DNA of 64,000 nucleotides from Caldicellulosiruptor bescii DSM 6725 (lineage in GTDB: Bacteria > Bacillota > Thermoanaerobacteria > Caldicellulosiruptorales > Caldicellulosiruptoraceae), in the NCBI RefSeq assembly GCF_000022325.1, contig NC_012034.1:576501-640500 (forward strand), given 5' to 3'. Position numbers and translations under genes: made by a program. The notes beneath the pieces were generated by a model. The model saw nothing but the letters and a program-made list of their open reading frames with translations. It did not search any database and had not been told where the DNA came from. This document shows, in pieces, positions 1 to 64,000 of the stretch (its first letter is position 1; every line of letters starts with the position of its first letter).

Positions 1-27
1 TTGATATCAAAAAGGAGGGAAAATGAA

Positions 28-1608
28 GTGGAAAATAATAAGACCATCATCATCTATGACTCAACCTTAAGAGACGGTGCTCAGGCTGGTGGAATTTCAT
101 ATACTCTGGAAGATAAGCTCAAGATTGTAGAGAGGCTTGACAAATTTGGTGTGAAATTTATCGAAGCAGGGAATCCCGGTTCTAACATCAAAGACCAGGA
201 ATTTTTTGCAAGAGTTAAAAAGATGAGATTGAAAAACGCAAAGCTTATCGCCTTTGGTTCAACAAGGCGAGTGGGGATTAACGTGAAAGATGACCCTAAC
301 ATTCAGTCACTCATTGCGGCTGATACCGAAGCTGTTGCAATCTTTGGCAAGTCATGGGATTTTCATGTTAAAGAGGTCTTGAAAACAACAGAGGATGAAA
401 ATCTTCAGATGATTTATGATACTATAAAATATTTAAAGTCATTGGGGAAGTATGTTGTATTTGATGCAGAGCACTTTTTTGATGGTTATAAAAATAACAA
501 AAAGTACGCTTTGGAGACTTTAAAGGTTGCAAAAGAAGCAGGTGCAGACTCTTTGGACCTGTGCGATACAAATGGCGGTACTTTCCCAATGGATGTTTAC
601 AACATCACGAAAGAAGTTGTTGAGATGTTTCCTGGGACGATGATTGGAATTCACTGTCATAACGACACAGGCATGGCTGTTGCAAACTCAGTCATGGCGG
701 TTTTGGCAGGAGCTCGTCAGGTTCAGGGGACTATAAACGGATATGGTGAGAGATGTGGAAACGCAGACCTTATTACACTCATACCAAATCTTCAGCTAAA
801 GCTTGGCTTTAAATGTGTACCAGATGAGAACATAAAACACCTGACATCACTTTCAAGGTATGTTGCAGAGATTGCCAACATGATTCCAAACGAGCGCGCA
901 CCATATGTTGGAGCTTATGCGTTTACTCACAAGGCTGGTATGCACATTGATGCTGTCAAGAAAAATCCAGCTTCGTTTGAGCATATTAACCCTGAGATTG
1001 TTGGAAACACAAGAAGAATAGTACTGTCTGAGGTTGCAGGAAGGGCTACAATTCTTGACAAGATTCGCGAGATTGACCCGACAGTTACAAAAGACTCACC
1101 TGTCACAAAAGAGATTATTGATGAGCTAAAGCGTCTTGAAAATGAAGGGTATCAGTTTGAGTCTGCAGAGGCTTCATTTGAGATGTTAATTAGAAAAAAA
1201 CTGGGACTTTACCAGCCGTTCTTTACTCTCAAAGAATTTAAAGTTCTCATTAATGAACCGGCAGTAGAGTACAGCTCATCTGCAATTGTAAAGATTGCGG
1301 TAGATGGGGTTACAGCAATCACTGCTGCAGAAGGTGATGGTCCTGTTCATGCTTTAGATAGTGCTTTGAGAAAGGCATTGGAAAAGTTCTACCCAGAGCT
1401 CAAAGAGGTTCATCTTGTTGACTACAAAGTAAGAGTGCTCAACGCCGAGACTGCAACTGCTGCAAAGGTAAGGGTTCTGATTGAGTCAACAGACGGCAAA
1501 GACACATGGACAACTGTAGGTGTTTCAACCGACATTGTAAATGCAAGCTGGATTGCACTTGTTGACTCACTGGAGTATAAGCTTTGCAAAGAAAAAGTGG
1601 GAAAATAA
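28..1608 (+). CDS. cimA: (R)-citramalate synthase
   Basis: Condenses pyruvate and acetyl-CoA to citramalate, the entry to threonine-independent isoleucine synthesis; cytosolic. The protein has the DRE-TIM signature STLRDGAQ near its N-terminus, the HCHND metal-binding motif near residue 210, and a LeuA-type C-terminal dimerisation/allosteric domain from about residue 385. The roughly 526-residue length fits CimA-type proteins. The frame is open from base 1, but the strong RBS at 13-19 points to the GTG at 28; the ATG at 23 is out of frame. A terminator follows directly. It could be mistaken for 2-isopropylmalate synthase, but the STLRDGAQAGGIS N-terminus is typical of the CimA branch. The family call is firm; the exact acceptor specificity is from family knowledge. 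Confidence 0.9.
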   Translation: MENNKTIIIYDSTLRDGAQAGGISYTLEDKLKIVERLDKFGVKFIEAGNPGSNIKDQEFFARVKKMRLKNAKLIAFGSTRRVGINVKDDPNIQSLIAADTEAVAIFGKSWDFHVKEVLKTTEDENLQMIYDTIKYLKSLGKYVVFDAEHFFDGYKNNKKYALETLKVAKEAGADSLDLCDTNGGTFPMDVYNITKEVVEMFPGTMIGIHCHNDTGMAVANSVMAVLAGARQVQGTINGYGERCGNADLITLIPNLQLKLGFKCVPDENIKHLTSLSRYVAEIANMIPNERAPYVGAYAFTHKAGMHIDAVKKNPASFEHINPEIVGNTRRIVLSEVAGRATILDKIREIDPTVTKDSPVTKEIIDELKRLENEGYQFESAEASFEMLIRKKLGLYQPFFTLKEFKVLINEPAVEYSSSAIVKIAVDGVTAITAAEGDGPVHALDSALRKALEKFYPELKEVHLVDYKVRVLNAETATAAKVRVLIESTDGKDTWTTVGVSTDIVNASWIALVDSLEYKLCKEKVGK

Positions 1609-1610
1609 AT

Positions 1611-1660
1611 AAAGCAGGGACTGTCCATCTCAAAATAATTTTTGACAGCCCCTGCTTTTA
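1611..1660 (+). terminator. Intrinsic terminator after cimA
   Basis: An inverted repeat with arms AAAGCAGGGaCTGTC and GACAGcCCCTGCTTT surrounds an 18-nt AT-rich loop and is followed by T-rich sequence. It lies between two convergent genes (cimA and the CAP protein) and, being flanked by A and T runs, may stop both transcripts. Confidence 0.85.
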
Positions 1661-1705
1661 ATTTTGCAGAATCAATAAATATATTACTTTTTTATTATTT
1701 TCAAT

Positions 1706-2317
1706 TTAGTATGGTCTTATGAACATCTGGGTCCAGTACAAAACTCCCTTGCTGTTTTTTGCAACCCCAACACCAATTTCAGTAAAAGAGGGGCTTAGAA
1801 TATTTGCTCTGTGACCTGGGGAGTTCATCCATGAACGAACAACCTCTTGAGGAGATTTTTGCCCGTACGCAATATTTTCCCCTGCTGCAGAAAATTTGAG
1901 CCCAAAACTTTCCATCATCTTAAATGGTGAGCCATAAGTTGGGGAATAGTGTGAAAAATAGTTTTTGCTTGCCATATCCTGAGATTTGTATTTGGCAACG
2001 CGTGAAAGCTGCCAATTTGACTTAAGTATCGCAAGCCCAGCTTTTGCGCGCTCTTGGTTTGTGAGCCTTATTACTTCATCTTCAAAGGATTTAAAATCGG
2101 AGTGATTGGGGATGTTTATCTTTTGTCCGGGAAATATTAAGTTTGGATTTTTAATCTGTGGATTTGCCGCTAAAAGTTCGCTTATACCAACCTGATTTTT
2201 AACAGCTATACTCCACAGAGTGTCTCCGGTTTGGATAGTATAAATCTTTGTTTGTGCAAAGGCACTTGAAAAATTCAGAAAAAATAGTATGCTCAAAAAT
2301 GCAACTATTTTTCTCAT
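1706..2317 (-). CDS. Secreted LysM + CAP-domain protein
   Basis: A probable cell-wall-associated exported protein of 203 residues. Residues 1-21 are a signal peptide ending in SAFAQ. Residues about 25-70 form one LysM peptidoglycan-binding domain (YTIQTGDTLWSIA ... GQKINIP). Residues about 80-203 form a CAP/SCP domain of the YkwD type with the conserved segments NQERAKAGL, FSHYSP, GENIAYG and WMNSPGHRANIL. The same architecture occurs in Bacillus YkwD/SafA-like coat or wall proteins; biochemical function is unknown. RBS is AGGAGGTG just upstream. It is convergent with cimA and divergent from the ferredoxin gene. Confidence 0.88.
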   Translation of the reverse strand: MRKIVAFLSILFFLNFSSAFAQTKIYTIQTGDTLWSIAVKNQVGISELLAANPQIKNPNLIFPGQKINIPNHSDFKSFEDEVIRLTNQERAKAGLAILKSNWQLSRVAKYKSQDMASKNYFSHYSPTYGSPFKMMESFGLKFSAAGENIAYGQKSPQEVVRSWMNSPGHRANILSPSFTEIGVGVAKNSKGVLYWTQMFIRPY

Positions 2318-2409
2318 TTAAGCTTTCACCTCCTCATATCTTATTTTTCTTAAAAATCTTTTGCTTAATTCTTTCCTTTTAAAAACCTAATTAAAAATCT
2401 ATTTTAAAA

Positions 2410-2425
2410 ACCACAAAATCGTGGT
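2410..2425. promoter_or_regulatory. Small inverted repeat in the ferredoxin promoter region
   Basis: ACCACAAAATCGTGGT is a 5-bp-arm inverted repeat directly ahead of a -10-like TATTATTATAG in the 154-nt divergent spacer between the CAP gene and the ferredoxin gene. It could be an operator; no regulator can be assigned. Confidence 0.35.
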
Positions 2426-2471
2426 ATTATTATAGAAGTAAATCTAATTTCAAAAAGGAGGCAAAGATAAA

Positions 2472-2645
2472 ATGGCATATTACATCACAGATGATTGTAT
2501 TTCATGCGGCGCATGCGAGAGCGAATGCCCTGTTTCGTGCATATCCCCTGGCGATGGAAAGTATGTAATTAACGAAGAAGAATGCATCTCATGCGGTGCA
2601 TGCGCAAATGTATGCCCAGTTGATGCTCCAAAGCCAAGAGAGTAG
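2472..2645 (+). CDS. Small 2x[4Fe-4S] ferredoxin
   Basis: A 57-residue clostridial-type ferredoxin, a soluble low-potential electron carrier. It has two perfect CxxCxxCxxxCP clusters (CISCGACESECP and CISCGACANVCP), each expected to bind one [4Fe-4S] centre. A strong RBS (AAAGGAGG) lies about 10 nt upstream of the ATG, and a terminator follows, so it is probably transcribed alone. Partners are likely pyruvate:ferredoxin oxidoreductase and hydrogenases elsewhere in the genome (inference). Confidence 0.95.
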   Translation: MAYYITDDCISCGACESECPVSCISPGDGKYVINEEECISCGACANVCPVDAPKPRE

Positions 2646-2671
2646 TTCTTGAAAGTTGCAAAATTAGCTTA

Positions 2672-2704
2672 GGACCGGGTAAGAAATCAATCACCCGGTC
2701 TTTA
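2672..2704 (+). terminator. Terminator after ferredoxin
   Basis: GACCGGGT ... ACCCGGTC hairpin followed by TTT, 27 nt after the ferredoxin stop codon. Confidence 0.85.
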
Positions 2705-2766
2705 AATTATAAATTGAAATAAAATTAGAAAAATCTGTATAGTTGAAAGGAAGGGCGAAAAAGAAA

Positions 2767-3324
2767 TTGAACAGGATTTATGTTCCAGTTCAAAATCCTG
2801 AGGAGATACAAAAGCTAAAATGTGGTCAAGAAGTTTTAGTGTATGGCAAACTTTTTGTTGCAAGGGATGCTGCTCACAAAAGGCTTTTTGAAATGATTCA
2901 AAAAGGAAGTAAAATCCCAATAGATTTTAAAAATGGTGCGATATATTATATGGGTCCCTGTCCTGAAAAGCCGGGTGAAGTAATAGGACCATGTGGTCCC
3001 ACAACAGCAGGCAGGATGGATGTATTTACTCCCATGATGCTTGAGCTTGGAATAAAGGTTTTAATTGGAAAGGGTAAAAGAAGTGAGGCTGTAAAAGAGG
3101 CAATTAAAAAACACGGTAGCATTTATCTTGCCACATTTGGTGGTGCTGCAGTGTTGATTCAAAGCTGTGTCAAATCTCAAAGGATAGTTATGTTTGAGGA
3201 CCTTGGTGCAGAGGCAATTCGTGAAATTGAGGTCGAAAGCTTGCCTTGCATTGTTGCAATAGATTCTCAAGGGGAAGATATATATGAAATTGGACCAAGA
3301 AAGTATGCAAAGGATTTTAGATAG
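2767..3324 (+). CDS. Fumarate hydratase-type Fe-S hydro-lyase, beta subunit
   Basis: Resembles the beta (C-terminal) subunit of class I fumarase / L(+)-tartrate dehydratase. Recognisable segments are VYGKLFVARDAAHKR, YYMGPCPEKPGEVIGPCGPTT and RMDVFTPMMLELG, then a KGKR loop. About 186 residues, the usual length of this subunit. The frame extends to a TTG at 2743, but AAGGAAGGG at 2747-2755 makes the TTG at 2767 the more likely start. The alpha subunit, which carries the Fe-S cluster, is normally adjacent but is not in this window. The next gene overlaps by 41 nt, suggesting co-translation. Substrate cannot be told from sequence. Confidence 0.82.
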   Translation: MNRIYVPVQNPEEIQKLKCGQEVLVYGKLFVARDAAHKRLFEMIQKGSKIPIDFKNGAIYYMGPCPEKPGEVIGPCGPTTAGRMDVFTPMMLELGIKVLIGKGKRSEAVKEAIKKHGSIYLATFGGAAVLIQSCVKSQRIVMFEDLGAEAIREIEVESLPCIVAIDSQGEDIYEIGPRKYAKDFR

Positions 3325-4678
3325 TCTTAAAATTTTCAATGCTCTTAAAAGCTACAATTTTTTGCGTCTTCACATGCCAGGTCACAAAGGTAAAGAAGAG
3401 ATTTTCCCAGATGCAATTAAAAATATATTTCCCAACTTTGATGTCACAGAAACCTTCTGTACAGACAATTTATTGGACCCAAAAGGTTATATAAAGGAAT
3501 TTTTAGATGGGATAAATGAGTTTTTTGGTACAAATTATAGCTTTTTGTCTCTTCAGGGCTCAACACACCTTCTGCAAGCCTCAATTGCTGCATTTTCAAA
3601 TCCGTACGACAGTATACTTATAAACAGAGATGCTCACAAAAGCATATATAATATAGCAAAGATTTTAAAACTTGACATTGAATATATATATCCACAGTAC
3701 AATGATTCTTTAGAAATATTTACATATATCGACGAAAAGCACTTTGAAATTGTCCTTCAAACTTCAAAATCTCAAATTGTTGTAATAACCTCACCATCGT
3801 ATTACGGCATTGAACAAAATGTAAAGGTACTCTCAGATATAGCAAAGAAATATCAGAAGAAACTCATAGTTGACCAAGCTCACGGAGGTTATTATAAATT
3901 TGTAGGAAAAAAAACAGCCTTGGATAACGGAGCTGACATATGCATTTTAAGTCTTCACAAAACATTGCCATGTCCAAACCAGTCTGCACTGCTTTTGTCA
4001 AACTTAGCAGATAATGATAATAAGAAACTTTCTGCAACATTGGGTTATCTTCATACAACAAGCCCATCGTATGTGCTGCTTGCTTGGAGTGAGTATGGGA
4101 TAGAGTTTTCAAAAAAGTTTGGCAGACAGCTTTTTAAAGAGCTCGAAAGAAAACTTGAAAAGCTATGCAAGCCGGTCTTAGAATATACAAACTATGTCTA
4201 CAAAGATGTAGATATTTTAAAACTTCTTTTAAACTTTGGCAAAGTAGGGAAAAATCAAAGTTTTGTAAAAAGTCTTTTGGAGAGGTATTCTATTGTTCCA
4301 GAGGTTTTTGACCAGAATAGGATTCTGTTTTATTTTTCTCTGGTGGATTCTCTTTCTAATTTTGAAATCTTGGAAAGCTTTTTTTATGATATAATAAAAG
4401 AAAAAGGAAAAGAAGAACCTGAGAAAAGGTTTTTATCACCGCCAAGACCGAAAAAGGTTTTAAAAATATACGAAGTTGACAACGCAAGAAAAAGAAGGGT
4501 AAAGATTTGTGAGGCAGAAGGCTTTGTATGTGCGCAGGCAATCATTCCTTATCCCCCGGGATTTCCGGTTGTTGTTGAGGGTGAGGTTATAGAAAAAGAT
4601 ACTATAGAATATTTGCAAGAGCTTTTGGGTATTGAATTTATCAAAAAAAATGAGGTTGATGTGGTTGAGGATGGGTAA
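3284..4678 (+). CDS. Orn/Lys/Arg decarboxylase-family PLP enzyme (YaaO-like)
   Basis: A fold-type I PLP enzyme of the basic amino acid decarboxylase family. The N-terminal half has HMPGHKG, a QGSTHLLQ cofactor-phosphate segment, NRDAHKS and DQAHGG. The PLP-binding lysine lies in SLHKTLPC near residue 227. The C-terminal domain ends in IPYPPGFPVVVEGE, typical of the short (about 465-480 aa) Bacillus SpeA/YaaO group. Its place immediately before tmk matches yaaO in Bacillus subtilis. Start ATG 3284 has AAGGGGAAG eight bases upstream, inside the preceding gene. Whether it acts on arginine, lysine or ornithine is not visible. Confidence 0.87.
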   Translation: MKLDQESMQRILDSLKIFNALKSYNFLRLHMPGHKGKEEIFPDAIKNIFPNFDVTETFCTDNLLDPKGYIKEFLDGINEFFGTNYSFLSLQGSTHLLQASIAAFSNPYDSILINRDAHKSIYNIAKILKLDIEYIYPQYNDSLEIFTYIDEKHFEIVLQTSKSQIVVITSPSYYGIEQNVKVLSDIAKKYQKKLIVDQAHGGYYKFVGKKTALDNGADICILSLHKTLPCPNQSALLLSNLADNDNKKLSATLGYLHTTSPSYVLLAWSEYGIEFSKKFGRQLFKELERKLEKLCKPVLEYTNYVYKDVDILKLLLNFGKVGKNQSFVKSLLERYSIVPEVFDQNRILFYFSLVDSLSNFEILESFFYDIIKEKGKEEPEKRFLSPPRPKKVLKIYEVDNARKRRVKICEAEGFVCAQAIIPYPPGFPVVVEGEVIEKDTIEYLQELLGIEFIKKNEVDVVEDG

Positions 4679-5291
4679 ACTCATAGTATTTGAAGGAAAC
4701 GATGGTTCAGGTAAAACTACCCAGCTTGTAAAAGTTGAAAAATATCTTAAAGAAAAGGGATACAAAGTTCTCACAACAAGAGAGCCAGGTGGGACAGAAG
4801 TAGGATACCGAATCAGAAAGCTTCTTTTAGACCCTCAATATAAGATGGATGGGCTTACTGAAGCTCTGCTTTTAGCTGCAGACAGAAACGAACATGTTAA
4901 AAATGTACTCATTCCCGCACTGGATGAAGGGTACATTGTGCTTTGCGACAGATACATCCTAAGTAGTGTAGTTTACCAGGGCATTGTAAGAGGGGTTGGC
5001 GTTGAAAATATTCTGAGATTAAATTCAATCTTTGAAGATAGAATAAAACCCGATCTTTACATTGTTCTTACCTTAGAGCCTGAAATAGCTCTGCAGAGAA
5101 TCAAAATGGCTGGCAAAAACGACAGGCTTGACTTAGAAGATTTGGAGTTTCACAGGCGTGTGTACAGCGGCTTTAAAGAGGTATCAAAATGGTTTGAAAG
5201 ATGTGTGAACATTGAGGCGCAGGGTTCAGAGAAAGAGGTTTTTGAAAAGGTGTTATTGGAGATAGAGAAGCTATTGGTAAATGGGAAGTAG
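4671..5291 (+). CDS. tmk: Thymidylate kinase
   Basis: Phosphorylates dTMP to dTDP. Walker A is GNDGSGKTT at residues 8-16, followed by TTREPGGTEVG (the DRx-equivalent nucleotide-binding loop) and CDRYILSSVVYQG. About 206 residues, normal for Tmk. The frame stays open to 4632, but MGKLIVFEG beginning at 4671 is the canonical N-terminus. This start overlaps the decarboxylase stop by 8 nt, so translational coupling is likely. First gene of the conserved tmk-yaaQ-yaaR-holB-yaaT block. Confidence 0.95.
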   Translation: MGKLIVFEGNDGSGKTTQLVKVEKYLKEKGYKVLTTREPGGTEVGYRIRKLLLDPQYKMDGLTEALLLAADRNEHVKNVLIPALDEGYIVLCDRYILSSVVYQGIVRGVGVENILRLNSIFEDRIKPDLYIVLTLEPEIALQRIKMAGKNDRLDLEDLEFHRRVYSGFKEVSKWFERCVNIEAQGSEKEVFEKVLLEIEKLLVNGK

Positions 5292-5363
5292 AGAAGTAGA
5301 AAAGGAAGAAGAGTTTTTAAATAAGAACCTTTTTACTGCAATAGAGAGGAGAGAAGAGAGAAG

Positions 5364-5693
5364 ATGAAGCTTATTGTAGCAGTTGTGCAAAATGAAGACA
5401 TTGGCAGGCTTTTGGACGCTCTTCAAAAAGAAGGTATAATGGCAACAAAGCTTTCAACGTCAGGTGGATTTTTGCGCTCTGGCAATACCACTTTGCTCAT
5501 AGGCATTGATGATGACAGGGTTTCTGAGGTGATTGACATTATATCTCAAAAGTGTAAGACACGCAAACAAATTGTTTCATCACCTGTTACAAACAATCCG
5601 TCAACAGGTGTATACATGCCATATCCTATTGAAATAACAATTGGTGGTGCAACAATATTTGTCCTCAATGTTGAAAGATTTGAGAAGGTTTAA
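5364..5693 (+). CDS. darA: Cyclic di-AMP receptor, PII-like (DarA/YaaQ)
   Basis: A 109-residue PII-like trimeric protein known to bind c-di-AMP in Gram-positive bacteria. The family hallmarks are visible: MKLIVAVVQNED at the N-terminus, the TKLSTSGGFLRSGNTTLL segment, and the GGATIFVL strand near the C-terminus. RBS GAGAGGAGAGAAGAG precedes the ATG. Its place between tmk and yaaR is the same as in Bacillus. Downstream partners of the receptor are not known from this sequence. Confidence 0.93.
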   Translation: MKLIVAVVQNEDIGRLLDALQKEGIMATKLSTSGGFLRSGNTTLLIGIDDDRVSEVIDIISQKCKTRKQIVSSPVTNNPSTGVYMPYPIEITIGGATIFVLNVERFEKV

Positions 5694-5719
5694 AAAAATT
5701 TAAGAAGTGGGAAAGCAAA

Positions 5720-6166
5720 ATGAGAGTAGAAGATGTTAAAAGAAACAATATAAATAATGTAGCGTTTTTTCAAGACCAGCGAAGAGTTGAAAGGTCAAAA
5801 GACTCTTTTTCAAACTATGTAAAGCAGCTTGAGAAAGATGAAATTATCAATAGGATAAAAGAGCTTATTAACAAAATAGACTCTCTTGGCAAGAGCCTTG
5901 CAGAAAGATTGGACCTTTCGACGCTAAAAGAGTATAAAAAGGCGATAAGAGAACTTTTGGGATATACAGTATTCTCTTCTCACGAATATTTTAGTGAAAG
6001 TCTTTTTGGCAGAAAAGGCAGACACAAGGTGTTTGGTATTGTTAAAAAAATTGATGAAAAAATGGATATGTTAACTCAGGAGATTTTGAAAAAAGAAGCG
6101 GACAATCTCAAAGTTTTGTCATATGTAGGGGAAATAAAAGGGCTACTTGTTGACCTATTTATCTAA
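5720..6166 (+). CDS. yaaR: YaaR family protein (DUF327)
   Basis: A 148-residue soluble, mostly helical, highly charged protein matching the YaaR/DUF327 family in length and pattern (N-terminal FQDQRRVERSKDSFSNYVKQ, central FSSHEYFSESLFGRKGRHKVF). The function is not established. It sits 26 nt after darA and 27 nt before holB, so it is co-transcribed with the replication gene and the c-di-AMP receptor. Confidence 0.88.
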   Translation: MRVEDVKRNNINNVAFFQDQRRVERSKDSFSNYVKQLEKDEIINRIKELINKIDSLGKSLAERLDLSTLKEYKKAIRELLGYTVFSSHEYFSESLFGRKGRHKVFGIVKKIDEKMDMLTQEILKKEADNLKVLSYVGEIKGLLVDLFI

Positions 6167-6193
6167 GAAAATCTATACAGGGTGAGAAAAAGT

Positions 6194-7156
6194 ATGAATT
6201 TAGATACTTTTATAGGGCAAAGAGAGATTATTAATACTCTCAAAAAGGCACTCAATAAACCTTTTCACGCATACATTTTTGAAGGTGAAAGAGGACTTGG
6301 CAAAAAACTTTTGGCAATGACCTTTTCAAAGCAAGTTTTGTGTGAAGAAAAGCTTGCGTGTGGGGTTTGTAAAAGCTGCAGGCTCTTTGACGCACTCACA
6401 CACCCGGATTTTAAATTAATAAAGAGAGATGAAGATAAAAAAGAGATATCTGTTGACGCTATTAGAGAGATTATAAAAGATATTTCACGAGGACCTATTT
6501 TTGCAACAAAAAAGATATATATAATACAAGAGGCTGAGGAGATGTCAACAAGTGCTCAAAATGCACTTTTAAAGACTTTAGAAGAGCCTCCAGAGTATGC
6601 TCTTTTTATTCTCACATGCAACAATTTAGAAAGGCTTTTGCCAACAGTGGTTTCAAGGTCATTAGTGCTTTCATTCAAAAGATACAGCTCAAGCGAAATA
6701 TCTGAGATTTTGAAAAGTCATGGGCTTGAACCCAAAGACTATGTTTTAAAACTTTGCAGAGGAAATCCTAAAATTGCTCTTGATTTTTATGATAAAGAGG
6801 TTCAAAATAAAAGAGACTATATTTTTGATAAACTTCTTTCATACGACGGGGCAAGTTTTAGTTTGATAAAAGAATTTGAAAGTGATTTTGAAAAGTTTAA
6901 AGACGACTTTGCATTTTTATTTGAGACAGTTATATACTTTTTACGAGATGCGCTTATGTTCAAAAAGACAAACCTTGTTGAGCTTATTATAAACACAGAC
7001 AAGTTAGAAAAGATAGTTGAGTTTGCAAACAAGCATACAATCTCTCATATATACAGGCTATTGCAGGATTTTATAATATTAGAAAAGTACCCAGATGCAA
7101 ATGTAATCTCAGACAATGTGCTTGACATGATTTTTTTAAAACTATCAGGGGGCTAA
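6194..7156 (+). CDS. holB: DNA polymerase III delta' subunit
   Basis: Clamp-loader subunit, an AAA+ relative. The N-terminus IGQREIINTLKKAL leads to a modified P-loop GERGLGKKLLA, a four-cysteine zinc finger (CEEKLACGVCKSCRLF), and then SAQNALLKTLEEPPEYALFIL, the classic delta'/DnaX signature. 320 residues. The frame opens at a GTG at 6182, but the ATG at 6194 is better spaced from the GGGTGAG ribosome binding site. It ends six bases before ricT. Confidence 0.93.
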   Translation: MNLDTFIGQREIINTLKKALNKPFHAYIFEGERGLGKKLLAMTFSKQVLCEEKLACGVCKSCRLFDALTHPDFKLIKRDEDKKEISVDAIREIIKDISRGPIFATKKIYIIQEAEEMSTSAQNALLKTLEEPPEYALFILTCNNLERLLPTVVSRSLVLSFKRYSSSEISEILKSHGLEPKDYVLKLCRGNPKIALDFYDKEVQNKRDYIFDKLLSYDGASFSLIKEFESDFEKFKDDFAFLFETVIYFLRDALMFKKTNLVELIINTDKLEKIVEFANKHTISHIYRLLQDFIILEKYPDANVISDNVLDMIFLKLSGG

Positions 7157-7162
7157 AAAAAG

Positions 7163-8050
7163 ATGGCAGAAGTTGTTGGAGTTAGATTCAAAAAAGCAGG
7201 GAAGATATACTGGTTTGACCCGAATAACATAGATTTAAAAGCCGGAGATGACGTCATTGTTGAGACGGTCCGTGGAATTGAAATGGGAAAAGTTATGATA
7301 GAAAAAAGAGAGGTGCCTGACGAAGAGATAGTCCAGCCTCTCAAAAAGGTTGTAAGAAAGGCAACAGAAGAGGATTACAAAAAAGCTCAAGAAAACATGG
7401 AAAAGGCGGCAAGAGCACTTGAGATTTGCAAGGAAAAAGTACAAAAGCATGGTCTTCCTATGAAGCTTTTGCATGCCGAGTACACATTTGACAACAACAA
7501 GCTTCTTTTCTATTTCACAGCAGAAGGAAGGGTTGATTTCAGAGAACTTGTAAAAGATCTTGCAGCAGTTTTCAGAACAAGGATTGAGCTGAGACAAATA
7601 GGTGTCAGAGACGACACAAAGTTCCGTGGTGGTTTGGGACCATGTGGTCGTGAGGTTTGCTGTGCAGTGCATCTTTGTGAGTTTGTACCAATTTCAATAA
7701 AGATGGCAAAGCAGCAGGGGCTTGTTTTAAACCCTGCAAAGATATCCGGCCTTTGCGGCAGGCTCATGTGCTGCTTGACATACGAGCAAAAATTCTATGA
7801 AGAGGCAATGTTAAAGCTTCCCGGGATAGGTGCGATTGTAAAAACAGCCGATGGTATAGGTGAAGTAGTTGAGGTAAGCCTCTTAAAAGAAAAGATAAAG
7901 GTCAGATTTGAAGATGAAATGCAAAATGTAGAGGTAAAAGAATACTCTGTTGGTGAGTTTGAGATTCTAAAAGACACCAAGAAGATTCAACAGCCGGTTA
8001 TTGCACTTGATGACGACGAGCTAAAAGAGCTTTTGGATTTGGAAGAATAA
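7163..8050 (+). CDS. ricT: RicT/YaaT, PSP1-domain regulator
   Basis: A 295-residue PSP1-domain protein. In Bacillus the orthologue YaaT (RicT) forms the RicAFT complex that carries [4Fe-4S] clusters and promotes RNase Y-dependent mRNA maturation. The cysteine-rich core is present: GPCGREVCCAVHLCEF and SGLCGRLMCCLTYE at about residues 155-205. Gene order after holB is conserved. RicA (YmcA) and RicF (YlbF) are not in this window. A strong terminator closes the operon. Confidence 0.92.
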   Translation: MAEVVGVRFKKAGKIYWFDPNNIDLKAGDDVIVETVRGIEMGKVMIEKREVPDEEIVQPLKKVVRKATEEDYKKAQENMEKAARALEICKEKVQKHGLPMKLLHAEYTFDNNKLLFYFTAEGRVDFRELVKDLAAVFRTRIELRQIGVRDDTKFRGGLGPCGREVCCAVHLCEFVPISIKMAKQQGLVLNPAKISGLCGRLMCCLTYEQKFYEEAMLKLPGIGAIVKTADGIGEVVEVSLLKEKIKVRFEDEMQNVEVKEYSVGEFEILKDTKKIQQPVIALDDDELKELLDLEE

Positions 8051-8076
8051 AAATGAATTTGAACTTGAAAGAGGCA

Positions 8077-8120
8077 AAAAGGGCTGCTAAAAAGTTACTG
8101 TGAAAGCAGCCCGTTTTTTA
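8077..8120 (+). terminator. Terminator after ricT
   Basis: GGGCTGC ... GCAGCCC hairpin (8081-8087 with 8106-8112) followed by a six-T run, 30 nt after the ricT stop. Confidence 0.9.
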
Positions 8121-8159
8121 AATTTTAAGATTCTTTTTCTTGTGCAGAGGTGATAAAGA

Positions 8160-9398
8160 TTGGAAGTAGTTTTGCTAATTGTTGCTATTGTTCTTGTCAT
8201 ATCAAACTTGATTTTGTTAATAAGGCTTAAAAATAATATAAATTCTTCTTTGGATACTCAAAATAAACTGTTAGAGATTGAAAAAGAACTTGAACAAATT
8301 CAAAATTCTATCTCACAGCAATTTTCTCAGAATAAAAATGAAATGCAAAATATAATAAGCTCATTTGGCAGCATTTTAATGACAAGATTTTCAGATCTAT
8401 CCAATCAGATAATAAATTTTACATCATCAAGTCAGGAAAGGCTTGACAGTATCCGAAAAGAGATAGATAGTAAGCTTGAGAAAATACGAGAGACTGTTGA
8501 CAGCCAGCTACAAAGCACATTAGAGACAAAACTTTCGCAGTCTTTCAAGCTTGTATCAGAGCGTCTGGAGCTTGTCCACAGAGGGCTTGGTGAGATGCAG
8601 GCCCTGGCCGGAAGTGTTGGAGACCTTAAAAAGATTTTGAGCAATGTAAAGGTTCGTGGAACACTTGGTGAGATTCAGCTTGGCAATATCATAGACCAGA
8701 TTTTGGATCAATCACAGTACGAAAGAAATGTCAGGATAAAACCGCACACTCAAGAGCAAGTTGAGTTTGCAATAAAGATTCCTTCTAAAAATTCAAAAGA
8801 TAATGAATTTATATACCTTCCAATAGACTCCAAATTCCCCATAGAAAGTTATCAGCGGCTTATTGAGGCGCAGGAGAAAGCGGAGACAGAAGAAGTTGCA
8901 AGATTTTCGAAGGAGCTTGAAAATAGTATAAGACAGAATGCAAAGACTATAAAGGAAAAGTACATAGACCCGCCTAAAACAACAGATTTTGCTATCATGT
9001 TTTTGCCCTCTGAAGGGCTTTATGCAGAGGTGCTGAAGATACCCGGGCTGTTTGAGTCTGTGCAAAGGGAATACAAGGTAATTATTGCAGGACCTACAAC
9101 AGTTGTTGCAATGCTCAACACCATTTCGCTTGGATTTAAAACTTTTGCTATTGAAAAGAGAACAAATGAGATCTGGGAGCTTTTGTCTGCCGTCAAGACT
9201 GAGTTTTCAAGGTTTGCTGAGATTCTTGAAAAGGTTAAAAAGAAGCTTTCTGAAGCGCAGGATACAATTGACACTGCAACAAGAAAGACAAGAACTATAG
9301 AAAGAAAGCTTAAAAGTGTTGAGACCCTCTCTTCAGAAAAAGATATAGATATGATTCTTTATGATGAGGAAGCTATTGAAGAAGGTTCAGGGAAATAA
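8160..9398 (+). CDS. rmuC: RmuC-family DNA recombination protein
   Basis: A 412-residue membrane-anchored nuclease-like protein. RmuC limits recombination at inverted repeats in E. coli. Residues 1-24 are one hydrophobic membrane anchor. Residues about 30-130 are a predicted coiled coil rich in Q, E and K. From about 160 comes the RmuC core (VRGTLGEIQLGNIIDQIL, LPIDSKFPIESYQRL, PPKTTDFAIMFLPSEGLYAEVL, IAGPTTVVAMLNTI). Translation starts at a TTG preceded by AGAGGTGAT. A solitary gene between two terminators/promoters. Confidence 0.92.
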   Translation: MEVVLLIVAIVLVISNLILLIRLKNNINSSLDTQNKLLEIEKELEQIQNSISQQFSQNKNEMQNIISSFGSILMTRFSDLSNQIINFTSSSQERLDSIRKEIDSKLEKIRETVDSQLQSTLETKLSQSFKLVSERLELVHRGLGEMQALAGSVGDLKKILSNVKVRGTLGEIQLGNIIDQILDQSQYERNVRIKPHTQEQVEFAIKIPSKNSKDNEFIYLPIDSKFPIESYQRLIEAQEKAETEEVARFSKELENSIRQNAKTIKEKYIDPPKTTDFAIMFLPSEGLYAEVLKIPGLFESVQREYKVIIAGPTTVVAMLNTISLGFKTFAIEKRTNEIWELLSAVKTEFSRFAEILEKVKKKLSEAQDTIDTATRKTRTIERKLKSVETLSSEKDIDMILYDEEAIEEGSGK

Positions 9399-9493
9399 TC
9401 TCACATATGAAGATTTTAAATTGCCATCTTGCAAAATTTCAACTCATATCTTAAAATATAGTCTTGTGCAAAAGAACAATTTGCAATGTCCTA

Positions 9494-9559
9494 TTGTCAA
9501 AAATGCAAAAGTAGAATATAATATATCTCATAACACTTGATTGTATACATATATACAAT
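9494..9559 (+). promoter_or_regulatory. Promoter and palindromic operator of the Re-citrate synthase gene
   Basis: A near-consensus promoter: TTGTCA at 9494-9499, 17-nt spacer, TATAAT at 9517-9522. Downstream, just ahead of the RBS, is the palindrome ATTGTATACATATATACAAT at 9540-9559. At about +11 to +30 a bound protein would act as a roadblock. The aconitase promoter carries a near copy (14 of 18 aligned bases). GTATAC-type palindromes are common targets of GntR-family regulators, and one is encoded at 17558. Confidence 0.75.
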
Positions 9560-9575
9560 GTGGAGGGAAGTTTAA

Positions 9576-10973
9576 GTGGCAAGAGTAGAATTTAATCCCA
9601 AGACAAACCTGATTGAGCAGGCAGCGTATAAATATACACTCCAGGATGTTCCAGAGCCGAACCTCTATAGAGAGATTTTCCCGTATACAGAGATACCCAA
9701 GATAGCCTTCAACCACAGGCATGTTCCTATGTTTGTGCCTGATGAGATATGGATAACAGATACAACATTCAGAGATGGTCAGCAAGCAAGGTCTCCTTAT
9801 ACAGTTGAACAAATTGTAAGGCTTTTTGATTATCTTCATGAACTTGACAATGACTCTGGCGTGATCCGTCAGACAGAGTTTTTCCTATATTCAAAAAAAG
9901 ATAGAGAAGCTGTTATAAAATGCATGGAAAGAGGTTACAGGTATCCAGAGGTTACCTCATGGATAAGAGCAAGAAAAGAGGATTTTCAACTTGTGAAAGA
10001 GATGGGCATCAAAGAGACAGGAATTTTGGTGTCCTGCTCTGACTATCATATATTCAAAAAGCTCAACATGACAAGAAAACAGGCAATGGAGATGTATCTT
10101 TCTATTGTTGAAGCAGCGCTTGAACATGGAATTATTCCACGCTGCCATTTTGAGGACATCACAAGAGCAGACTTTTACGGCTTTGTTGTTCCGTTTGCAA
10201 ATGAGCTTATGAAACTTGCGCGCCAAGCAAATATGCCGGTCAAGATAAGAGCATGCGATACCCTCGGGCTTGGTGTGTCTTACCCGGGAGTTGCTCTTCC
10301 AAGAAGCGTGCAGGGAATAATTTACGGGCTAAGGCATTACGCAGAGGTGCCGTCTGAGTGGCTTGAGTGGCATGGTCACAACGATTTTTACAAAGCTGTT
10401 GTTAACTCTGGCACTGCATGGCTTTACGGTGCATCTGCAGTTAACTGTTCGCTCTTGGGTATAGGTGAGAGAACTGGTAATACTCCTTTGGAGGCTATGG
10501 TAATTGAATATGCCCAGCTTAGAGGCACAACAAAGAATATGAGGCTTGAGGTAATCACTGAGATTGCAGATTACTTTGAAAAAGAGCTTGACTATGAGAT
10601 TCCGCCAAGAACGCCGTTTGTTGGCAGAGCATTTAATGCAACAAGAGCAGGAATTCATGCTGATGGTATTTTGAAGGATGAGGAAATCTACAACATATTT
10701 GATACAAAAAAGATTTTAAACCGTCCAATTGTCATTGCAGTTGATGCACACTCTGGGCTTGCAGGTATCGCTGCATGGATTAACACATATTTCAGGCTTG
10801 AAGGTGACAAGAAGATTGACAAGCGCGACCCGAGAGTTGCTAAAATCAAAGAGTGGGTTGACAGGGAGTACGAAAATGGAAGAACAACTGTTATTGGTGA
10901 CGATGAGCTTGAAATGGTTGTTCGAGAAGTCATGCCAGAACTTTTCAAGATGCATGAAAGTAGGGTAAAATAG
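9576..10973 (+). CDS. Re-type citrate synthase (DRE-TIM family)
   Basis: Most likely Re-citrate synthase: acetyl-CoA plus oxaloacetate to citrate with the opposite stereochemistry to GltA, known from Clostridium kluyveri and other anaerobes. Seen: DTTFRDGQQA near residue 68, the WHGHNDFY metal motif near residue 270, GERTGNTPLEA, and no LeuA regulatory domain (465 residues). The long N-terminal extension before the TTFRDG strand matches the Re-CS/homocitrate-synthase-like branch. The nearby aconitase and IDH support the citrate role. Start is GTG 9576 with GGAGGG nine bases upstream. Automated annotation may call it 2-isopropylmalate or homocitrate synthase. Confidence 0.82.
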   Translation: MARVEFNPKTNLIEQAAYKYTLQDVPEPNLYREIFPYTEIPKIAFNHRHVPMFVPDEIWITDTTFRDGQQARSPYTVEQIVRLFDYLHELDNDSGVIRQTEFFLYSKKDREAVIKCMERGYRYPEVTSWIRARKEDFQLVKEMGIKETGILVSCSDYHIFKKLNMTRKQAMEMYLSIVEAALEHGIIPRCHFEDITRADFYGFVVPFANELMKLARQANMPVKIRACDTLGLGVSYPGVALPRSVQGIIYGLRHYAEVPSEWLEWHGHNDFYKAVVNSGTAWLYGASAVNCSLLGIGERTGNTPLEAMVIEYAQLRGTTKNMRLEVITEIADYFEKELDYEIPPRTPFVGRAFNATRAGIHADGILKDEEIYNIFDTKKILNRPIVIAVDAHSGLAGIAAWINTYFRLEGDKKIDKRDPRVAKIKEWVDREYENGRTTVIGDDELEMVVREVMPELFKMHESRVK

Positions 10974-10990
10974 TTTTTCTAAATATTTTA

Positions 10991-11028
10991 AAAAGAGCCA
11001 GTCCTAAAAAGTTGGGCTGGCTTTTTAT
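10991..11028 (+). terminator. Terminator after Re-citrate synthase
   Basis: AGAGCCAGTCC ... GGGCTGGCTTTTT hairpin with T tail. The tail overlaps the end of the convergent minus-strand gene. Confidence 0.8.
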
Positions 11029-11354
11029 TTTTGTATCTTTCTTGTCTGTTTCCATTTTTCTACCAAGTTCATCTTACTTCTCATATTTCTATATTTCCAA
11101 TACTCTTTTTCATCAAGAAATACACTTCCCCAAAGATAAATTGTAGGTATAGGAAGTTCTTTAGCTCCATAGAAGTCTTTTAAGAATACATCTTTTATTT
11201 CGTTGAAGCTATAAAAAGTAAAAAGTTTTTCAATGTGTTCCCAATTGCCGTATGCTAATACTGTCTTTATTATTAAATCTTTGTGTTTTTCTGTATCTAA
11301 CATTTCAAAGTTATAATTTTTGAATAAGATTTTAAAATCCTCCGGAAGTTTCAT
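11025..11354 (-). CDS. Small partner protein of AbiEii-type toxin (hypothetical)
   Basis: 109 residues, hydrophilic and aromatic-rich, with no signal peptide or membrane segment. It overlaps the upstream nucleotidyltransferase gene by 4 nt (ATGA-type), so the two are translationally coupled and it is almost certainly its functional partner, presumably the antitoxin. It does not show the AbiEi winged-helix pattern I would expect, and it follows rather than precedes the toxin gene. Possibly a DUF6922-type protein, but I am not sure of that. Flanked by accessory DNA. Confidence 0.6.
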   Translation of the reverse strand: MKLPEDFKILFKNYNFEMLDTEKHKDLIIKTVLAYGNWEHIEKLFTFYSFNEIKDVFLKDFYGAKELPIPTIYLWGSVFLDEKEYWKYRNMRSKMNLVEKWKQTRKIQK

Positions 11355-12064
11355 GGTAGCATACCTCTTTTCTTTATATACTTTTCAATTGCTATTTTAG
11401 CTTGCTGAGTTAAAAACCTTTCTATTTCACCTACTTTTGGTGCTTCACCTATTACAGAGATTAATGCTGTTTCTTTATCAATTATATCTTCTGTATACAT
11501 AAGTTGTTCTAAGAACAATTTCTTTGAAAAAACTGATTCACCTTCTATTACAAATTTCTGAGGTGCTTTCTCTAAAATATACTCTAAATTGACAATACCT
11601 TTTTTGAGTAAAAAATACAAGTCAATATAATCTCTATATGTTGGTCGTCTACCGATGGTATACGCTTTCATCAAAGCTATTTCCTTTGGAGATGCTAAAT
11701 TGATTCCTTTTAAACGAATGTCTATTTTATCACCTTGGACTAATGGCTCAATCAAAGGGAAGGGATATGCAATGAAACTTATCTTTACTCCACATATAGT
11801 TGAAGTCATCTGGTCAACTTGCTTTATAATGATGTTTACATTTTTTTTAGAGAACGACTTGGTTAAAATATTGTAAATATATTCAAATTCTATTTTTTCG
11901 CTAACTTCTTTTTGAAAAAAATCCAAATCATATGACTTTCTATGGCGAAGTTGCAATGCCAATGCAGTACCTCCTGCAAGATAGAATTTTTTTGACAAAT
12001 TGCTTTTAGCGATATTTCTACATATTTCATATCCTACTGAGTCTAATACTTCCATATCCATCAT
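11351..12064 (-). CDS. AbiEii/AbiGii-type nucleotidyltransferase toxin
   Basis: A 237-residue MNT-fold nucleotidyltransferase of the AbiEii/AbiGii (type IV toxin / phage defence) family. The key motifs are YLAGGTALALQLRHR near residues 28-42 and the catalytic S-Y-D-L-D-F-F. Later, KEIALMKAYTIGRRPTYRDYIDLYFLL matches the conserved C-terminal helix. Known AbiEii proteins transfer nucleotides to inhibit growth. RBS AAAGGAGT is seven bases from the first ATG. Codon use is AT-richer than the neighbouring metabolic genes, suggesting acquisition by transfer. Confidence 0.85.
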   Translation of the reverse strand: MMDMEVLDSVGYEICRNIAKSNLSKKFYLAGGTALALQLRHRKSYDLDFFQKEVSEKIEFEYIYNILTKSFSKKNVNIIIKQVDQMTSTICGVKISFIAYPFPLIEPLVQGDKIDIRLKGINLASPKEIALMKAYTIGRRPTYRDYIDLYFLLKKGIVNLEYILEKAPQKFVIEGESVFSKKLFLEQLMYTEDIIDKETALISVIGEAPKVGEIERFLTQQAKIAIEKYIKKRGMLP

Positions 12065-12458
12065 AGCTGACTCCTTTTTTATTTTTTCCTACTAATAGTC
12101 ATTATAACATAAACGTATTTGCTTGAATTAAATTTTAATTTAGATCTAAAAAACTTATGTCAGGTTATATCATGCGTATTTGTTATTAGGCAATAATTGA
12201 CAAATAGAGTATTGTAAGATTTATTTAACGAAACACAAATTATACAAATATATATTACTTTTTATATACTATATCTAAAACAATTATAAATCACCTTAAA
12301 AACTTTATATAAAATAATGCAATCTTAGTGTAAAATATTTATTTGACATTGGATGAAAAAAGCTTTCTCCTCTTGGTAGAAGAGAAAAAATGAAGTAGAA
12401 TATAATGATGAAAAAATAAAAAAAGAAAAAGGGAAAACAAACCAAAGGAGGGAGCAAA
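12065..12458. other. AT-rich spacer with no gene
   Basis: 394 nt of very AT-rich sequence between the toxin gene and the transposase relic. On the minus strand a TATAAT-like -10 (forward 12102-12107) could serve the toxin operon. A TTGACA at about 12192 on the plus strand has no convincing -10. An imperfect hairpin (TTCTCCTCTTG/TAGAAGAGAA) lies at about 12365-12388. I see no ORF or structured RNA. Confidence 0.5.
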
Positions 12459-13011
12459 ATGACTGAAAATATTGTATCAAAAATAGAAGAACTTTTAAAG
12501 ACTTTTGAGGAAGGATTAGAGAAGATAGTGAAAAGGGAGAAGGATTTAGCGGAATATTCAATTGAACTTAAGAAGCAGTTAGACCTGATAGGCAAGGAGA
12601 TGATAAAGGAAGCATGTGAACTTATAGATGAATCATTGAAAGAAAACGAAGAGAGGAAGAAGAGGTATGAAGTTGTGAGGAGAGACAAGAGGGGTTTAAA
12701 GACAATATTTGGTGATATTGAATATGAGAGAACATATTACAAAGATAAGGAAGGCAAAGGATATGTGGGGGGAAGTGGATTATGGTTTTGAACTTATGAA
12801 TGTATATTTAAGAAATATAAAGTCGAAAAATTTAGATAGGCAAGAAGTTAAGGAAATAGTAAAAGGAATTATAAAGAACGGGAAAAGAGTACGAAAAGGT
12901 ATGGAAAAGTCGAATAATATACCAATTATAGCAAATGGTAAAGTTAACCAGTTACGAAGAGCATTAAAGTCTTTGATTAGTTGTAGCTTCTATAACGCAG
13001 GTATATTCTAA
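12459..13011 (+). pseudogene. Decayed ISLre2-family transposase (UPF0236)
   Basis: The first 106 or so codons (12459-12776) read as the N-terminus of an ISLre2/UPF0236 transposase: coiled-coil start, then RYEVVRRDKRGLKTIFGDIEYERTYYKD. After GKGYV the frame is lost. From about 12787 a different frame (VYLRNIKSKNLDRQEVKE ... IANGKVNQLRRALKSL) runs to a stop at 13011 and looks like a C-terminal remnant. The full protein should be about 450 residues, so most of the middle is deleted and the element cannot move. RBS AAAGGAGGG precedes the start. No clear terminal repeats were found. Confidence 0.8.
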
Positions 13012-13061
13012 TAAAAATTTTTTCCTACAAACTCTTAACACTATCCACAACACTTTAAATA

Positions 13062-13156
13062 TTGAAAACTATAAAAGATTATGCTAAAATATTTTTATCT
13101 GAACTTGGCAAAAAGGCAAAGGGGCCATAAAAGGAGGGTTACCTTTGCCTTTTTTA
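13062..13156 (+). promoter_or_regulatory. Promoter followed by a leader terminator hairpin
   Basis: TTGAAA (13062-13067), a 17-nt spacer and TAAAAT (13085-13090) form a promoter. About 15 nt after the expected start comes a strong hairpin AAAAAGGCAAAGG ... CCTTTGCCTTTTTT (13110-13155) with a T run, and the binding-protein gene begins 46 nt later. The arrangement looks like transcription attenuation, although the hairpin could also be a leftover terminator of the transposase region. GGAGGG in the loop is not followed by a start codon. Confidence 0.55.
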
Positions 13157-13201
13157 GTATTCAAATTAAATTTATTATGTTAATGGGAGGATGGTAGCAC
13201 T

Positions 13202-14374
13202 ATGAAAAGATTAACCTTAAAGAATCTGGTTGGTATTACGGTAGTTTTGGTTTTATTAATTTCTCTTTTTACCAGTGCCGAATCTTCAAATACAAAAACT
13301 ATTCGACTTGGTGTGAATCTTGAACTATCAGGCAGTGTTGCACAGTTTGGGCAGAGAAATTTGGAAGGACTTAAAATGGCAATTGAAGAAATAAACAGCA
13401 AGGGTGGAGTTTTAGGCAAAAAAATTGAACTTGTGATTTACGACAACAAATCAGACAAGACAGAAGCATTGAATGTTGCCACAAAACTTGCTACAAAAGA
13501 AAATGTTTTTGCAATGTTAGGACCAGTTACGTCAGGTGCAACAAAATCAGCCTCTGTTGCTGCGCAGCGTTATAAAGTACCTCTAATTTCTTCTACAGCA
13601 ACAGATGACCTTGTCACAGTAGATGAGCGAACAGGTAGAACAAAAGCGTACATTTTCAGAATTTGTTTTAATGACTCATTTCAGGGCAGTGTGATGGCAA
13701 ACTTTGCTCTAAAGACGTTAAAAATCAAAACTGCAGCTGTGATATACGATGCATCTTCGGATTACAGCAAAGGTCTTTATAAGAATTTCAAAGAGGCATT
13801 TACAAAAGGTGGAGGGAAGCTTGTAGCTGAAGAAGCATTTTCGAAAGGTGAACAAGATTTTAATGGAATTTTGACAAAAATAAGAGACAAAAAACCGCAA
13901 GCTATTTTTGCCCCTGTATACTACGATGAAGCAGGACTTATCATCAAACAGGCAAGAGAGCTTGGAATGTGGATACCTATTTTGGGTTCTGACGGGTTTG
14001 ACGACCCGAAAGTTATAGAAAAAGCAGGCAGCAAATATGCAACAAATGTATTTTTCTCAACACATTATTCCTCTCAGGACACAGATAAAAAAGTGCAGGA
14101 TTTTAGAAAAAGATACCAGCAAAAGTATAAGATTGAACCTAACGCGCTTTCAGCACTGGGTTATGATTTGGGTTATTTCATTGCAGATGCAATAAAAAGA
14201 GCGAATTCTACAACAGACAGAGAAAAACTTCGCAAAGCACTTGAAATCACCAAGAACTTTGAGGGTGTTACTGGAATTATCTCAATAGATGCAAAACATA
14301 ATGCAAAGAAGTCTGCGGTTATAATCGAGATAAAAAATGGTGTTCAGAGATTTAAACAAAAACTAAATCCTTAA
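13202..14374 (+). CDS. ABC-type branched-chain amino acid-like substrate-binding protein
   Basis: 390 residues, periplasmic-binding fold type I (LivJ/LivK family; receptor ligand-binding region). Residues 1-27 are a signal peptide ending near TSAES, with no lipobox cysteine, so anchoring is unclear. The mature domain starts IRLGVNLELSGSVAQFGQ and contains VLGKKIELVIYDNKSD, MLGPVTSGATKS and PLISSTATDD, typical of this family. No permease or ATPase gene lies nearby; it is an orphan between a transposase relic and aconitase. It may supply a LIV-type transporter elsewhere or act as a sensor. Ligand unknown. Confidence 0.88.
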   Translation: MKRLTLKNLVGITVVLVLLISLFTSAESSNTKTIRLGVNLELSGSVAQFGQRNLEGLKMAIEEINSKGGVLGKKIELVIYDNKSDKTEALNVATKLATKENVFAMLGPVTSGATKSASVAAQRYKVPLISSTATDDLVTVDERTGRTKAYIFRICFNDSFQGSVMANFALKTLKIKTAAVIYDASSDYSKGLYKNFKEAFTKGGGKLVAEEAFSKGEQDFNGILTKIRDKKPQAIFAPVYYDEAGLIIKQARELGMWIPILGSDGFDDPKVIEKAGSKYATNVFFSTHYSSQDTDKKVQDFRKRYQQKYKIEPNALSALGYDLGYFIADAIKRANSTTDREKLRKALEITKNFEGVTGIISIDAKHNAKKSAVIIEIKNGVQRFKQKLNP

Positions 14375-14383
14375 AAATTTTGT

Positions 14384-14418
14384 CCCCTTTCTGGCATAAA
14401 GCCAGGGAGGGGATTTTT
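14384..14418 (+). terminator. Terminator after the binding-protein gene
   Basis: CCCCTTTCTGGC / GCCAGGGAGGGG, 12 bp with two G-U pairs and a 5-nt loop, then ATTTTT. Confidence 0.88.
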
Positions 14419-14430
14419 AAATTCACGCTC

Positions 14431-14460
14431 TTGTATACAGGTATACTTTAATGCTATAAT
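14431..14460 (+). promoter_or_regulatory. Aconitase promoter with operator over the -35
   Basis: TTGTAT at 14431-14436, an 18-nt spacer and TATAAT at 14455-14460. The palindromic element TTGTATACAGGTATACTT (14431-14448) covers the -35 hexamer. It aligns without gaps to the element in the citrate synthase leader, 14 of 18 positions identical. A regulator bound here would block RNA polymerase. Confidence 0.72.
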
Positions 14461-14517
14461 ATTATAAGGTATTTTTAACAATTACAATCAAAGCTTTTTG
14501 GGAGGTTTAAAAGCGAA

Positions 14518-16449
14518 ATGGGTTTGACAGTTGCGCAGAAGATTATAAAACAACACTTAGTTAAAGGTGAAATGATACCAGGAAAAGAGATTGCAATCAG
14601 AATTGACCAAACACTTACACAGGATTCAACTGGTACAATGGCATATCTTCAGTTTGAAGCAATGGGTATTGACAGGGTAAAAACTAAAAGGTCTGTTGCA
14701 TACATTGACCATAATACACTTCAGACAGGGCCAGAGAATGCAGATGATCATCTATACATACAAACTGTTGCAAAAAAATATGGTATTTACTTTTCAAAAC
14801 CCGGTAATGGAATCTGCCACCAGGTACATCTTGAAAGGTTTGCGGTTCCAGGACAAACACTTTTGGGGTCAGACAGCCACACACCAACAGCTGGTGGAAT
14901 AGGCATGCTTGCAATTGGTGCAGGTGGTTTAGATGTTGCAGTTGCAATGGGTGGTGGCGAATATTACTTAATTATGCCTAAGATTGTAAAAGTAAACCTC
15001 AAAGGCAAGCTTCAACCTTGGGTTTCTGCAAAGGATATTATTTTAGAGCTTTTGAGAAGGCTTACAGTAAAGGGTGGCGTTGGCAAAATTTTTGAATACA
15101 CAGGTGAGGGTGTAAAGACTTTATCTATACCAGAGAGAGCCACGATTACAAATATGGGGGCAGAACTTGGAGCAACAACTTCTATATTCCCATCTGATGA
15201 GGTGACATACGAATTTTTGAAGGCACAGGGAAGAGAAGCTGACTTTGTTGAGATTCTGCCAGACCCAGATGCACAGTATGATGAGGAGATTGAGATAGAT
15301 TTATCGAGTCTGGTGCCGCTTGCAGCATGCCCGCACAGCCCTGACAATGTTGTGCCTGTGAGTGAGTTAAAAGGTATAAAGGTTGACCAGGTTGCAATTG
15401 GAAGCTGCACAAACTCATCTTACAAGGACCTCATGAAGGTGGCAAAGATTTTGGAAGGAAAAACCATTGCAGAGCATGTATCGCTTGTCATATCTCCAGG
15501 GTCAAAACAGGTTTTGAACATGCTTGCTCAAAACGGTGCACTGGCATCAATGGTTGCAGCAGGTGCAAGGATTTTAGAGTGTGCTTGTGGTCCTTGTATA
15601 GGCATGGGTCAAGCACCAAGAACAGGAGGCATTTCGCTCAGAACATTTAACAGGAACTTTGAAGGAAGAAGCGGTACACCTTCTGCCAAAGTGTACCTTG
15701 TTTCTCCTGAGACTGCTGCAGCTTCTGCCATCACAGGTTATATCACAGACCCAAGAACCCTTGGCGATGAGCCAGAGGTTGAGATGCCAAAAAGTTTTCT
15801 TATAAATGACAATTTAATAGTGCCACCTGCTGAAAATTCTGACGAGATTGAGGTTATAAGAGGACCGAATATAAAACCATTTCCGCAAGGGAAGCCTTTG
15901 CCAGATGTTGTTGTGGGAAAAGTCTTGATAAAGCTTGGAGATAATATCACAACAGACCACATTATGCCGTCTAACGCAAAGCTTTTGCCATATAGGTCGA
16001 ACATTCCGTATTTATCTGATTACTGCTTGACACCATGCGACCCTAATTTTCCTAAAAAAGCACGTGAAAATGGTGGAGGGTTTATAGTAGGTGGAATAAA
16101 CTATGGACAGGGGTCATCAAGAGAACATGCAGCGCTTGTGCCGCTTTATTTGGGTATAAAAGGGGTTTTGGCGAAGAGCTTTGCACGAATACACATGGCA
16201 AATTTGATAAACAACGGAATCATACCAATGGTGTTTGAAAATCAGAATGATTATGATACAATTGAAGAGATGGATGAACTTAAAATTGAAAATGCAAGAG
16301 AACAGATAGAAAAAAGTGATGTTTTAATAATTGAAAATGTCACGAAAGGATTAAAGTACAGAATGATTTTAAACCTGACAGACAGACAGCGTCAGATGAT
16401 TTTGCATGGCGGGCTTTTGAACCTTACAAAAGCTATGGGGATGAAATAA
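14518..16449 (+). CDS. Aconitate hydratase
   Basis: Interconverts citrate and isocitrate; cytosolic [4Fe-4S] enzyme. 643 residues, the short monomeric type with LeuC-like domains and a LeuD-like swivel domain in one chain. Cluster cysteines are in GSCTNSS (about residue 300) and ECACGPCIGMG (about residues 358-365). Other signatures are GSDSHTPTAGGIG near residue 120, DNITTDHIMPSNA and GSSREHAA in the swivel domain. Its place between citrate synthase and IDH supports aconitase over homoaconitase or isopropylmalate isomerase. RBS GGGAGG lies about 12 bases upstream. Confidence 0.92.
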   Translation: MGLTVAQKIIKQHLVKGEMIPGKEIAIRIDQTLTQDSTGTMAYLQFEAMGIDRVKTKRSVAYIDHNTLQTGPENADDHLYIQTVAKKYGIYFSKPGNGICHQVHLERFAVPGQTLLGSDSHTPTAGGIGMLAIGAGGLDVAVAMGGGEYYLIMPKIVKVNLKGKLQPWVSAKDIILELLRRLTVKGGVGKIFEYTGEGVKTLSIPERATITNMGAELGATTSIFPSDEVTYEFLKAQGREADFVEILPDPDAQYDEEIEIDLSSLVPLAACPHSPDNVVPVSELKGIKVDQVAIGSCTNSSYKDLMKVAKILEGKTIAEHVSLVISPGSKQVLNMLAQNGALASMVAAGARILECACGPCIGMGQAPRTGGISLRTFNRNFEGRSGTPSAKVYLVSPETAAASAITGYITDPRTLGDEPEVEMPKSFLINDNLIVPPAENSDEIEVIRGPNIKPFPQGKPLPDVVVGKVLIKLGDNITTDHIMPSNAKLLPYRSNIPYLSDYCLTPCDPNFPKKARENGGGFIVGGINYGQGSSREHAALVPLYLGIKGVLAKSFARIHMANLINNGIIPMVFENQNDYDTIEEMDELKIENAREQIEKSDVLIIENVTKGLKYRMILNLTDRQRQMILHGGLLNLTKAMGMK

Positions 16450-16459
16450 GATAAATAAA

Positions 16460-16485
16460 AGAGGGGAGTTTAATCCCCTCTTTAT
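16460..16485 (+). terminator. Hairpin between aconitase and IDH genes
   Basis: AGAGGGGA/TCCCCTCT with a 6-nt loop and a short TTTATT tail, 11 nt after the aconitase stop. No good promoter follows before the IDH gene, so read-through probably supplies part of IDH expression. Confidence 0.7.
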
Positions 16486-16521
16486 TAAAGTTATCAAATT
16501 TTAATGTTAGGAGGACTAAAG

Positions 16522-17529
16522 ATGGCATACAGAATTACACTTATTCCTGGCGATGGTATAGGACCAGAGGTTACAGAGGCAGCAAGAAGAGTTTTGGATG
16601 CATCGGGTGTAAAGATAGAGTGGGAAGTTGTGGAAGCTGGCGAAAAGGTTATGCAGGAGTATGGGACGCCACTTCCTGACTATGTTTTGGAAAGTATAAA
16701 GAGAAATAAGGTTGCACTAAAAGGTCCTATTACAACACCTGTTGGGACAGGGTTTAGAAGTGTTAATGTTGCACTCAGACAAGCGTTAAACCTTTATGCA
16801 AATGTAAGACCTGTAAAGTCTTATGAAGGTGTTCCTTCAAGATATACAAATGTGGATTTGATCATTGTAAGAGAAAATACAGAGGACCTTTATGCAGGTA
16901 TTGAATATATGGCTGGCGATGATGCGGCGGTTGGTGTTAAAATAATAACAAGAAAGGCAAGTGAGAGGATTGTCAGGTACGCATTTGAGCTTGCAAGAAG
17001 AGAAAAAAGAAGAAAGGTCACAGCTGTTCATAAAGCAAATATTCAAAAACTTACTGATGGGTTGTTTTTAGAATGTGCAAGAAAGGTAGCGCAGGACTAT
17101 CCAGATATAGAGTTTGAAGATATGATTGTTGATGCAATGAGCATGAAGCTTGTCCAAAGCCCAGAAAACTACGACGTTTTGGTTATGCCAAACATGTACG
17201 GAGATATCCTATCTGACTTGGCGGCAGGGCTTGTGGGAGGTTTGGGAATAGCACCAGGTGCTAACATCGGCGAAGATGGGGCGGTATTTGAGCCAATCCA
17301 CGGCTCTGCACCAAAAAGAGCAGGACAGAACTTGGCAAATCCAACTGCAACTATACTTTCTGGTGTTATGATGCTAAGGTACTTGGGCGAGCTTGAAACA
17401 GCTGATAGAGTTGAAAAGGCGGTGGCTAAAGTTATAAAAGAAGGCAAAGAGGTTACATACGACCTTGGAGGCTCAACAGGTACAAAAGAGTTTGCAGATG
17501 CAGTCATCCGCGAGATGGAAAGGATATAA
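16522..17529 (+). CDS. Isocitrate dehydrogenase, short NAD-IDH-like type
   Basis: Oxidatively decarboxylates isocitrate to 2-oxoglutarate. 335 residues of the isocitrate/isopropylmalate dehydrogenase family: [13 protein letters not shown], the substrate-binding stretch [35 protein letters not shown], and [13 protein letters not shown] with metal-binding aspartates. S-N in FRSVN rather than the LeuB pattern favours isocitrate. The coenzyme loop reads [10 protein letters not shown], neither the D-I of typical NAD enzymes nor the K-Y of E. coli Icd. The frame opens at ATG 16504, but the AGGAGG at 16509-16514 dictates ATG 16522. Followed 28 nt later by the GntR regulator. Confidence 0.88.
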
Positions 17530-17557
17530 AAAATAAAGAGTTTGAAGGTGGTTTTTG

Positions 17558-18253
17558 ATGGTATATAGTTATTCAGATGATAAAGATGCAAGATATTCTC
17601 CCTTATATGAGAAGATTTTTGAAGTGATAAAAGAAAAGATTTTAATGGGAATTTTAAAGCCGGGAGACCCTCTTGTTGAAGTAAAACTTGCTGAAGAACT
17701 TGGAGTTTCTCGAACACCGATAAGAGAAGCTCTGCGCCAGCTTGAACTTGAGGGGCTTGTATATTCTATTCCTCACAAAGGTGCGTTTGTTGCAGGTGTT
17801 ACTGCTCAGGATATAGAAGATATATACACAATCAGGATGCTTTTAGATGGACTTGCTGCGCGCTGGGCTGCCCAGAAGATTACAAAAGATGAAGAAGATG
17901 AGCTTACTGAAATTATAACTCTTATGGAGCTCTATACAAAGAAAAAAGATATTCCAAAGGTGATGAAAACTGATTCGCAGTTTCACCAGCTCATTTACAA
18001 AGCATCGAAGAGCAAACCGCTTGAACATGTTTTATCCACCTTCCATAGCTATATAATAAGGGCAAGAGCAACCTCTTTTGAGACACCAGGAAGGCTTGAG
18101 GAAGCTATGGAGGAACACAAGCTCATATTTGAAGCAATAGTCAGCAGAGACCCTGACAAGGCAGAAGAGTATATGAAACTTCATGTTAAGAACGCAGCAA
18201 AAAATCTAATTGAACAAAAGAAGAGTGAAGAGAGAACAGTAGCAGGGAAGTAA
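17558..18253 (+). CDS. GntR-family (FadR/FCD) transcriptional regulator
   Basis: About 231 residues. N-terminal winged helix-turn-helix: PLYEKIFEVIKEKIL, LKPGDPLVEVKLAEELGVSRTPIREALRQLELEGLV. From about residue 85 an FCD effector domain with the likely metal/ligand residues in DSQFHQLIY, EEHKLIFEAI and MKLHVKNA. FCD regulators commonly sense organic acids. As last gene of the citrate-to-2-oxoglutarate cluster it is the best candidate to bind the GTATAC palindromes ahead of citrate synthase and aconitase (inference). TTG 17555 is an alternative start; ATG 17558 is six bases from GAAGGTGG. Confidence 0.9.
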   Translation: MVYSYSDDKDARYSPLYEKIFEVIKEKILMGILKPGDPLVEVKLAEELGVSRTPIREALRQLELEGLVYSIPHKGAFVAGVTAQDIEDIYTIRMLLDGLAARWAAQKITKDEEDELTEIITLMELYTKKKDIPKVMKTDSQFHQLIYKASKSKPLEHVLSTFHSYIIRARATSFETPGRLEEAMEEHKLIFEAIVSRDPDKAEEYMKLHVKNAAKNLIEQKKSEERTVAGK

Positions 18254-18278
18254 GCATTTTCCCTGCTTATTTTTTTTT
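18241..18278 (+). terminator. Terminator overlapping the GntR stop codon
   Basis: AGCAGGGAA ... TTCCCTGCT, then TATTTTTTTT. The left arm lies within the last GntR codons. Confidence 0.88.
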
Positions 18279-18351
18279 GCAGGTATTAGTCTTTTTTGAA
18301 GGGGGAAGAATACAAAATAAAAAGTAAAAAAGGAGAGAAACTTTTACTATC

Positions 18352-20577
18352 ATGAAGATTGAAAGTATGAAGGTATACAATCACAGAAATATTTACTCAG
18401 ACAAAAAAGTTGTGGTATTAAAGGTAAAAGGAGACATTGAAGAGGCAAGAAACTTTGCAAAGCTTTGCATCCATATTCAAAACCTTATAGGATACAACTT
18501 GGTTGAATACTGGGAATGCTTGAGCGTGGAAGATCATATTGATGTTCTGATTGAACATGACAATCAGATGCTTGTACACAAGGTCATAGAGTTTGCTTTA
18601 GAGTGCATAGAAAAAGGGTTTGAACCTGAACATTTTCCTGACAAGATTTCAAAGTTAAAAAAGCTCACAATTGAGACAGAGCTTTCGCCAAATACAAGAC
18701 TTTTGAAAAATGCCTGTATGAAAAGAGGTATAAAGTTTACAAGGATTGGATATACAGATACATTCATGCTGGGAGAGGGAAAGTATGCGAAGCTTTTTGC
18801 ATCCATTATAAGTGATCATGACTTTAGCAGAGTTAGTCTGTCTGACGACAGGGAACTTTCCCGAAGGTTTTTAAAGCTCAATTCTTTTCCTGTTGTGCCG
18901 TTTGATGTGGTCTTTACATCTGACCAACTGATGGACAGCATAAAAAAACTGGGTTTTCCAGTTTCGATAAAAGGCTGCAGAAAAGACTCTCCAAATATAG
19001 GGAATATCAGAACAAATCAACAGGCGTTGGAAGCATTTGATATGGTAAAAAACCTGGATAGCAGAGTGATAGTTGAAAGATATGTGCCGGGTAAAAGCTA
19101 TAAAATCCTGGTTGTAAATGGGAAAGTTGTGGCAGCTGTTGAAAGAACCTCTCCATACATTGTAGGCGATGGTAAGAGAAGAATTTCAGAACTTTTAGAC
19201 CAAGGTGAGAGAAATAATAAATATATTCAAAAGAATATTTTAAAACAGGGATTTACCTTGGACGATATTTTGCCCAAGGGAATGAAGGTTTTTTTGAAGG
19301 AACCGACCAGTTTTAAAACAGGATGTATAACCACAGATGTTACGGAAAAGATAGCATACGAAAACCAACAACTTTTTATTAAGATTGCAGAAAAGTTTGG
19401 ATATGTAGTGACCATTTTAGACTTTGTTACAGAAGATATTTCGCTGCCATATTCGGTGGTAGGAGGATATGTTGTTGATGTTGAGACAAATTGTGACCTT
19501 CGTATATTTTCGCAGACATGCAACTGCGATATTTTCAATACTATTTTGGATGTATATTTTGAAAAGATGCCCAATCCAACTGTGCCGATAATTGCTGTGT
19601 CAGGGACATATGGAAAAAGCACGATATTGCAAATAATGAAGTACATTTTACAAAGATGCGGTTTGGAAACATCCATTGATAGTGAAATTGAAAATTTCTA
19701 TCTAAGAAATTTTGGGGACTTGTCTGACATAAAACTTGTTGAATTCAATCCAGAAAAGTGTATTGAGGAGATAGAAATAGAACCCGATGTAGGCGTTATT
19801 ACCAATACATTTTCTCAAAATCAAATAGAAAGAAACCTTTTGTTTTCTAAAAGTATTAAGGAAAATGGATATCTAATTTTGAACATCAACGATGCTTATA
19901 AATATCTATACAGTGCAAAAGCCAGATGTAATATTGTATTTACATCTATTTCAAATCATCATCCAGATTTAAAGGCTCATATAGAGATGAAAAGACCCTG
20001 TGTGTATCTTGAAAATGATTTTGTGAAGATTTTCGATGGTCAGCAGTTTTTTTCATTATGCAACATTAAAGAGATTCCGTACTCATATGAAGGCAAACTT
20101 ATGTTTGCAGTTGACAATATTCTCCAGGCAATTGCAGCATTATATTTTTATGGTGTTGACAGCGAGATTATATATAAATTTTTGACTGAGTACAAGAATG
20201 ATTCACATCAAAATCCAGGAAAATTTAATATATTTGATATAAATGGTGTAAAAGTAATTATTGACAGTGTTAGTAAAAAGGAACATATAAAAATTCTTGC
20301 TTTGAGCCTAAGCTCAATAGGAATTAAAAATCTTTATTTTGTATGCGAAAAAGAACAAGAACAAATTCTGGACTTTATAAAAGACAGAAGTAAAATTATA
20401 TGTAAGCATATAGAAAAATTTTCAGATGTAGTTGAAATGGTATCTGAGGGCATAAAGAAGGCAAAAAAGGGAGATGGTGTTTTTATCATTCTGCCAGAAC
20501 CTTTAAATAGAGATGTTACGTTTGAGATAAGAGAGGCACTGGCTAAGAGGAAGAAGAATTTTGTGAACAATGCTTGA
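18352..20577 (+). CDS. Divergent cyanophycin-synthetase-like ligase
   Basis: 741 residues with CphA-like architecture: an N-terminal domain (about 1-150), an ATP-grasp domain (about 155-390; SRRFLKLNSFPVVPF, VIVERYVPGKSYKILVVNGKVVAAVERTSP, VGDGKRRISEL), and a Mur-ligase-like domain from about 410. The Mur P-loop reads GTYGKST instead of the usual GTNGKTT, and the domain is shorter and more divergent than in true CphA (about 870 residues). No cyanophycinase gene is nearby. It may make a related amino-acid polymer or peptide, or be partly inactive. RBS AAGGAGAG sits 15 bases upstream, a long gap. Confidence 0.78.
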   Translation: MKIESMKVYNHRNIYSDKKVVVLKVKGDIEEARNFAKLCIHIQNLIGYNLVEYWECLSVEDHIDVLIEHDNQMLVHKVIEFALECIEKGFEPEHFPDKISKLKKLTIETELSPNTRLLKNACMKRGIKFTRIGYTDTFMLGEGKYAKLFASIISDHDFSRVSLSDDRELSRRFLKLNSFPVVPFDVVFTSDQLMDSIKKLGFPVSIKGCRKDSPNIGNIRTNQQALEAFDMVKNLDSRVIVERYVPGKSYKILVVNGKVVAAVERTSPYIVGDGKRRISELLDQGERNNKYIQKNILKQGFTLDDILPKGMKVFLKEPTSFKTGCITTDVTEKIAYENQQLFIKIAEKFGYVVTILDFVTEDISLPYSVVGGYVVDVETNCDLRIFSQTCNCDIFNTILDVYFEKMPNPTVPIIAVSGTYGKSTILQIMKYILQRCGLETSIDSEIENFYLRNFGDLSDIKLVEFNPEKCIEEIEIEPDVGVITNTFSQNQIERNLLFSKSIKENGYLILNINDAYKYLYSAKARCNIVFTSISNHHPDLKAHIEMKRPCVYLENDFVKIFDGQQFFSLCNIKEIPYSYEGKLMFAVDNILQAIAALYFYGVDSEIIYKFLTEYKNDSHQNPGKFNIFDINGVKVIIDSVSKKEHIKILALSLSSIGIKNLYFVCEKEQEQILDFIKDRSKIICKHIEKFSDVVEMVSEGIKKAKKGDGVFIILPEPLNRDVTFEIREALAKRKKNFVNNA

Positions 20578-20653
20578 AAAACACAATAAAGTTTAGTATC
20601 ATATCCACTATAAGAAGTTTTAAAATTTATGGTGATTAGGAGTTGATTTTGCT

Positions 20654-20941
20654 ATGAGCCTACCACAGGTGTTCAAATATAGAGGGAGAGAAGTTTATAA
20701 AATTAGAAATAACCTTATCCACTATGGAAATCCAGACGACAAATTTGTTGCTGTGTTTGTAGTGCTGGGGACTGAAGAATATAAAGGACACAAGATAGCA
20801 TCACCTATTTCGGTTGAACTTCAGATAAACAATCCAAAGCTCACTGTCAGAGAAAGAGTTGTGAAAAAAGCCGAAGCAGACAATCTTTACAAAGCACTTG
20901 AACTTGCTCATGTATGGCTTGTTCAGGCAAACGGCAAGTAA
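20654..20941 (+). CDS. Small conserved-looking protein of unknown function
   Basis: 95 residues, soluble, no signal or membrane segment. The start MSLPQVFKYRGREVYKIRNN and the centre FVAVFVVLGTEEYKGHKIASPISVELQINN suggest a small beta-rich fold ending in a helix (ADNLYKALELAHVWLVQANGK). I do not recognise the family. It lies 76 nt after the CphA-like gene and ends 10 nt before the SRP RNA promoter. AGGAG lies 11-13 bases ahead of the ATG. Confidence 0.7.
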   Translation: MSLPQVFKYRGREVYKIRNNLIHYGNPDDKFVAVFVVLGTEEYKGHKIASPISVELQINNPKLTVRERVVKKAEADNLYKALELAHVWLVQANGK

Positions 20942-20951
20942 ATTTTGGCAG

Positions 20952-20980
20952 TTGATTTTAGAAGGTTTTAAGAGTATAAT
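20952..20980 (+). promoter_or_regulatory. Promoter of the SRP RNA gene
   Basis: TTGATT (20952-20957), 17-nt spacer, TATAAT (20975-20980). The expected transcription start coincides with the 5' end of the RNA at about 20986. Confidence 0.85.
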
Positions 20981-20985
20981 AGAAT

Positions 20986-21262
20986 TGGCTGTGCTATGAT
21001 GGGGAGGTAGCGGTGCCCTGTAACCCGCAATCCGCTATAGCGGGGTCGAATAGCCAGACTGAGGTATAACCCTTTTGGCATTGAGGGCAGGCCGGGGTGA
21101 GGATGGTTGTGTCCTGCGCAACGCGAGGGCTGTGAACCCCGCCAGGTCCGGAAGGAAGCAACGGTAAGCAGTTTTTCGCGTGTGCCGCAGGGGTGCATAA
21201 CAGGAGCCTGTCGGGTCTGCTATTTCACCAGGAGGGTTATATCGAAGCTGGTTGCACAGCCA
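20986..21262 (+). ncRNA. ffs: Signal recognition particle RNA (large, Alu-containing type)
   Basis: About 277 nt, the long Gram-positive form (scRNA) that binds Ffh and, with its Alu domain, can pause elongation. The 5' end GGCTGTGC (20987-20994) pairs with GCACAGCC at 21254-21261. The Alu-domain stretch GGTGCCCTGTAACCCGC is near the 5' end. The S-domain tip CCAGGTCCGGAAGGAAGCAA, containing the conserved asymmetric loop and GGAA tetraloop, is at about 21143-21162. Short ORFs that cross it are not genes. A T-rich stretch after 21262 may terminate it. Confidence 0.96.
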
Positions 21263-21313
21263 TTTTATTTTTGTCTTTTTCCAGGAATAAAAATCTAAAA
21301 GTAAATAATTTTA

Positions 21314-21342
21314 TTGACAGGTACTTAGATTTAGAATATAAT
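21314..21342 (+). promoter_or_regulatory. Promoter upstream of the 135-residue protein
   Basis: TTGACA (21314-21319), 17-nt spacer, TATAAT (21337-21342): a full consensus promoter just downstream of the SRP RNA and 45 nt before the next start codon. Confidence 0.85.
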
Positions 21343-21387
21343 ATAGAAAAGTATAACAGAGGTTTACAAAGGGAGGATAAGATACAA

Positions 21388-21795
21388 ATGATAGTTCTTG
21401 AAGGACATGAACTTGTGACCTCCCAAGCACTGACAGTTCTAAAACCCTATGTGGGCGAAGCCCATCTTATCTCAAGTATTCTTGTTCTTGCACGCCTTCT
21501 TGAACTTGAGAGGTTTTCTTTTTTTGGTTCTGAAAAGGTTTACCAGCGACTCAAAAAACTTTTTTTCCCAAACGTTTGCGTTGAGTTCTGGCAGGAATCT
21601 CTTGAAGTTGTGTTTATTGATGTTACTACTATAAAAAACAACTTTGTAGATTTAAAACATTTTAAAGCTTGGAGTGAGGCTTTGCATGCAAACAAAAAAA
21701 TCCTGCTCTATGAACTTTTCGCCGAAGGAAGTTTACTTTTTGACTTATGTAGCTTTATTTTAATTTCTGATGAAATATTCAAAGTAGAATCATAG
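21388..21795 (+). CDS. Hypothetical protein, 135 aa
   Basis: The ATG at 21388 follows GGGAGGATAAG and gives a 135-residue soluble protein. The longer open frame reaching back to 21193 runs into the SRP RNA and should be ignored. The sequence begins MIVLEGHELVTSQALTVLKP and is rich in hydrophobic helices (ISSILVLARLLELERFSFF). No known family recognised and no catalytic motif seen. A consensus promoter and a terminator make it a single-gene unit, so it is likely real and expressed. Confidence 0.72.
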   Translation: MIVLEGHELVTSQALTVLKPYVGEAHLISSILVLARLLELERFSFFGSEKVYQRLKKLFFPNVCVEFWQESLEVVFIDVTTIKNNFVDLKHFKAWSEALHANKKILLYELFAEGSLLFDLCSFILISDEIFKVES

Positions 21796-21817
21796 TAAAA
21801 TTGGTCTAAAAAAAAAC

Positions 21818-21846
21818 AAGGGAGATTTTGAAAAGTCTCCCTTTTA
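21818..21846 (+). terminator. Terminator
   Basis: AAGGGAGA / TCTCCCTT stem with a 10-nt loop, then TTAAATTTT, 23 nt after the preceding stop. Confidence 0.85.
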
Positions 21847-21949
21847 AATTTTATGTAAAGTAGAGTATAATAAAAATCAATCCCCCTTCTCAGGGAATAT
21901 ATTATTATATGGGCAAGTGATAAATTTAAACAAAAGGAATGATAAATTG

Positions 21950-23626
21950 ATGAGTTCTCAGTTGGAATTCTGTCTTTATAAGCTTTTTGAAATGGTTGGT
22001 GTTGTTGCAATAAGTGGTATATTTATTGTTTCAGTTTTTTTAGGGAAAGAACTAAAAAATACATTGATTTATAGTTTTGGTAAGATATTTTTATCGCTTG
22101 TTATTTTGAAGTTCTTGTATGTACTAAAATTAGAAAAAGATGTTTTAAACAAAGTTGAAGGGATACAGGCTATTGTTTTTTTAAATATTTTTTTGAAATT
22201 TTTAATAATATATGCGCTTGTATTTTCAGTTTTGTGCCAAGAAAAACTAAAAAAGTTTTTAGAAAAAACTGCAATTTTAATCAATATAGGTATAACAGTA
22301 ATAGTTTTTCTTATGTTTGAAAAAATAAAAAACTCAAGATATTTTGTTTTTCTATATTCTCAAAAAACTGCTACAACTCTTTACATTTTTAGTGAAATAA
22401 TAGTTGCAGTCGGTATTTTGATTTTATTACATTTAAGCTTTACAAACTTTTATTTTAAACAAACAAAAAGTTTTAGAATATTTGTTTTAACATTTGCTGC
22501 AGGTGAGATTTTTTTAGCAATGTTTAAAAGAAAAGGTATTTTGTATACTGAGGCAATTCAAAATGGTGCTTTGCTTTATCTTTTTGTTGCTATATTTCTT
22601 GCAGTTGCAATGCAAAGGTTCAGGTTTTTGCACAGTTTATCAAAATTTAGTACTGAAGTGTTGAAAGAAAGGCTTGACTTACAGAAAAGTTTTGAGCTAC
22701 TTGTAGAGTTTGTATATGAGATGTATTTGAAAGTATTACCACGAATGTGTTTTTATTACTGCCATGAAGATGATAACTACAGGCTTATAGTATTCAAAGA
22801 TGAAAACAAACAAAGTAGTGATATAAGCTCTGGCCTCCAATTAAAGGTAAGTCAGGAACTGTTGCAAATCAATAGAATTAGGACATTTACTATTGATGAA
22901 TTTAAGAGTTTTTTTGAGTGTAGATCTTTAGAATCTTTTGTTTCTGAGATTTTCAAAATTGCTGTGTTTGTTCCTATTTTTATGCATAACAAACTTGTTG
23001 GATTTTTGGTTTGTTATTCGAAACTCAAAGATTTTAATCTTACAGATGAGATAAAAGATGGGCTTACAATCTTTATGAATTTTTCTCAGGCTCTTCTTTT
23101 TCAGATTGAAAGAATTGAAAAAATAAAGAATTTGTCAACAGAAGATGAGCTTACAGGAATATATAACAGAAGATATTTCATGAAAGAGCTTATATTAGAG
23201 TCATTATCTGCAGATAGGTACGAAAACAAGTTTTGTGTAGCTTTCTTTGATATGGATAATTTAAAACTTTTGAACGATTTTTATGGACACAGTGTGGGTG
23301 ACAAAGCTATCAGGATGATAGGGAGGATTATAAGAGACAATATCAGAAAAACAGACATTCCTGCAAGACTTGGTGGAGATGAATTTGCAGTTATATTTAA
23401 AAATTGCAGTAAAGAAGCAATAGAAGATAGAATAAATACAATAAAGCAGCTTATAGAAAAAGAATCTGAACAGCAGCTTCCAAAAAAGATAAAAGTAAGT
23501 TGTGGAATTGCTGTATATCCTGATGATACTACAAGTCTTGATGAACTTTTGAAGATTGCAGACTTGAGAATGTATGAAGAAAAACTAAAAAACAAGGAAG
23601 GTGGTCTTGATGAAAAAACAAGATAA
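21950..23626 (+). CDS. Membrane-bound diguanylate cyclase
   Basis: Makes c-di-GMP from two GTP. Residues 1 to about 230 contain roughly seven or eight hydrophobic segments forming a membrane sensor. A GAF-like region follows at about 240-390. The GGDEF domain starts at about 400 (EDELTGIYNRRYF) with intact active site GGDEF near residue 475 and an inhibitory I-site RxxD (RKTD) five residues upstream, so product feedback is expected. Start choices are GTG 21917, TTG 21947 or ATG 21950; AAAGGA at 21933-21938 favours the last two. It overlaps the next gene by 17 nt. Confidence 0.9.
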   Translation: MSSQLEFCLYKLFEMVGVVAISGIFIVSVFLGKELKNTLIYSFGKIFLSLVILKFLYVLKLEKDVLNKVEGIQAIVFLNIFLKFLIIYALVFSVLCQEKLKKFLEKTAILINIGITVIVFLMFEKIKNSRYFVFLYSQKTATTLYIFSEIIVAVGILILLHLSFTNFYFKQTKSFRIFVLTFAAGEIFLAMFKRKGILYTEAIQNGALLYLFVAIFLAVAMQRFRFLHSLSKFSTEVLKERLDLQKSFELLVEFVYEMYLKVLPRMCFYYCHEDDNYRLIVFKDENKQSSDISSGLQLKVSQELLQINRIRTFTIDEFKSFFECRSLESFVSEIFKIAVFVPIFMHNKLVGFLVCYSKLKDFNLTDEIKDGLTIFMNFSQALLFQIERIEKIKNLSTEDELTGIYNRRYFMKELILESLSADRYENKFCVAFFDMDNLKLLNDFYGHSVGDKAIRMIGRIIRDNIRKTDIPARLGGDEFAVIFKNCSKEAIEDRINTIKQLIEKESEQQLPKKIKVSCGIAVYPDDTTSLDELLKIADLRMYEEKLKNKEGGLDEKTR

Positions 23627-25274
23627 TACAGTAAAAGTCTTTTTTGAAGATGCAAATGTATATGAAGATGTAGAGGTTGGGACAAATCTTTTGAGCTTTG
23701 TTCCAAGGTTTGAAAGTTATTTTAAATCTTCGATAGTTGCAGCAAAGGTAGACAATGAGATTAAAGAACTGAAGTATGTTATTCACAGAGATTGCAAGGT
23801 AAAATTTATTGACATGACCCAAGAAGATGGTATGAGGATTTACAGAAGAAGTCTCATTTTTGTTTTAATTGTTGCAACAAGAATGCTTTTTAAAGAAACT
23901 GTAAATGTTCAGCATTCTCTTTCAAAAGGACTTTATTGTGAGATTGAAAACAGAAAGCTGACAGCTGAAGATATAAATCTTATAAAACAAAAAATGAAAT
24001 GGATAGTAGACCAAGATTTTCAATTTAGAAGAGAAAAGGTTTCAAAAGATGATGCAGTTAAACTTTTTGAAGAAAAAGGCTTTTACGATAAAGCAAGAAC
24101 AATAAAGTTTTCAGAAAACGACTATGTTTACATTTATTACTGTGGGGATTATGTTGATTATTTTTATGGTCATCTTGTGCCCTCTACAGGATATCTAAAA
24201 ATATTTGATCTAATTCAATACCACGACGGTATGGTGCTTTTGTACCCAGACAAGTCAGACCCATTTAAGCTTCAAGAGTTTGTTGAGAACAAGAAACTGT
24301 TTGCAGTATACCATGAGTACAAAAACTGGGGCAAGATACTTGGGGTAAGCAGCATCGGTGAGCTCAATGAGGTGATAGCAAGTGAAAAGATAAGAGAATT
24401 TATAAGAGTCTCAGAAGCTCTACACGAAAAAAAGATAGCATATTTGGCTGACCAGATTTCGCAAAATCCGCTGATAAAAGTTGTTTTGATATCCGGACCT
24501 TCATCATCCGGAAAGACAACCTTTGCACAAAGGCTTTCTATTCAGCTTAAAGTAAATGGAAAAAACCCTGTTTATATAGGGCTTGACGATTATTTCTTTG
24601 AGGATAAAGTGCCACTTGACGAAAATGGCAAGCCTGACTATGAATCGATTGAAGCTATTGATGTTGAGCTTTTTAACAAACAGCTAAAAGATTTGATAGA
24701 TGGCAAAGAGGTTGTTCTGCCACGGTTTAATTTTATAGAAAGAAAGCGAACATTTGAAAGACCAGTCAAGCTTGAAAAGAACGATATAATAATAATTGAA
24801 GGAATACATGGACTAAACAGAAAACTTACTCCAATGATACCTGATGAAAGCAAGTTCAAAATATATGTAAGTGCCTTGACACATTTAAATCTTGACAAAC
24901 ACAATAGAATACAGACAACAGATTATAGAATTTTGAGAAGGATTGTCAGAGATGCCAGAACAAGAGGCGCATCTGCTAAAAGAACAATTTCTATGTGGCC
25001 GTCTGTTAGAAACGGTGAAGAAAAGAATATTTTTCCATACCAGGAGATGGCAGATGCCATGTTCAATTCAGCGCTAATTTATGAGCTGGCTGTGTTAAAG
25101 AAATATGCCGTGCCGCTACTTAGGACAATCACAAGAGAAGATGAGGAATATAGCGAAGCGCAGAGGCTTTTACACTTTTTGAGCTTTATCCTCACAATTG
25201 AGGACGAAAGAGAAATCCCACCACAATCAATCATAAGAGAGTTCATTGGAGGGTCTTGCTTTTATGACTTCTGA
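23610..25274 (+). CDS. TGS/ThrRS-like N-terminus fused to uridine kinase-like domain
   Basis: 555 residues. The first about 190 residues resemble the TGS and SAD editing-type domains of threonyl-tRNA synthetase. The C-terminal part from about 285 is a phosphoribulokinase/uridine kinase P-loop NTPase with Walker A GPSSSGKTT near residue 296, GLDDYFFEDKVPLD, and IIIEGIHGLNRKL. This fusion is known from Firmicutes and Thermotogales as 'uridine kinase'-like protein; its true substrate is unsettled. ATG 23610 follows GGAAGGTGG and overlaps the diguanylate cyclase end, so the two proteins are translationally coupled. Confidence 0.85.
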   Translation: MKKQDNTVKVFFEDANVYEDVEVGTNLLSFVPRFESYFKSSIVAAKVDNEIKELKYVIHRDCKVKFIDMTQEDGMRIYRRSLIFVLIVATRMLFKETVNVQHSLSKGLYCEIENRKLTAEDINLIKQKMKWIVDQDFQFRREKVSKDDAVKLFEEKGFYDKARTIKFSENDYVYIYYCGDYVDYFYGHLVPSTGYLKIFDLIQYHDGMVLLYPDKSDPFKLQEFVENKKLFAVYHEYKNWGKILGVSSIGELNEVIASEKIREFIRVSEALHEKKIAYLADQISQNPLIKVVLISGPSSSGKTTFAQRLSIQLKVNGKNPVYIGLDDYFFEDKVPLDENGKPDYESIEAIDVELFNKQLKDLIDGKEVVLPRFNFIERKRTFERPVKLEKNDIIIIEGIHGLNRKLTPMIPDESKFKIYVSALTHLNLDKHNRIQTTDYRILRRIVRDARTRGASAKRTISMWPSVRNGEEKNIFPYQEMADAMFNSALIYELAVLKKYAVPLLRTITREDEEYSEAQRLLHFLSFILTIEDEREIPPQSIIREFIGGSCFYDF

Positions 25275-25280
25275 AAAAGA

Positions 25281-25325
25281 AAAGGGGCTTTTCAGGAAAT
25301 TTTCCTTCAAGCCCCTTATTTTTTT
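25281..25325 (+). terminator. Terminator, shared by convergent genes
   Basis: AAGGGGCTT ... AAGCCCCTT followed by ATTTTTTT. It lies between the kinase-like gene and the convergent secreted-protein gene. Confidence 0.85.
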
Positions 25326-26211
25326 AGAATGTCACATTTGTTGAAGAGTTATTTGTGTTCTGGTTTGTTCCCTGATTTGGCCAAAATCCTCTCATCTTAA
25401 ATCCAAATCCACCCATCTTGCTTCCATCCATTCCAGCAGCGCCTTTAAATTTTCTGCCAAATCCTCGTGGAGCAAATCCCTTTGAAAGGTCCCAGTTTGA
25501 GATTTTTGTTTTGATAGCTTCTTTCATTTTGTCTGCCTGGTCTTTTGTTATTTTACCTTCCTGCAAAAGCTTGTCAATCTTGGCTGTTTGCATTGATATT
25601 AGTTTGTTTTTGAAGTCAGACTCAAGGATATTCTTGGACTTGATTAAGTCTGCAATGGTCTTTCCATTTTTCAGCTCATTTAAAAGACTATCCTTTGTCA
25701 TACCAAGGATTGTTGCAATATCACTGAACATATCGAGGTTGTATAAATCTTTTGAAAATGCCCTAACCTTAAAGCCAAAGAATGGGGATTTTCCATCCCA
25801 GCTGTCTATTTTCTGTTTTAAGTTCTGCTTTAACTGTGTTGCTTTGTCGCTTGTTATTTTATTGTTTTTAACAGCTTCATCAATCTTTGCGTAAAGACTT
25901 TCTAAAAGTTTTGATTTGAATTGATCAAGTGTCAAACCTTTATCCTTTAAGATGTCTGTGAAAGACTTTCCGCTTAGAATCTGTTTTTGAATATCCTCTT
26001 TTTTCATGCCAAGGATATTTTCAATTGTGCCAGCAATATCAAGATTTATGCCTGCAACATCTTTTCCAAATTTTCCAAAACAGAGTTTCGTAAGAGTACC
26101 CTTGAAAGGTGCAGTGAAATCTGCCTTTGAAGAACCTGCAAATGCAAGGCTTACACTTAAAATCAGGATTGCAATAAGTCCTATACCAATTATTGTCTTT
26201 ATCCTTTTCAC
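25324..26211 (-). CDS. Secreted protein with two YckD/DUF2680-like helical repeats
   Basis: About 295 residues, exported. The N-terminus VKRIKTIIGIGLIAILILSVSLAFAGSS is a signal peptide. Two tandem repeats of about 85 residues follow, each with LGM-K--L---L--GK---D--K, then AKIDK/AKIDE, GKIT-DQA/NKITSDKA and K-KI-(S/N)W. This resembles the DUF2680/YckD family. The tail is rich in G, F, M, N and T and low in complexity. The open frame extends to 26250, but AGGTGA before the GTG at 26211 sets the start. Role unknown; possibly wall- or stress-related. Confidence 0.75.
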   Translation of the reverse strand: MKRIKTIIGIGLIAILILSVSLAFAGSSKADFTAPFKGTLTKLCFGKFGKDVAGINLDIAGTIENILGMKKEDIQKQILSGKSFTDILKDKGLTLDQFKSKLLESLYAKIDEAVKNNKITSDKATQLKQNLKQKIDSWDGKSPFFGFKVRAFSKDLYNLDMFSDIATILGMTKDSLLNELKNGKTIADLIKSKNILESDFKNKLISMQTAKIDKLLQEGKITKDQADKMKEAIKTKISNWDLSKGFAPRGFGRKFKGAAGMDGSKMGGFGFKMRGFWPNQGTNQNTNNSSTNVTF

Positions 26212-26398
26212 TGAAAAATCACCTCTTTTCATTTTGAATTTTTCTTTCAATTATATTATCCCACACAAAATTGGATTTTGTGTTTCGCAATTGTAAAAAT
26301 ATTTTTAAGGAAAATTTTTACACCAAGATGTGTTTTTAAATGGCTATCAAAAGGGTATATTAGAATCGAAAAAGACTTTTAAGGGAGGAAGGTGAAAA

Positions 26399-28105
26399 TT
26401 GAAGATGAAGTATGTTGTGATTGGTGCTGTTGCGGGTGGGATGACAGCTGCGATGAAAATAAGACGAAATGATGACAAAGCAGAAATCATTGTATATGAC
26501 AAAGACACTGACATATCATATTCTGGTTGTTCTCTTGCATATTATATTTCGGGTGTGATAGATAACAGAAAAAACATTGTTCCAAGAGATAGCCAATATT
26601 TCAAAAAGTTTAATGTTGATGTAAAAACAGATCATGAAGTTTTGAAGGTTGATGTACAAAACAAAAAAGTGATTGTGAAGGATTTAAAAACTGGTAATAT
26701 TTTCGAGGATGGTTTTGACAAATTGATTATAGCAACAGGAGCCCATCCTGTGATACCCCAGATTGAAGGCATAGAACTTGAGGGCATATTTGTCCTTCGA
26801 AATGTCAAGGATGCAGATAGAATAAAAGAATTTATAAATAACAATCTTCCGAAAAAAGCCTTGATAGTTGGTGGTGGGTACATTGGACTTGAAATGGCAG
26901 AAGCTTTGAAGGTTTTGGGGATGGATGTATGCATTGTGGAAAAACAGGAAAATATTCTTCCAAACTTAGATAGTGACATGGCAAGGCTTGTTGAGAGCTA
27001 TCTTGAAGAAAACGGTGTTGCGATAAGAAAGGGCACCTCTGTTTTAAGGTTTGAAGGAGACAAGAGAGTGAAAAGAGCCATTTTGAGCGATGGTAGCAAA
27101 ATTGAGGCAGACTTTGTTTTGCTTGCAGTGGGAGTAAGACCTTCTACCAAGTTTTTAGAAGAAAGTGGTATACAGCTTTTGCCAAATGGAGCTATCAAGG
27201 TTGATGAGTATATGAGAACAAACATTGAAGGAATCTTTGCTGCAGGTGACTGTGCTGCTGTATATTTCAAGCTAAATGGCAAAACCATGTACGTGCCACT
27301 TGGCTCAACTGCAAACAAGATGGGAAGAATAGCGGGAGAAAATGCAACAGGTGGGAGCATGAAGTTCAGTGGTGTTTTGGCAACATCTATTTTCAAAGTA
27401 TTTGACCTTACAGTTGCACAAACAGGCTATACAGAAAAGATGGCACAGGAAGATGGAATTGAGTATGAGGTAGGGCATATTACAAAACCGCATATCACAA
27501 CAGCATATCCAGGGGCTGAAAAAATGACAATAAAAGCTTTAGCAGAACTTTCCTCTCGAAAAGTTATAGGTGCTCAAATTGTTGGGACGAAAGGAGTTGA
27601 CAAAAGGATAGACGTTTTGGCAACAGCAATCTTTGCAGGGCTTACAACAGACGATCTTTTCCAGCTTGATTTAGCTTATGCACCGCCATTTTCGTCGGCA
27701 AAGGATCCTATTCACTATGTTGGTATGGTTATGTCAAACTTTCTTGACAAGAGAAAGTTTAACTGCACTCAGGAAAAGCTTTTGGAAAAGATGCAAAAAG
27801 GAGAAGATTTTATTGTTCTGGATGTTCGAACACCTGAGCAATATAAAGCCAAGCACATAAAGGGTGCTATAAATATCCCTCTTGAGATGCTTTATGAAAA
27901 GATGAATGAGCTTTCACGGGAAAAACAGATAATTGTATATTGTAACAGTGGTGTAAGCTCAAATATTGCACAAAATATCCTTCAGCAAAACGGATTTAGA
28001 AAAGTTTATAATCTCTCAGGCGGAATTTCAAACGTGACTTTAGAGCAGCTGCTTGAAAAAAATACTTCAGACTCTTTTTCTTCTTCTTCTTCTCCACAGG
28101 TTTAA
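26399..28105 (+). CDS. CoA-disulfide reductase with C-terminal rhodanese domain
   Basis: FAD-dependent pyridine nucleotide-disulfide oxidoreductase that reduces CoA disulfide, persulfides or similar thiols. FAD motif VVIGAVAGGMTAA at the N-terminus, active-site cysteine in YSGCSLAYYISG near residue 45, NAD(P) motif ALIVGGGYIGLEMAE near 155, second FAD motif IFAAGDCA near 280, and a dimerisation domain to about 450. A rhodanese domain follows (VLDVRTPEQYKAKHIKGAINIP) with catalytic cysteine in IVYCNSGVSS. This CoADR-RHD fusion is known and often linked to polysulfide or persulfide reduction. TTG 26399 is best spaced from the RBS; ATG 26405 is an alternative. Confidence 0.92.
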   Translation: MKMKYVVIGAVAGGMTAAMKIRRNDDKAEIIVYDKDTDISYSGCSLAYYISGVIDNRKNIVPRDSQYFKKFNVDVKTDHEVLKVDVQNKKVIVKDLKTGNIFEDGFDKLIIATGAHPVIPQIEGIELEGIFVLRNVKDADRIKEFINNNLPKKALIVGGGYIGLEMAEALKVLGMDVCIVEKQENILPNLDSDMARLVESYLEENGVAIRKGTSVLRFEGDKRVKRAILSDGSKIEADFVLLAVGVRPSTKFLEESGIQLLPNGAIKVDEYMRTNIEGIFAAGDCAAVYFKLNGKTMYVPLGSTANKMGRIAGENATGGSMKFSGVLATSIFKVFDLTVAQTGYTEKMAQEDGIEYEVGHITKPHITTAYPGAEKMTIKALAELSSRKVIGAQIVGTKGVDKRIDVLATAIFAGLTTDDLFQLDLAYAPPFSSAKDPIHYVGMVMSNFLDKRKFNCTQEKLLEKMQKGEDFIVLDVRTPEQYKAKHIKGAINIPLEMLYEKMNELSREKQIIVYCNSGVSSNIAQNILQQNGFRKVYNLSGGISNVTLEQLLEKNTSDSFSSSSSPQV

Positions 28106-28678
28106 AAATATGGTCCATACTAATATTACAATAAAAACCAACACTGAGATGGCAAGCCAGAAAAGATTTATGTCTTTTTTGTAAAGGAACTTGAAAAAGC
28201 TAAAACCATACCAGTAAAAATACACATAGAATGTTGCCCAGATAGTATTTCCAATAAATGAAGATATGATATATTCATAGAAATTAATTTTACTAATTCC
28301 TGCCAAGAAAATAACGGGGGTGCGCGGAACTCCTAATATTCTTGCTACCGGCACAGCAAATATTCCATATTTTACAAAAAAGCTGTTGACGCTCTCAAGC
28401 GTCTCTTTTTTTATCCTCAAAAGTCTTTCAAAAAAGCTTATAATTCTTTTTCTCCCACTTCTGAGAAGAAGGTTGACAATCACATTTCCACAAAGATTTC
28501 CCAAAGATATTACCATTATCAATGTAAAAGGTGTGAATTTGTGAGAGTTTAAAAGTGCCACTGCACCAAGGTAAGCAATCTGTGTTGGAAATGGAATTCC
28601 AAGTCCTTCTATTGCCAGTATTAAAAAAATACCCCAAAGACCAAAACTGTCAACAATGTATTTCAAAAATTCTATCAT
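28067..28678 (-). CDS. DedA-family membrane protein
   Basis: 203 residues with about five transmembrane segments and the DedA/VTT pattern: EGLGIPFPTQ near residue 25, GNLCGNVIVNLLLRSGRKR, and the re-entrant ARILGVPRTPVIFLAGISK. DedA proteins are proposed lipid scramblases or transporters that maintain envelope homeostasis. The C-terminus is a run of arginines (RRRRRKRV) encoded antisense to the serine-rich tail of the convergent CoA-disulfide reductase gene; the two overlap by 39 nt. Confidence 0.9.
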   Translation of the reverse strand: MIEFLKYIVDSFGLWGIFLILAIEGLGIPFPTQIAYLGAVALLNSHKFTPFTLIMVISLGNLCGNVIVNLLLRSGRKRIISFFERLLRIKKETLESVNSFFVKYGIFAVPVARILGVPRTPVIFLAGISKINFYEYIISSFIGNTIWATFYVYFYWYGFSFFKFLYKKDINLFWLAISVLVFIVILVWTIFLNLWRRRRRKRV

Positions 28679-28876
28679 ATTTCCATCATCTCTTAAAACA
28701 AGTTTTTACACTATCTATTTTACTCTTTTTTTCATAGAATAAACAGAAAGATAAACTATGGATTTGCTAATATGACTTTTCAAAATTTTGTTAAATACAG
28801 AAAAGGGAATTCAAACTAATAAAAACTCTTAAGACACATAAATGGCATAAAAATTAGTTTAAAGTTGATAAAATTT

Positions 28877-28989
28877 TTGTATAGAGTATGGGCAAAAGGT
28901 ATAAAATTCATATATGAAAGGTGTTGCAAGTCAAGAAAATTTCTTGACTTTTAAGGTTATTTGACAAAAAATTTTTTTTAAATTAAAAT
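28877..28989 (+). promoter_or_regulatory. Tandem promoters around a perfect 23-nt palindrome
   Basis: In the 359-nt spacer ahead of the G5/3D gene are TTGTAT-17-TATAAA (28877-28905) and TTGACA-17-TAAAAT (28961-28989). Between them, 11 nt before the second -35, is a perfect palindrome at 28928-28950 with 11-nt arms AAGTCAAGAAA/TTTCTTGACTT around a single A. It may be an operator or, with the following TTTT, a leader hairpin. The rest of the spacer (28679-28876) is AT-rich with no gene seen. Confidence 0.6.
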
Positions 28990-29037
28990 AACAGAGAAGT
29001 TTTTTAGAAAATAAATCCATTTTGTAGGAGGTTGATT

Positions 29038-30066
29038 ATGAATAAATTTAAGTGCCTTGTGGCAAAGCCAAGGGATATGAAAAAGCTTATCCTGGCTTTT
29101 GTCATTGTATTTGTTTTGTCAGTCCTGCTTGGCGCCATGACTGCACAGGCACTGGTGAAAGAAGTTAGCATAACAATTGACGGCAAGACATTTTATTATA
29201 AAACGATTAAATCCACAGTAAGAGAGGTTTTAGAAGAAAATCAAATTTACTTGACAAAAGATGACTATGTCTCGCCTTCTTTGGATTCAAAAATAAATGA
29301 AAATACCCAGATAATAATAAAAAGAGCTTTTGAAGTGAAAATACTTGTTGGCGACGAGGAAAAAGTTGTATATATTCCAAGCGGTACTGTTGAGGATGCT
29401 ATCAAAAAAGCTGGAGTTGTTCTTGGAAAGTTGGACAAGATAAATCTTCCTCTCTCTCAGCTTCTTGATAAGTCAACTGTCATTAAAATTACTAAGGTGA
29501 CAGAGAAGGTGGTCGTAGAAAAACAAAAAATACCTTTCAGTACAGTGACAAAAATAAACTATAATATGGACTACGGAAAGCAAAAGGTTATCCAGCAAGG
29601 GCAGGATGGTATTAAAGAAAGAAGATACAAAGTTGTCTTGGAAGATGGTAAAGAAGTTGAGAGAAAGTTGATTGAGGAAAGAGTTGTCAAAAATTCGAAG
29701 CCGAGGATTGTTGAAGTTGGAGCAATAAGGTGGTTCAAGACATCAAGAGGAGAAGTGGTCAGATACAGAAAAGTTTATACAATGATAGCAACTGCATATT
29801 CTTTGACCCCAAGTGATACAGGAAAAAGTCCATCTCATCCTGATTATGGCAGAACTGCAACAGGTCACAAAGTAAAGCGCGGGGTTGTTGCGGTTGACCC
29901 GCGCGTGATTCCGCTTGGAACAAGGCTTTATATAGAAGGATATGGTTTTGCGAGAGCTCTTGATACAGGTTCTGCTATCAAGGGAAACAGGATAGATGTG
30001 TTTGTTGAAAAGGATGCGTATAAATTTGGTGTGCGGCGCGTAAAAGTTTATGTGCTTGCAGACTAA
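29038..30066 (+). CDS. G5/3D-domain cell-wall protein (YabE-like)
   Basis: 342 residues. One N-terminal membrane/signal segment (LILAFVIVFVLSVLLGAMTAQA), two ubiquitin-like DUF348 domains (about 45-150), a G5 domain (about 155-235; KVTEKVVVEKQKIPFSTV), and a C-terminal 3D domain (about 250-342; TAYSLTPSDTGKSPSHPDYGRTATG, GVVAVDPRVIPLGTRLYI, ALDTGSAIKGNRIDVF), named for its three aspartates and related to MltA lytic transglycosylases. Probably peptidoglycan remodelling, like Bacillus YabE. TAGGAGG before ATG 29038 rules out the TTG at 29032. Confidence 0.9.
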   Translation: MNKFKCLVAKPRDMKKLILAFVIVFVLSVLLGAMTAQALVKEVSITIDGKTFYYKTIKSTVREVLEENQIYLTKDDYVSPSLDSKINENTQIIIKRAFEVKILVGDEEKVVYIPSGTVEDAIKKAGVVLGKLDKINLPLSQLLDKSTVIKITKVTEKVVVEKQKIPFSTVTKINYNMDYGKQKVIQQGQDGIKERRYKVVLEDGKEVERKLIEERVVKNSKPRIVEVGAIRWFKTSRGEVVRYRKVYTMIATAYSLTPSDTGKSPSHPDYGRTATGHKVKRGVVAVDPRVIPLGTRLYIEGYGFARALDTGSAIKGNRIDVFVEKDAYKFGVRRVKVYVLAD

Positions 30067-30076
30067 AAAATTGAAA

Positions 30077-30110
30077 AAAAAAGCCTCCTTGCCAAAAAGG
30101 AGGCTCTTTT
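30077..30110 (+). terminator. Terminator after the G5/3D gene
   Basis: AAGCCTCCTT gccaa AAGGAGGCT followed by CTTTT. Confidence 0.9.
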
Positions 30111-30270
30111 GTTTGTAAAAATGTAACATATCATTTTCAAAAATTTAAAACAAGAAAAGTTCAGGTTATTTTTTCAATTGAAATTTTCAAAACTTGAATT
30201 AAAATTATGTGTTGAAATTTCGAAATAAAATTATTTGATAAAAAAACAAGAGGGGGCGCAAGATACTTTT

Positions 30271-31164
30271 ATGTTTAAACTTCAAAGGGTGACTGACAAG
30301 CCAGTTTTAAAACCAAAACAGGAAAATGAATGGGAAAGAAGTGCAGTTTTCAACGCTGCAGCAATATATCACAGAGGACTTTTTCATTTGATTTACAGAG
30401 CAACAAACATTCCACCTCACAAGGATTATGGTGAGTATGTATCTACCATAGGATACGCTGTATCAACAGATGGTATTAACTTTTACAGGCTTGACAAGCC
30501 TATAATGGTGGCAGAAAACGAACAAGAAAGAAGAGGGATTGAAGACCCGCGCATAGTTGAGATTGATGGGACGTTTTACATGACATACACAGGTTTTGGC
30601 GGAAGATATGATGGTGATTTTAGAATAATGATAGCAAAATCAAAGAACCTCATAAAATGGGAGAGAATGGGGGTTGCTCTTGACGAGCCCAACAAAGATG
30701 CAGCTCTTTTTCCAGAGAAGATAAATGGCAGGTATGTTATGTTTCACCGAAGATATCCTAACATGTGGCTTGCGTTTTCTGACGACATGATAAACTGGAC
30801 AGACCATGTTCAGATAATGACTGTAAGAGAAAATTCATGGGAAAGTAGCCGCATAGGTATTGCAGGACCACCAATAAAGGTCAAGTTTGGCTGGCTTGTG
30901 ATATACCACGCAGCAGACCATAAGAATGTGTACAGACTCGGAGCAGTGCTTTTGGACGCAAAAGACCCAGCAAAGATTCTGTCTCGTTTTTCAGAACCTA
31001 TTTTGGAACCTGAGCTTTCCTGGGAAGTTGATGGTTACATACCTAATGTGGTTTTCAGCTGTGGTCATGCAGAGGTTGGCGATGAGGTCTGGGTATACTA
31101 TGGTGGTGCTGACACTGTTATTGGAGTTGCAAAATTTAATAAAGAGAAGATAAAATTTGATTGA
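30271..31164 (+). CDS. GH130-family glycoside phosphorylase
   Basis: About 297 residues with the five-bladed beta-propeller pattern of GH130 (mannosyl-glucose / beta-1,2- or beta-1,4-mannoside phosphorylases). Seen: FNAAAIYHRGLFHLIYRA, GYAVSTDGINFYR, RRGIEDPRIVEIDGTFYMTYT with the catalytic aspartate, FHRRYPNMWLAFSDD and a C-terminal VWVYYGGADTVIGVA. Phosphate-dependent cleavage of a beta-mannoside is the likely reaction; the subgroup is not decidable by eye. The frame opens at TTG 30235 without an RBS; ATG 30271 follows GAGGGGG at a long spacing. The zinc dehydrogenase gene follows 75 nt later. Confidence 0.85.
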   Translation: MFKLQRVTDKPVLKPKQENEWERSAVFNAAAIYHRGLFHLIYRATNIPPHKDYGEYVSTIGYAVSTDGINFYRLDKPIMVAENEQERRGIEDPRIVEIDGTFYMTYTGFGGRYDGDFRIMIAKSKNLIKWERMGVALDEPNKDAALFPEKINGRYVMFHRRYPNMWLAFSDDMINWTDHVQIMTVRENSWESSRIGIAGPPIKVKFGWLVIYHAADHKNVYRLGAVLLDAKDPAKILSRFSEPILEPELSWEVDGYIPNVVFSCGHAEVGDEVWVYYGGADTVIGVAKFNKEKIKFD

Positions 31165-31238
31165 AGTAGCTTTCAAGTTAGTGATAAACTTTATAACAGA
31201 AAATCAAAAACTTCATCAAAGAGGGTTTAAAAAAGACA

Positions 31239-32216
31239 ATGAAAGCAGCCATATTTTATGGTAAGAGAAACTTAAAAGTAGAAGAAATTGACTTGCCACA
31301 GATAAAAGAGAATGAGATCTTAGTCAAGGTTGAGGCGTGTGGTATATGTGGTACAGATGTGCATATATTCAATGGAGAAGAAGGGTCTGTAAAGGTCACA
31401 CCGCCGATAGTGTTGGGTCATGAGTTTTGTGGCACAGTTGTTGAGACAAAATCTAAGCTTTTCAATGTAGGAGACAAGGTGAGTATTGATCCTAACATCT
31501 ACTGTGGAGTGTGCAAGTTTTGTAGAAGTGGAAGGCCTCAGCTTTGCGAAAATTTAACAGCGCTTGGTGTGAACATAAACGGCGGGTTTGCACAGTATGC
31601 CGCTGTGCCAGAAAAACAGGCGATAAAATTTGATAATATAGATTTTGCTGAGACGGCACTGGCAGAGCCTCTGGCTTGCTGTCTTCATGGTCTTGATAGA
31701 ATAAAGATTTTTCCCACCGACAAAGTTTTGATAATAGGTTTTGGTCCGATTGGCCTTATAATGCTTGAGCTAGTAAAAATGTATGGGGCTGACAATATCT
31801 TTGGCTATGAAGTTGATGATTTTAGAAAAAATATTGCTAAAGAGTATGGAGTTAAAGGTATTGTTGATGAAGATTGCGAAGAGGAAAGCTTTGATGTTGT
31901 AATTGAGTGTGCAGGGACAAAAGAAAGTATCGAAATGGCATTTAAGAAGATAGGGAAAGGTGGCAGAATTTTGGTGTTTTCAGTACCGTCACCACTTGTT
32001 GTTACTGAAATTTGTCCGTTTGAGATGTTCAGAAAAGAGGCACAAATTTTTTGGTCATTTGTGAACCCGTTTACCCAAAATCTTGCAATTGACCTGCTGC
32101 GGCAGGGGAAGATAAATTTAAAGCATATAATAACTCACAAAATTTCGCTTGATAAGCTTCCTGAGGTACTTTCAAAAAAGTTTGAGAATCAACTAAAAGT
32201 GATTGTCCAACCTTGA
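31239..32216 (+). CDS. Zinc-dependent alcohol/polyol dehydrogenase (MDR family)
   Basis: 325 residues, medium-chain dehydrogenase family (sorbitol/threonine dehydrogenase-like). Catalytic zinc residues lie in ACGICGTD (Cys about 37) and GHEFCG (His-Glu about 62). The four-cysteine structural zinc site is CGVCKFCRSGRPQLC. NAD binding is through IIGFGPIGLIMLELV. It is a little shorter than the usual 340-350. Substrate unknown; its position next to a GH130 phosphorylase hints at sugar or sugar-alcohol oxidation. The -35 of the tRNA promoter overlaps its stop codon. Confidence 0.88.
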   Translation: MKAAIFYGKRNLKVEEIDLPQIKENEILVKVEACGICGTDVHIFNGEEGSVKVTPPIVLGHEFCGTVVETKSKLFNVGDKVSIDPNIYCGVCKFCRSGRPQLCENLTALGVNINGGFAQYAAVPEKQAIKFDNIDFAETALAEPLACCLHGLDRIKIFPTDKVLIIGFGPIGLIMLELVKMYGADNIFGYEVDDFRKNIAKEYGVKGIVDEDCEEESFDVVIECAGTKESIEMAFKKIGKGGRILVFSVPSPLVVTEICPFEMFRKEAQIFWSFVNPFTQNLAIDLLRQGKINLKHIITHKISLDKLPEVLSKKFENQLKVIVQP

Positions 32217-32241
32217 CAAGTGCAAAAGGTTTGGGTATAAT
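32213..32241 (+). promoter_or_regulatory. Promoter of tRNA-Ser
   Basis: TTGACA (32213-32218), 17-nt spacer, TATAAT (32236-32241), a full-consensus promoter. Its -35 shares bases with the TGA stop codon of the dehydrogenase. Confidence 0.88.
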
Positions 32242-32266
32242 AATTAATGTCCTATTTAGAGGGTGC

Positions 32267-32358
32267 GGAGAAGTACTCAAGTGGTGAAGAGGCGCCCCTG
32301 CTAAGGGCGTAGGTCGGGTAAAACCGGCGCGAGGGTTCGAGTCCCTCCTTCTCCGCCA
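32267..32358 (+). tRNA. tRNA-Ser (anticodon GCU)
   Basis: A 92-nt class II tRNA. The acceptor stem GGAGAAG pairs with CTTCTCC, with discriminator G and an encoded CCA. The anticodon loop is CCTGCTAAG, giving GCU (reads AGC/AGU). The long variable arm and GGTTCGAGTCC T-loop are as expected for tRNA-Ser. Confidence 0.97.
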
Positions 32359-32385
32359 GGAAATGAAAGATAGATTAGTTGAAAT

Positions 32386-32433
32386 AAAATATAACCTCTT
32401 CAAGTGAAAAGCTGAAGAGGTTATATTTTTTTT
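32386..32433 (+). terminator. Terminator after tRNA-Ser
   Basis: ATATAACCTCTTCA ... TGAAGAGGTTATAT flanked by A and T runs. It can act in both directions and also lies at the end of the convergent histidine kinase gene. Confidence 0.9.
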
Positions 32434-33293
32434 GGCAGTGTGACTGTAAAGGTTGTATATCCTTCTTCCATTTTGTCAAGTGCTCTGTATTCAGAGAAAA
32501 CATCAATTTTACCTTTGTATTTCTCAACTGTTGATTTTACAATGAAAAGACCAAGACCACTTGAATTTTTTGTAGAATATCCAAGTTCAAATATTCTATC
32601 CTTTTTACATTTGTCTATATATGACCCCGAATTTGTTACAGTGATTTCAATTTGATTACCTTCATCTTCTATATTAAGTCCGACATATTTTGAAAATGAA
32701 GATTTGGCGTAGTAAAATGCGTTGTCAATTAAGTTGCCGCAGATATTTATAAGGTCCATTGAATCAAACTTGAGATTGCTAAAGTCTACGCTGTAATGAA
32801 ATTTAAAATTTATATCGTACTTCTCAGCCAAAGCACTTTTTGCAAATATCAAAGCAGAAAGTTCTGCACATCCAAGTCCGTAAAATTTTGATGTATTTTT
32901 AAGATTTTCGCTGATTTGCTCAATATAACGAATGGCATCATCATATTTTCCAACACAAATAAGTCCCCATATAATTTGAAGGTGGTTGTTAAATTCATGT
33001 CTTTGAGCTCTTAAGATGTTTATAAAATTGTCTAATGATTTTATATTGTCTTTATAAACCTGAGTTGCCTTTAGTATACTTAGTGCTGAAAAAAGGTTTT
33101 TTACAGTGTACAAATTTAAAATTGCAAGCAGAGTAAAAGAATATATAACAAGCGTTCTTTGCCACTGAGGTATCTTTTGATGTTTTATGAATTCTGTGTT
33201 TATAAAGTATATCGAATAGATGAGCAAAAGGATAATAAGTGCAAGCAAAAAAAGCATTGATATCAAAAGCTTTGTATGGTCACTTTTCTTCAT
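32421..33293 (-). CDS. SpoOB/AgrC-type sensor histidine kinase
   Basis: 290 residues. Two transmembrane helices (about 10-32 and 47-65), a short coiled coil, then an unorthodox dimerisation/phospho-acceptor helix RAQRHEFNNHLQIIWGL (His near 98), as in the AgrC/CitA/SpoOB group. The HATPase domain has N-box NICGNLIDNAFYYA and G-box SSGLGLFIV. It lacks the large membrane sensor of AgrC, which may be supplied by the upstream overlapping membrane protein. No response regulator gene is adjacent. The role is unknown. Confidence 0.87.
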   Translation of the reverse strand: MKKSDHTKLLISMLFLLALIILLLIYSIYFINTEFIKHQKIPQWQRTLVIYSFTLLAILNLYTVKNLFSALSILKATQVYKDNIKSLDNFINILRAQRHEFNNHLQIIWGLICVGKYDDAIRYIEQISENLKNTSKFYGLGCAELSALIFAKSALAEKYDINFKFHYSVDFSNLKFDSMDLINICGNLIDNAFYYAKSSFSKYVGLNIEDEGNQIEITVTNSGSYIDKCKKDRIFELGYSTKNSSGLGLFIVKSTVEKYKGKIDVFSEYRALDKMEEGYTTFTVTLPKKI

Positions 33294-33786
33294 ACTTTAC
33301 CTCATTCCCTTTATCAATATGCGAAGGCAATATTTTGCAAATTTCAAATACCAAGTAGTTTCTACTCTTTATAATAGCAAGAAGTACGCTCATAACAGCT
33401 ATCTCAATTACAAGTGTTGTGATATCACATGCAAGCACTGATGGTGTGAGCGAGAGATTATTAGCAATTGTACTAATTATTGAATAACCTCCAAATTTCA
33501 ATGTCAGACATAAGGATTGCGAAATAAGTCCCAAGATGATACCATATAAGGGTAGAAGTCTGAGGTATAAGATATACAAAAGTATTAAGCAAGTAGTCAT
33601 AAGTATAAGTCCCAGCATAAGATTTATATGGTTGCCAAATACAATGGTATCCCAGAAAGCTTGAATAAAACTCACAACCACAACTTTTTTTATGCTGTAA
33701 CATATCCCAAACAAACTTAAAATCAGGCTTACAAGAAAAAATACTTTTAAGAAGTACAAACAGTACAACACTACATATGTAGCCAT
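33280..33786 (-). CDS. Membrane protein coupled to the histidine kinase
   Basis: 168 residues with about five hydrophobic segments (for example VFFLVSLILSLFGICYSI, MLGLILMTTCLILLYILYL, LVIEIAVMSVLLAIIK) and a charged cytosolic tail. Family not recognised. It overlaps the kinase start by 14 nt and is preceded by RBS AAAGGATGG, so the two are made together. By analogy with AgrC-type kinases, whose sensor is a multi-pass N-terminal domain, it could be a detached sensor subunit (inference). Confidence 0.75.
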   Translation of the reverse strand: MATYVVLYCLYFLKVFFLVSLILSLFGICYSIKKVVVVSFIQAFWDTIVFGNHINLMLGLILMTTCLILLYILYLRLLPLYGIILGLISQSLCLTLKFGGYSIISTIANNLSLTPSVLACDITTLVIEIAVMSVLLAIIKSRNYLVFEICKILPSHIDKGNEVKYEEK

Positions 33787-33893
33787 TGTCTACCATCCTT
33801 TATTTTTATGGATTGCAGAAACCTTCTATATGATATTATATATTTTATTTGTGTTTTATTCAAAACTTTTGTATCGATATGGGGGTAGAAAAT

Positions 33894-34790
33894 ATGAAAT
33901 TTTACAAAATAGACATTTCACACAAAAGCATTTTTGACCAATATTTTGCCGAATTTGAGCCTGAGATTGCTGACCTGACATTTACAAACCTCTTTATGTG
34001 GGATCCGTTTTATGATATTCATTTTACTGAGGAAGATGGATTTTTGCTCATCATGGCAAAGCCGTACAATCAGCCACCTTTTTTACATGGACCTGTGGGC
34101 AAAGATTTAGACAAACTTCCCATTGTTATTGAAAAAGCCAGAAGTTTTTTTGAATCTGAAGGATATAATTTCATGATAAAAAGAGCTTCTAAAAAGACAA
34201 TAGATATGCTTTCTGAGTGTAAAATGGAGTTCAAAAGTATTTTTGAAAGAGACCTTTCTGACTATGTTTACAGAGTTGAAGATTTGGTTCAGCTAAAAGG
34301 AAAAAAATATCATCCCAAAAAGAATCATATTAACAAGTTTTTAAGACTCTATTCAGAGAGATATGAGTGGAAAAAAATAGATGAAGAAATTGTAAAGCTT
34401 TGCTGGGACTTTGAATGTGAATGGTACGAAAAGAGAAATGGGAAGGAGGATATAGGGCTTACATTTGAAAAAATGGCTATAGAAAGGGCTATAAGAAATT
34501 TTGAAAAACTTTCTTATGAAGGTATGGTAATTTTTATTGATGGCAGAATAAAAGCCTTCACGTTTGGAGAACCTTTAAATAAAAATACAGTGGTCATACA
34601 TATAGAAAAGGCAGACCCGGATGTTGAAGGGCTTTATGCTTTTATTAACCAAAAATTCTTAGCAGAGTTTTGGCAGAATTATGAATTTGTAAACCGTGAA
34701 GAAGATTTGGGTAAGGAGGGAATAAGGAAGGCAAAGATGTCTTACCATCCATTCAAGTTTGCAGAGAAGTTTACTATTCTTTTTGATTAA
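33894..34790 (+). CDS. DUF2156-family GNAT-like protein
   Basis: About 298 residues resembling DUF2156, the GNAT-type acyl/aminoacyl-transferase fold found at the C-terminus of MprF-like lysyl-phosphatidylglycerol synthases. Seen: F-PEIADLTFTNLFMW near the N-terminus, YHPKKNHINKF near the centre, GMVIFIDGRIKAFTFGEPL, HIEKADPDVEGLYAFINQKFL, and a terminal REEDLGKEGIRKAKMSYHPF. No membrane segments. The ATG at 33894 follows GGGGGT; the open frame back to 33849 has no RBS. Substrate unknown. It precedes three CotS-like kinases. Confidence 0.83.
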   Translation: MKFYKIDISHKSIFDQYFAEFEPEIADLTFTNLFMWDPFYDIHFTEEDGFLLIMAKPYNQPPFLHGPVGKDLDKLPIVIEKARSFFESEGYNFMIKRASKKTIDMLSECKMEFKSIFERDLSDYVYRVEDLVQLKGKKYHPKKNHINKFLRLYSERYEWKKIDEEIVKLCWDFECEWYEKRNGKEDIGLTFEKMAIERAIRNFEKLSYEGMVIFIDGRIKAFTFGEPLNKNTVVIHIEKADPDVEGLYAFINQKFLAEFWQNYEFVNREEDLGKEGIRKAKMSYHPFKFAEKFTILFD

Positions 34791-34834
34791 CACTCACTGC
34801 AGACTTGCCATATAATGAAATTGAGCAATGAAAA

Positions 34835-35848
34835 ATGTATATTTTCATGGGAACACCTGAACTTAAGTTAGTTGAAGAGAATTATTATATAAAGATAGAT
34901 GAAATAAAACAAATAAAATCTAATGCCTATTTTGTGAAGACAAAGGATGGTAAAGAATTTTTTTTGAAGGTCAGTAGAGTTGCCAAAGACTATGTTGATT
35001 TTATTATCAAGATTTTTTCACACCTGAAAAATACAAGTTTTAAAAGCCACCTGATTGATTTTCAGAAGACCATTGACGGTGGCTTTTATTTTTTAGATGA
35101 AAACAAAAAGGTTTATCTTCTATGTAAGTGGATAGATGGCAGAAGTGCAGATTTCAGAAATGTTTATGACTTGAGAAGAGTAGTTTCAATCTTGTATCAC
35201 CTTCATTTAGCCTCACTTTCTTTTGCTGAGGAAATAAAAGATAGTTTTTATCCATCTTATCAAGAAGTGTTTTGTAGAAAGTATTCACAAGTTATCCAAA
35301 TGAAGAATATTATACATCAAAAAGATAATCTTAGCTATTTTGATGAGATATTTTTGAATGTTCTAAGTAGATTTGAAGATAGATTTGTGGAAAGCATACA
35401 TATGATAAAAAAAATTGAAGACTACTTCAAAGAAGAGAATCAAAAGGTATTAATTCATCATGATCCTGCTCATCACAATTTTATATTTTCTGAAAAAGGT
35501 GTATACCTTATCGACTTCGATTATGCGATGGTAGATTATAGTGTACATGACTTTGCAAACCTTGGTGTGAGGGTTTTGAAAACAAATGATTGGGACAGAA
35601 ATATGTTTAGAATTTATTTAAAATTTCTACAGGATAAAAATATCTTAAATAAATTCTGGTTGCAAACATTTTGGATTTTGATGTATTTCCCGCAAGAGAT
35701 TTGGCAAATTGGACTTCAGTACTATTTCGAAAAACAACCGTGGACAGAAGAGTATTTTCTCAAAAGACTTAAAGGATCAGAAAGAATACAAGAAGAAAAG
35801 GAGATGATAATTAAGGAATTTGCGGGAGGGATTTTTAAATGGCATTGA
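34835..35848 (+). CDS. CotS-like kinase (first of three)
   Basis: 337 residues of the CotS/YutH (spore coat) family, an aminoglycoside phosphotransferase-like kinase fold. The N-lobe has a lysine in KEFFLKVSR. The catalytic loop is VLIHHDPAHHNFIF (His-x-Asp with the downstream Asn) and the metal-binding motif is YLIDFDYA, so it looks active. The C-terminal WxxxxFxxRL-like motif (WTEEYFLKRLKG) is typical. It overlaps the next gene by 10 nt. The RBS is weak. Substrate unknown. Confidence 0.85.
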   Translation: MYIFMGTPELKLVEENYYIKIDEIKQIKSNAYFVKTKDGKEFFLKVSRVAKDYVDFIIKIFSHLKNTSFKSHLIDFQKTIDGGFYFLDENKKVYLLCKWIDGRSADFRNVYDLRRVVSILYHLHLASLSFAEEIKDSFYPSYQEVFCRKYSQVIQMKNIIHQKDNLSYFDEIFLNVLSRFEDRFVESIHMIKKIEDYFKEENQKVLIHHDPAHHNFIFSEKGVYLIDFDYAMVDYSVHDFANLGVRVLKTNDWDRNMFRIYLKFLQDKNILNKFWLQTFWILMYFPQEIWQIGLQYYFEKQPWTEEYFLKRLKGSERIQEEKEMIIKEFAGGIFKWH

Positions 35849-36807
35849 AACAAAAATTTAAGCTTCACTATGGCTTTGACATAAAAGAGCTCAAGAAGTT
35901 CAAAGATGGATATTTATTAAAAACAGGCAAAGAAGAATACCTTTTGAAAAAGACTAAAATGTCGCCAGCAGAAATTGTCTTTATATTTCACTGCCATCAG
36001 CATTTAAAAGACAACAGATTTGTCAATTTTGAGAAGATTATTCCCACAAAGGATGGTTGTCCTTATCTGAGAATTGACAAGGTGACATATGTGCTGATAG
36101 AACATTTTAAAAAAGAACCGGTTGAACTTTCTGAAAAACAGGTGATCAGCTGTATTGAATTTATAAATTCTTTTCATGCAGCGTCTACCAACTTAAAATC
36201 AGCTGTAGGTGCAAGATACAATGTTCAATATGGAAAAGATAGGATTACTGCACGGAATATGTATTCGATGTTCGTTAAGCTGAAAGAAAAACCTCAGCTC
36301 ATAAAAAATGAAAAGCTGAGAAACATAATTTTGAGGACAATTGACTTAAACATCGAATATGTAAAAAAAGCGTTAGAAATTTTAGAAGATGACAGGTATC
36401 TTGAGGTAATATCGCGCAGCATGCAAGAAAATAGATTCATACATGGCAAACTAACTATTTACAACATATACAAATGTTACAGTAAATTAAGACTTGCAAA
36501 TATGTTTAACTTAGAACTAAATGTGCGTGAAAAGGACATAGCCACGTTTGTGAAAAGCCTGATTAAAATAGATAAAAATTTTGATTTTGAAGAATGTATA
36601 AATAAATTTTATGTTACCTCATATGATAATTACAAAAAATGTTTAGTATTGGCTATGATACTTCTGCCATATGAGTATTTCTCTCTTCTAAAAAAAATTA
36701 TAAGATTTAGAGATTTGGACTGGGCGTCTGAAGAATTTGAAGAAAAATTTACAATTTTATGTGAAAAAGAACAATATAAAGATAAAATTTTAGCCTCCCT
36801 GCATTAA
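35839..36807 (+). CDS. CotS-like pseudokinase (second of three)
   Basis: 322 residues, clearly aligned in layout with its neighbours (KDGYLLKTGKEEYLLKKTK at the N-lobe). The catalytic loop reads FIHGKLTIYNIYK: the catalytic aspartate is lost and the DFD metal motif is replaced by other residues. It is therefore probably a catalytically dead partner or a scaffold. It is not frameshifted and keeps a strong RBS (CGGGAGGG), so it seems to be maintained. It overlaps the first kinase by 10 nt. Confidence 0.8.
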   Translation: MALKQKFKLHYGFDIKELKKFKDGYLLKTGKEEYLLKKTKMSPAEIVFIFHCHQHLKDNRFVNFEKIIPTKDGCPYLRIDKVTYVLIEHFKKEPVELSEKQVISCIEFINSFHAASTNLKSAVGARYNVQYGKDRITARNMYSMFVKLKEKPQLIKNEKLRNIILRTIDLNIEYVKKALEILEDDRYLEVISRSMQENRFIHGKLTIYNIYKCYSKLRLANMFNLELNVREKDIATFVKSLIKIDKNFDFEECINKFYVTSYDNYKKCLVLAMILLPYEYFSLLKKIIRFRDLDWASEEFEEKFTILCEKEQYKDKILASLH

Positions 36808-36852
36808 AAAAGCTGTGTGATCATATAGTTTTTAGTGGGAGGTGTTTTTGTT

Positions 36853-37845
36853 ATGATTGCTCTGAGAGAGGAGATAACTCAATTTTTTGATATAGAGGTT
36901 TTTTATTTTATGCCTATCCGTGACATTTTGGTTCTTTCAACAGACAGAGGTCTTAAGTGTTTTAAAAGAGTAGATTATTCGATAGAAACGCTTTTGTTTA
37001 TTCACGGGGGCAAAGAACACCTTGTTTCAAGAGGATTTATAGACATTGACAGGTTTAATTTAAGCAAGGAAGGCTTGCCTTATGTTATGTTGGGTGATGA
37101 AATCTATGTTCTGACAGACTGGATTGACGCGAGAGAGTGTGAACTTGAAAACCCGATAGAATTGAAAGCTGCGACAGAAAAACTTGCTATGATGCACGAG
37201 GCATCTATAGGTTATACAAATGTTCCCGAAGGTGCAAGGGTCAGAGATGATTTGGGAAAACTTTTGACTAAGTTTGAAAAGCGCTGCAATGAATTTTTGC
37301 GTATGAGAAAGATGGCAGAGAAAAAAAAGAGCATGTTTGATTACGAGTATTTATTTACATACTCATATTATTTTGATCTTGCAAAGGAAGCGCTTGAAAA
37401 ACTTAAAAATTCAAATTACTTAAAACTTTGTGATGAGGCAAGAGAAAAAAGAGGATTTATTCACAGAGATTACTCTTACCACAATATTCTCTACACTCAC
37501 GATGGTGATGTGTATATAATAGACTTTGATTATCTTACCTATGACCTTCGAATAGTTGACCTCACAAGCTTTATGCAAAAGGTGTTAAAAAGGATTCACT
37601 GGGACATAAAAACAGGTGAGAGCATCTTGAACTGGTATTCAAATGTATCGCCGCTGAACAAAGACGAGCTTGAACTTGTCTATATAATCCTGCTTTTTCC
37701 CTACAGATATTGGAAAACATGCAACAGATATTATAATGGTAAAAAGAGCTGGTCTGAAAAAGCATTTACAAACAAGCTTCATGAAGTTATTGCAGAAAAA
37801 GAATTTCACTATGATTTTATTAGGTGGCTTGAAAAACTGATATAA
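36853..37845 (+). CDS. CotS-like kinase (third of three)
   Basis: About 330 residues. Intact kinase motifs: catalytic loop FIHRDYSYHNILY and metal motif YIIDFDYLTYD. The C-terminal WSEKAFTNKLHE matches the first paralogue. The open frame begins at GTG 36835, but that codon belongs to the RBS (GGGAGGTG); ATG 36853 is the start. Last gene of the putative DUF2156-kinase transcript, closed by a strong terminator. Confidence 0.86.
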   Translation: MIALREEITQFFDIEVFYFMPIRDILVLSTDRGLKCFKRVDYSIETLLFIHGGKEHLVSRGFIDIDRFNLSKEGLPYVMLGDEIYVLTDWIDARECELENPIELKAATEKLAMMHEASIGYTNVPEGARVRDDLGKLLTKFEKRCNEFLRMRKMAEKKKSMFDYEYLFTYSYYFDLAKEALEKLKNSNYLKLCDEAREKRGFIHRDYSYHNILYTHDGDVYIIDFDYLTYDLRIVDLTSFMQKVLKRIHWDIKTGESILNWYSNVSPLNKDELELVYIILLFPYRYWKTCNRYYNGKKSWSEKAFTNKLHEVIAEKEFHYDFIRWLEKLI

Positions 37846-37850
37846 AAAGA

Positions 37851-37895
37851 AGGGGCAACAAAACCTGCTGTTTTTTTTAAGGTTTTATTGCCCCG
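37851..37895 (+). terminator. Terminator after the kinase trio
   Basis: GGGGCAACAAAACCT ... AGGTTTTATTGCCCC with one mismatch and a T-rich loop; it lies between convergent genes. Confidence 0.85.
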
Positions 37896-37912
37896 TGTTT
37901 ATTTTAGCATTT

Positions 37913-38701
37913 TTAAATTGACATCTGTTTGTTTTTATAGTATATTATCCTGAGTCCTTCTAATGTCAAGGTAGGATTTACAATCTGAATTGTTTTTGAC
38001 TCTTCAGCAATAAGCCTTGCAAGACCACCTGTTGCAACGACCTTTGCATTTATCTCACTCATTTCTTCTTTTATCCTGTTTACCATGTAATCAACAAGAC
38101 CGACATAACCATAGAGGATACCAGACTGCATAGCATGTACTGTATTTTTGCCAATTACACTTGGTGGCTTTTGAAGTTCTATTCTGTGGAGCCTGCTTGC
38201 ATGAGAAAAAAGTGCCTCTGCCGAGATTTTAATACCTGGTGCAATTGCACCACCTAAGTATTCTGATTTTCTTGAGAGAGCACAGAAAGTTGTTGCTGTT
38301 CCGAAATCAATTATTACTGCTGGACCTCCGTAAAGTTCATTTACCGCAACAGCATTGACAATTCTATCTGAACCAACCTCTTTCGGGTTTTCAGTTTTGA
38401 TGTTCAGTCCCGTCTTGATGCCTGGACCCACCACCATAGGATTTGTTCCAAAATACTTTTGTATTGCTCTTTCAAACGAATACATAATTGGTGGTACAAC
38501 AGAAGAAATTATAACATCCATTATTTCAGCTGGGTTTATACCACTGTACAGAAGCATCTGTGTCATAAGTATTCCAAATTCATCTGCAGCCTTTTCTTTA
38601 TCAGTCTTCATCCTGTAACTCGCTATTAAATCTTTCCCTTTGTAAACACCGAACACAATATTAGTATTGCCAATGTCAACAACTAAAAGTTTATCTTTCA
38701 T
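37913..38701 (-). CDS. coaX: Type III pantothenate kinase
   Basis: First step of coenzyme A synthesis. 262 residues, ASKHA fold. N-terminal phosphate loop [38 protein letters not shown] and GGAIAPGI are all CoaX signatures. RBS AGGTGAG precedes the ATG. It is the last gene of a minus-strand run with the YbjQ-like and DapL genes. Confidence 0.95.
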
Positions 38702-38723
38702 TTTCTCTCACCTATTAAAGAGT

Positions 38724-39044
38724 TTATTCCACAACAACTGCAGTTCCTGTAACTGAAACCATCAGCATACTTCCATTTGCCCCCAAAACTTCATAGTCTA
38801 TATCAATTCCAACAACTGCATTTGCACCAAGCATTGCAGCCCTATTTTGAAGTTCTTGCAGAGCTTCTTCTCTTGCCCTTATAAGCTCATTTTCATATGT
38901 TCCAGACCTTCCGCCAAATATGTCTGTGATAGAAGCTATAAAGTCTTTTACAAGATTGACTCCTACAATTACTTCACTGCTCACAATTCCTTTATATTCC
39001 ACAATTTTTTTGCCCTCAATAGAGGGAGTTGTTGTAACAATCAT
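38724..39044 (-). CDS. YbjQ/UPF0145 family protein
   Basis: 106 residues beginning [19 protein letters not shown], with [22 protein letters not shown] and [15 protein letters not shown], all hallmarks of UPF0145 (YbjQ), a small soluble beta-rich family of unknown function thought to bind metals or oligomerise. The ATG at 39044 is nine bases from AGGAGG; a TTG at 39047 also fits. It follows dapL by 12 nt. Confidence 0.9.
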
Positions 39045-39056
39045 CAAAAAAACCTC

Positions 39057-40292
39057 CTAAAATTCAAATTCCACATCAGAAAGTCTTTTCTTGAGCTCTT
39101 CCATAACTTTTATTTCGTCCTCAGGTGTCTTTGCTTCAAATGTGACAGATAACCTCACAAAATGTCCTGCGTCGTCCCATGGAACTGTTGAGATGCACTT
39201 TTCAGTGATTAAGTATTCCGAAAACTCTTCAGCTGTCTCAAACCTTCGGCCATTTTTAATTCCCTTTGGAATCTCAACGTACAAATAGAAAGACCCCTTT
39301 GGCTTTTGAGCATCAAAACCAAGATCTCTTAATGTTTTTACAAGAAGGTCATGACGGCGTGAATATTTTTCATTGATTTTCTCAGTGATCTCAGGATGTT
39401 CCAGTGCATAAATTCCTGCTTTTTGTATAGCCTTGAACTGACCAGAATCGTTGTTGTCTTTGACAGCTGCGAATGCCTTTACAACAAGCTCATTTCCTGC
39501 AACAAATGCAAGTCGCCACCCGGTCATATTGTATGCTTTAGATAGAGAATGAATCTCAACACCAACTTCTTTTGCCCCTTCAACCGACAAGAAGGATAGT
39601 GGCTTGTAACCGTCAAACACCAAAGCTGCATATGCTGCATCGTGCACAACTATTATGTTGTTTTCCATTGCGAATTTTACGACCTCTTCAAAAAACTCTT
39701 TTGTTGCAACAGCACCGCATGGATTGTTAGGATAGTTCAAATACATAAGTTTTGCCCTTTTTCTTATGTCAGCCGGGATTGATGACAAATCTGGCAGGAA
39801 ATTATTCTCTTTCAAAAGTGGCACGTTATACACTTCGCCACCAAGCCATTTTGTGATTGTTCCTAAAACAGGGTAGCCTGGTACTGTCATTATTGTTACA
39901 TCACCAGGGTTTATAAATGCATAGGGCAAAAGTGCTAAGGCTGACTTTGAACCAATTGCATGGTTTACCTCTGTATCAGGGTTAATTCCTTTGACGCCGT
40001 ACACTCTTTCTAAGTATTTGGCAGCTGCCACTTTAAATTCATAGATTCCATTGTCGGCATACCCTCTGTTTTCATCTTTTCCTGCTTCATAGGCAAGCGT
40101 TCCAATTATACCCATGTCAGCTTTTTCATCAGGTTCACCGACACCCATATCAATGAGTTCCATGTCAGGGTGAAGCTCTTTTGCTTTTGCCTTTGCCCTT
40201 TTAATCTTTTCAAACTTATAAAGAATGGTTTCTTTACCAAATTTGCTTCCGCCAATTCTCTCTGCAAACATGTTCTGAATAAAGCTTTCCAC
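39057..40292 (-). CDS. dapL: LL-diaminopimelate aminotransferase-like enzyme
   Basis: Class I/II PLP aminotransferase, about 411 residues, matching the DapL branch that makes LL-diaminopimelate directly from tetrahydrodipicolinate for lysine and peptidoglycan synthesis. Seen: MELIDMGVGEPDEKAD, NRGYADNGIYEFKVAAAKYLERVYGV, NYPNNPCGAVA and the PLP lysine in SLSKAYNMTGWR. The frame extends to a TTG at 40310, but that overlaps GAAGGAGGGG; GTG 40292 is the proper start. No other lysine genes are adjacent. Confidence 0.87.
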   Translation of the reverse strand: MESFIQNMFAERIGGSKFGKETILYKFEKIKRAKAKAKELHPDMELIDMGVGEPDEKADMGIIGTLAYEAGKDENRGYADNGIYEFKVAAAKYLERVYGVKGINPDTEVNHAIGSKSALALLPYAFINPGDVTIMTVPGYPVLGTITKWLGGEVYNVPLLKENNFLPDLSSIPADIRKRAKLMYLNYPNNPCGAVATKEFFEEVVKFAMENNIIVVHDAAYAALVFDGYKPLSFLSVEGAKEVGVEIHSLSKAYNMTGWRLAFVAGNELVVKAFAAVKDNNDSGQFKAIQKAGIYALEHPEITEKINEKYSRRHDLLVKTLRDLGFDAQKPKGSFYLYVEIPKGIKNGRRFETAEEFSEYLITEKCISTVPWDDAGHFVRLSVTFEAKTPEDEIKVMEELKKRLSDVEFEF

Positions 40293-40621
40293 CAAAAACC
40301 CCTCCTTCAAAATTTAGTGTATAGCATTGTTTTATGGTGTTCTGATATGGTTATTCACAATTTGATTGCTGATCCAAGTCGATAAGGTCAAAAATAGATT
40401 TAGTGATATTTTAACATAAAACATCAGATTTATGAAAGGGTAATTTAGTTTCGAAATTTACAGCAAAACTAAACTGATTGTGCAATTTAGAAAATTTATT
40501 TTTCACATTTATTAGCAAATTTCATAAAGGGCTTCTAATTGACATACAATACATACCCATGGTATAAAAAATGTCTGGATTACATATAACACAAAAGAAA
40601 AAAGTGAGGGGGGTATGTGAG
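40293..40621. promoter_or_regulatory. Divergent spacer with promoter of the NapH-like gene
   Basis: 329 nt. On the plus strand TTGACA (40539-40544), an 18-nt spacer and TATAAA (40563-40568) form the promoter. Further upstream is an inverted repeat TTTAGTTT (40444-40451) / AAACTAAA (about 40466-40473) that might bind a regulator. No small gene was found. Confidence 0.6.
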
Positions 40622-41296
40622 ATGGAAATACTGGAAAGAAGAGATGAAAAAAGATTGAAGATGGACAAAAGTCACATTGCAAAGATATTTTTGACTTTTG
40701 TATTTTTTGGAGTTTTAATAGGCGGACTTTTTTATCCGAAAGTAGGTTTGTTTGCATTTGTGTGCATGATAGGTAGCGTTTTGCTGAGTTTTTACAAAGG
40801 AAGGTACTGGTGCTACAGGTTTTGCCCAAGAGGTGTATTTTTAGATGAGTTTATTGCAAAGGCAAGCTTTAATAAAAATATTCCTGCAGTTTTAAAATCA
40901 AAGGTTGCAAAAGCATTTATGCTTACATTTTTTGTTGTGATGATGAGTGCGAATGCTATTTTAAGCGGGGGAGATTTAGAGAGATTCACAAAAGGTGTTG
41001 TGATGCTTTTATGGGTTACAACTTTGATTGCAATAATTTTGGGAATTTTATTTAGAGCAAGAACATGGTGTGTTTTATGTCCGATGGGAACAGTTAGCGG
41101 AGTTGTGGGCAAAAAAAGAGGGATGCTCAAGATAGATGCCCAAAAATGTGTAAGCTGCAAGCTTTGCAACAAAAATTGTCCGATGGAAGTGGAAGTTTGT
41201 TATTTCAAGGAAAATGGAAACATTGAAAGTGTAAACTGTATAAAATGCGAAAGCTGCAAATTGGTATGTCCTAAAAACGCAATTGAAATGGTTTGA
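40622..41296 (+). CDS. NapH/YccM-like membrane polyferredoxin
   Basis: About 224 residues. Four membrane segments with two cysteine motifs at membrane edges (YWCYRFCPRG and TWCVLCPMG), followed by a cytosolic double [4Fe-4S] ferredoxin domain: CVSCKLCNKNCPMEV and CIKCESCKLVCPKNA. This is the NapH/CcoG-like family that passes electrons across or along the membrane; the specific partner is unknown. ATG 40622 follows GAGGGGGGT. Single-gene unit with its own promoter and terminator. Confidence 0.88.
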   Translation: MEILERRDEKRLKMDKSHIAKIFLTFVFFGVLIGGLFYPKVGLFAFVCMIGSVLLSFYKGRYWCYRFCPRGVFLDEFIAKASFNKNIPAVLKSKVAKAFMLTFFVVMMSANAILSGGDLERFTKGVVMLLWVTTLIAIILGILFRARTWCVLCPMGTVSGVVGKKRGMLKIDAQKCVSCKLCNKNCPMEVEVCYFKENGNIESVNCIKCESCKLVCPKNAIEMV

Positions 41297-41300
41297 GTAA

Positions 41301-41345
41301 AAGGCAGGCACCAATTTTTTAGAATATGCCTGCCTTTTGTTTTTT
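41301..41345 (+). terminator. Terminator after the polyferredoxin gene
   Basis: AAGGCAGGCA ... TGCCTGCCTT followed by TTGTTTTTT. Confidence 0.88.
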
Positions 41346-41365
41346 AAAAAATTTTTTGTTCTCCA

Positions 41366-41435
41366 TTGATTTGGAAATGAGGTTGGAATATAATATATTG
41401 TGCTGGATGAAAAATAACGACACAATATATAGTGG
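41366..41435 (+). promoter_or_regulatory. nrdD promoter with two NrdR boxes
   Basis: TTGATT (41366-41371), 17-nt spacer, TATAAT (41389-41394). Two 16-bp NrdR-type boxes: ATATAATATATTGTGC at 41388-41403, covering the -10, and ACACAATATATAGTGG at 41420-41435. They are separated by 16 nt (32 nt start to start), the helical phasing known for NrdR. Both fit acaCwAtATaTwGtgt, the second almost perfectly. The arrangement predicts repression of nrdD by the ATP/dATP-sensing NrdR. Confidence 0.85.
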
Positions 41436-41514
41436 TTATTGATTCATTAAAAGGCTTTTGAGTTTTTAGAAACTTTTAAATTCTGAAAAAGCAATTGAAG
41501 GGAGAAAGATAGCG

Positions 41515-43602
41515 ATGATTACAAAGGTAATGAAAAGGGATGGGACTATAGTTGACTTTGACAGAAAGAAAATCGAAAATGCTATATTTAAAGCTGCAAA
41601 GGCTGTTGGTGGTTCTGACTACTCAATTGCTGAAAAGCTTACAGACCAAGTTATTGAAATCTTAGAGCAAAAATTCGGCTATTCAATTCCGCATGTAGAG
41701 GATATTCAGGATATAGTGGAAAAGGTTTTGATAGAAAACGGTCATGCAAAGACAGCAAAGGCTTATATTCTCTACAGAAAACAGCATCAGGATATGAGAG
41801 AGTTCAAAAACCTGTTTTTGGACATTGAAAACACAGTTGACCAGTACATTGGCAAGATGGACTGGAGAGTAAATGAAAACAGCAACATGAGCTATTCTCT
41901 CCAGGGGCTGAACAACCACATATCAACAGCAGTTATTTCAAAGTACTGGCTAAACAAGATATATCCAAAAGAGGTTGCAGAGGCGCATATAAACGGTGAT
42001 TTTCATCTTCATGATTTGGGTGTGCTTGGAGTATACTGCTGTGGCTGGGATTTGAGAGACCTTCTTTTGAATGGCTTTACAGGAGTTGAAGGAAAAGTTG
42101 CATCAAAGCCTGCAAAACACTTTAGAAGTGCTCTTGGTCAGATTGTAAACTTCTTCTATACACTTCAAGGTGAGGCAGCAGGTGCACAGGCTTTTTCTAA
42201 CTTTGACACATACCTTGCACCTTTTATATACTACGACAAGCTCACATACTCTGATGTAAAACAGGCTCTGCAAGAGTTTGTGTTCAATACAAACGTGCCA
42301 ACAAGGGTAGGTTTCCAGAGTCCATTTACAAATATAACCTTGGATTTGGTACCTCCTTCCACTTTAAAGGATGAGCCTGTTATCATTGGCGGGCAGATTA
42401 TGGACAGGACCTATAAAGAATTTCAGCGCGAGATGGATATGTTCAACATGGCATTTGCTGAGGTTATGATGGAAGGGGACGCAAAAGGGAGAATTTTCTC
42501 ATTCCCGATTCCAACATACAACATCACAAAGGACTTTGACTGGGACAGCCCAGTCGTAAACAAGATAATGGAGATGACAGCAAAGTATGGTCTTCCTTAC
42601 TTCAGCAATTTTATAAATTCGGATATGAAACCCGAAGATGCCAGAAGCATGTGTTGCAGATTAAGATTGGATAACCGTGAACTCAGAAAACGTGGTGGAG
42701 GTCTTTTTGGTGCAAATCCATTGACTGGTTCTATTGGGGTTGTCACAATTAACCTGCCAAGAATAGGGTATCTTTCAAAATCTGAAGATGAATACTTTGA
42801 AAGACTTGCAAGGCTTATGGACATTGCAAAGACAAGCCTTGAGATAAAAAGAGAGGTATTAGAAGATCTTACCAAGAAAGGTTTGTATCCATATTCAAGA
42901 TTTTATCTGCGCGACATCTATGCACGATTTGGTGAGTACTGGAAGAATCACTTCAACACAATAGGAATTGTTGGAATGCACGAAAGCCTGCTTAACTTCA
43001 TGGGCGTTGGTATTGATACAAAAGAGGGAAGAGAGTTTGCTATAAAAGTGCTTGACTTTATGAGAGAAAGAATTATAAAGTACCAGGAAGAGACAGGAAT
43101 TCTTTACAACCTTGAGGCAACACCTGCAGAAGGAACCTCTTACAGGCTTGCAAGAAAAGACAAGCAGATGTTCCCGGACATAATTACATCAGGCAAAGAC
43201 GAGCCATTTTACACAAACTCAACCCAGCTTCCTGTTGATTACACAGATGATATATTTACAGCTTTGGACCATCAAGAAGAGCTTCAGATTCGCTACACAG
43301 GTGGAACTGTTTTACACGGCTTTGTTGGTGAGAAGATTGACGATATTGAGGTTTGCAAAGAGATAGTCAAAAAGATTGCATACAACTATAGAATTCCATA
43401 CTACACAATAACACCGACATTCTCTGTATGCCCAGACCATGGCTATGTTGCAGGTGAGCACTTTAGCTGTCCAACCTGTGGGAAAGAATGTGAGGTTTAC
43501 TCAAGAGTTGTGGGCTACTACAGACCTGTTCAGTGCTGGAACAAAGGCAAGCAGGAAGAGTTTAAGTTTAGAAAAGAGTATAAGATTGCTGTGAGAAGGT
43601 AA
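41515..43602 (+). CDS. nrdD: Anaerobic ribonucleoside-triphosphate reductase
   Basis: Class III RNR reducing NTPs to dNTPs under anoxia. 695 residues: an N-terminal ATP-cone (about 1-90; KVMKRDGTIVDFDRKKIENAIFKA), the catalytic barrel, then the zinc site CPDHGYVAGEHFSCPTCGKEC, and the glycyl-radical loop RVVGYYRP near the C-terminus. The activase NrdG needed to make the radical is not adjacent. Upstream NrdR boxes indicate control by NrdR. A terminator follows. Confidence 0.96.
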   Translation: MITKVMKRDGTIVDFDRKKIENAIFKAAKAVGGSDYSIAEKLTDQVIEILEQKFGYSIPHVEDIQDIVEKVLIENGHAKTAKAYILYRKQHQDMREFKNLFLDIENTVDQYIGKMDWRVNENSNMSYSLQGLNNHISTAVISKYWLNKIYPKEVAEAHINGDFHLHDLGVLGVYCCGWDLRDLLLNGFTGVEGKVASKPAKHFRSALGQIVNFFYTLQGEAAGAQAFSNFDTYLAPFIYYDKLTYSDVKQALQEFVFNTNVPTRVGFQSPFTNITLDLVPPSTLKDEPVIIGGQIMDRTYKEFQREMDMFNMAFAEVMMEGDAKGRIFSFPIPTYNITKDFDWDSPVVNKIMEMTAKYGLPYFSNFINSDMKPEDARSMCCRLRLDNRELRKRGGGLFGANPLTGSIGVVTINLPRIGYLSKSEDEYFERLARLMDIAKTSLEIKREVLEDLTKKGLYPYSRFYLRDIYARFGEYWKNHFNTIGIVGMHESLLNFMGVGIDTKEGREFAIKVLDFMRERIIKYQEETGILYNLEATPAEGTSYRLARKDKQMFPDIITSGKDEPFYTNSTQLPVDYTDDIFTALDHQEELQIRYTGGTVLHGFVGEKIDDIEVCKEIVKKIAYNYRIPYYTITPTFSVCPDHGYVAGEHFSCPTCGKECEVYSRVVGYYRPVQCWNKGKQEEFKFRKEYKIAVRR

Positions 43603-43628
43603 AGATGAAAACTTTACTTTAAAAACAA

Positions 43629-43676
43629 AGAGAGCTAATCAGATGTGTTTTTTTCACACACTGATTAGCTCTTTTT
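43629..43676 (+). terminator. Terminator after nrdD
   Basis: AGAGCTAATCAG ... CTGATTAGCTCT with an inner TGTG/CACA stem and TTTTT tail. It overlaps the end of the convergent membrane protein gene. Confidence 0.9.
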
Positions 43677-44063
43677 CATATTTCGACTTTTTATTTTTAT
43701 ATCAATTATGAAGACTGCTGCTATTGATAAAATTATTATGATTATTGCTAACAGAATATAAGCCAACGAGATTTTGGGTTTATAGTTTACTAATACCACT
43801 GCTATGATAGCGCAGGCTATAAACCATGATATTTTGGACATATTCCACACTTTAAGTTTAACAGGGATATTTGTAGTAAAATTTTTGACAATGGTTTCAA
43901 AAAATAAAATACCGCTTATACTAACAATTAAAAATATTTCAATAAATAACATATTCTTTGAGGTTATTGAAAAATATATTCCAAAGATTAAAAATAGAAT
44001 TTGTGTTGTCCATACAAATATTCTCAACAATTTTACTATAGCACTTTTGGTCAACCTTCTCAA
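43665..44063 (-). CDS. Hypothetical four-helix membrane protein
   Basis: 132 residues with four hydrophobic helices arranged as two pairs and short basic tails. No recognised family. Its layout (two helices, a cytosolic stretch, two helices) resembles the next upstream gene, 15 nt away, and both may be related. Position directly downstream of a degraded toxin-like C-terminus suggests an immunity or accessory role (inference only). Confidence 0.6.
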   Translation of the reverse strand: MRRLTKSAIVKLLRIFVWTTQILFLIFGIYFSITSKNMLFIEIFLIVSISGILFFETIVKNFTTNIPVKLKVWNMSKISWFIACAIIAVVLVNYKPKISLAYILLAIIIIILSIAAVFIIDIKIKSRNMKKS

Positions 44064-44077
44064 ATTTCTCAGTCTCC

Positions 44078-44527
44078 TTATGATTTTTGTTTTGTAGATT
44101 TTTTGTTTAAGATAAGTCTAAGGATGAGCTTATCTGCTATCAACACCAGATAAAACAACAAACCACTAATTGGGATACCAAAAAGATAAAAGAGATTTTT
44201 AGTTTCAGCTGTTTTCAGGATGAAAATTAATGCTGCTGTACAAGAAGAAATTAATAATGCTATTCTAGTTAGTTTCCAATGTCTTGAAAAGTCGGGTTTT
44301 GCTTGAATACTAAATTGTTTCCATACTTCCTCAAATCCCTGTCTTCCAATAAGCAATGCTAATTCGGGTAAAAACAAATAGATAACTAAAACGCTTAACA
44401 TTAATAGTAAACCACCAAATGATTTATTAATAATGGAAAGAATAGTACCCCCGATAAAACCAATAAAAGCTGGAACTAAAGCAAAATATTTAAAAAAAGA
44501 CTCGAATATCTTGCCAATTAATTTCAT
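44078..44527 (-). CDS. Hypothetical membrane protein
   Basis: 149 residues, about four transmembrane helices: ALVPAFIGFIGGTILSI, GLLLMLSVLVIYLFLPELALLI, a soluble stretch FEEVWKQFSIQAKPDFSRHWK, then two more helices and a lysine-rich tail. No family recognised. Preceded by GGAAAGAG. Probably co-transcribed with the DUF4176 gene and the 132-residue membrane protein. Confidence 0.6.
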   Translation of the reverse strand: MKLIGKIFESFFKYFALVPAFIGFIGGTILSIINKSFGGLLLMLSVLVIYLFLPELALLIGRQGFEEVWKQFSIQAKPDFSRHWKLTRIALLISSCTAALIFILKTAETKNLFYLFGIPISGLLFYLVLIADKLILRLILNKKSTKQKS

Positions 44528-44569
44528 AGTATCTCTTCCTTTATAAAGTTATTTTGCAAATTATTTAAA

Positions 44570-44755
44570 TTACCATCTAATATCTATTATTGCGGCACCA
44601 CCTATCCCAAGAGTTCCACCTAATTTAAACTTAATTCCATTTTTACCAGCCTCGACTTTGAACTCTCCACCTATACCAGCATTTAAAGAACCGCCTACTT
44701 CTACAGAAACTCCGCCAATTTTGACTCCAATGGTGTTTTTCCAATCAATCCTCCC
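44570..44755 (-). pseudogene. C-terminal remnant of a glycine-rich toxin-like protein
   Basis: A 61-codon open stretch directly after, and in frame with, the stop of the DUF4176 gene. It contains alternating Gly/Val/Ile strands (VKIGGVSVEVGGSLNAGIGG, KVEAGKNGIKFKLGG, TLGIGGAAIIDIRW). It has no ATG, GTG or TTG start. The pattern is that of the conserved C-terminal tail of many polymorphic or type VII-secreted toxins, so it looks like the 3' end of a deleted gene. It is not a working CDS. Confidence 0.5.
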
Positions 44756-45010
44756 TTATTTTAGCATTTTTCTAAATTCAATTTCAACTTCATTTTCAAA
44801 ACCTCTAAATAAAATTTTTTCAATATCTTCATTATTAAAAAAGAAATTAAAGTCGGATGCTATATTGCCTTCAGGCCATAGGCATCCTACATAATCAAAT
44901 TCCTTTTGGGTTTTTACATTAATTTGTTTTCTACCAAAAATCATTAAAGGTTTACTACCATTTTTAAGAATAACAACACTTCCTAATGGTAGCCACTTTT
45001 CTATTTTCAT
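44756..45010 (-). CDS. DUF4176 domain protein
   Basis: 84 residues beginning MKIEKWLPLGSVVILKNGSKPLMIFGRKQ, the DUF4176 signature. DUF4176 genes are frequently found beside type VII secretion / LXG toxin genes in Firmicutes, where a helper role has been suggested. No WXG100 or EssC-like gene is in the window. A second, broken copy lies at 61598-61795. The 3' neighbour is a toxin-like remnant. Confidence 0.8.
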   Translation of the reverse strand: MKIEKWLPLGSVVILKNGSKPLMIFGRKQINVKTQKEFDYVGCLWPEGNIASDFNFFFNNEDIEKILFRGFENEVEIEFRKMLK

Positions 45011-45215
45011 TCACCCCACTTTTATGTAATAAATTTCTTTGTTTTCATAATATCAAAAAAAAAACAATTCGTGTAGCTAACAAAAAATATTTAATTTTTA
45101 TGCAAACTTATTATGCAAAATATCTAAAAATAAAGACTAAAAAGTCTATTTTACTTAATCTCTTTTTGTTGATATAATAAAATCAAAATCTTAAGAATTG
45201 GAAAGGAGAGAGAAA

Positions 45216-46166
45216 GTGTATTACATAGGAATTGACTTGGGAGGAACAAACATTGCAGCAGGAATTGTGGATGAAGAAGGGAAGATTATAAAAAAAGGTT
45301 CTGTGCCAACAGGAGCGCACAGACATTATACAGAGATTATGAAGGATATGGCAGAGCTTTCTTTAAATCTTGTAAAGGAATGTGGACTTACACTTGATGA
45401 TATTCATTCTGTTGGAATTGGAAGTCCAGGTGCACCTGACAATGAAAAGGGCATGATTCTTTACAGCAACAATATTGCGTTTTTGAATGTCCCTATGAGA
45501 GAAGAGATACAAAAATACATTCCAAAGCCTGTTAACATAGAAAACGATGCAAACTGTGCAGCATATGGCGAGTATATAGCAGGCGGTGCAAAAGGCACAA
45601 GGATTTCGGTAACAATAACTCTTGGCACGGGAATTGGTGGTGGAATTATAATTGATGGTAAGATTTACACAGGTTCGCACCATGCAGGTGCTGAGCTTGG
45701 GCATATGGTGATTTGTGTTGACGGTGAGCAGTGCACATGTGGCCGAAAAGGGTGCTGGGAAGCGTATGCGTCTGCAACAGCTCTTATTCGTATGACAAGA
45801 GAGGCTGCAGCAAGAAATATCAATGGTACTATCATGAAACTTGTAAATGGCGATATTTCAAAGATTGATGCAAAAACAGCTTTTGACGCAAAGCGAATGG
45901 GAGACAGCACTGGTACAGCAATTGTTGACAGGTATGTAAAATACCTTGCTGAAGGCCTTGCAAACATCTGCAATATATTTGAACCCGAAGTTATATGTAT
46001 TGGCGGTGGAGTTAGCAAAGAAGGAGAGTATCTTTTAGAGCCTGTGAGAAGGCTTGTATATGAAAAATTCTACTGCAAACAGGTTCCAATGCCCAAAATC
46101 ATTCCTGCCGTTTTGGGCAATGATGCTGGTATAATTGGGGCTGCGCTTTTAGCAAAGCAGCTGTGA
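45216..46166 (+). CDS. glcK: ROK-family glucokinase
   Basis: Phosphorylates glucose to glucose 6-phosphate. 316 residues: N-terminal phosphate loop YYIGIDLGGTNIAAGIVDE, ENDANCAAYGEY, TLGTGIGGGIIIDGKIYTG, the ROK zinc site CTCGRKGCWEAYAS, and C-terminal ICIGGGVS. The frame begins at TTG 45198, but that lies ahead of the RBS (AAGGAGAG); GTG 45216 is the start. Upstream is a 205-nt AT-rich spacer with a TATAAT-like -10 at about 45172. A sugar repressor is unlikely because there is no N-terminal HTH. Confidence 0.92.
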   Translation: MYYIGIDLGGTNIAAGIVDEEGKIIKKGSVPTGAHRHYTEIMKDMAELSLNLVKECGLTLDDIHSVGIGSPGAPDNEKGMILYSNNIAFLNVPMREEIQKYIPKPVNIENDANCAAYGEYIAGGAKGTRISVTITLGTGIGGGIIIDGKIYTGSHHAGAELGHMVICVDGEQCTCGRKGCWEAYASATALIRMTREAAARNINGTIMKLVNGDISKIDAKTAFDAKRMGDSTGTAIVDRYVKYLAEGLANICNIFEPEVICIGGGVSKEGEYLLEPVRRLVYEKFYCKQVPMPKIIPAVLGNDAGIIGAALLAKQL

Positions 46167-46200
46167 AATGTAAAATTACAAAAGAAGGTGGGCAACAAAA

Positions 46201-46845
46201 ATGAAGATTGAAAATGGAAGCAAACTTCTTTTCATAGGCGATTCAATTACAGACTGCGGCAGAGCAAGACCAGTTGGTGAAGGGCTACATTGGAATAATT
46301 TGGGGAATGGGTATGTTTCTCTTGTACAAGCTCAGCTTCTTTCAAAGTATCCTGAGAGCAAAATAAGAGTTATAAACATGGGTGTTGGTGGAGATACTGT
46401 AAGGCATCTCAAAGCGCGTTGGCAGAAAGATGTTTTAGATTTAAAGCCTGACTGGCTTTCTATCATGATAGGTATAAATGATGTTTGGAGACAGTTTGAC
46501 AACCCTCTAATTCCTGAATGTCATGTATATTTAGACGAATATGTTTCAACATTAAACCAATTGATAGAAGAAGCAAAGCCAACTTTAAAAGGACTTGTTT
46601 TGATGTCGCCGTTTATAATTGATGATAACAAGAATGATGCTATGCGAAAGAGAATGGATGAGTACAGATTTGCAATGAAAGAAATAGCTCAAAAACATAG
46701 TGCAATATTTGTTGATGTTCAGGAAGCTTTTGATGAATTCTTAAAATACTATCATTCATATGCACTTGCGCTTGACAGAATTCATCCAAATCTCACAGGC
46801 CATATGATTATAGCCAATGCGTTTTTAAAAGCTATAGAGTTTTAA
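46201..46845 (+). CDS. SGNH/GDSL-family hydrolase
   Basis: 214 residues, cytosolic (no signal peptide). Catalytic blocks: LLFIGDSITDCGR with the nucleophile Ser, NMGVGGDT with the oxyanion Gly, GINDVWRQ with Asn, and DRIHPNLTGH with the catalytic Asp-His. Likely an esterase or deacetylase on acetylated sugars, judging from its neighbour glucokinase 34 nt upstream (inference). Strong RBS GAAGGTGG and a terminator follow. Confidence 0.9.
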   Translation: MKIENGSKLLFIGDSITDCGRARPVGEGLHWNNLGNGYVSLVQAQLLSKYPESKIRVINMGVGGDTVRHLKARWQKDVLDLKPDWLSIMIGINDVWRQFDNPLIPECHVYLDEYVSTLNQLIEEAKPTLKGLVLMSPFIIDDNKNDAMRKRMDEYRFAMKEIAQKHSAIFVDVQEAFDEFLKYYHSYALALDRIHPNLTGHMIIANAFLKAIEF

Positions 46846-46851
46846 ATAAAC

Positions 46852-46901
46852 AAAAAAGGCAGGCCCATTAGAACTTTGAATTTTTTGCCTGCCTTTTTTT
46901 A
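46852..46901 (+). terminator. Terminator between convergent genes
   Basis: AAAAAAGGCAGGC ... GCCTGCCTTTTTTT hairpin, bidirectional in appearance; it closes both the hydrolase gene and the glycogen operon. Confidence 0.9.
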
Positions 46902-46916
46902 AGTTTTTATGCAAGT

Positions 46917-49379
46917 TTAGTCTGGAATTTCAACCCTTTTTATATGCCAAATTTCATCAGCATACTTTTGAATGGTATTATCACTTGAAAAAATTCCAGA
47001 TGCTCCTATGTTGATTATCATCATTTTTCGCCAGCGTTTGGTGTTTCTGTAGAGCTTATCAATTTTCATTTGAGCTTCGTGGTAAGAATCAAAATCTTTC
47101 AGCACAAAGTATTCATCGTTGTATGTTATCAGGTGATTGTAGATATCCATAAACTCACCAGGTGGCACATCAAAAAAGTTTCCGATTAACTGGTCAATGA
47201 GCCTTCTGATTCTCAAATCTTTTTGATAAAGCTGGCTACTACTATACCCGCCATTTTTGTAGTAGTCCAAAACCTCTTCAGCCAAAAGTCCGAAAATGAC
47301 AATGTTCTCGTCACCCACAGCTTCTTTTATTTCTACATTTGCACCATCTAAGGTTCCAATGGTAATTGCACCGTTCATCATAAACTTCATGTTGCCTGTA
47401 CCAGACGCTTCTTTTGAGGCTGTTGAGATTTGCTCTGACACATCAGCTGCAGGGATAATCTTTTCAGCTAAAGACACACAGTAGTTTTCCAGAAACACCA
47501 CTTTGAGCTTGTCTTTTACATCTGGGTCTTTGTTGACTTTATCTGCAATTGAGTTTATAAGCTTTATAATCTTTTTTGCAAGTATATAACCTGGTGCTGC
47601 CTTTGCTGCAAAGATAAAGGTTCGTGGATAAATATCCAAGCTGGGATTTTCTTTTAGCATATTGTAAAGATGCAAAATATGAAGAGCGTTCAAAAGCTGG
47701 CGTTTGTAAGCATGGAGTCTTTTTGCCTGCACATCAAATATTGAACGCGGGTCAACCACGATGTTGTATTTTTCTTTTATATACTTGGCAAGTTTGACCT
47801 TGTTGTTAAATTTAATATTCGCAACAAGCTCCTGTGTTAGCTTATCTTCTGCAAAATCTTTGAATCTGAGCATGAGCATAGGATCTTTTATCCACCTGTC
47901 TGTCTGCAAAGTTTCAGAGATAAGCCTTGCCAAATCTGGGTTTGCTTCAACAAGCCATCTTCTGTGTGTAATACCATTTGTTTTGCTGTTAAACTTTTCA
48001 GGGTATATAGTGTAAAAACATTTCAAAACTTCATTCTTTAAAATTTCAGTGTGAAGTTTTGAAACCCCATTTACAGAGCTGCTACCAATAACAGCCAAGT
48101 GCGCCATGTTTATTTGACCATCATGGATAATGGCTACATTGCATACTTTTTGCCAGTCACCGCCAGTACGTTCAAGCATTTCACTGCAGAATCTTCTATT
48201 TATCTCTTCGATTATCGTATATATCCTTGGAAGAAGAGTTTTTACCATATCAATTGGCCACTTTTCAAGAGCTTCTACCATTATAGTATGATTTGTGTAT
48301 GCAACAGTTTTTGTTGTGATATTCCATGCATCTTCCCATGGAAGTCCCTCTTCGTCGATTAGTATCCTCATAAGTTCTGGTATAACAAGTGCTGGGTGTG
48401 TGTCGTTGATTTGAATCATTACATAGTTTGGAAGCTCATAAATTGGTTTTCTACGTTTTTTAAATGTCCTTATTATACTCTGAACACCGGCTGATACAAA
48501 AAAGTATTCCTGCTTGAGCCTCAAAATCCTGTTTTGCTCATTTGTATCATCAGGATACAGGACTTGAGTGATGGACTGAACCATATACCTGTATTCCACA
48601 GCCTTTATATAATTCCCTCTCGAAAACGAAGCAAAGTCAAACACATTTTCAAATGGTTCTGCACTCCAAAGCCTCAAAGTGTTGACAGTGTTGCAACCAT
48701 AACCTATTATAGGAATATCATAAGGTATTGCCCATACAGGTTCATAGTTTTCATGGAAGGCTTTTAGTTTTCCATCAACAATGTCGAATCGGACTGTTCC
48801 ACCAAACTTTACGATGCAGGCTCTGTCGCTTCTTTTTACCTCCCACACATACTCTTCTGCAAGCCAGTTGTCGGGTACTTCAACCTGATACCCGTTTTGA
48901 ATTTTTTGTTCAAAAAGACCGTAGCGGTATCTTATTCCATTTCCATGACCAGGTAGACCCATTGATGCCATAGAATCTAAAAAACATGCAGCAAGTCTGC
49001 CAAGACCGCCGTTTCCAAGTCCTGGTTCTCTTTCTGCCTCTTCAATCTCTTCAAGAGTTATGCCAAGTTCACTCAAAGCTTCTCTGCATACATCACGAAT
49101 CCCTAAGTTTATAAGATTGTTAACAAGAAGTTTACCAAGAAGGAACTCTATCGAAAAATAATACACCTGTTTTACATCGTTTTGCTTGTAATACTTGTTT
49201 GTCTGAAGCCATCTTTCGAAAGAATATTCTTTTATAACCTCGCCAAGAGCAAGATATTGCTGATAAGTTGTTGCTTCTTTTGGATCAATTGCAAAGAGGG
49301 ATATAATCTTTCGCTGAAAATCCTGCTTTATTTTTTCTTTAAGTTCTTCTTTTGAAAGACCCTTAATTCCACCTATCAT
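46917..49379 (-). CDS. glgP: Glycogen/alpha-glucan phosphorylase
   Basis: Releases glucose 1-phosphate from glycogen. 820 residues, GT35 family: LGNGGLGRLAACFLDSMA near the N-terminus, and the PLP segment EASGTGNMKFMMNGAITIGTLDGANVEI near the C-terminus containing the cofactor lysine. Last gene of the glgB-C-D-A-P operon. Start is ATG with AGGAGG nine bases upstream and a 28-nt gap from glgA. Confidence 0.96.
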   Translation of the reverse strand: MIGGIKGLSKEELKEKIKQDFQRKIISLFAIDPKEATTYQQYLALGEVIKEYSFERWLQTNKYYKQNDVKQVYYFSIEFLLGKLLVNNLINLGIRDVCREALSELGITLEEIEEAEREPGLGNGGLGRLAACFLDSMASMGLPGHGNGIRYRYGLFEQKIQNGYQVEVPDNWLAEEYVWEVKRSDRACIVKFGGTVRFDIVDGKLKAFHENYEPVWAIPYDIPIIGYGCNTVNTLRLWSAEPFENVFDFASFSRGNYIKAVEYRYMVQSITQVLYPDDTNEQNRILRLKQEYFFVSAGVQSIIRTFKKRRKPIYELPNYVMIQINDTHPALVIPELMRILIDEEGLPWEDAWNITTKTVAYTNHTIMVEALEKWPIDMVKTLLPRIYTIIEEINRRFCSEMLERTGGDWQKVCNVAIIHDGQINMAHLAVIGSSSVNGVSKLHTEILKNEVLKCFYTIYPEKFNSKTNGITHRRWLVEANPDLARLISETLQTDRWIKDPMLMLRFKDFAEDKLTQELVANIKFNNKVKLAKYIKEKYNIVVDPRSIFDVQAKRLHAYKRQLLNALHILHLYNMLKENPSLDIYPRTFIFAAKAAPGYILAKKIIKLINSIADKVNKDPDVKDKLKVVFLENYCVSLAEKIIPAADVSEQISTASKEASGTGNMKFMMNGAITIGTLDGANVEIKEAVGDENIVIFGLLAEEVLDYYKNGGYSSSQLYQKDLRIRRLIDQLIGNFFDVPPGEFMDIYNHLITYNDEYFVLKDFDSYHEAQMKIDKLYRNTKRWRKMMIINIGASGIFSSDNTIQKYADEIWHIKRVEIPD

Positions 49380-49407
49380 AAAAAATTATCCTCCTGAGTC
49401 TAAATTT

Positions 49408-50844
49408 TTATGAATTTAAAAGGCTTTCATAAACCTTTTGATATTCATAGGCTGAAGCATTCCACGAATTGTCTTGTGTCATTGCCTGATGGACAATATT
49501 TCTCCACTGATTTTTATCATTATATATTGAAAGTGCATATTTTATAGTGGCAAAAAGCTCTGCAGGGTCATAGTTTGCAAACGAAAATCCCCAACCCTCA
49601 CCTGTAAACTGATTATAAGGTTTTACTGTATCTTTAAGTCCACCTGTCTCTCTGACAATCGGCACACTTCCATATCTCATTGCAATGAGCTGAGATATTC
49701 CACAAGGTTCTGTTAAAGATGGCATAAGATACATGTCAGAACCGGCATAAATTTTTCGTGCAAGTTCTTCGCTATAACAAATATTTGCCGAAACCTTTGA
49801 AGGAAACGCTCCTGCATATTGTTTTAGCATTTGTTCATAATGATAGTCACCAGCACCCAAGATTACAAGCTGAACTGGTAATGTCAAAAGCTTATTTATA
49901 ATTCTTTCTATAAGCTCAATTCCTTTTTCTTTTGTTAACCTTGAAACCATACCAATCAGAACAATCTCGTCTGAAACAGGAAGGTTTAGCATTTGCTGAA
50001 GTCTAAATTTGTTCTCTTTTTTTCTATTTTCAAATGTATTAGAATCATAATTTACAAATATTAACTTATCTGTTGCAGGATTGTAAACTTCATAGTCAAT
50101 TCCGTTAATAATGCCTATTAATTTTTCTCCAATCCCAGACAAAAGTCCGTGTAGTCCTTCGCCGTAAGAAAGTGTTCTTACTTCGTTTGCATATGTCCTG
50201 CTCACAGTTACGACCTTATCAGAGTATATTATACCGCCTTTTAAAAATGATATAGCATCATAGAATTTTAGCTTATCTTCAGAAAAATACTCATCCGGCA
50301 GTGAAAGAAGGTCATACATAACTTCTTTTGGGAAAATACCTTGGTACTTAAGATTGTGTATTGTCAAAATGGTTTTTATTTTATTATGTTTATCTGAATG
50401 TCCGTAATGAGCTTTAAGTAAGACAGGTATAACGCTTGTGTGCCAATCATTTACATGAATTATATCCACATCAAAGTCAAGATGATACACTGCTTCACAT
50501 ACAGCCCTTGAAAAAAAGGAAAATCTTTCTCCATCATCATAATATCCATAATATCCAGGTCTTTTAAAATAGTATTCATTGTCAACAAAATAAAATGGTA
50601 CACCATCTAAATTTAGGTATTCTATTCCACAATATTGATTTCGCCATCCAACAGGTACAGTGAAATGACATATATGTTTCATCTTTGTTGTAAAATCAGG
50701 ATGTATATCACTATATTTTGGCATAATGACTCTTATATCAACACCAAGGTTTCTTAATGCCTTTGGCAAAGAATATGCTACATCAGCAAGGCCTCCGCTT
50801 TTAGCAAAAGGAAATGCCTCAGACACTGCAAATAAAATTTTCAT
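49408..50844 (-). CDS. glgA: Glycogen synthase (ADP-glucose)
   Basis: GT5 family starch/glycogen synthase, 478 residues. ADP-glucose binding motif KSGGLADVAYSLPKAL near residue 15, IHVNDWHTSVIP, LTIHNLKYQG, and the C-terminal SLTEPCGISQLIAMRYGSVPIVRETGGLKDTV. Its start overlaps the glgD stop by 4 nt. Confidence 0.96.
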   Translation of the reverse strand: MKILFAVSEAFPFAKSGGLADVAYSLPKALRNLGVDIRVIMPKYSDIHPDFTTKMKHICHFTVPVGWRNQYCGIEYLNLDGVPFYFVDNEYYFKRPGYYGYYDDGERFSFFSRAVCEAVYHLDFDVDIIHVNDWHTSVIPVLLKAHYGHSDKHNKIKTILTIHNLKYQGIFPKEVMYDLLSLPDEYFSEDKLKFYDAISFLKGGIIYSDKVVTVSRTYANEVRTLSYGEGLHGLLSGIGEKLIGIINGIDYEVYNPATDKLIFVNYDSNTFENRKKENKFRLQQMLNLPVSDEIVLIGMVSRLTKEKGIELIERIINKLLTLPVQLVILGAGDYHYEQMLKQYAGAFPSKVSANICYSEELARKIYAGSDMYLMPSLTEPCGISQLIAMRYGSVPIVRETGGLKDTVKPYNQFTGEGWGFSFANYDPAELFATIKYALSIYNDKNQWRNIVHQAMTQDNSWNASAYEYQKVYESLLNS

Positions 50845-51983
50845 ATTCTTTTCACCTCTTTTAACTGACTGAAATTAATAAAGCTTTGTTTTTCCATCAC
50901 GAGGGGATTTTTGTTGTGCCCAATGAGTGTAGTATTTTCATCTATTATTACGTTTTTATCTAAAATCACATTTTTCAATATAGTGCCTCTTTTAATAACG
51001 CATTTTGAAAATATTATACTGTTTTCAACAATTGCATCTTTTTCTATTACAACTCCTCTTGAAATTATGCTATTTTTTACCTTGCCTGCAATCAGGCATC
51101 CGTTCGACACAAATGAGTTTTCAACCTCACATGTGGAAAAATACCTTGTTGGTGGTGAGTCGTTGGACTTTGTATAAATAGGTCTTTCCTCTGAAAAAAG
51201 TTCACGTTGAATATCAACATTTAACATGTCCATTGATACTTTAAAGTATGAGGAGATGGAGTTTATGCATCCTACATATCCTTTAAACTCATAAGCTTTT
51301 ACATTAATATTCTGGACATTTTTGTAGATAAAATCTCTAAATGTTGTACAGTTACCATTTTCAAGACATGTCATAATGCACTCAATCAAGAATTCTTTAC
51401 TAAGCACAAACATATCCAAAGATATATTTACAGCTGTGCGCCTTCCTATGTTTTTTCCGACTCCAATTACATTTGAGTTTTGGTCAACCATGATTGTTGA
51501 AAGATCCAAAAAAAGTTCATCTTCATTGGTAACCTTCTTATATACAACTGTTACATCTGCACCACTTTCTTCATGAAACCTTGCTACATCTTCAAAATCA
51601 ATATTGCAAATCATATATGATGAAGCAAAAATTACCATTTCCTTTCTACTACGAAGTAAGAATTCTATATTACTTTTCAAAAGTTTTATGTCACTTATGG
51701 AAGGCGGTTCATATGAATAATTGAAAATGTAAAGACCGTCAACCTTGCGGTTTAGGTCCCAGGGTTTGCCTGTTCCAACATGGTCTATCAAGGACCTGGA
51801 CTTGGTGGGAGCCAAAATACCCACGTTTGTGATGCCTGCGTTGACAAGATTTGAAAGCACAAAATCAATAACCCTGTATCTGCCGAATATAGGAATTGAC
51901 GCTAAAGGTCTTGTTGCTGTTAGACTTTTAAGTTTACTATCATTTTCTGTAAGGCTTACAATACCTAAATAATTTGTAAGCAT
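50841..51983 (-). CDS. glgD: GlgD-type ADP-glucose pyrophosphorylase regulatory subunit
   Basis: About 380 residues. A nucleotidyltransferase-like N-terminal domain without the GGxGxRL catalytic loop (it reads LGIVSLTENDSKLKSLTATRPLA), so non-catalytic, plus a left-handed beta-helix C-terminus (isoleucine/valine-rich hexapeptide pattern). As in Bacillus and Geobacillus it pairs with GlgC. The frame extends to GTG 51998, but GTGGAGGAG there is the RBS; MLTNYLGIV at 51983 is the usual start. Confidence 0.93.
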   Translation of the reverse strand: MLTNYLGIVSLTENDSKLKSLTATRPLASIPIFGRYRVIDFVLSNLVNAGITNVGILAPTKSRSLIDHVGTGKPWDLNRKVDGLYIFNYSYEPPSISDIKLLKSNIEFLLRSRKEMVIFASSYMICNIDFEDVARFHEESGADVTVVYKKVTNEDELFLDLSTIMVDQNSNVIGVGKNIGRRTAVNISLDMFVLSKEFLIECIMTCLENGNCTTFRDFIYKNVQNINVKAYEFKGYVGCINSISSYFKVSMDMLNVDIQRELFSEERPIYTKSNDSPPTRYFSTCEVENSFVSNGCLIAGKVKNSIISRGVVIEKDAIVENSIIFSKCVIKRGTILKNVILDKNVIIDENTTLIGHNKNPLVMEKQSFINFSQLKEVKRI

Positions 51984-51999
51984 TTTTATCTCCTCCACT

Positions 52000-53181
52000 T
52001 TATTGTTCTGAAATTATGATGTCAGAAGTTACCTTTTTGTTTTCAGGAACAACTGCAATTTTTCCTGTTTTTCCAATAACTTTACAACCTTTTGTAACTC
52101 TTGCCCCTGAACACACAATTGCATTTTCAACCACAGCACCATCTTCGATGAAGACATTGCTAAGTAAAACAGAGCTTACAACTTTGGCATTTTGGCCTAC
52201 GTACACGTTGTATGACAAAACTGAATTGTAAACCTCACCCCAGATGCTGCAACCTTCTACTACCATCGACTTTTTGACCTTTGCACAAGGGGCTATGTAC
52301 TGAGGTGGATATGCAATTGATGATGTATAAACCTTTGTCTCTTCATTGTACAAATCTAATATGCAACTTGGTTCATCTAATTTACACTCTTCATTCAAAA
52401 GGTCCATATTTGCCTCCCAGTAAGACTCAACCGTCCCCACATCCTTCCAGTAACCTTTGAACCTGTATGCAAATAATTTTTCACCGCCTTTTAACATCTT
52501 GGGAATTATGTTTTTTCCAAAATCATGTGCAGATTCCTCGTCTTTTGCATCTTCTTTCAAATATTTCCTTAATTTGTCCCAGTTAAAGATGTATATGCCC
52601 ATTGATGCAAGATTGTTTTTTGGATGTTTTGGTTTTTCTTCAAACTCATATATTCTACCATCTTCTTTTGTATTCATAATTCCGAATCTTGAAGCTTCCT
52701 TAATAGGAACTTCAATGCATGCAATTGTCACATCAGCTTTTTTTTCCTTGTGGAATTTAAACATCTCTTGATAGTCCATGGTATAGATATGGTCGCCAGA
52801 CAGTACTAAAATATACTCAGGTGAAAACAGCTCCACAAAGCTCATATTTTGGTAGATACTATCTGCAGTGCCTTTATACCAATTTCCGCCACTGTCATTT
52901 GTATGAGGTGGCAGGAGGTATACACCTCCTTTTGTGCGGTCCAAATCCCATGCAGTTCCAGTTCCGATATGACAGTGCAATGTAAAGGGTTGATACTGAG
53001 TAAGAACGCCAACAACGTCGATTGATGAGTTTGCACAGTTGCTTAAAGTAAAGTCAATAATCCGATACTTTCCCCCAAACTCTACAGCAGGCTTTGCATT
53101 TGTTTTGGTGAGGTCTTTTAGCCTACTTCCTTGTCCGCCAGCCAAAATCATTGCTATAATCTCACGCTTGGGACCGTTCAT
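52000..53181 (-). CDS. glgC: Glucose-1-phosphate adenylyltransferase
   Basis: Makes ADP-glucose from ATP and glucose 1-phosphate, the committed step of glycogen synthesis. About 393 residues: [50 protein letters not shown], and a C-terminal beta-helix. The open frame begins at 53253 inside glgB, but the ATG at 53181 ([13 protein letters not shown]) with GGTGGTGA upstream is the real start, 13 nt after the glgB stop. Confidence 0.95.
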
Positions 53182-53194
53182 TTTAATCACCACC

Positions 53195-55147
53195 CTATAT
53201 CTGAATATTGTTGTCATTTTGATTCTTTTCTTCTTGAGCATTGAAAAATTCAATTGGCTTGAAAATCAAACACGAAAGTGCAGGAAGCCTAAATTCTATA
53301 CACTGGTTATACCCATGCCACACTTCATCAATTGTTTTAAGTTTTTCTGTGTTTACTATATTATTACCACCAAATTCAGCTTTATCACTGTTAAATACTT
53401 CCAGATAAATGCCTTTTTTTGGCACGCCTATTTTGTAATTTTCATATGAAGCAAGACTAAAGTTACAAATGACAACAAGGTAATCATCAGGTTCTTTGGA
53501 AATTCTCAAGTATGATATGACACTTTGCTCCCAGTTGTGAACATCTATCCATCTAAAACCATTCATTTTATGGTCAAGCTCCCACAAAGCTTTGTTTTCT
53601 AAGTAAAATCTGTTTAAACTTTTAACATAGTGCTGAAGCATGCGGTGCATGGGGTAGTCCAAAAGTAGCCAGTCAAGCGAAGCATAAAATCTCCATTCAA
53701 TGAACTGACCAAACTCACCACCCATGAAAAGGAGCTTTTTGCCCGGATGAGTGTACATATAACCGTAAAGAAGTCTTAGGTTTGCAAATTTTTGATTGTA
53801 ATCACCTGGCATTTTGTCAAGCAAAGATTTTTTTCCATGGACAACCTCGTCGTGTGAAAACGGCAGAATAAAGTTTTCAGAAAATGCATACATTATAGAA
53901 AATGTCAAAAGATTGTGATGCTGTTTTCTCTCATCTGGGTGTTTTTGCATGTACTTTAAGGTGTCGTTCATCCATCCCATGTTCCACTTGTAATTAAAGC
54001 CAAGCCCTCCATCGTATGTTGGATATGTGACCAGAGGAAATGCAGTTGACTCTTCGGCAATCATCAGGACATTTGGATATTTTGAGAATATTGCCTTGTT
54101 AAGCTTTTTTATAAATTCAATTCCTTCTATGTTTTCATGTCCGCCATACCTGTTTTTCTGGTTGTTGTTCATATAGATGATGTGAGAAACAGCATCTACC
54201 CTTATTCCGTCAATGTGATAAACATCAAACCAAAACATGGCGCTTGAGATAAGAAAGCTTTGAACCTGGGGTTTTGCGAAGTCAAATGTGGCTGTACCCC
54301 ATGTGTAGTTTTCTCTCAAAAGTTCATCCTCATATTCATATAAAAATGTTCCGTCAAACCTATAAAGTCCATGCTCATCTTTGCAAAAATGAGCTGGCAC
54401 CCAGTCAACTATTACTCCAATTCCATTTTGGTGCATATAGTCAACAAAATACATAAAATCCTCAATACTACCATAACGTGATGTGAGAGAAAAGTAACCT
54501 GTTGGCTGGTAACCCCATGACATGTCAAGAGGATGTTCTAAAACTGGCAGAAGTTCAATGTAATTATAATTCATTTCTTTTATGTAGTCTACCAGCATGT
54601 GAGCAAGTTCACGATAGTTATAAAACTCGCCAGCCTTCTCTATGCTTCCATCCTTTTTCATTTTCCATGATGCAAGATGAACCTCATAGATATTGATGGG
54701 CTTGTCATATGGTGGAGTCGTTTTTCTTTTTTCCATCCATTCCTGGTCATGCCATTCATAGTCCGGGATGTTTTTGACAATTGATGCTGTATTGGGACGT
54801 TTCTCAGAATAGATTGCATACGGGTCAGCTTTTAAAACCCTTTTCCCATCAGCACCAATAATTTCATATTTGTAGAGCTCTCCTTCACCAATGCCCTCTA
54901 CAAATAGCCACCAAAATCCGCTTCCATAAACTCTCATCATCTTATGGTTTTCACCGCGCCAATTATTAAAATTTCCAACAACAGATACGCTTTTAGCATT
55001 TGGTGCCCACACACAGAAAACTGTTCCAACCTTGCCTCTGTAGTTTACAACCTTGCTTCCCAAGAACTTATAACTTTCAAAATGCTCTCCTGATTCAAAT
55101 TTTTTTATATCAGATAGATAAATAGTAGATTTTACTTTTTTTATCAT
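53195..55147 (-). CDS. glgB: 1,4-alpha-glucan branching enzyme
   Basis: GH13 enzyme introducing alpha-1,6 branches. About 650 residues: N-terminal CBM48 ([21 protein letters not shown]), the four GH13 regions ([16 protein letters not shown] with the nucleophile Asp, EES as acid/base, and [11 protein letters not shown]), and a C-terminal all-beta domain. First gene of the operon. ATG 55147 follows GGGGGTG; the ATG at 55162 is an alternative. Confidence 0.96.
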
Positions 55148-55162
55148 ATTTGGCACCCCCAT

Positions 55163-55451
55163 TAGAGCTTATATTATAGAAAAGAGAAATGTTTACAAAA
55201 TTTAAATAAGTGTTAGTAGAAAATACTGTGAGCAATTTTATCAAAACAGAGACTAATAAGTTATAAAAAACATACAAAACACAAATTCAATTATAACATT
55301 ATTGTAAAATTAAAGCAACAAAAATTTTTTTCTTTAAGATACTTAATACCCAAAATTCATGGGTTATTATTCTTTATTGAAAAGAATGATATAATCAAAA
55401 TAAAATGTGATTAAAAAATTCAAAAGAAAAGTTATTTTAAAGGGAGAGTGT
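55163..55451. promoter_or_regulatory. Divergent spacer between glgB and radC
   Basis: About 290 nt, very AT-rich. On the minus strand a TATAAT with an upstream TTTTGT (forward about 55171-55198) probably drives the glycogen operon. On the plus strand a GATATAATC -10 near 55390 precedes radC. A small hairpin ACCCAaaattcaTGGGT lies at about 55349-55365. No gene seen. Confidence 0.5.
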
Positions 55452-56150
55452 ATGGATTTGTCTTGTAACCTGCATGAAGGGCACAGAGAAAGGCTCAAAA
55501 GAAGATTTATTGAACAAGGGCTTGATGGTTTTGAAGACCATCAGGTGTTAGAACTTCTCTTATTTTTCAGCATTCCAAGGAAAGATACAAATGAGATTGC
55601 ACACAGGTTGATTTCAACTTTTGGAAGTATATCAAATGTATTTGAAGCTCACCCAAAAGAACTTCAAAAGGTAAAAGGCGTCGGAGAAAATTCTGCCATT
55701 TTGATATCTCTTATTTCGCAAATATCAAGAAGATATCTTGCTGATAAAAATAGAAAAACCTTTCAGCTAAGAAATGTAGAAGCGGCAGCAGAGTACATAA
55801 AGAGTTTGTTTGTGGGAAGGAAAAATGAGGTGTTTTATGTTATTTGCCTTGATACCCAGTTAAATGTGATATATTCTGTGCCACTTTTTGAGGGTACAGT
55901 TAAAGAAGCTGTTGTGTATCCACGAAAAGTTGTTGAATGTGTTATTCGGTACAATGCAAGCAGTGTAATTTTGGCTCACAATCATCCTGGAGGTTCTGTA
56001 AGACCCTCAATGGATGACATTAAGACAACTCAGAAGATTGTTAATGCTCTTTCTACGATAGGTGTTGCTGTAAATGACCACTTTATAGTGGCAAAAGATG
56101 AGTACTACAGCTTTGCACAAAATGGAATGCTGCCCCAGCCGCAGATATAA
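55452..56150 (+). CDS. radC: RadC-family JAMM/MPN+ protein
   Basis: About 232 residues. N-terminal helix-hairpin-helix region (ELLLFFSIPRKDTNEIAHRL ... VKGVGENSAI) and a C-terminal JAB1/MPN+ metalloprotease-like domain with the zinc signature ILAHNHPGGSVRPSMDD (HxHxxGxxxPSxxD). Historically called a DNA repair protein, but its function is unproven. GTG 55407 is open in frame, but the AAGGGAGAG before ATG 55452 identifies the start. A GGGGCTGTT/AACAGCCCC hairpin (56169-56193) follows. Confidence 0.93.
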   Translation: MDLSCNLHEGHRERLKRRFIEQGLDGFEDHQVLELLLFFSIPRKDTNEIAHRLISTFGSISNVFEAHPKELQKVKGVGENSAILISLISQISRRYLADKNRKTFQLRNVEAAAEYIKSLFVGRKNEVFYVICLDTQLNVIYSVPLFEGTVKEAVVYPRKVVECVIRYNASSVILAHNHPGGSVRPSMDDIKTTQKIVNALSTIGVAVNDHFIVAKDEYYSFAQNGMLPQPQI

Positions 56151-56168
56151 AATGGCTATTATTTCAAT

Positions 56169-56193
56169 GGGGCTGTTCATTTGAAACAGCCCC
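56169..56193. terminator. Hairpin between radC and the convergent LysM gene
   Basis: GGGGCTGTTtcatttgAAACAGCCCC-type stem just after radC. It lacks a strong T run, so termination is plausible but not certain. Confidence 0.5.
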
Positions 56194-56206
56194 AACTTAC
56201 TTTACC

Positions 56207-57730
56207 TTACCTCAAGCCTGCTGCAATACTTACTGTCAACTGATGCTGAGGGTCAATTTGATTGTCTTTGTGACGAAGACCGTTGAATGTATATACATCG
56301 AAGTGTCCGTCCATTCCATTTACAATTGTATCAAGGTTTGGACCGTAGCCATATCCACCGCTTCTGTTTGCAACATTTTGATTGTAAGGAACGCCGTCCA
56401 CCCCTGCATGTGGCATGCCAGAAACTGACACGGCTATTCTTCTACCATTTATTTCAAGTATAAACGGACGTCTTTCCCATGTAAAGCTTCCACCAAATAT
56501 CTCTTTCATGATTTGAGTGTCTTTAAAGCTCAAAGTTTCAACATCTGCATGACTTGCCCCCATTGTCCTTTTTGCAAAAAAGTATTTTCCTGTCTGGATG
56601 TCAATAAACTTGCCAACGCTGCCGATTGGGAATACATAATTTCCCTGCGAAAACCAGTCGAGCATTTCAACTCCGTACTCATTTAAATGCACAGCAACTG
56701 TGTGAACAGGCACTTTTAAGGTTTGTCCTGCATAGATGTATGAGTTTTCATTCAAATTATTTGCCGACATAAGTTCATAGTCGGGTATTCCAAATTTTAC
56801 TGCAATCGACCATATTGTATCTCCACTTTGCACCTTGTAGTATGTATAGCTTACATAGTCACCTGAAGTATCAACAGGTATATAAGAATAAAAATAGCTA
56901 CTTGGTTTTGAGACGTCAGAAATATCTTGTTTTATATCTACTGCCCAGATTGAAACAAAGCCAGTTCCTTTTGCTGATGAAATTTTATAGAATTCTGATT
57001 GCTTTCCAATGATGTTTACAATTTGTCCCTGGGTAAGATAAAATAGATTTTGTGCTGACGAAGATGGAAAAGCTTTTACATATGTCCACCACTTTATTAT
57101 TCCAGTAATTTGGACAGGGTTAATACTTACCTTTTTTACAATTAGCTTTTGTCCAACATAGAGTGTGTCGCTTGTAAGGCTATTGAGGTTTTTAATAGTT
57201 TCAATAGATGTTCCGAAAGTTTGAGACAATATCCAGAGAGAGTCACCGCTTTGAACACTGTAGACTATGTAGTTTCCGTTTGGCTTGAATATCATTCGTT
57301 TTCCTGATGTATAATGACGATATTCAAATAAATTCAAGTAAGTTTTGAAAGTAGAATAAGGTACACAAATTCTATTTTGTATGATTTGTATTGGTCCGTC
57401 CATATAAAAGTTTTTTCCATTGAATGTCACCACATTGCTATCGAGCTTGAATATAAGTTCATTTTGGTCAACAATAAGCTTTGACTGAAGAAAGTTATAG
57501 TCTTTTGGATCGAAAGCAAAATTTCCACCCAGTACCTTTGAAAGTTCATAGGGAGAAAGATATGCTACTGAACTTTTGTTAATAATAGTAATATAAGAGG
57601 GGTTGCCATTTGAATCAAAAAATAGAGCTTCTTCTTTTTTAATATCAGATGCAAACGAAGGTGAAACTATAAATAAAGATAGAATTATAATTGTAACAAC
57701 AAACACCCAAAATCTTAATAAACTTTTCAT
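56207..57730 (-). CDS. Secreted LysM protein with unnamed C-terminal domain
   Basis: 507 residues. Signal peptide 1-27. Residues about 30-135 are a stalk domain like the copper amine oxidase N-terminal fold. Then comes LysM 1 (about 150-200, YSVQSGDSLWILSQTF), an SH3-like stretch (about 210-265), and LysM 2 (about 300-345, YKVQSGDTIWSIAVKF). The final 155 residues form a domain I cannot name, with conserved-looking histidines and aspartates: MGASHADVETLS, SGMPHAGVDGV, MDGHFDVYTFNGLRH, DPQHQ. It may be a metal-dependent peptidoglycan-active module (inference). Exported and wall-bound. Confidence 0.8.
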   Translation of the reverse strand: MKSLLRFWVFVVTIIILSLFIVSPSFASDIKKEEALFFDSNGNPSYITIINKSSVAYLSPYELSKVLGGNFAFDPKDYNFLQSKLIVDQNELIFKLDSNVVTFNGKNFYMDGPIQIIQNRICVPYSTFKTYLNLFEYRHYTSGKRMIFKPNGNYIVYSVQSGDSLWILSQTFGTSIETIKNLNSLTSDTLYVGQKLIVKKVSINPVQITGIIKWWTYVKAFPSSSAQNLFYLTQGQIVNIIGKQSEFYKISSAKGTGFVSIWAVDIKQDISDVSKPSSYFYSYIPVDTSGDYVSYTYYKVQSGDTIWSIAVKFGIPDYELMSANNLNENSYIYAGQTLKVPVHTVAVHLNEYGVEMLDWFSQGNYVFPIGSVGKFIDIQTGKYFFAKRTMGASHADVETLSFKDTQIMKEIFGGSFTWERRPFILEINGRRIAVSVSGMPHAGVDGVPYNQNVANRSGGYGYGPNLDTIVNGMDGHFDVYTFNGLRHKDNQIDPQHQLTVSIAAGLR

Positions 57731-57848
57731 AAAAATCCCGCCTCTTTCATTTAGGTTTTTAATATATTTTCATTATAAAACCATGTTTTTGCTTCTCTCA
57801 AATGAAATACTTTCCAAAATGACCAAGTGTCATTTTCAAAAGTGTAAT

Positions 57849-57885
57849 AAAAAAAGTTGACCCAATCAAAGAGCCAACTTTTTCT
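57849..57885 (-). terminator. Terminator of the rib operon
   Basis: AAAAAGTTG ... CAACTTTTT, read on the minus strand after ribH, ending in a T run. Confidence 0.75.
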
Positions 57886-57887
57886 TC

Positions 57888-58355
57888 TTATGAAGAAATA
57901 TTTTTCATCAAATTTGCCATCTCTAAGGCAGACATGGCTGCGTCAAACCCTTTATTTCCTGCTTTTGTACCTGCCCTTTCGATTGCCTGGTCAACTGTGT
58001 CGCATGTCAGAACACCAAATATAACTGGGACTTCTTGTTCTAAAGAGACGTTTGCAATACCTTTTGAGACTTCTGCACTCACATACTCAAAATGTGGTGT
58101 GCTGCCGCGAATCACTGCACCCAGTGCAATTATTGCATTGTATTTTTTTGACTTTGCAAGCTTTTTGCACACAAGTGGTATTTCAAAAGCACCTGGTACG
58201 TAATATACGTCGATATTTTCACTGTCCACCTCATGCCGTTTAAGACCATCCAAGCATCCTTTTAAAAGCTCATCTGTAATAAATGAGTTAAACCTTGAAA
58301 TGACAATTGCAAATTTTAAATCTTTTCCACAAAAGCTTCCTTCAAAAGTTCTCAA
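57888..58355 (-). CDS. ribH: 6,7-dimethyl-8-ribityllumazine synthase
   Basis: Penultimate step of riboflavin synthesis. 155 residues: [58 protein letters not shown] and [23 protein letters not shown] are diagnostic. It overlaps ribBA by 14 nt. Forms hollow capsid-like oligomers in many bacteria. Confidence 0.97.
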
Positions 58356-59550
58356 AGCTATCCTCTCCTTTTATTAAGATTTCATGCTTTTTCTTTAACA
58401 TTTTAGAATGTATATATTTCCTGTTATATGGATTTACAGAAACCGGAATAGCTATCCTCTTCAGAATTTCAATTCCGCAATCCCGCAAAAAAGAAATTTT
58501 TTCAGGATTGGATGTTGCAAGATTAATTTTGCTTATACCAAAGAACCTTAAAATATGCAGAGCATCGAAGTAATCTCTCAAATCATCGTCAAAGCCAAGT
58601 AAATTGTTTGCCTCATAGGTATCAAAGCCTTGCTCTTGATATGCATATGCTTTAATCTTATTGGCAAATCCAATTCCTCTTCCTTCCTGGTCAAGGTAAA
58701 TGAGCATGCAGTTTTTGTTCTCTGCCATAAACTGCAAGAAAAATTCAAGTTGCTGATGGCAGTCACACCTTAAACTGTGAAAAATATCTCCTGTTTTACA
58801 CGATGAGTGTATTCGGACATTTACAGGCTGGCTTGGGTTAAAAGTTTGGTTTATCAGCACAGCATGTTCTTTTTGAGAAAAATGATTTTTAAAAGCAAAA
58901 ATCTTAAACTTTCCATACTGTGTTGGAAGCTCTGCTTCAGCTTCTTTTTGCACTGTAGGCTGGCTAAGTAGAATATATTTTTCAATCTCATCAATTGTAG
59001 TAATGGGTATTGAAAATTTCTTTGCTAAGCTTTTTACATACTCTTTGTTGTGACTATCTCCTTTTTCGTCTAAGATTTCAATCATCACCGCAGCAGGAAA
59101 AAGCTTTGAGATTCTACAAAGTTCTACAGCTGCCTCTGTGTGCCCTTTTCTTATCAAAACCCCCCCTTCATGCGCAACAACAGGATTTACATGACCAGGG
59201 ATTTTAAAATCAGATGGCACTGCTTTTGGGTTTGCAAGTTCTTTGCATGTTTTGCTTCTCTCTTTAGCAGTTATACCTGTTTTTGTATCTTTGTGGTCAA
59301 CAGTAACTGTAAAGGTACAGGTGTTTTGAGTATTGTAAGGAACATACAAATTCAAGCGCCTTTGAATTTCCTTATCTATCGCAACACAGAACATTCCTTT
59401 TGCGTGATTCAAAACAAAACTTATCTTTTCAGGTGTTGAAAACTGAGCGGGCAGAATTAAATCTGCCTCATCTTCACGGTTTTGGCTGTCAAATACTATG
59501 ACAAATTCTCCATTTTTAAGATTTTCTATTACATCTTTTAACTCATACAT
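58342..59550 (-). CDS. ribBA: Bifunctional DHBP synthase / GTP cyclohydrolase II
   Basis: Supplies both precursors of riboflavin. About 402 residues. RibB domain (1-200): [13 protein letters not shown], and [28 protein letters not shown]. RibA domain (205-402): zinc cysteines in [36 protein letters not shown] and [12 protein letters not shown] differs from the more usual HSECLTGD, though the cysteines remain. The start is probably ATG 59550, eight bases after GAGG; GTG 59559 is open but lies in the RBS. Confidence 0.95.
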
Positions 59551-59555
59551 GTCTA

Positions 59556-60134
59556 TCACCTCAAATTCTCTTTCACAATCTTTGCAATGTAGTCAAACTC
59601 AATGTTTACCCAGCTACCTACCTTTTTGTACTTCAAGGTAGTATTTTCAATGGTGTGTGGAATCAAAGATATTGTAAAGTATGTGTCAAAGACATCTACA
59701 ATTGTAAGAGAAATGCCGTCAATTGCAACAGAACCTTTTTTGATAACAAGACCTTTAAAATCTTCAGACGGCTTTATTCCAATTATTCTACTTTTTCCCT
59801 GAATTTTTTGCATACAGATTGTGCCAATACAGTCCACATGACCAAGAACAATATGACCGCCAATTCTGTCTTCCATCTTCAAAGCAGGTTGCAGGTTTAC
59901 AGGCATCCCCTCTTTTAAAAATTTAAGTGTGGTCCTTTCAATTGTTTCAGGTGACAGGTCAAAATCAAAAATTCCATTTGAAATATTTGTAACAGTCAGG
60001 CACACACCATCAACTGCTATACTGTCACCAATTTTTGCATCTATCTTTTTCACTTCTATACTCAGCTTTACAATATCATCAATTTTTCTCATTAGAACAA
60101 CCCTGCCAACCTCTTCAACAATACCGCTAAACAT
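59556..60134 (-). CDS. ribE: Riboflavin synthase alpha chain
   Basis: 192 residues in two homologous lumazine-binding barrels, beginning with the invariant MFSGIVEEVGRV. DSIAVDGVCLTV in the first half and GSVAIDGISLTI in the second are the paired substrate-binding motifs. It overlaps ribD by 8 nt. Confidence 0.97.
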   Translation of the reverse strand: MFSGIVEEVGRVVLMRKIDDIVKLSIEVKKIDAKIGDSIAVDGVCLTVTNISNGIFDFDLSPETIERTTLKFLKEGMPVNLQPALKMEDRIGGHIVLGHVDCIGTICMQKIQGKSRIIGIKPSEDFKGLVIKKGSVAIDGISLTIVDVFDTYFTISLIPHTIENTTLKYKKVGSWVNIEFDYIAKIVKENLR

Positions 60135-61242
60135 AACTTATATCTCCTTCGATTATAGTAGAATTTTTAAATGTTGTGACTTTTGTATTTGCAAGCTTTG
60201 GGAAAAAGTCCTCAAAGCCTTCCGCACCAACTACACCTTTTGTGTCCTGCCCACCAATAAAAACATTGAATATCAATGAATACCAGTAATCTGCAATTCT
60301 TTGTTTCAAAAGAAAAAAGTTCAGTAGACTTCCTCCCTCAACAAGGACTGATACTATCTTTTGCTGTGCAAGTTTTGAAAATGCATCTGAAAGGTCAAGA
60401 TGACCATCTTCTGAGGACTTTGCAAAGATTATTTTTATTCCTTTTTGAGAAAGAAGGTCTATTTTTTGAATATCATTTACATTTTCACTGCACACAATGT
60501 AGGTAGAATACTTGTCAGCAGTTTTTACAATATTGCATTCTAAAGGAATTCGAAGCTTTGAATCAAGCACAACTCTTGTAGGCTGCCTTACAATCTGGCC
60601 ATACCTTGCATTTAAAATTGGGTTATCTGAAATTACAGTATTTACTGACACCAAAATTGCCATATATTTTTGACGAAGACTGTGCACAAAGACATTTTCC
60701 TCTTCAGTGTTAAACAAAAACCTCTTATTTGAAGGTGTTGCAATTTTGCCATCAATACTCTGGGCAACTTTTATAGCGATATAGGGAATGCCTGTCTTCA
60801 TGTACTTAAAAAAATCCTTGTTAATACTTTCTGCTTCTTTCTGCAGCACACCTTCTATAACTTCTATTCCGTGCTGCTTTAATATCTGTATGCCCTTGCC
60901 ATTGACAAGAGGATTTGGGTCTTTGGTGGCAACCACAACCTTTTTAATTCCACTTTTTATAATTGCATCTGTACAAGGCGGCTGTTTACCAAAATGACAG
61001 CATGGCTCTAATGTAACATACATTGTTGCGTTTTTGAGCAAGTATCCATTTTTTATTGCATCCTCAATTGCCAAAACTTCTGCGTGTTTTTCACCATACT
61101 TCTGGTGATACCCTTTTCCAATTACAGTTCCATTTTTTACAATCACACATCCCACTCTTGGGTTAGGCAGCACCAAAGGAGAAGCTTTCTTTGCAAGCTC
61201 AAGTGCCATGTTCATGTAGTAGCTATGTGAAAGAGCTCTCAA
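60127..61242 (-). CDS. ribD: Riboflavin biosynthesis deaminase/reductase
   Basis: 371 residues. N-terminal deaminase (1-145) with zinc site motifs KHAEVLAI and TLEPCCHFGKQPPCTDAI. The C-terminal reductase (about 150-371) has KVAQSIDGKIATPS and VLVEGGSLLNFF. Start is TTG 61242 with AAAGGAGG upstream. First gene of the rib operon, 40-120 nt downstream of the riboswitch terminator and aptamer. Confidence 0.96.
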   Translation of the reverse strand: MRALSHSYYMNMALELAKKASPLVLPNPRVGCVIVKNGTVIGKGYHQKYGEKHAEVLAIEDAIKNGYLLKNATMYVTLEPCCHFGKQPPCTDAIIKSGIKKVVVATKDPNPLVNGKGIQILKQHGIEVIEGVLQKEAESINKDFFKYMKTGIPYIAIKVAQSIDGKIATPSNKRFLFNTEEENVFVHSLRQKYMAILVSVNTVISDNPILNARYGQIVRQPTRVVLDSKLRIPLECNIVKTADKYSTYIVCSENVNDIQKIDLLSQKGIKIIFAKSSEDGHLDLSDAFSKLAQQKIVSVLVEGGSLLNFFLLKQRIADYWYSLIFNVFIGGQDTKGVVGAEGFEDFFPKLANTKVTTFKNSTIIEGDISYV

Positions 61243-61277
61243 ATGCTTCCTCCTTTCTAAGGTGTAATTTGATGAAC

Positions 61278-61326
61278 AAAAAACTAAAGCCTCAAAAGTG
61301 GATTTTCCACCTTCGAGGCTTTTTGG
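61278..61326 (-). terminator. Riboswitch-controlled terminator of the rib operon
   Basis: On the minus strand AAAGCCTCGAAGGTGG / CCACTTTTGAGGCTTT, then AGTTTTTTG. It sits between the FMN aptamer and ribD and is the likely expression platform: formed when FMN is bound. Confidence 0.85.
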
Positions 61327-61365
61327 GCTTTTAACAAGATGTATAAGAAATCTTCCTTACACATC

Positions 61366-61492
61366 CACTCCTTCTCCCATCCGGACTGTAACCGTTGGCA
61401 CCGGAATTCCACCGGTTCTGCAAAAGCCAGAAAGGCTTTTGCTCGCGGGCTTTTACCGCCAGTGGGGAATTTCACCCCGCCCCGAAGGATGG
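61366..61492 (-). promoter_or_regulatory. FMN riboswitch (RFN element)
   Basis: Read on the minus strand: CCTTCGGGGCGGGGTGAAA, CCCACTGGCGGTAAA, GCCCGCGAGC, ACCGGTGGAATTCCGGTGCC, ACGGTTACAGTCCGGATGGG and AGAAGG. These are all conserved RFN segments in the right order. FMN binding would promote the downstream terminator and shut off ribDE-ribBA-ribH. Confidence 0.96.
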
Positions 61493-61582
61493 ACTTTTAC
61501 TATTAGCTTATATTCAATTTACATTTCATTATATTCATAAATTTACGAAATTTCAATAGCAAAATTTACACGAAACTTTGCA

Positions 61583-61618
61583 GAAAGCCTCGTCCTTTTA
61601 GGGCGGGGATGAATGCAA
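61583..61618 (+). mobile_element. Isolated IS200/IS605-type end hairpin (possible TnpB guide-RNA 3' end)
   Basis: GAAAGCCTCGTCCTTTTAGGGCGGGGATGAATGC closely resembles the right-end stem-loop found after tnpB in IS200/IS605 elements, which also forms the 3' scaffold of the omega RNA. Stem CCTCGTCC/GGGCGGGG with two G-U pairs. No tnpA or tnpB remains nearby. It overlaps the truncated end of a DUF4176 gene. Confidence 0.55.
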
Positions 61619-61795
61619 TGATTGAAAATAAAAACCAAATATGATATAATTAAGGCAAATCTTTGAATAAATTAAGGTAGTATCAAATTCATGCCCTGTT
61701 CGTGAATTAAACTGTTTTCGACCATAAATCATTAATGGTTTATTTCCACCTTTTAGAACGACTACACTTCCAATTGGAAGCCATTTGCTTTCCAT
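61598..61795 (-). pseudogene. Truncated DUF4176 gene
   Basis: From ATG 61795 (RBS TGGAGGTGATTAAG) the frame reads MESKWLPIGSVVVLKGGNKPLMIYGRKQ, closely similar to the intact copy at 44756-45010. Homology stops after GHEFD at about 61682. The remaining codons are unrelated and run into the IS605-like hairpin. It looks cut by an insertion or deletion. The surrounding 61493-62027 spacer otherwise holds no gene. Confidence 0.7.
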
Positions 61796-61963
61796 CTTAA
61801 TCACCTCCATAACCTTTATTTTGATTTTATTAAAAAAAAAAGAAACGTCAATAGATGTTTTTGTAATATATAGTTATAAATTCAAATACCCTAACTTGCT
61901 ATTTTTTAAAATTTTGTTGATAAACCAACTACCAATGTGATAAAGTATATAACAAAGAATAAT

Positions 61964-61977
61964 CGAAATCGCTTACA
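61964..61977 (+). promoter_or_regulatory. LacI-type operator upstream of the regulator gene
   Basis: CGAAATCGCTTACA fits the LacI/CcpA-family pattern (GNAANCGNTTNC). It lies 50 nt ahead of the lacI-like gene, so autoregulation, or catabolite control by CcpA, is likely. Confidence 0.6.
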
Positions 61978-62027
61978 ATTCCTGTATTTGATAAAATTAA
62001 AAAGGAAAATGAAAGGGGGCAGAGCAT

Positions 62028-63014
62028 TTGCCGTCGATTGAGGATGTTGCAAAAAGAGCTGGTGTTTCAAAGGCAACTGTGTCAAGAGTTATAAATGGAA
62101 CAGCAAACGTCTCTGAGAAAAAGAAAAAGGCTGTTTTGGAAGCTATTAAAGCTTTGAATTATACTCCAAATGTGACAGCCAAAAATTTAGCAAGAAGAAA
62201 GACAGATACAATAGGAATCATAATCCAACAGCTCAGTAGCTGGTTTTACAGTGAAGTTGTGGGGTTACTCAACAAATATATAACCCAGCGCGGGTACGGG
62301 GCTATATTTTGTCAGCTGATAGATAATATTGACTACTTCAAATTTTTGGTAGGTAGAGTGGATGGAGTTATAGTTTTTGGATATAAAAGTATTGATAAAC
62401 AAGCACTAAAGCTTTTGCATGCTAACAATGTTCCAGTTGTTCTTGCTGAAAACAATACTGAATTTACAAATGTTCCGAGGATAAATGTAAACAACCTGCA
62501 GGGTGGCTACATTGCAACAAAGTACCTTATTGAAAAAGGTTGCAGGAAAATTGTACATATATCAGGTCCGCTTGAGTCTTTTGAAAGTGTTGCAAGATAT
62601 GAGGGGTATAAGGCAGCATTAAAAGACTTTGGAATAAAATTTGATGAAGAACTTGTCATCGAGGGAGATTTTATGTTTCAAAAGGCATATGAAAATACAA
62701 AAAAGCTTTTACAAAACAAAAAAATAGATGGCATATTTGCAGCAAACGACCTTATGGCATATGCAAGTATGTACGCATTAGATGAGATGGGAATGTCTGT
62801 CCCAAATGATGTGAAAGTAGTCGGGTTTGACGATGTGGATTTAGTAGGGCTTCAGCTCAGCAAAATGCCAAGACTTACAACAGTTCGCCAGCCAATTGAC
62901 CTTATGGCAAAGACAGCTTGTGATATTCTTTTTGAAAAAATAGATAACCCGAACAAAAAATTTGAAAGTGAATATATTCTTGACACTCAGCTTATAATCA
63001 GACAATCTGCATAA
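62028..63014 (+). CDS. LacI-family transcriptional regulator
   Basis: 328 residues. N-terminal helix-turn-helix SIEDVAKRAGVSKATVSRVINGTANVSEKKKKAVLEAIKALNYTPN (about 3-48), then a hinge helix and a sugar-binding domain (IGIIIQQLSSWFYSEVV, DGVIVFGY, IVHISGP, GIFAANDLMAYASM, VKVVGFDDVDL). TTG start after GAAAGGGGGC. The next gene is xylulokinase, so it likely controls pentose catabolism in response to a sugar (inference). An operator-like site lies upstream. Confidence 0.93.
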   Translation: MPSIEDVAKRAGVSKATVSRVINGTANVSEKKKKAVLEAIKALNYTPNVTAKNLARRKTDTIGIIIQQLSSWFYSEVVGLLNKYITQRGYGAIFCQLIDNIDYFKFLVGRVDGVIVFGYKSIDKQALKLLHANNVPVVLAENNTEFTNVPRINVNNLQGGYIATKYLIEKGCRKIVHISGPLESFESVARYEGYKAALKDFGIKFDEELVIEGDFMFQKAYENTKKLLQNKKIDGIFAANDLMAYASMYALDEMGMSVPNDVKVVGFDDVDLVGLQLSKMPRLTTVRQPIDLMAKTACDILFEKIDNPNKKFESEYILDTQLIIRQSA

Positions 63015-63058
63015 AATATATTTTCAAGACAAAAATTCAAGAAAGGAAGGTGTTTTGA

Positions 63059-64000
63059 ATGTATTTTATTGGAATTGATGTTGGAACATCTGGTACAAAA
63101 ACTATTTTAACTGATTCAAAAGGCAACATTTTGGCAACAGCAACTTTTGAGTATCCTCTTTATCAGCCTCAGATTGGATGGGCTGAGCAAAACCCTGAAG
63201 ACTGGTGGGATGCAAGCGTAAAAGGAATTAAAGCTGTGCTTGAAAAGTCAAAGGTAGACCCAAAAGAAGTCAAAGCTGTAGGACTTACTGGGCAGATGCA
63301 TGGGCTTGTTATGCTTGACAAAAACTACAATGTCATAAGACCATCAATAATCTGGTGTGACCAGAGAACGGCAAAAGAATGTGATGAGATTACACAAAAA
63401 GTTGGCAAGGAAAGACTTATTGAAATAACAGCAAACCCTGCACTGACAGGTTTTACAGCGTCAAAGATTTTGTGGGTAAAAAACAATGAACCCCAAAATT
63501 ATGAAAAGGTTTACAAGATTTTGCTTCCAAAGGACTATATAAGATTTAAACTCACAGGCGAGTTTGCAACAGATGTATCAGATGCATCTGGCATGCAGCT
63601 TTTGGACATTAAAAACAGGTGCTGGTCTGATGAAGTTCTTGAAAAGCTTGAGATAGACAAAGATCTTCTTGGGAAAGTCTATGAGTCACCAGAGGTTACT
63701 GGAAAAGTGAGTAGGCAAGCAAGTGAGATTACAGGTCTTTGTGAAGGGACGCTTGTTGTTGCAGGTGGAGGGGACCAAGCAGCAGGTGCTGTTGGAAATG
63801 GCATAGTAAAGACGGGTGTGATTTCTTCTACAATAGGTTCGTCTGGTGTTGTTTTTGCCCATCTTGACGAGCTTAAGATTGACCCACAGGGAAGGGTTCA
63901 TACATTTTGTCATGCAGTGCCGGGAAAATGGCATGTGATGGGTGTAACTCAAGGTGCCGGGCTTTCTCTCAAGTGGTTTAGAGACAACTTTGCTCACGTC
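63059..64000 (+). CDS. xylB: Xylulokinase (5' part; runs off the window)
   Basis: FGGY-family kinase phosphorylating D-xylulose to xylulose 5-phosphate. The 314 codons in the window start MYFIGIDVGTSGTKTILTD (phosphate loop), followed by VGLTGQMHGLVMLD, diagnostic for XylB, then WCDQRTAKE, LLPKDYIRFKLTGE, VAGGGDQAAGAVGNG and QGAGLSLKWF. About 490-500 residues are usual, so roughly the last third is missing. RBS AAAGGAAGG; 44 nt after the LacI-type gene, probably one operon. Confidence 0.95.
   Translation, partial: MYFIGIDVGTSGTKTILTDSKGNILATATFEYPLYQPQIGWAEQNPEDWWDASVKGIKAVLEKSKVDPKEVKAVGLTGQMHGLVMLDKNYNVIRPSIIWCDQRTAKECDEITQKVGKERLIEITANPALTGFTASKILWVKNNEPQNYEKVYKILLPKDYIRFKLTGEFATDVSDASGMQLLDIKNRCWSDEVLEKLEIDKDLLGKVYESPEVTGKVSRQASEITGLCEGTLVVAGGGDQAAGAVGNGIVKTGVISSTIGSSGVVFAHLDELKIDPQGRVHTFCHAVPGKWHVMGVTQGAGLSLKWFRDNFAHV

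Follow-up and report, generated by a model that had tools for sequence, protein, structure and literature searches.

A CotS-family kinase, pseudokinase and kinase trio in Caldicellulosiruptor bescii that may belong to a conserved sporulation programme

The window analyzed here is a stretch of 64,000 nucleotides from the genome of Caldicellulosiruptor bescii DSM 6725 (3 contigs, 2,931,662 bases; window G000:C1:576501-640500). Between positions 34835 and 37845, three consecutive genes of the CotS (bacterial spore kinase, BSK) family lie head to tail on the forward strand, as an earlier note made from the sequence had described. K1 (34835-35848, + strand) encodes a family kinase of 337 residues; an alternative ATG at 34847 corresponds to the position at which most other species have their earliest start. 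PSK (35839-36807, +) encodes a pseudokinase of 322 residues, and K3, listed as an open reading frame of 336 residues at 36835-37845 (+), a second kinase. The start of K3 is most likely the ATG at 36853 and not the listed GTG at 36835, because the GTG is followed, not preceded, by the ribosome-binding site GGGAGGTG, and the ATG is also available as a start in the other species; the gene would then span 36853-37845, with a gap of 45 nt to PSK. The 10-nt overlap of K1 and PSK, already pointed out in the note, is exactly preserved in all 10 genomes of the genus in which the genes are intact. The trio is flanked by a gene with an LPG_synthase_C domain (33849-34790) and by coaX (37913-38701) on the other strand. 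A search of the C. bescii genome with the CotS model gave three matches, which are the trio, and no further gene of the family.

The model TIGR02906 ('CotS family spore coat protein', curated cut-off 172.7 bits) covers all three proteins end to end. K1 (177.9 bits; also PF01636, 48.3 bits) and K3 (372 bits) exceed the cut-off and PSK (111.6 bits) falls below it, as do, slightly, the K1 orthologues of G002, G004 and G009 (169.6-171.7 bits). Since PSK aligns over the whole model but scores under the cut-off, it is a diverged relation of TIGR02906 and does not formally belong to it; comparison with the CotS profile by hhalign gave a probability of 99.5 over columns 6-318. The catalytic Asp in HxD, the loop Asn and the Asp of DxD are all present in K1 (HHD...N, DFD) and K3 (HRD...N, DFD). 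Judging from these motifs, both outer proteins are probably active as kinases of the CotS family, which is APH/choline-kinase-like. K3 aligns with YtaA (CotI) of B. subtilis (2q83) over 275 residues (E 9e-31), and the HxD...N and DxD positions match. The locus differs from that of YtaA in that no cotSA/ytcC glycosyltransferase or nucleotide-sugar gene was identified directly adjoining the trio.

At the positions of H210, D212, N217, D230 and D232 in the outer proteins (K3 numbering), PSK has H, K, N, N and F, respectively, whereas K44, H121 and D242 are retained in all three. The HxD motif is replaced by H-G-K at codons 202-204 (36442-36450, +; HGK...N) and DFD by N-M-F at codons 221-223 (36499-36507, +; both sets of coordinates computed from the ORF start), in agreement with the contrast between intact outer motifs and a middle frame lacking the catalytic Asp and DFD that had been read from the window. 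Both replacements are invariant in 10/10 orthologues, in which H113, H202, G203, K204, N209, N221, M222, F223 and D233 do not vary, and the changes in the active site are thus old and fixed. BSK pseudokinases have been described as having lost the catalytic Asp while mostly retaining the structural His148/Asp269 pair (Scheeff et al., PMC2860764). PSK displays these features: the catalytic Asp (D239 of YtaA) is replaced by K204 and DxD by N221/F223, H113 and D233 are retained, and the N-lobe is present. An AlphaFold2 model of PSK, computed from an alignment of the three window proteins alone, had a pLDDT of 52 and is not usable as a structure. A Foldseek search with this low-confidence model ranked 4pdy and YtaA at the top, but with a TM of ∼0.24 and an rmsd of >20 Å, so that the ranking was taken only as agreeing with the sequence result.

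In B. subtilis, BSKs are packaged in the coat and regulated by sporulation, and several BSKs have lost catalysis independently (Scheeff et al., PMC2860764). The same paper describes BSKC6L (BSKC6-like) from C. saccharolyticus and Anaerocellum thermophilum, with an intact N-lobe and without the residues needed for activity; Anaerocellum thermophilum is the first name of C. bescii (PMC10434631). PSK likewise has the N-lobe and lacks the catalytic residues. Since it is the sole member without a catalytic Asp among the three CotS-family proteins of the C. bescii genome, PSK is, by elimination, almost certainly (or, on a more cautious grading, probably) the protein of this organism that was given the name BSKC6L in 2010. 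The central observation is therefore already in print, and the pseudokinase itself is not new. In contrast, the kinase-pseudokinase-kinase order, the selection acting on it and the joint loss with sporulation genes are not described in the portion of PMC2860764 available to us. A literature search returned no expression data on the trio, which the available portions of PMC7071700, PMC7924749, PMC4510573 and PMC4187192 do not cover.

Across the phylum, TIGR02906 matched 106 of 398 genomes, 52 of them over the cut-off. Eight listed genomes belong to the same class but not to the genus, and of these G238 alone gave a match, a weak one (1.2e-4). A search for orthologues of PSK matched 16/398 genomes, 7 within the genus and 9 weakly (E 1e-14 to 1e-6), mostly in the N-lobe. 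Motifs were surveyed at loci chosen by hand from the listed matches for their CotS clusters (38 to 39 informative stretches, with one ORF below 60 bits excluded), and the resulting counts are therefore not rates: the 98 CotS-type ORFs of at least 60 bits outside the genus comprised 76 active-like members, 15 that lack the catalytic Asp and 7 of other kinds. The Asp-less proteins mostly retain H121 (13/15) and D242 (14/15). Active-like and Asp-less members are mixed in 7 of the 29 tandem clusters, which makes neighboring kinases and pseudokinases a recurring pattern. The CotS/CotI pairs of G276 and G362, labeled Bacillales-like in this analysis, similarly place an active-like member beside one without DxD and Asn, but the degenerate member has a catalytic Asp where PSK has Lys. 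The most telling outside case is G364, where the motifs point to a recurrence of a kinase, N-lobe-less pseudokinase and kinase trio; its middle protein of 255 residues lacks the N-lobe and DxD, and its Asp aligns with the catalytic Asp. In a rough tree, PSK groups with this protein and with an Asp-less protein of G161 (support 0.92), a placement that fits the relation of BSKC6 and BSKC6L proposed by Scheeff et al.

Searches of 12 genomes of the genus with each of the three proteins agreed: 10 carry the trio intact and in synteny, G008 carries it broken, and G007 has lost it by deletion. In all 11 genomes that carry it, the trio occupies the same site between the same flanks, one of which (40571-41296) was not found in G008. 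Selection was estimated as dN/dS (Nei-Gojobori) from 28 pairs within an eight-species clade, more distant pairs being excluded because of saturation at synonymous sites. The median was 0.139 for PSK, 0.161 for K1 and 0.053 for K3, as compared with 0.054 for spoIVA, 0.026 for sigG, 0.108-0.198 for the spoIIIA genes and 0.045-0.125 for neighboring genes. Between G000 (C. bescii) and G006 (dS 0.06), the ratio was 0.144 for PSK but 0.33 for K1, and between G002 and G011, it was 0.11 for PSK, 0.012 for K3 and 0.026 for spoIVA. Where intact, PSK is under purifying selection, similar to K1. In neutral simulations of the gene, none of 500 runs kept a stop-free frame at either 0.2 or 0.4 substitutions per site, and at 0.06 the share was 1.6%; the open frame is thus more than chance. 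Together with the invariant catalytic replacements, these ratios uphold the earlier proposal of a maintained pseudokinase. That proposal was held to fail if the middle gene were absent or frameshifted in relatives; taken literally, this is the case, PSK being frameshifted in G008 and absent from G007, but the outer kinases share its fate, which speaks for a shared module and not against a maintained pseudokinase.

A promoter-like element, TTAACA-N18-TATAAT (34787-34816, +), precedes K1. It matches the sigma-70 type at 11/12 positions and is the best such match of the region, tied with one other site; its spacing is constant in 11/11 genomes although the sequence of the spacer varies. The element can also be read as AACA-N16-CATATAAT, which is close to a sigma-K type. 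A second element, GCATTAA-N14-CATATAGT (36801-36829, +), stands before K3, again with constant spacing in 11/11 genomes; its -10-like box is CATATAGT in 10 genomes and CTTATAGT in G008, the genome with the broken K3. As this element of fixed spacing lies in the 45-nt gap ahead of the likely start of K3, that gene might in addition be expressed separately. Both elements are readable as either sigma-A or sporulation types. Sigma-E boxes were considered before both genes; the match to the consensus is partial, and the K1 element reads better as sigma-A.

No spores have been reported for the genus in the available portions of PMC3533761 and PMC10434631, and it was still called asporogenous in 2023 (PMC10434631). 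C. bescii nevertheless carries spoIVA, spoIIGA-sigE-sigG, spoIIAB-sigF, spoIIIAA-AH, yabP-yabQ and spo0A. SpoIVA is intact in 10/12 genomes, split in G008 and missing from G007; SpoIIIAE, all of whose matches lie below the curated cut-off, is intact in 10/12, broken in G008 and missing from G007. Matches of the SigG type (>400 bits) and of the SigF type (>230 bits) were each found in 11/12 genomes and not in G007. All nine intact genomes fetched (G001 was outside the sample) have a complete spoIIIAA-AH operon, and AA, AE, AF and AH are split in G008; spoIIGA is whole in the ten intact genomes and split in G008. Spo0A is found in 12/12 genomes and thus also in G007. YabP is an exception to the pattern of the trio, with an open frame in 11/12 genomes, including G007, and a broken one in G008. 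The retention of YabP/YabQ and Spo0A in G007 is a point against the sporulation-linked reading set out below. The earlier note had concluded that, in a non-sporulating genus, the kinases must have another role. This conclusion is not supported, since C. bescii carries sporulation genes and the two genomes with a decayed or missing trio are also those in which SpoIVA and SpoIIIAE are broken or absent. SpoIVA and SpoIIIAE show the pattern of the trio (10 intact, one broken and one absent), and SigG and SigF are present in 11/12. The trio itself does co-occur, its three genes being together in 10/12 genomes, all broken in G008 and all absent from G007.

According to Table 5 of PMC3533761, the genus lacks spoIIIAF and yabQ, and some of its species also lack spoIIIAB. 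In C. bescii, SpoIIIAF scores 47.8 bits against Pfam (cut-off 28.3) and 25.3 against NCBIfam, below the cut-off of 61.3, and SpoIIIAB scores 59 (Pfam cut-off 32.5) and 37.6, below the NCBIfam cut-off of 146.5; both occupy the expected place in the operon. YabQ reaches 35.1 against NCBIfam (cut-off 32) and 24.3 against Pfam, slightly below the cut-off of 27. By these matches, spoIIIAF and yabQ, once listed as missing, are present in C. bescii; ftsA, spoIIM, spoVK, spoVR and yyaC were left out of the check. An IS607-like element lies between spoIIGA and sigE in C. bescii; none of the ten other genomes examined has it at this site. As judged from its genes, the sporulation programme exceeds in both completeness and constraint what an asporogenous genus should show, a finding worth following.

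In G007, about 170 nt remain at the site, counted from where the match to the upstream gene ends to where that to coaX begins, and none of the nine flanking genes searched is lost. G008 has two or more frameshifts in K1 and a single one in each of PSK and K3; its close flanks are intact. Relative to G002, the broken genes of G008 retain a low dN/dS (K1 0.137, PSK 0.075, K3 0.042, spoIVA 0.068), which indicates that the breakage is recent. Sequencing error as the source of the lesions was judged unlikely, with ten genes hit and 0 neighbors. Broken genes in G008 make up 10/17 of the sporulation-linked genes (including the 3 trio genes) versus 0/12 neighbors (Fisher p 0.0012, a guide only, as the gene set was assembled by hand while data arrived); sigE (altered C-terminal end), spoIIAA, spoIIAB, a sigK-like match and yabQ were left out of the count as unclear. 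G007 and G008 form a sister pair (support 100), whose own sister group is G002 and G011, so that the joint loss may be one event and not two. As a single clade-level test, the comparison suggests that the fate of the trio follows that of the sporulation genes.

We consider it likely that the trio is a sporulation-linked coat-kinase module, in which K1 and K3 are probable coat kinases and PSK a non-catalytic partner, and which is lost when the programme goes. The trio would be kept because most species retain a constrained, nearly complete sporulation programme. The module would be made for the spore, with a component of the coat or surface as the substrate of K1 and K3. As a paralogue that has lost catalysis but retains the fold, PSK would work by binding, most likely as a non-catalytic partner of K1, with which it is probably co-translated; it could hold or switch this kinase or bind a coat target. 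Several observations sit less easily with a sporulation module: the sisterhood of G007 and G008, the best reading of the K1 element as sigma-A, the IS607-like insertion, the asporogenous label and the existence of family members outside the spore.

The promoter bears on a vegetative, non-spore role, for example in phosphorylating a cell-surface or sugar metabolite, with the absence from G007 and G008 due to general gene loss in that clade. TTAACA-N18-TATAAT before K1 in 11/11 genomes would suit such a role, but the same element has the alternative reading close to a sigma-K type. The literature offers a parallel, in that no sigma-E site precedes the Clostridium BSKC1/2/6 operon and non-spore roles are suggested for part of the family, as far as the available portion of PMC2860764 goes. 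General gene loss is harder to reconcile with lesions in G008 that hit sporulation genes and spare the neighbors, with the presence of all nine flanking genes searched in G007 or with the equally small genomes of G009 and G010, which retain the trio; we regard a vegetative role as unlikely. The sporulation programme could also be a dead relic, lost recently throughout the genus with its genes yet to decay. The lack of reported spores (PMC3533761, PMC10434631, as available) and the IS607-like insertion ahead of sigE would agree with this, and the still low dN/dS of the broken G008 genes illustrates how recent decay can be. Ratios are also low between species that parted recently (PSK 0.14 at dS 0.06 for G000-G006; 0.11 for G002-G011), however, and ten species keep open frames of the trio, SpoIVA, SpoIIIAE and SigG, which makes a relic doubtful. 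Finally, PSK might be an enzyme with an unusual active site, analogous to supposed pseudokinases found to transfer other groups. Its constrained frame, the retained H202 and N209 and the fixed K204 (10/10) could be read in this way, but neither the catalytic Asp nor the metal-binding DFD remains, and the retained H113 and D233 are the structural pair described as kept in BSK pseudokinases (PMC2860764), so that an active PSK seems very improbable.

The sporulation-linked module, in its boldest form, would make most Caldicellulosiruptor/Anaerocellum species cryptic spore formers under selection, with a coat needing a kinase-pseudokinase-kinase complex in which the dead PSK switches or scaffolds its co-translated neighbor, the clade of G007 and G008 having just lost the whole trait. 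We put this forward tentatively, as a possibility short of being probable. What is added to the published pseudokinase is evolutionary: the fate shared by the trio and sporulation genes, purifying selection in 10/12 species and joint loss in one clade. The intact species and G007/G008 offer a natural comparison for the function of coat kinases and coat pseudokinases. The question of sporulation in this biotechnologically used, 'asporogenous' genus of extreme thermophiles is now directly testable, and spore formation deserves a fresh look.

The listed start of the third gene of the CotS-family trio (K3), GTG 36835, is probably wrong; the ribosome-binding site and comparison between genomes both favour ATG 36853. 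A gene for a Spo0B-type (SPOB_a) sensor kinase and an adjoining 168-aa ORF, which matched no family, occupy positions 32421-33786 of the window. Both are kept in 12 of 12 genomes, including the sister genomes in which the trio is deleted (G007) or frameshifted (G008), and thus lie outside the trio's module. Beyond the genus, genome G161 carries two CotS-type proteins side by side (locus L124:1367-3380), both lacking the catalytic Asp. The long acidic ORF that adjoins this pair may encode a coat protein.

According to Table 5 of a 2012 survey, spoIIIAF, spoIIIAB, and yabQ are lacking in some or all members of the genus (PMC3533761). Diverged copies of all three were found in C. bescii (loci L180:1947-6733 and L213:1462-2077). 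G008 is a genome at an early stage of losing sporulation: recent frameshifts or stop codons disrupt ten of its sporulation-linked genes (loci L087, L182, L185, L191, and L223), and Spo0A, SigF, and SigG are intact. In C. bescii, spoIIGA and sigE are both intact and are separated by an IS607-like element outside the window (L224:5071-7180; C. bescii contig G000:C1, about 875070-877180), consisting of a serine-resolvase-like and a TnpB-like ORF, both named by eye. The insertion is confined to C. bescii, being absent from the 10 other genomes compared, and might uncouple sigE from spoIIGA in this, the best-studied strain.
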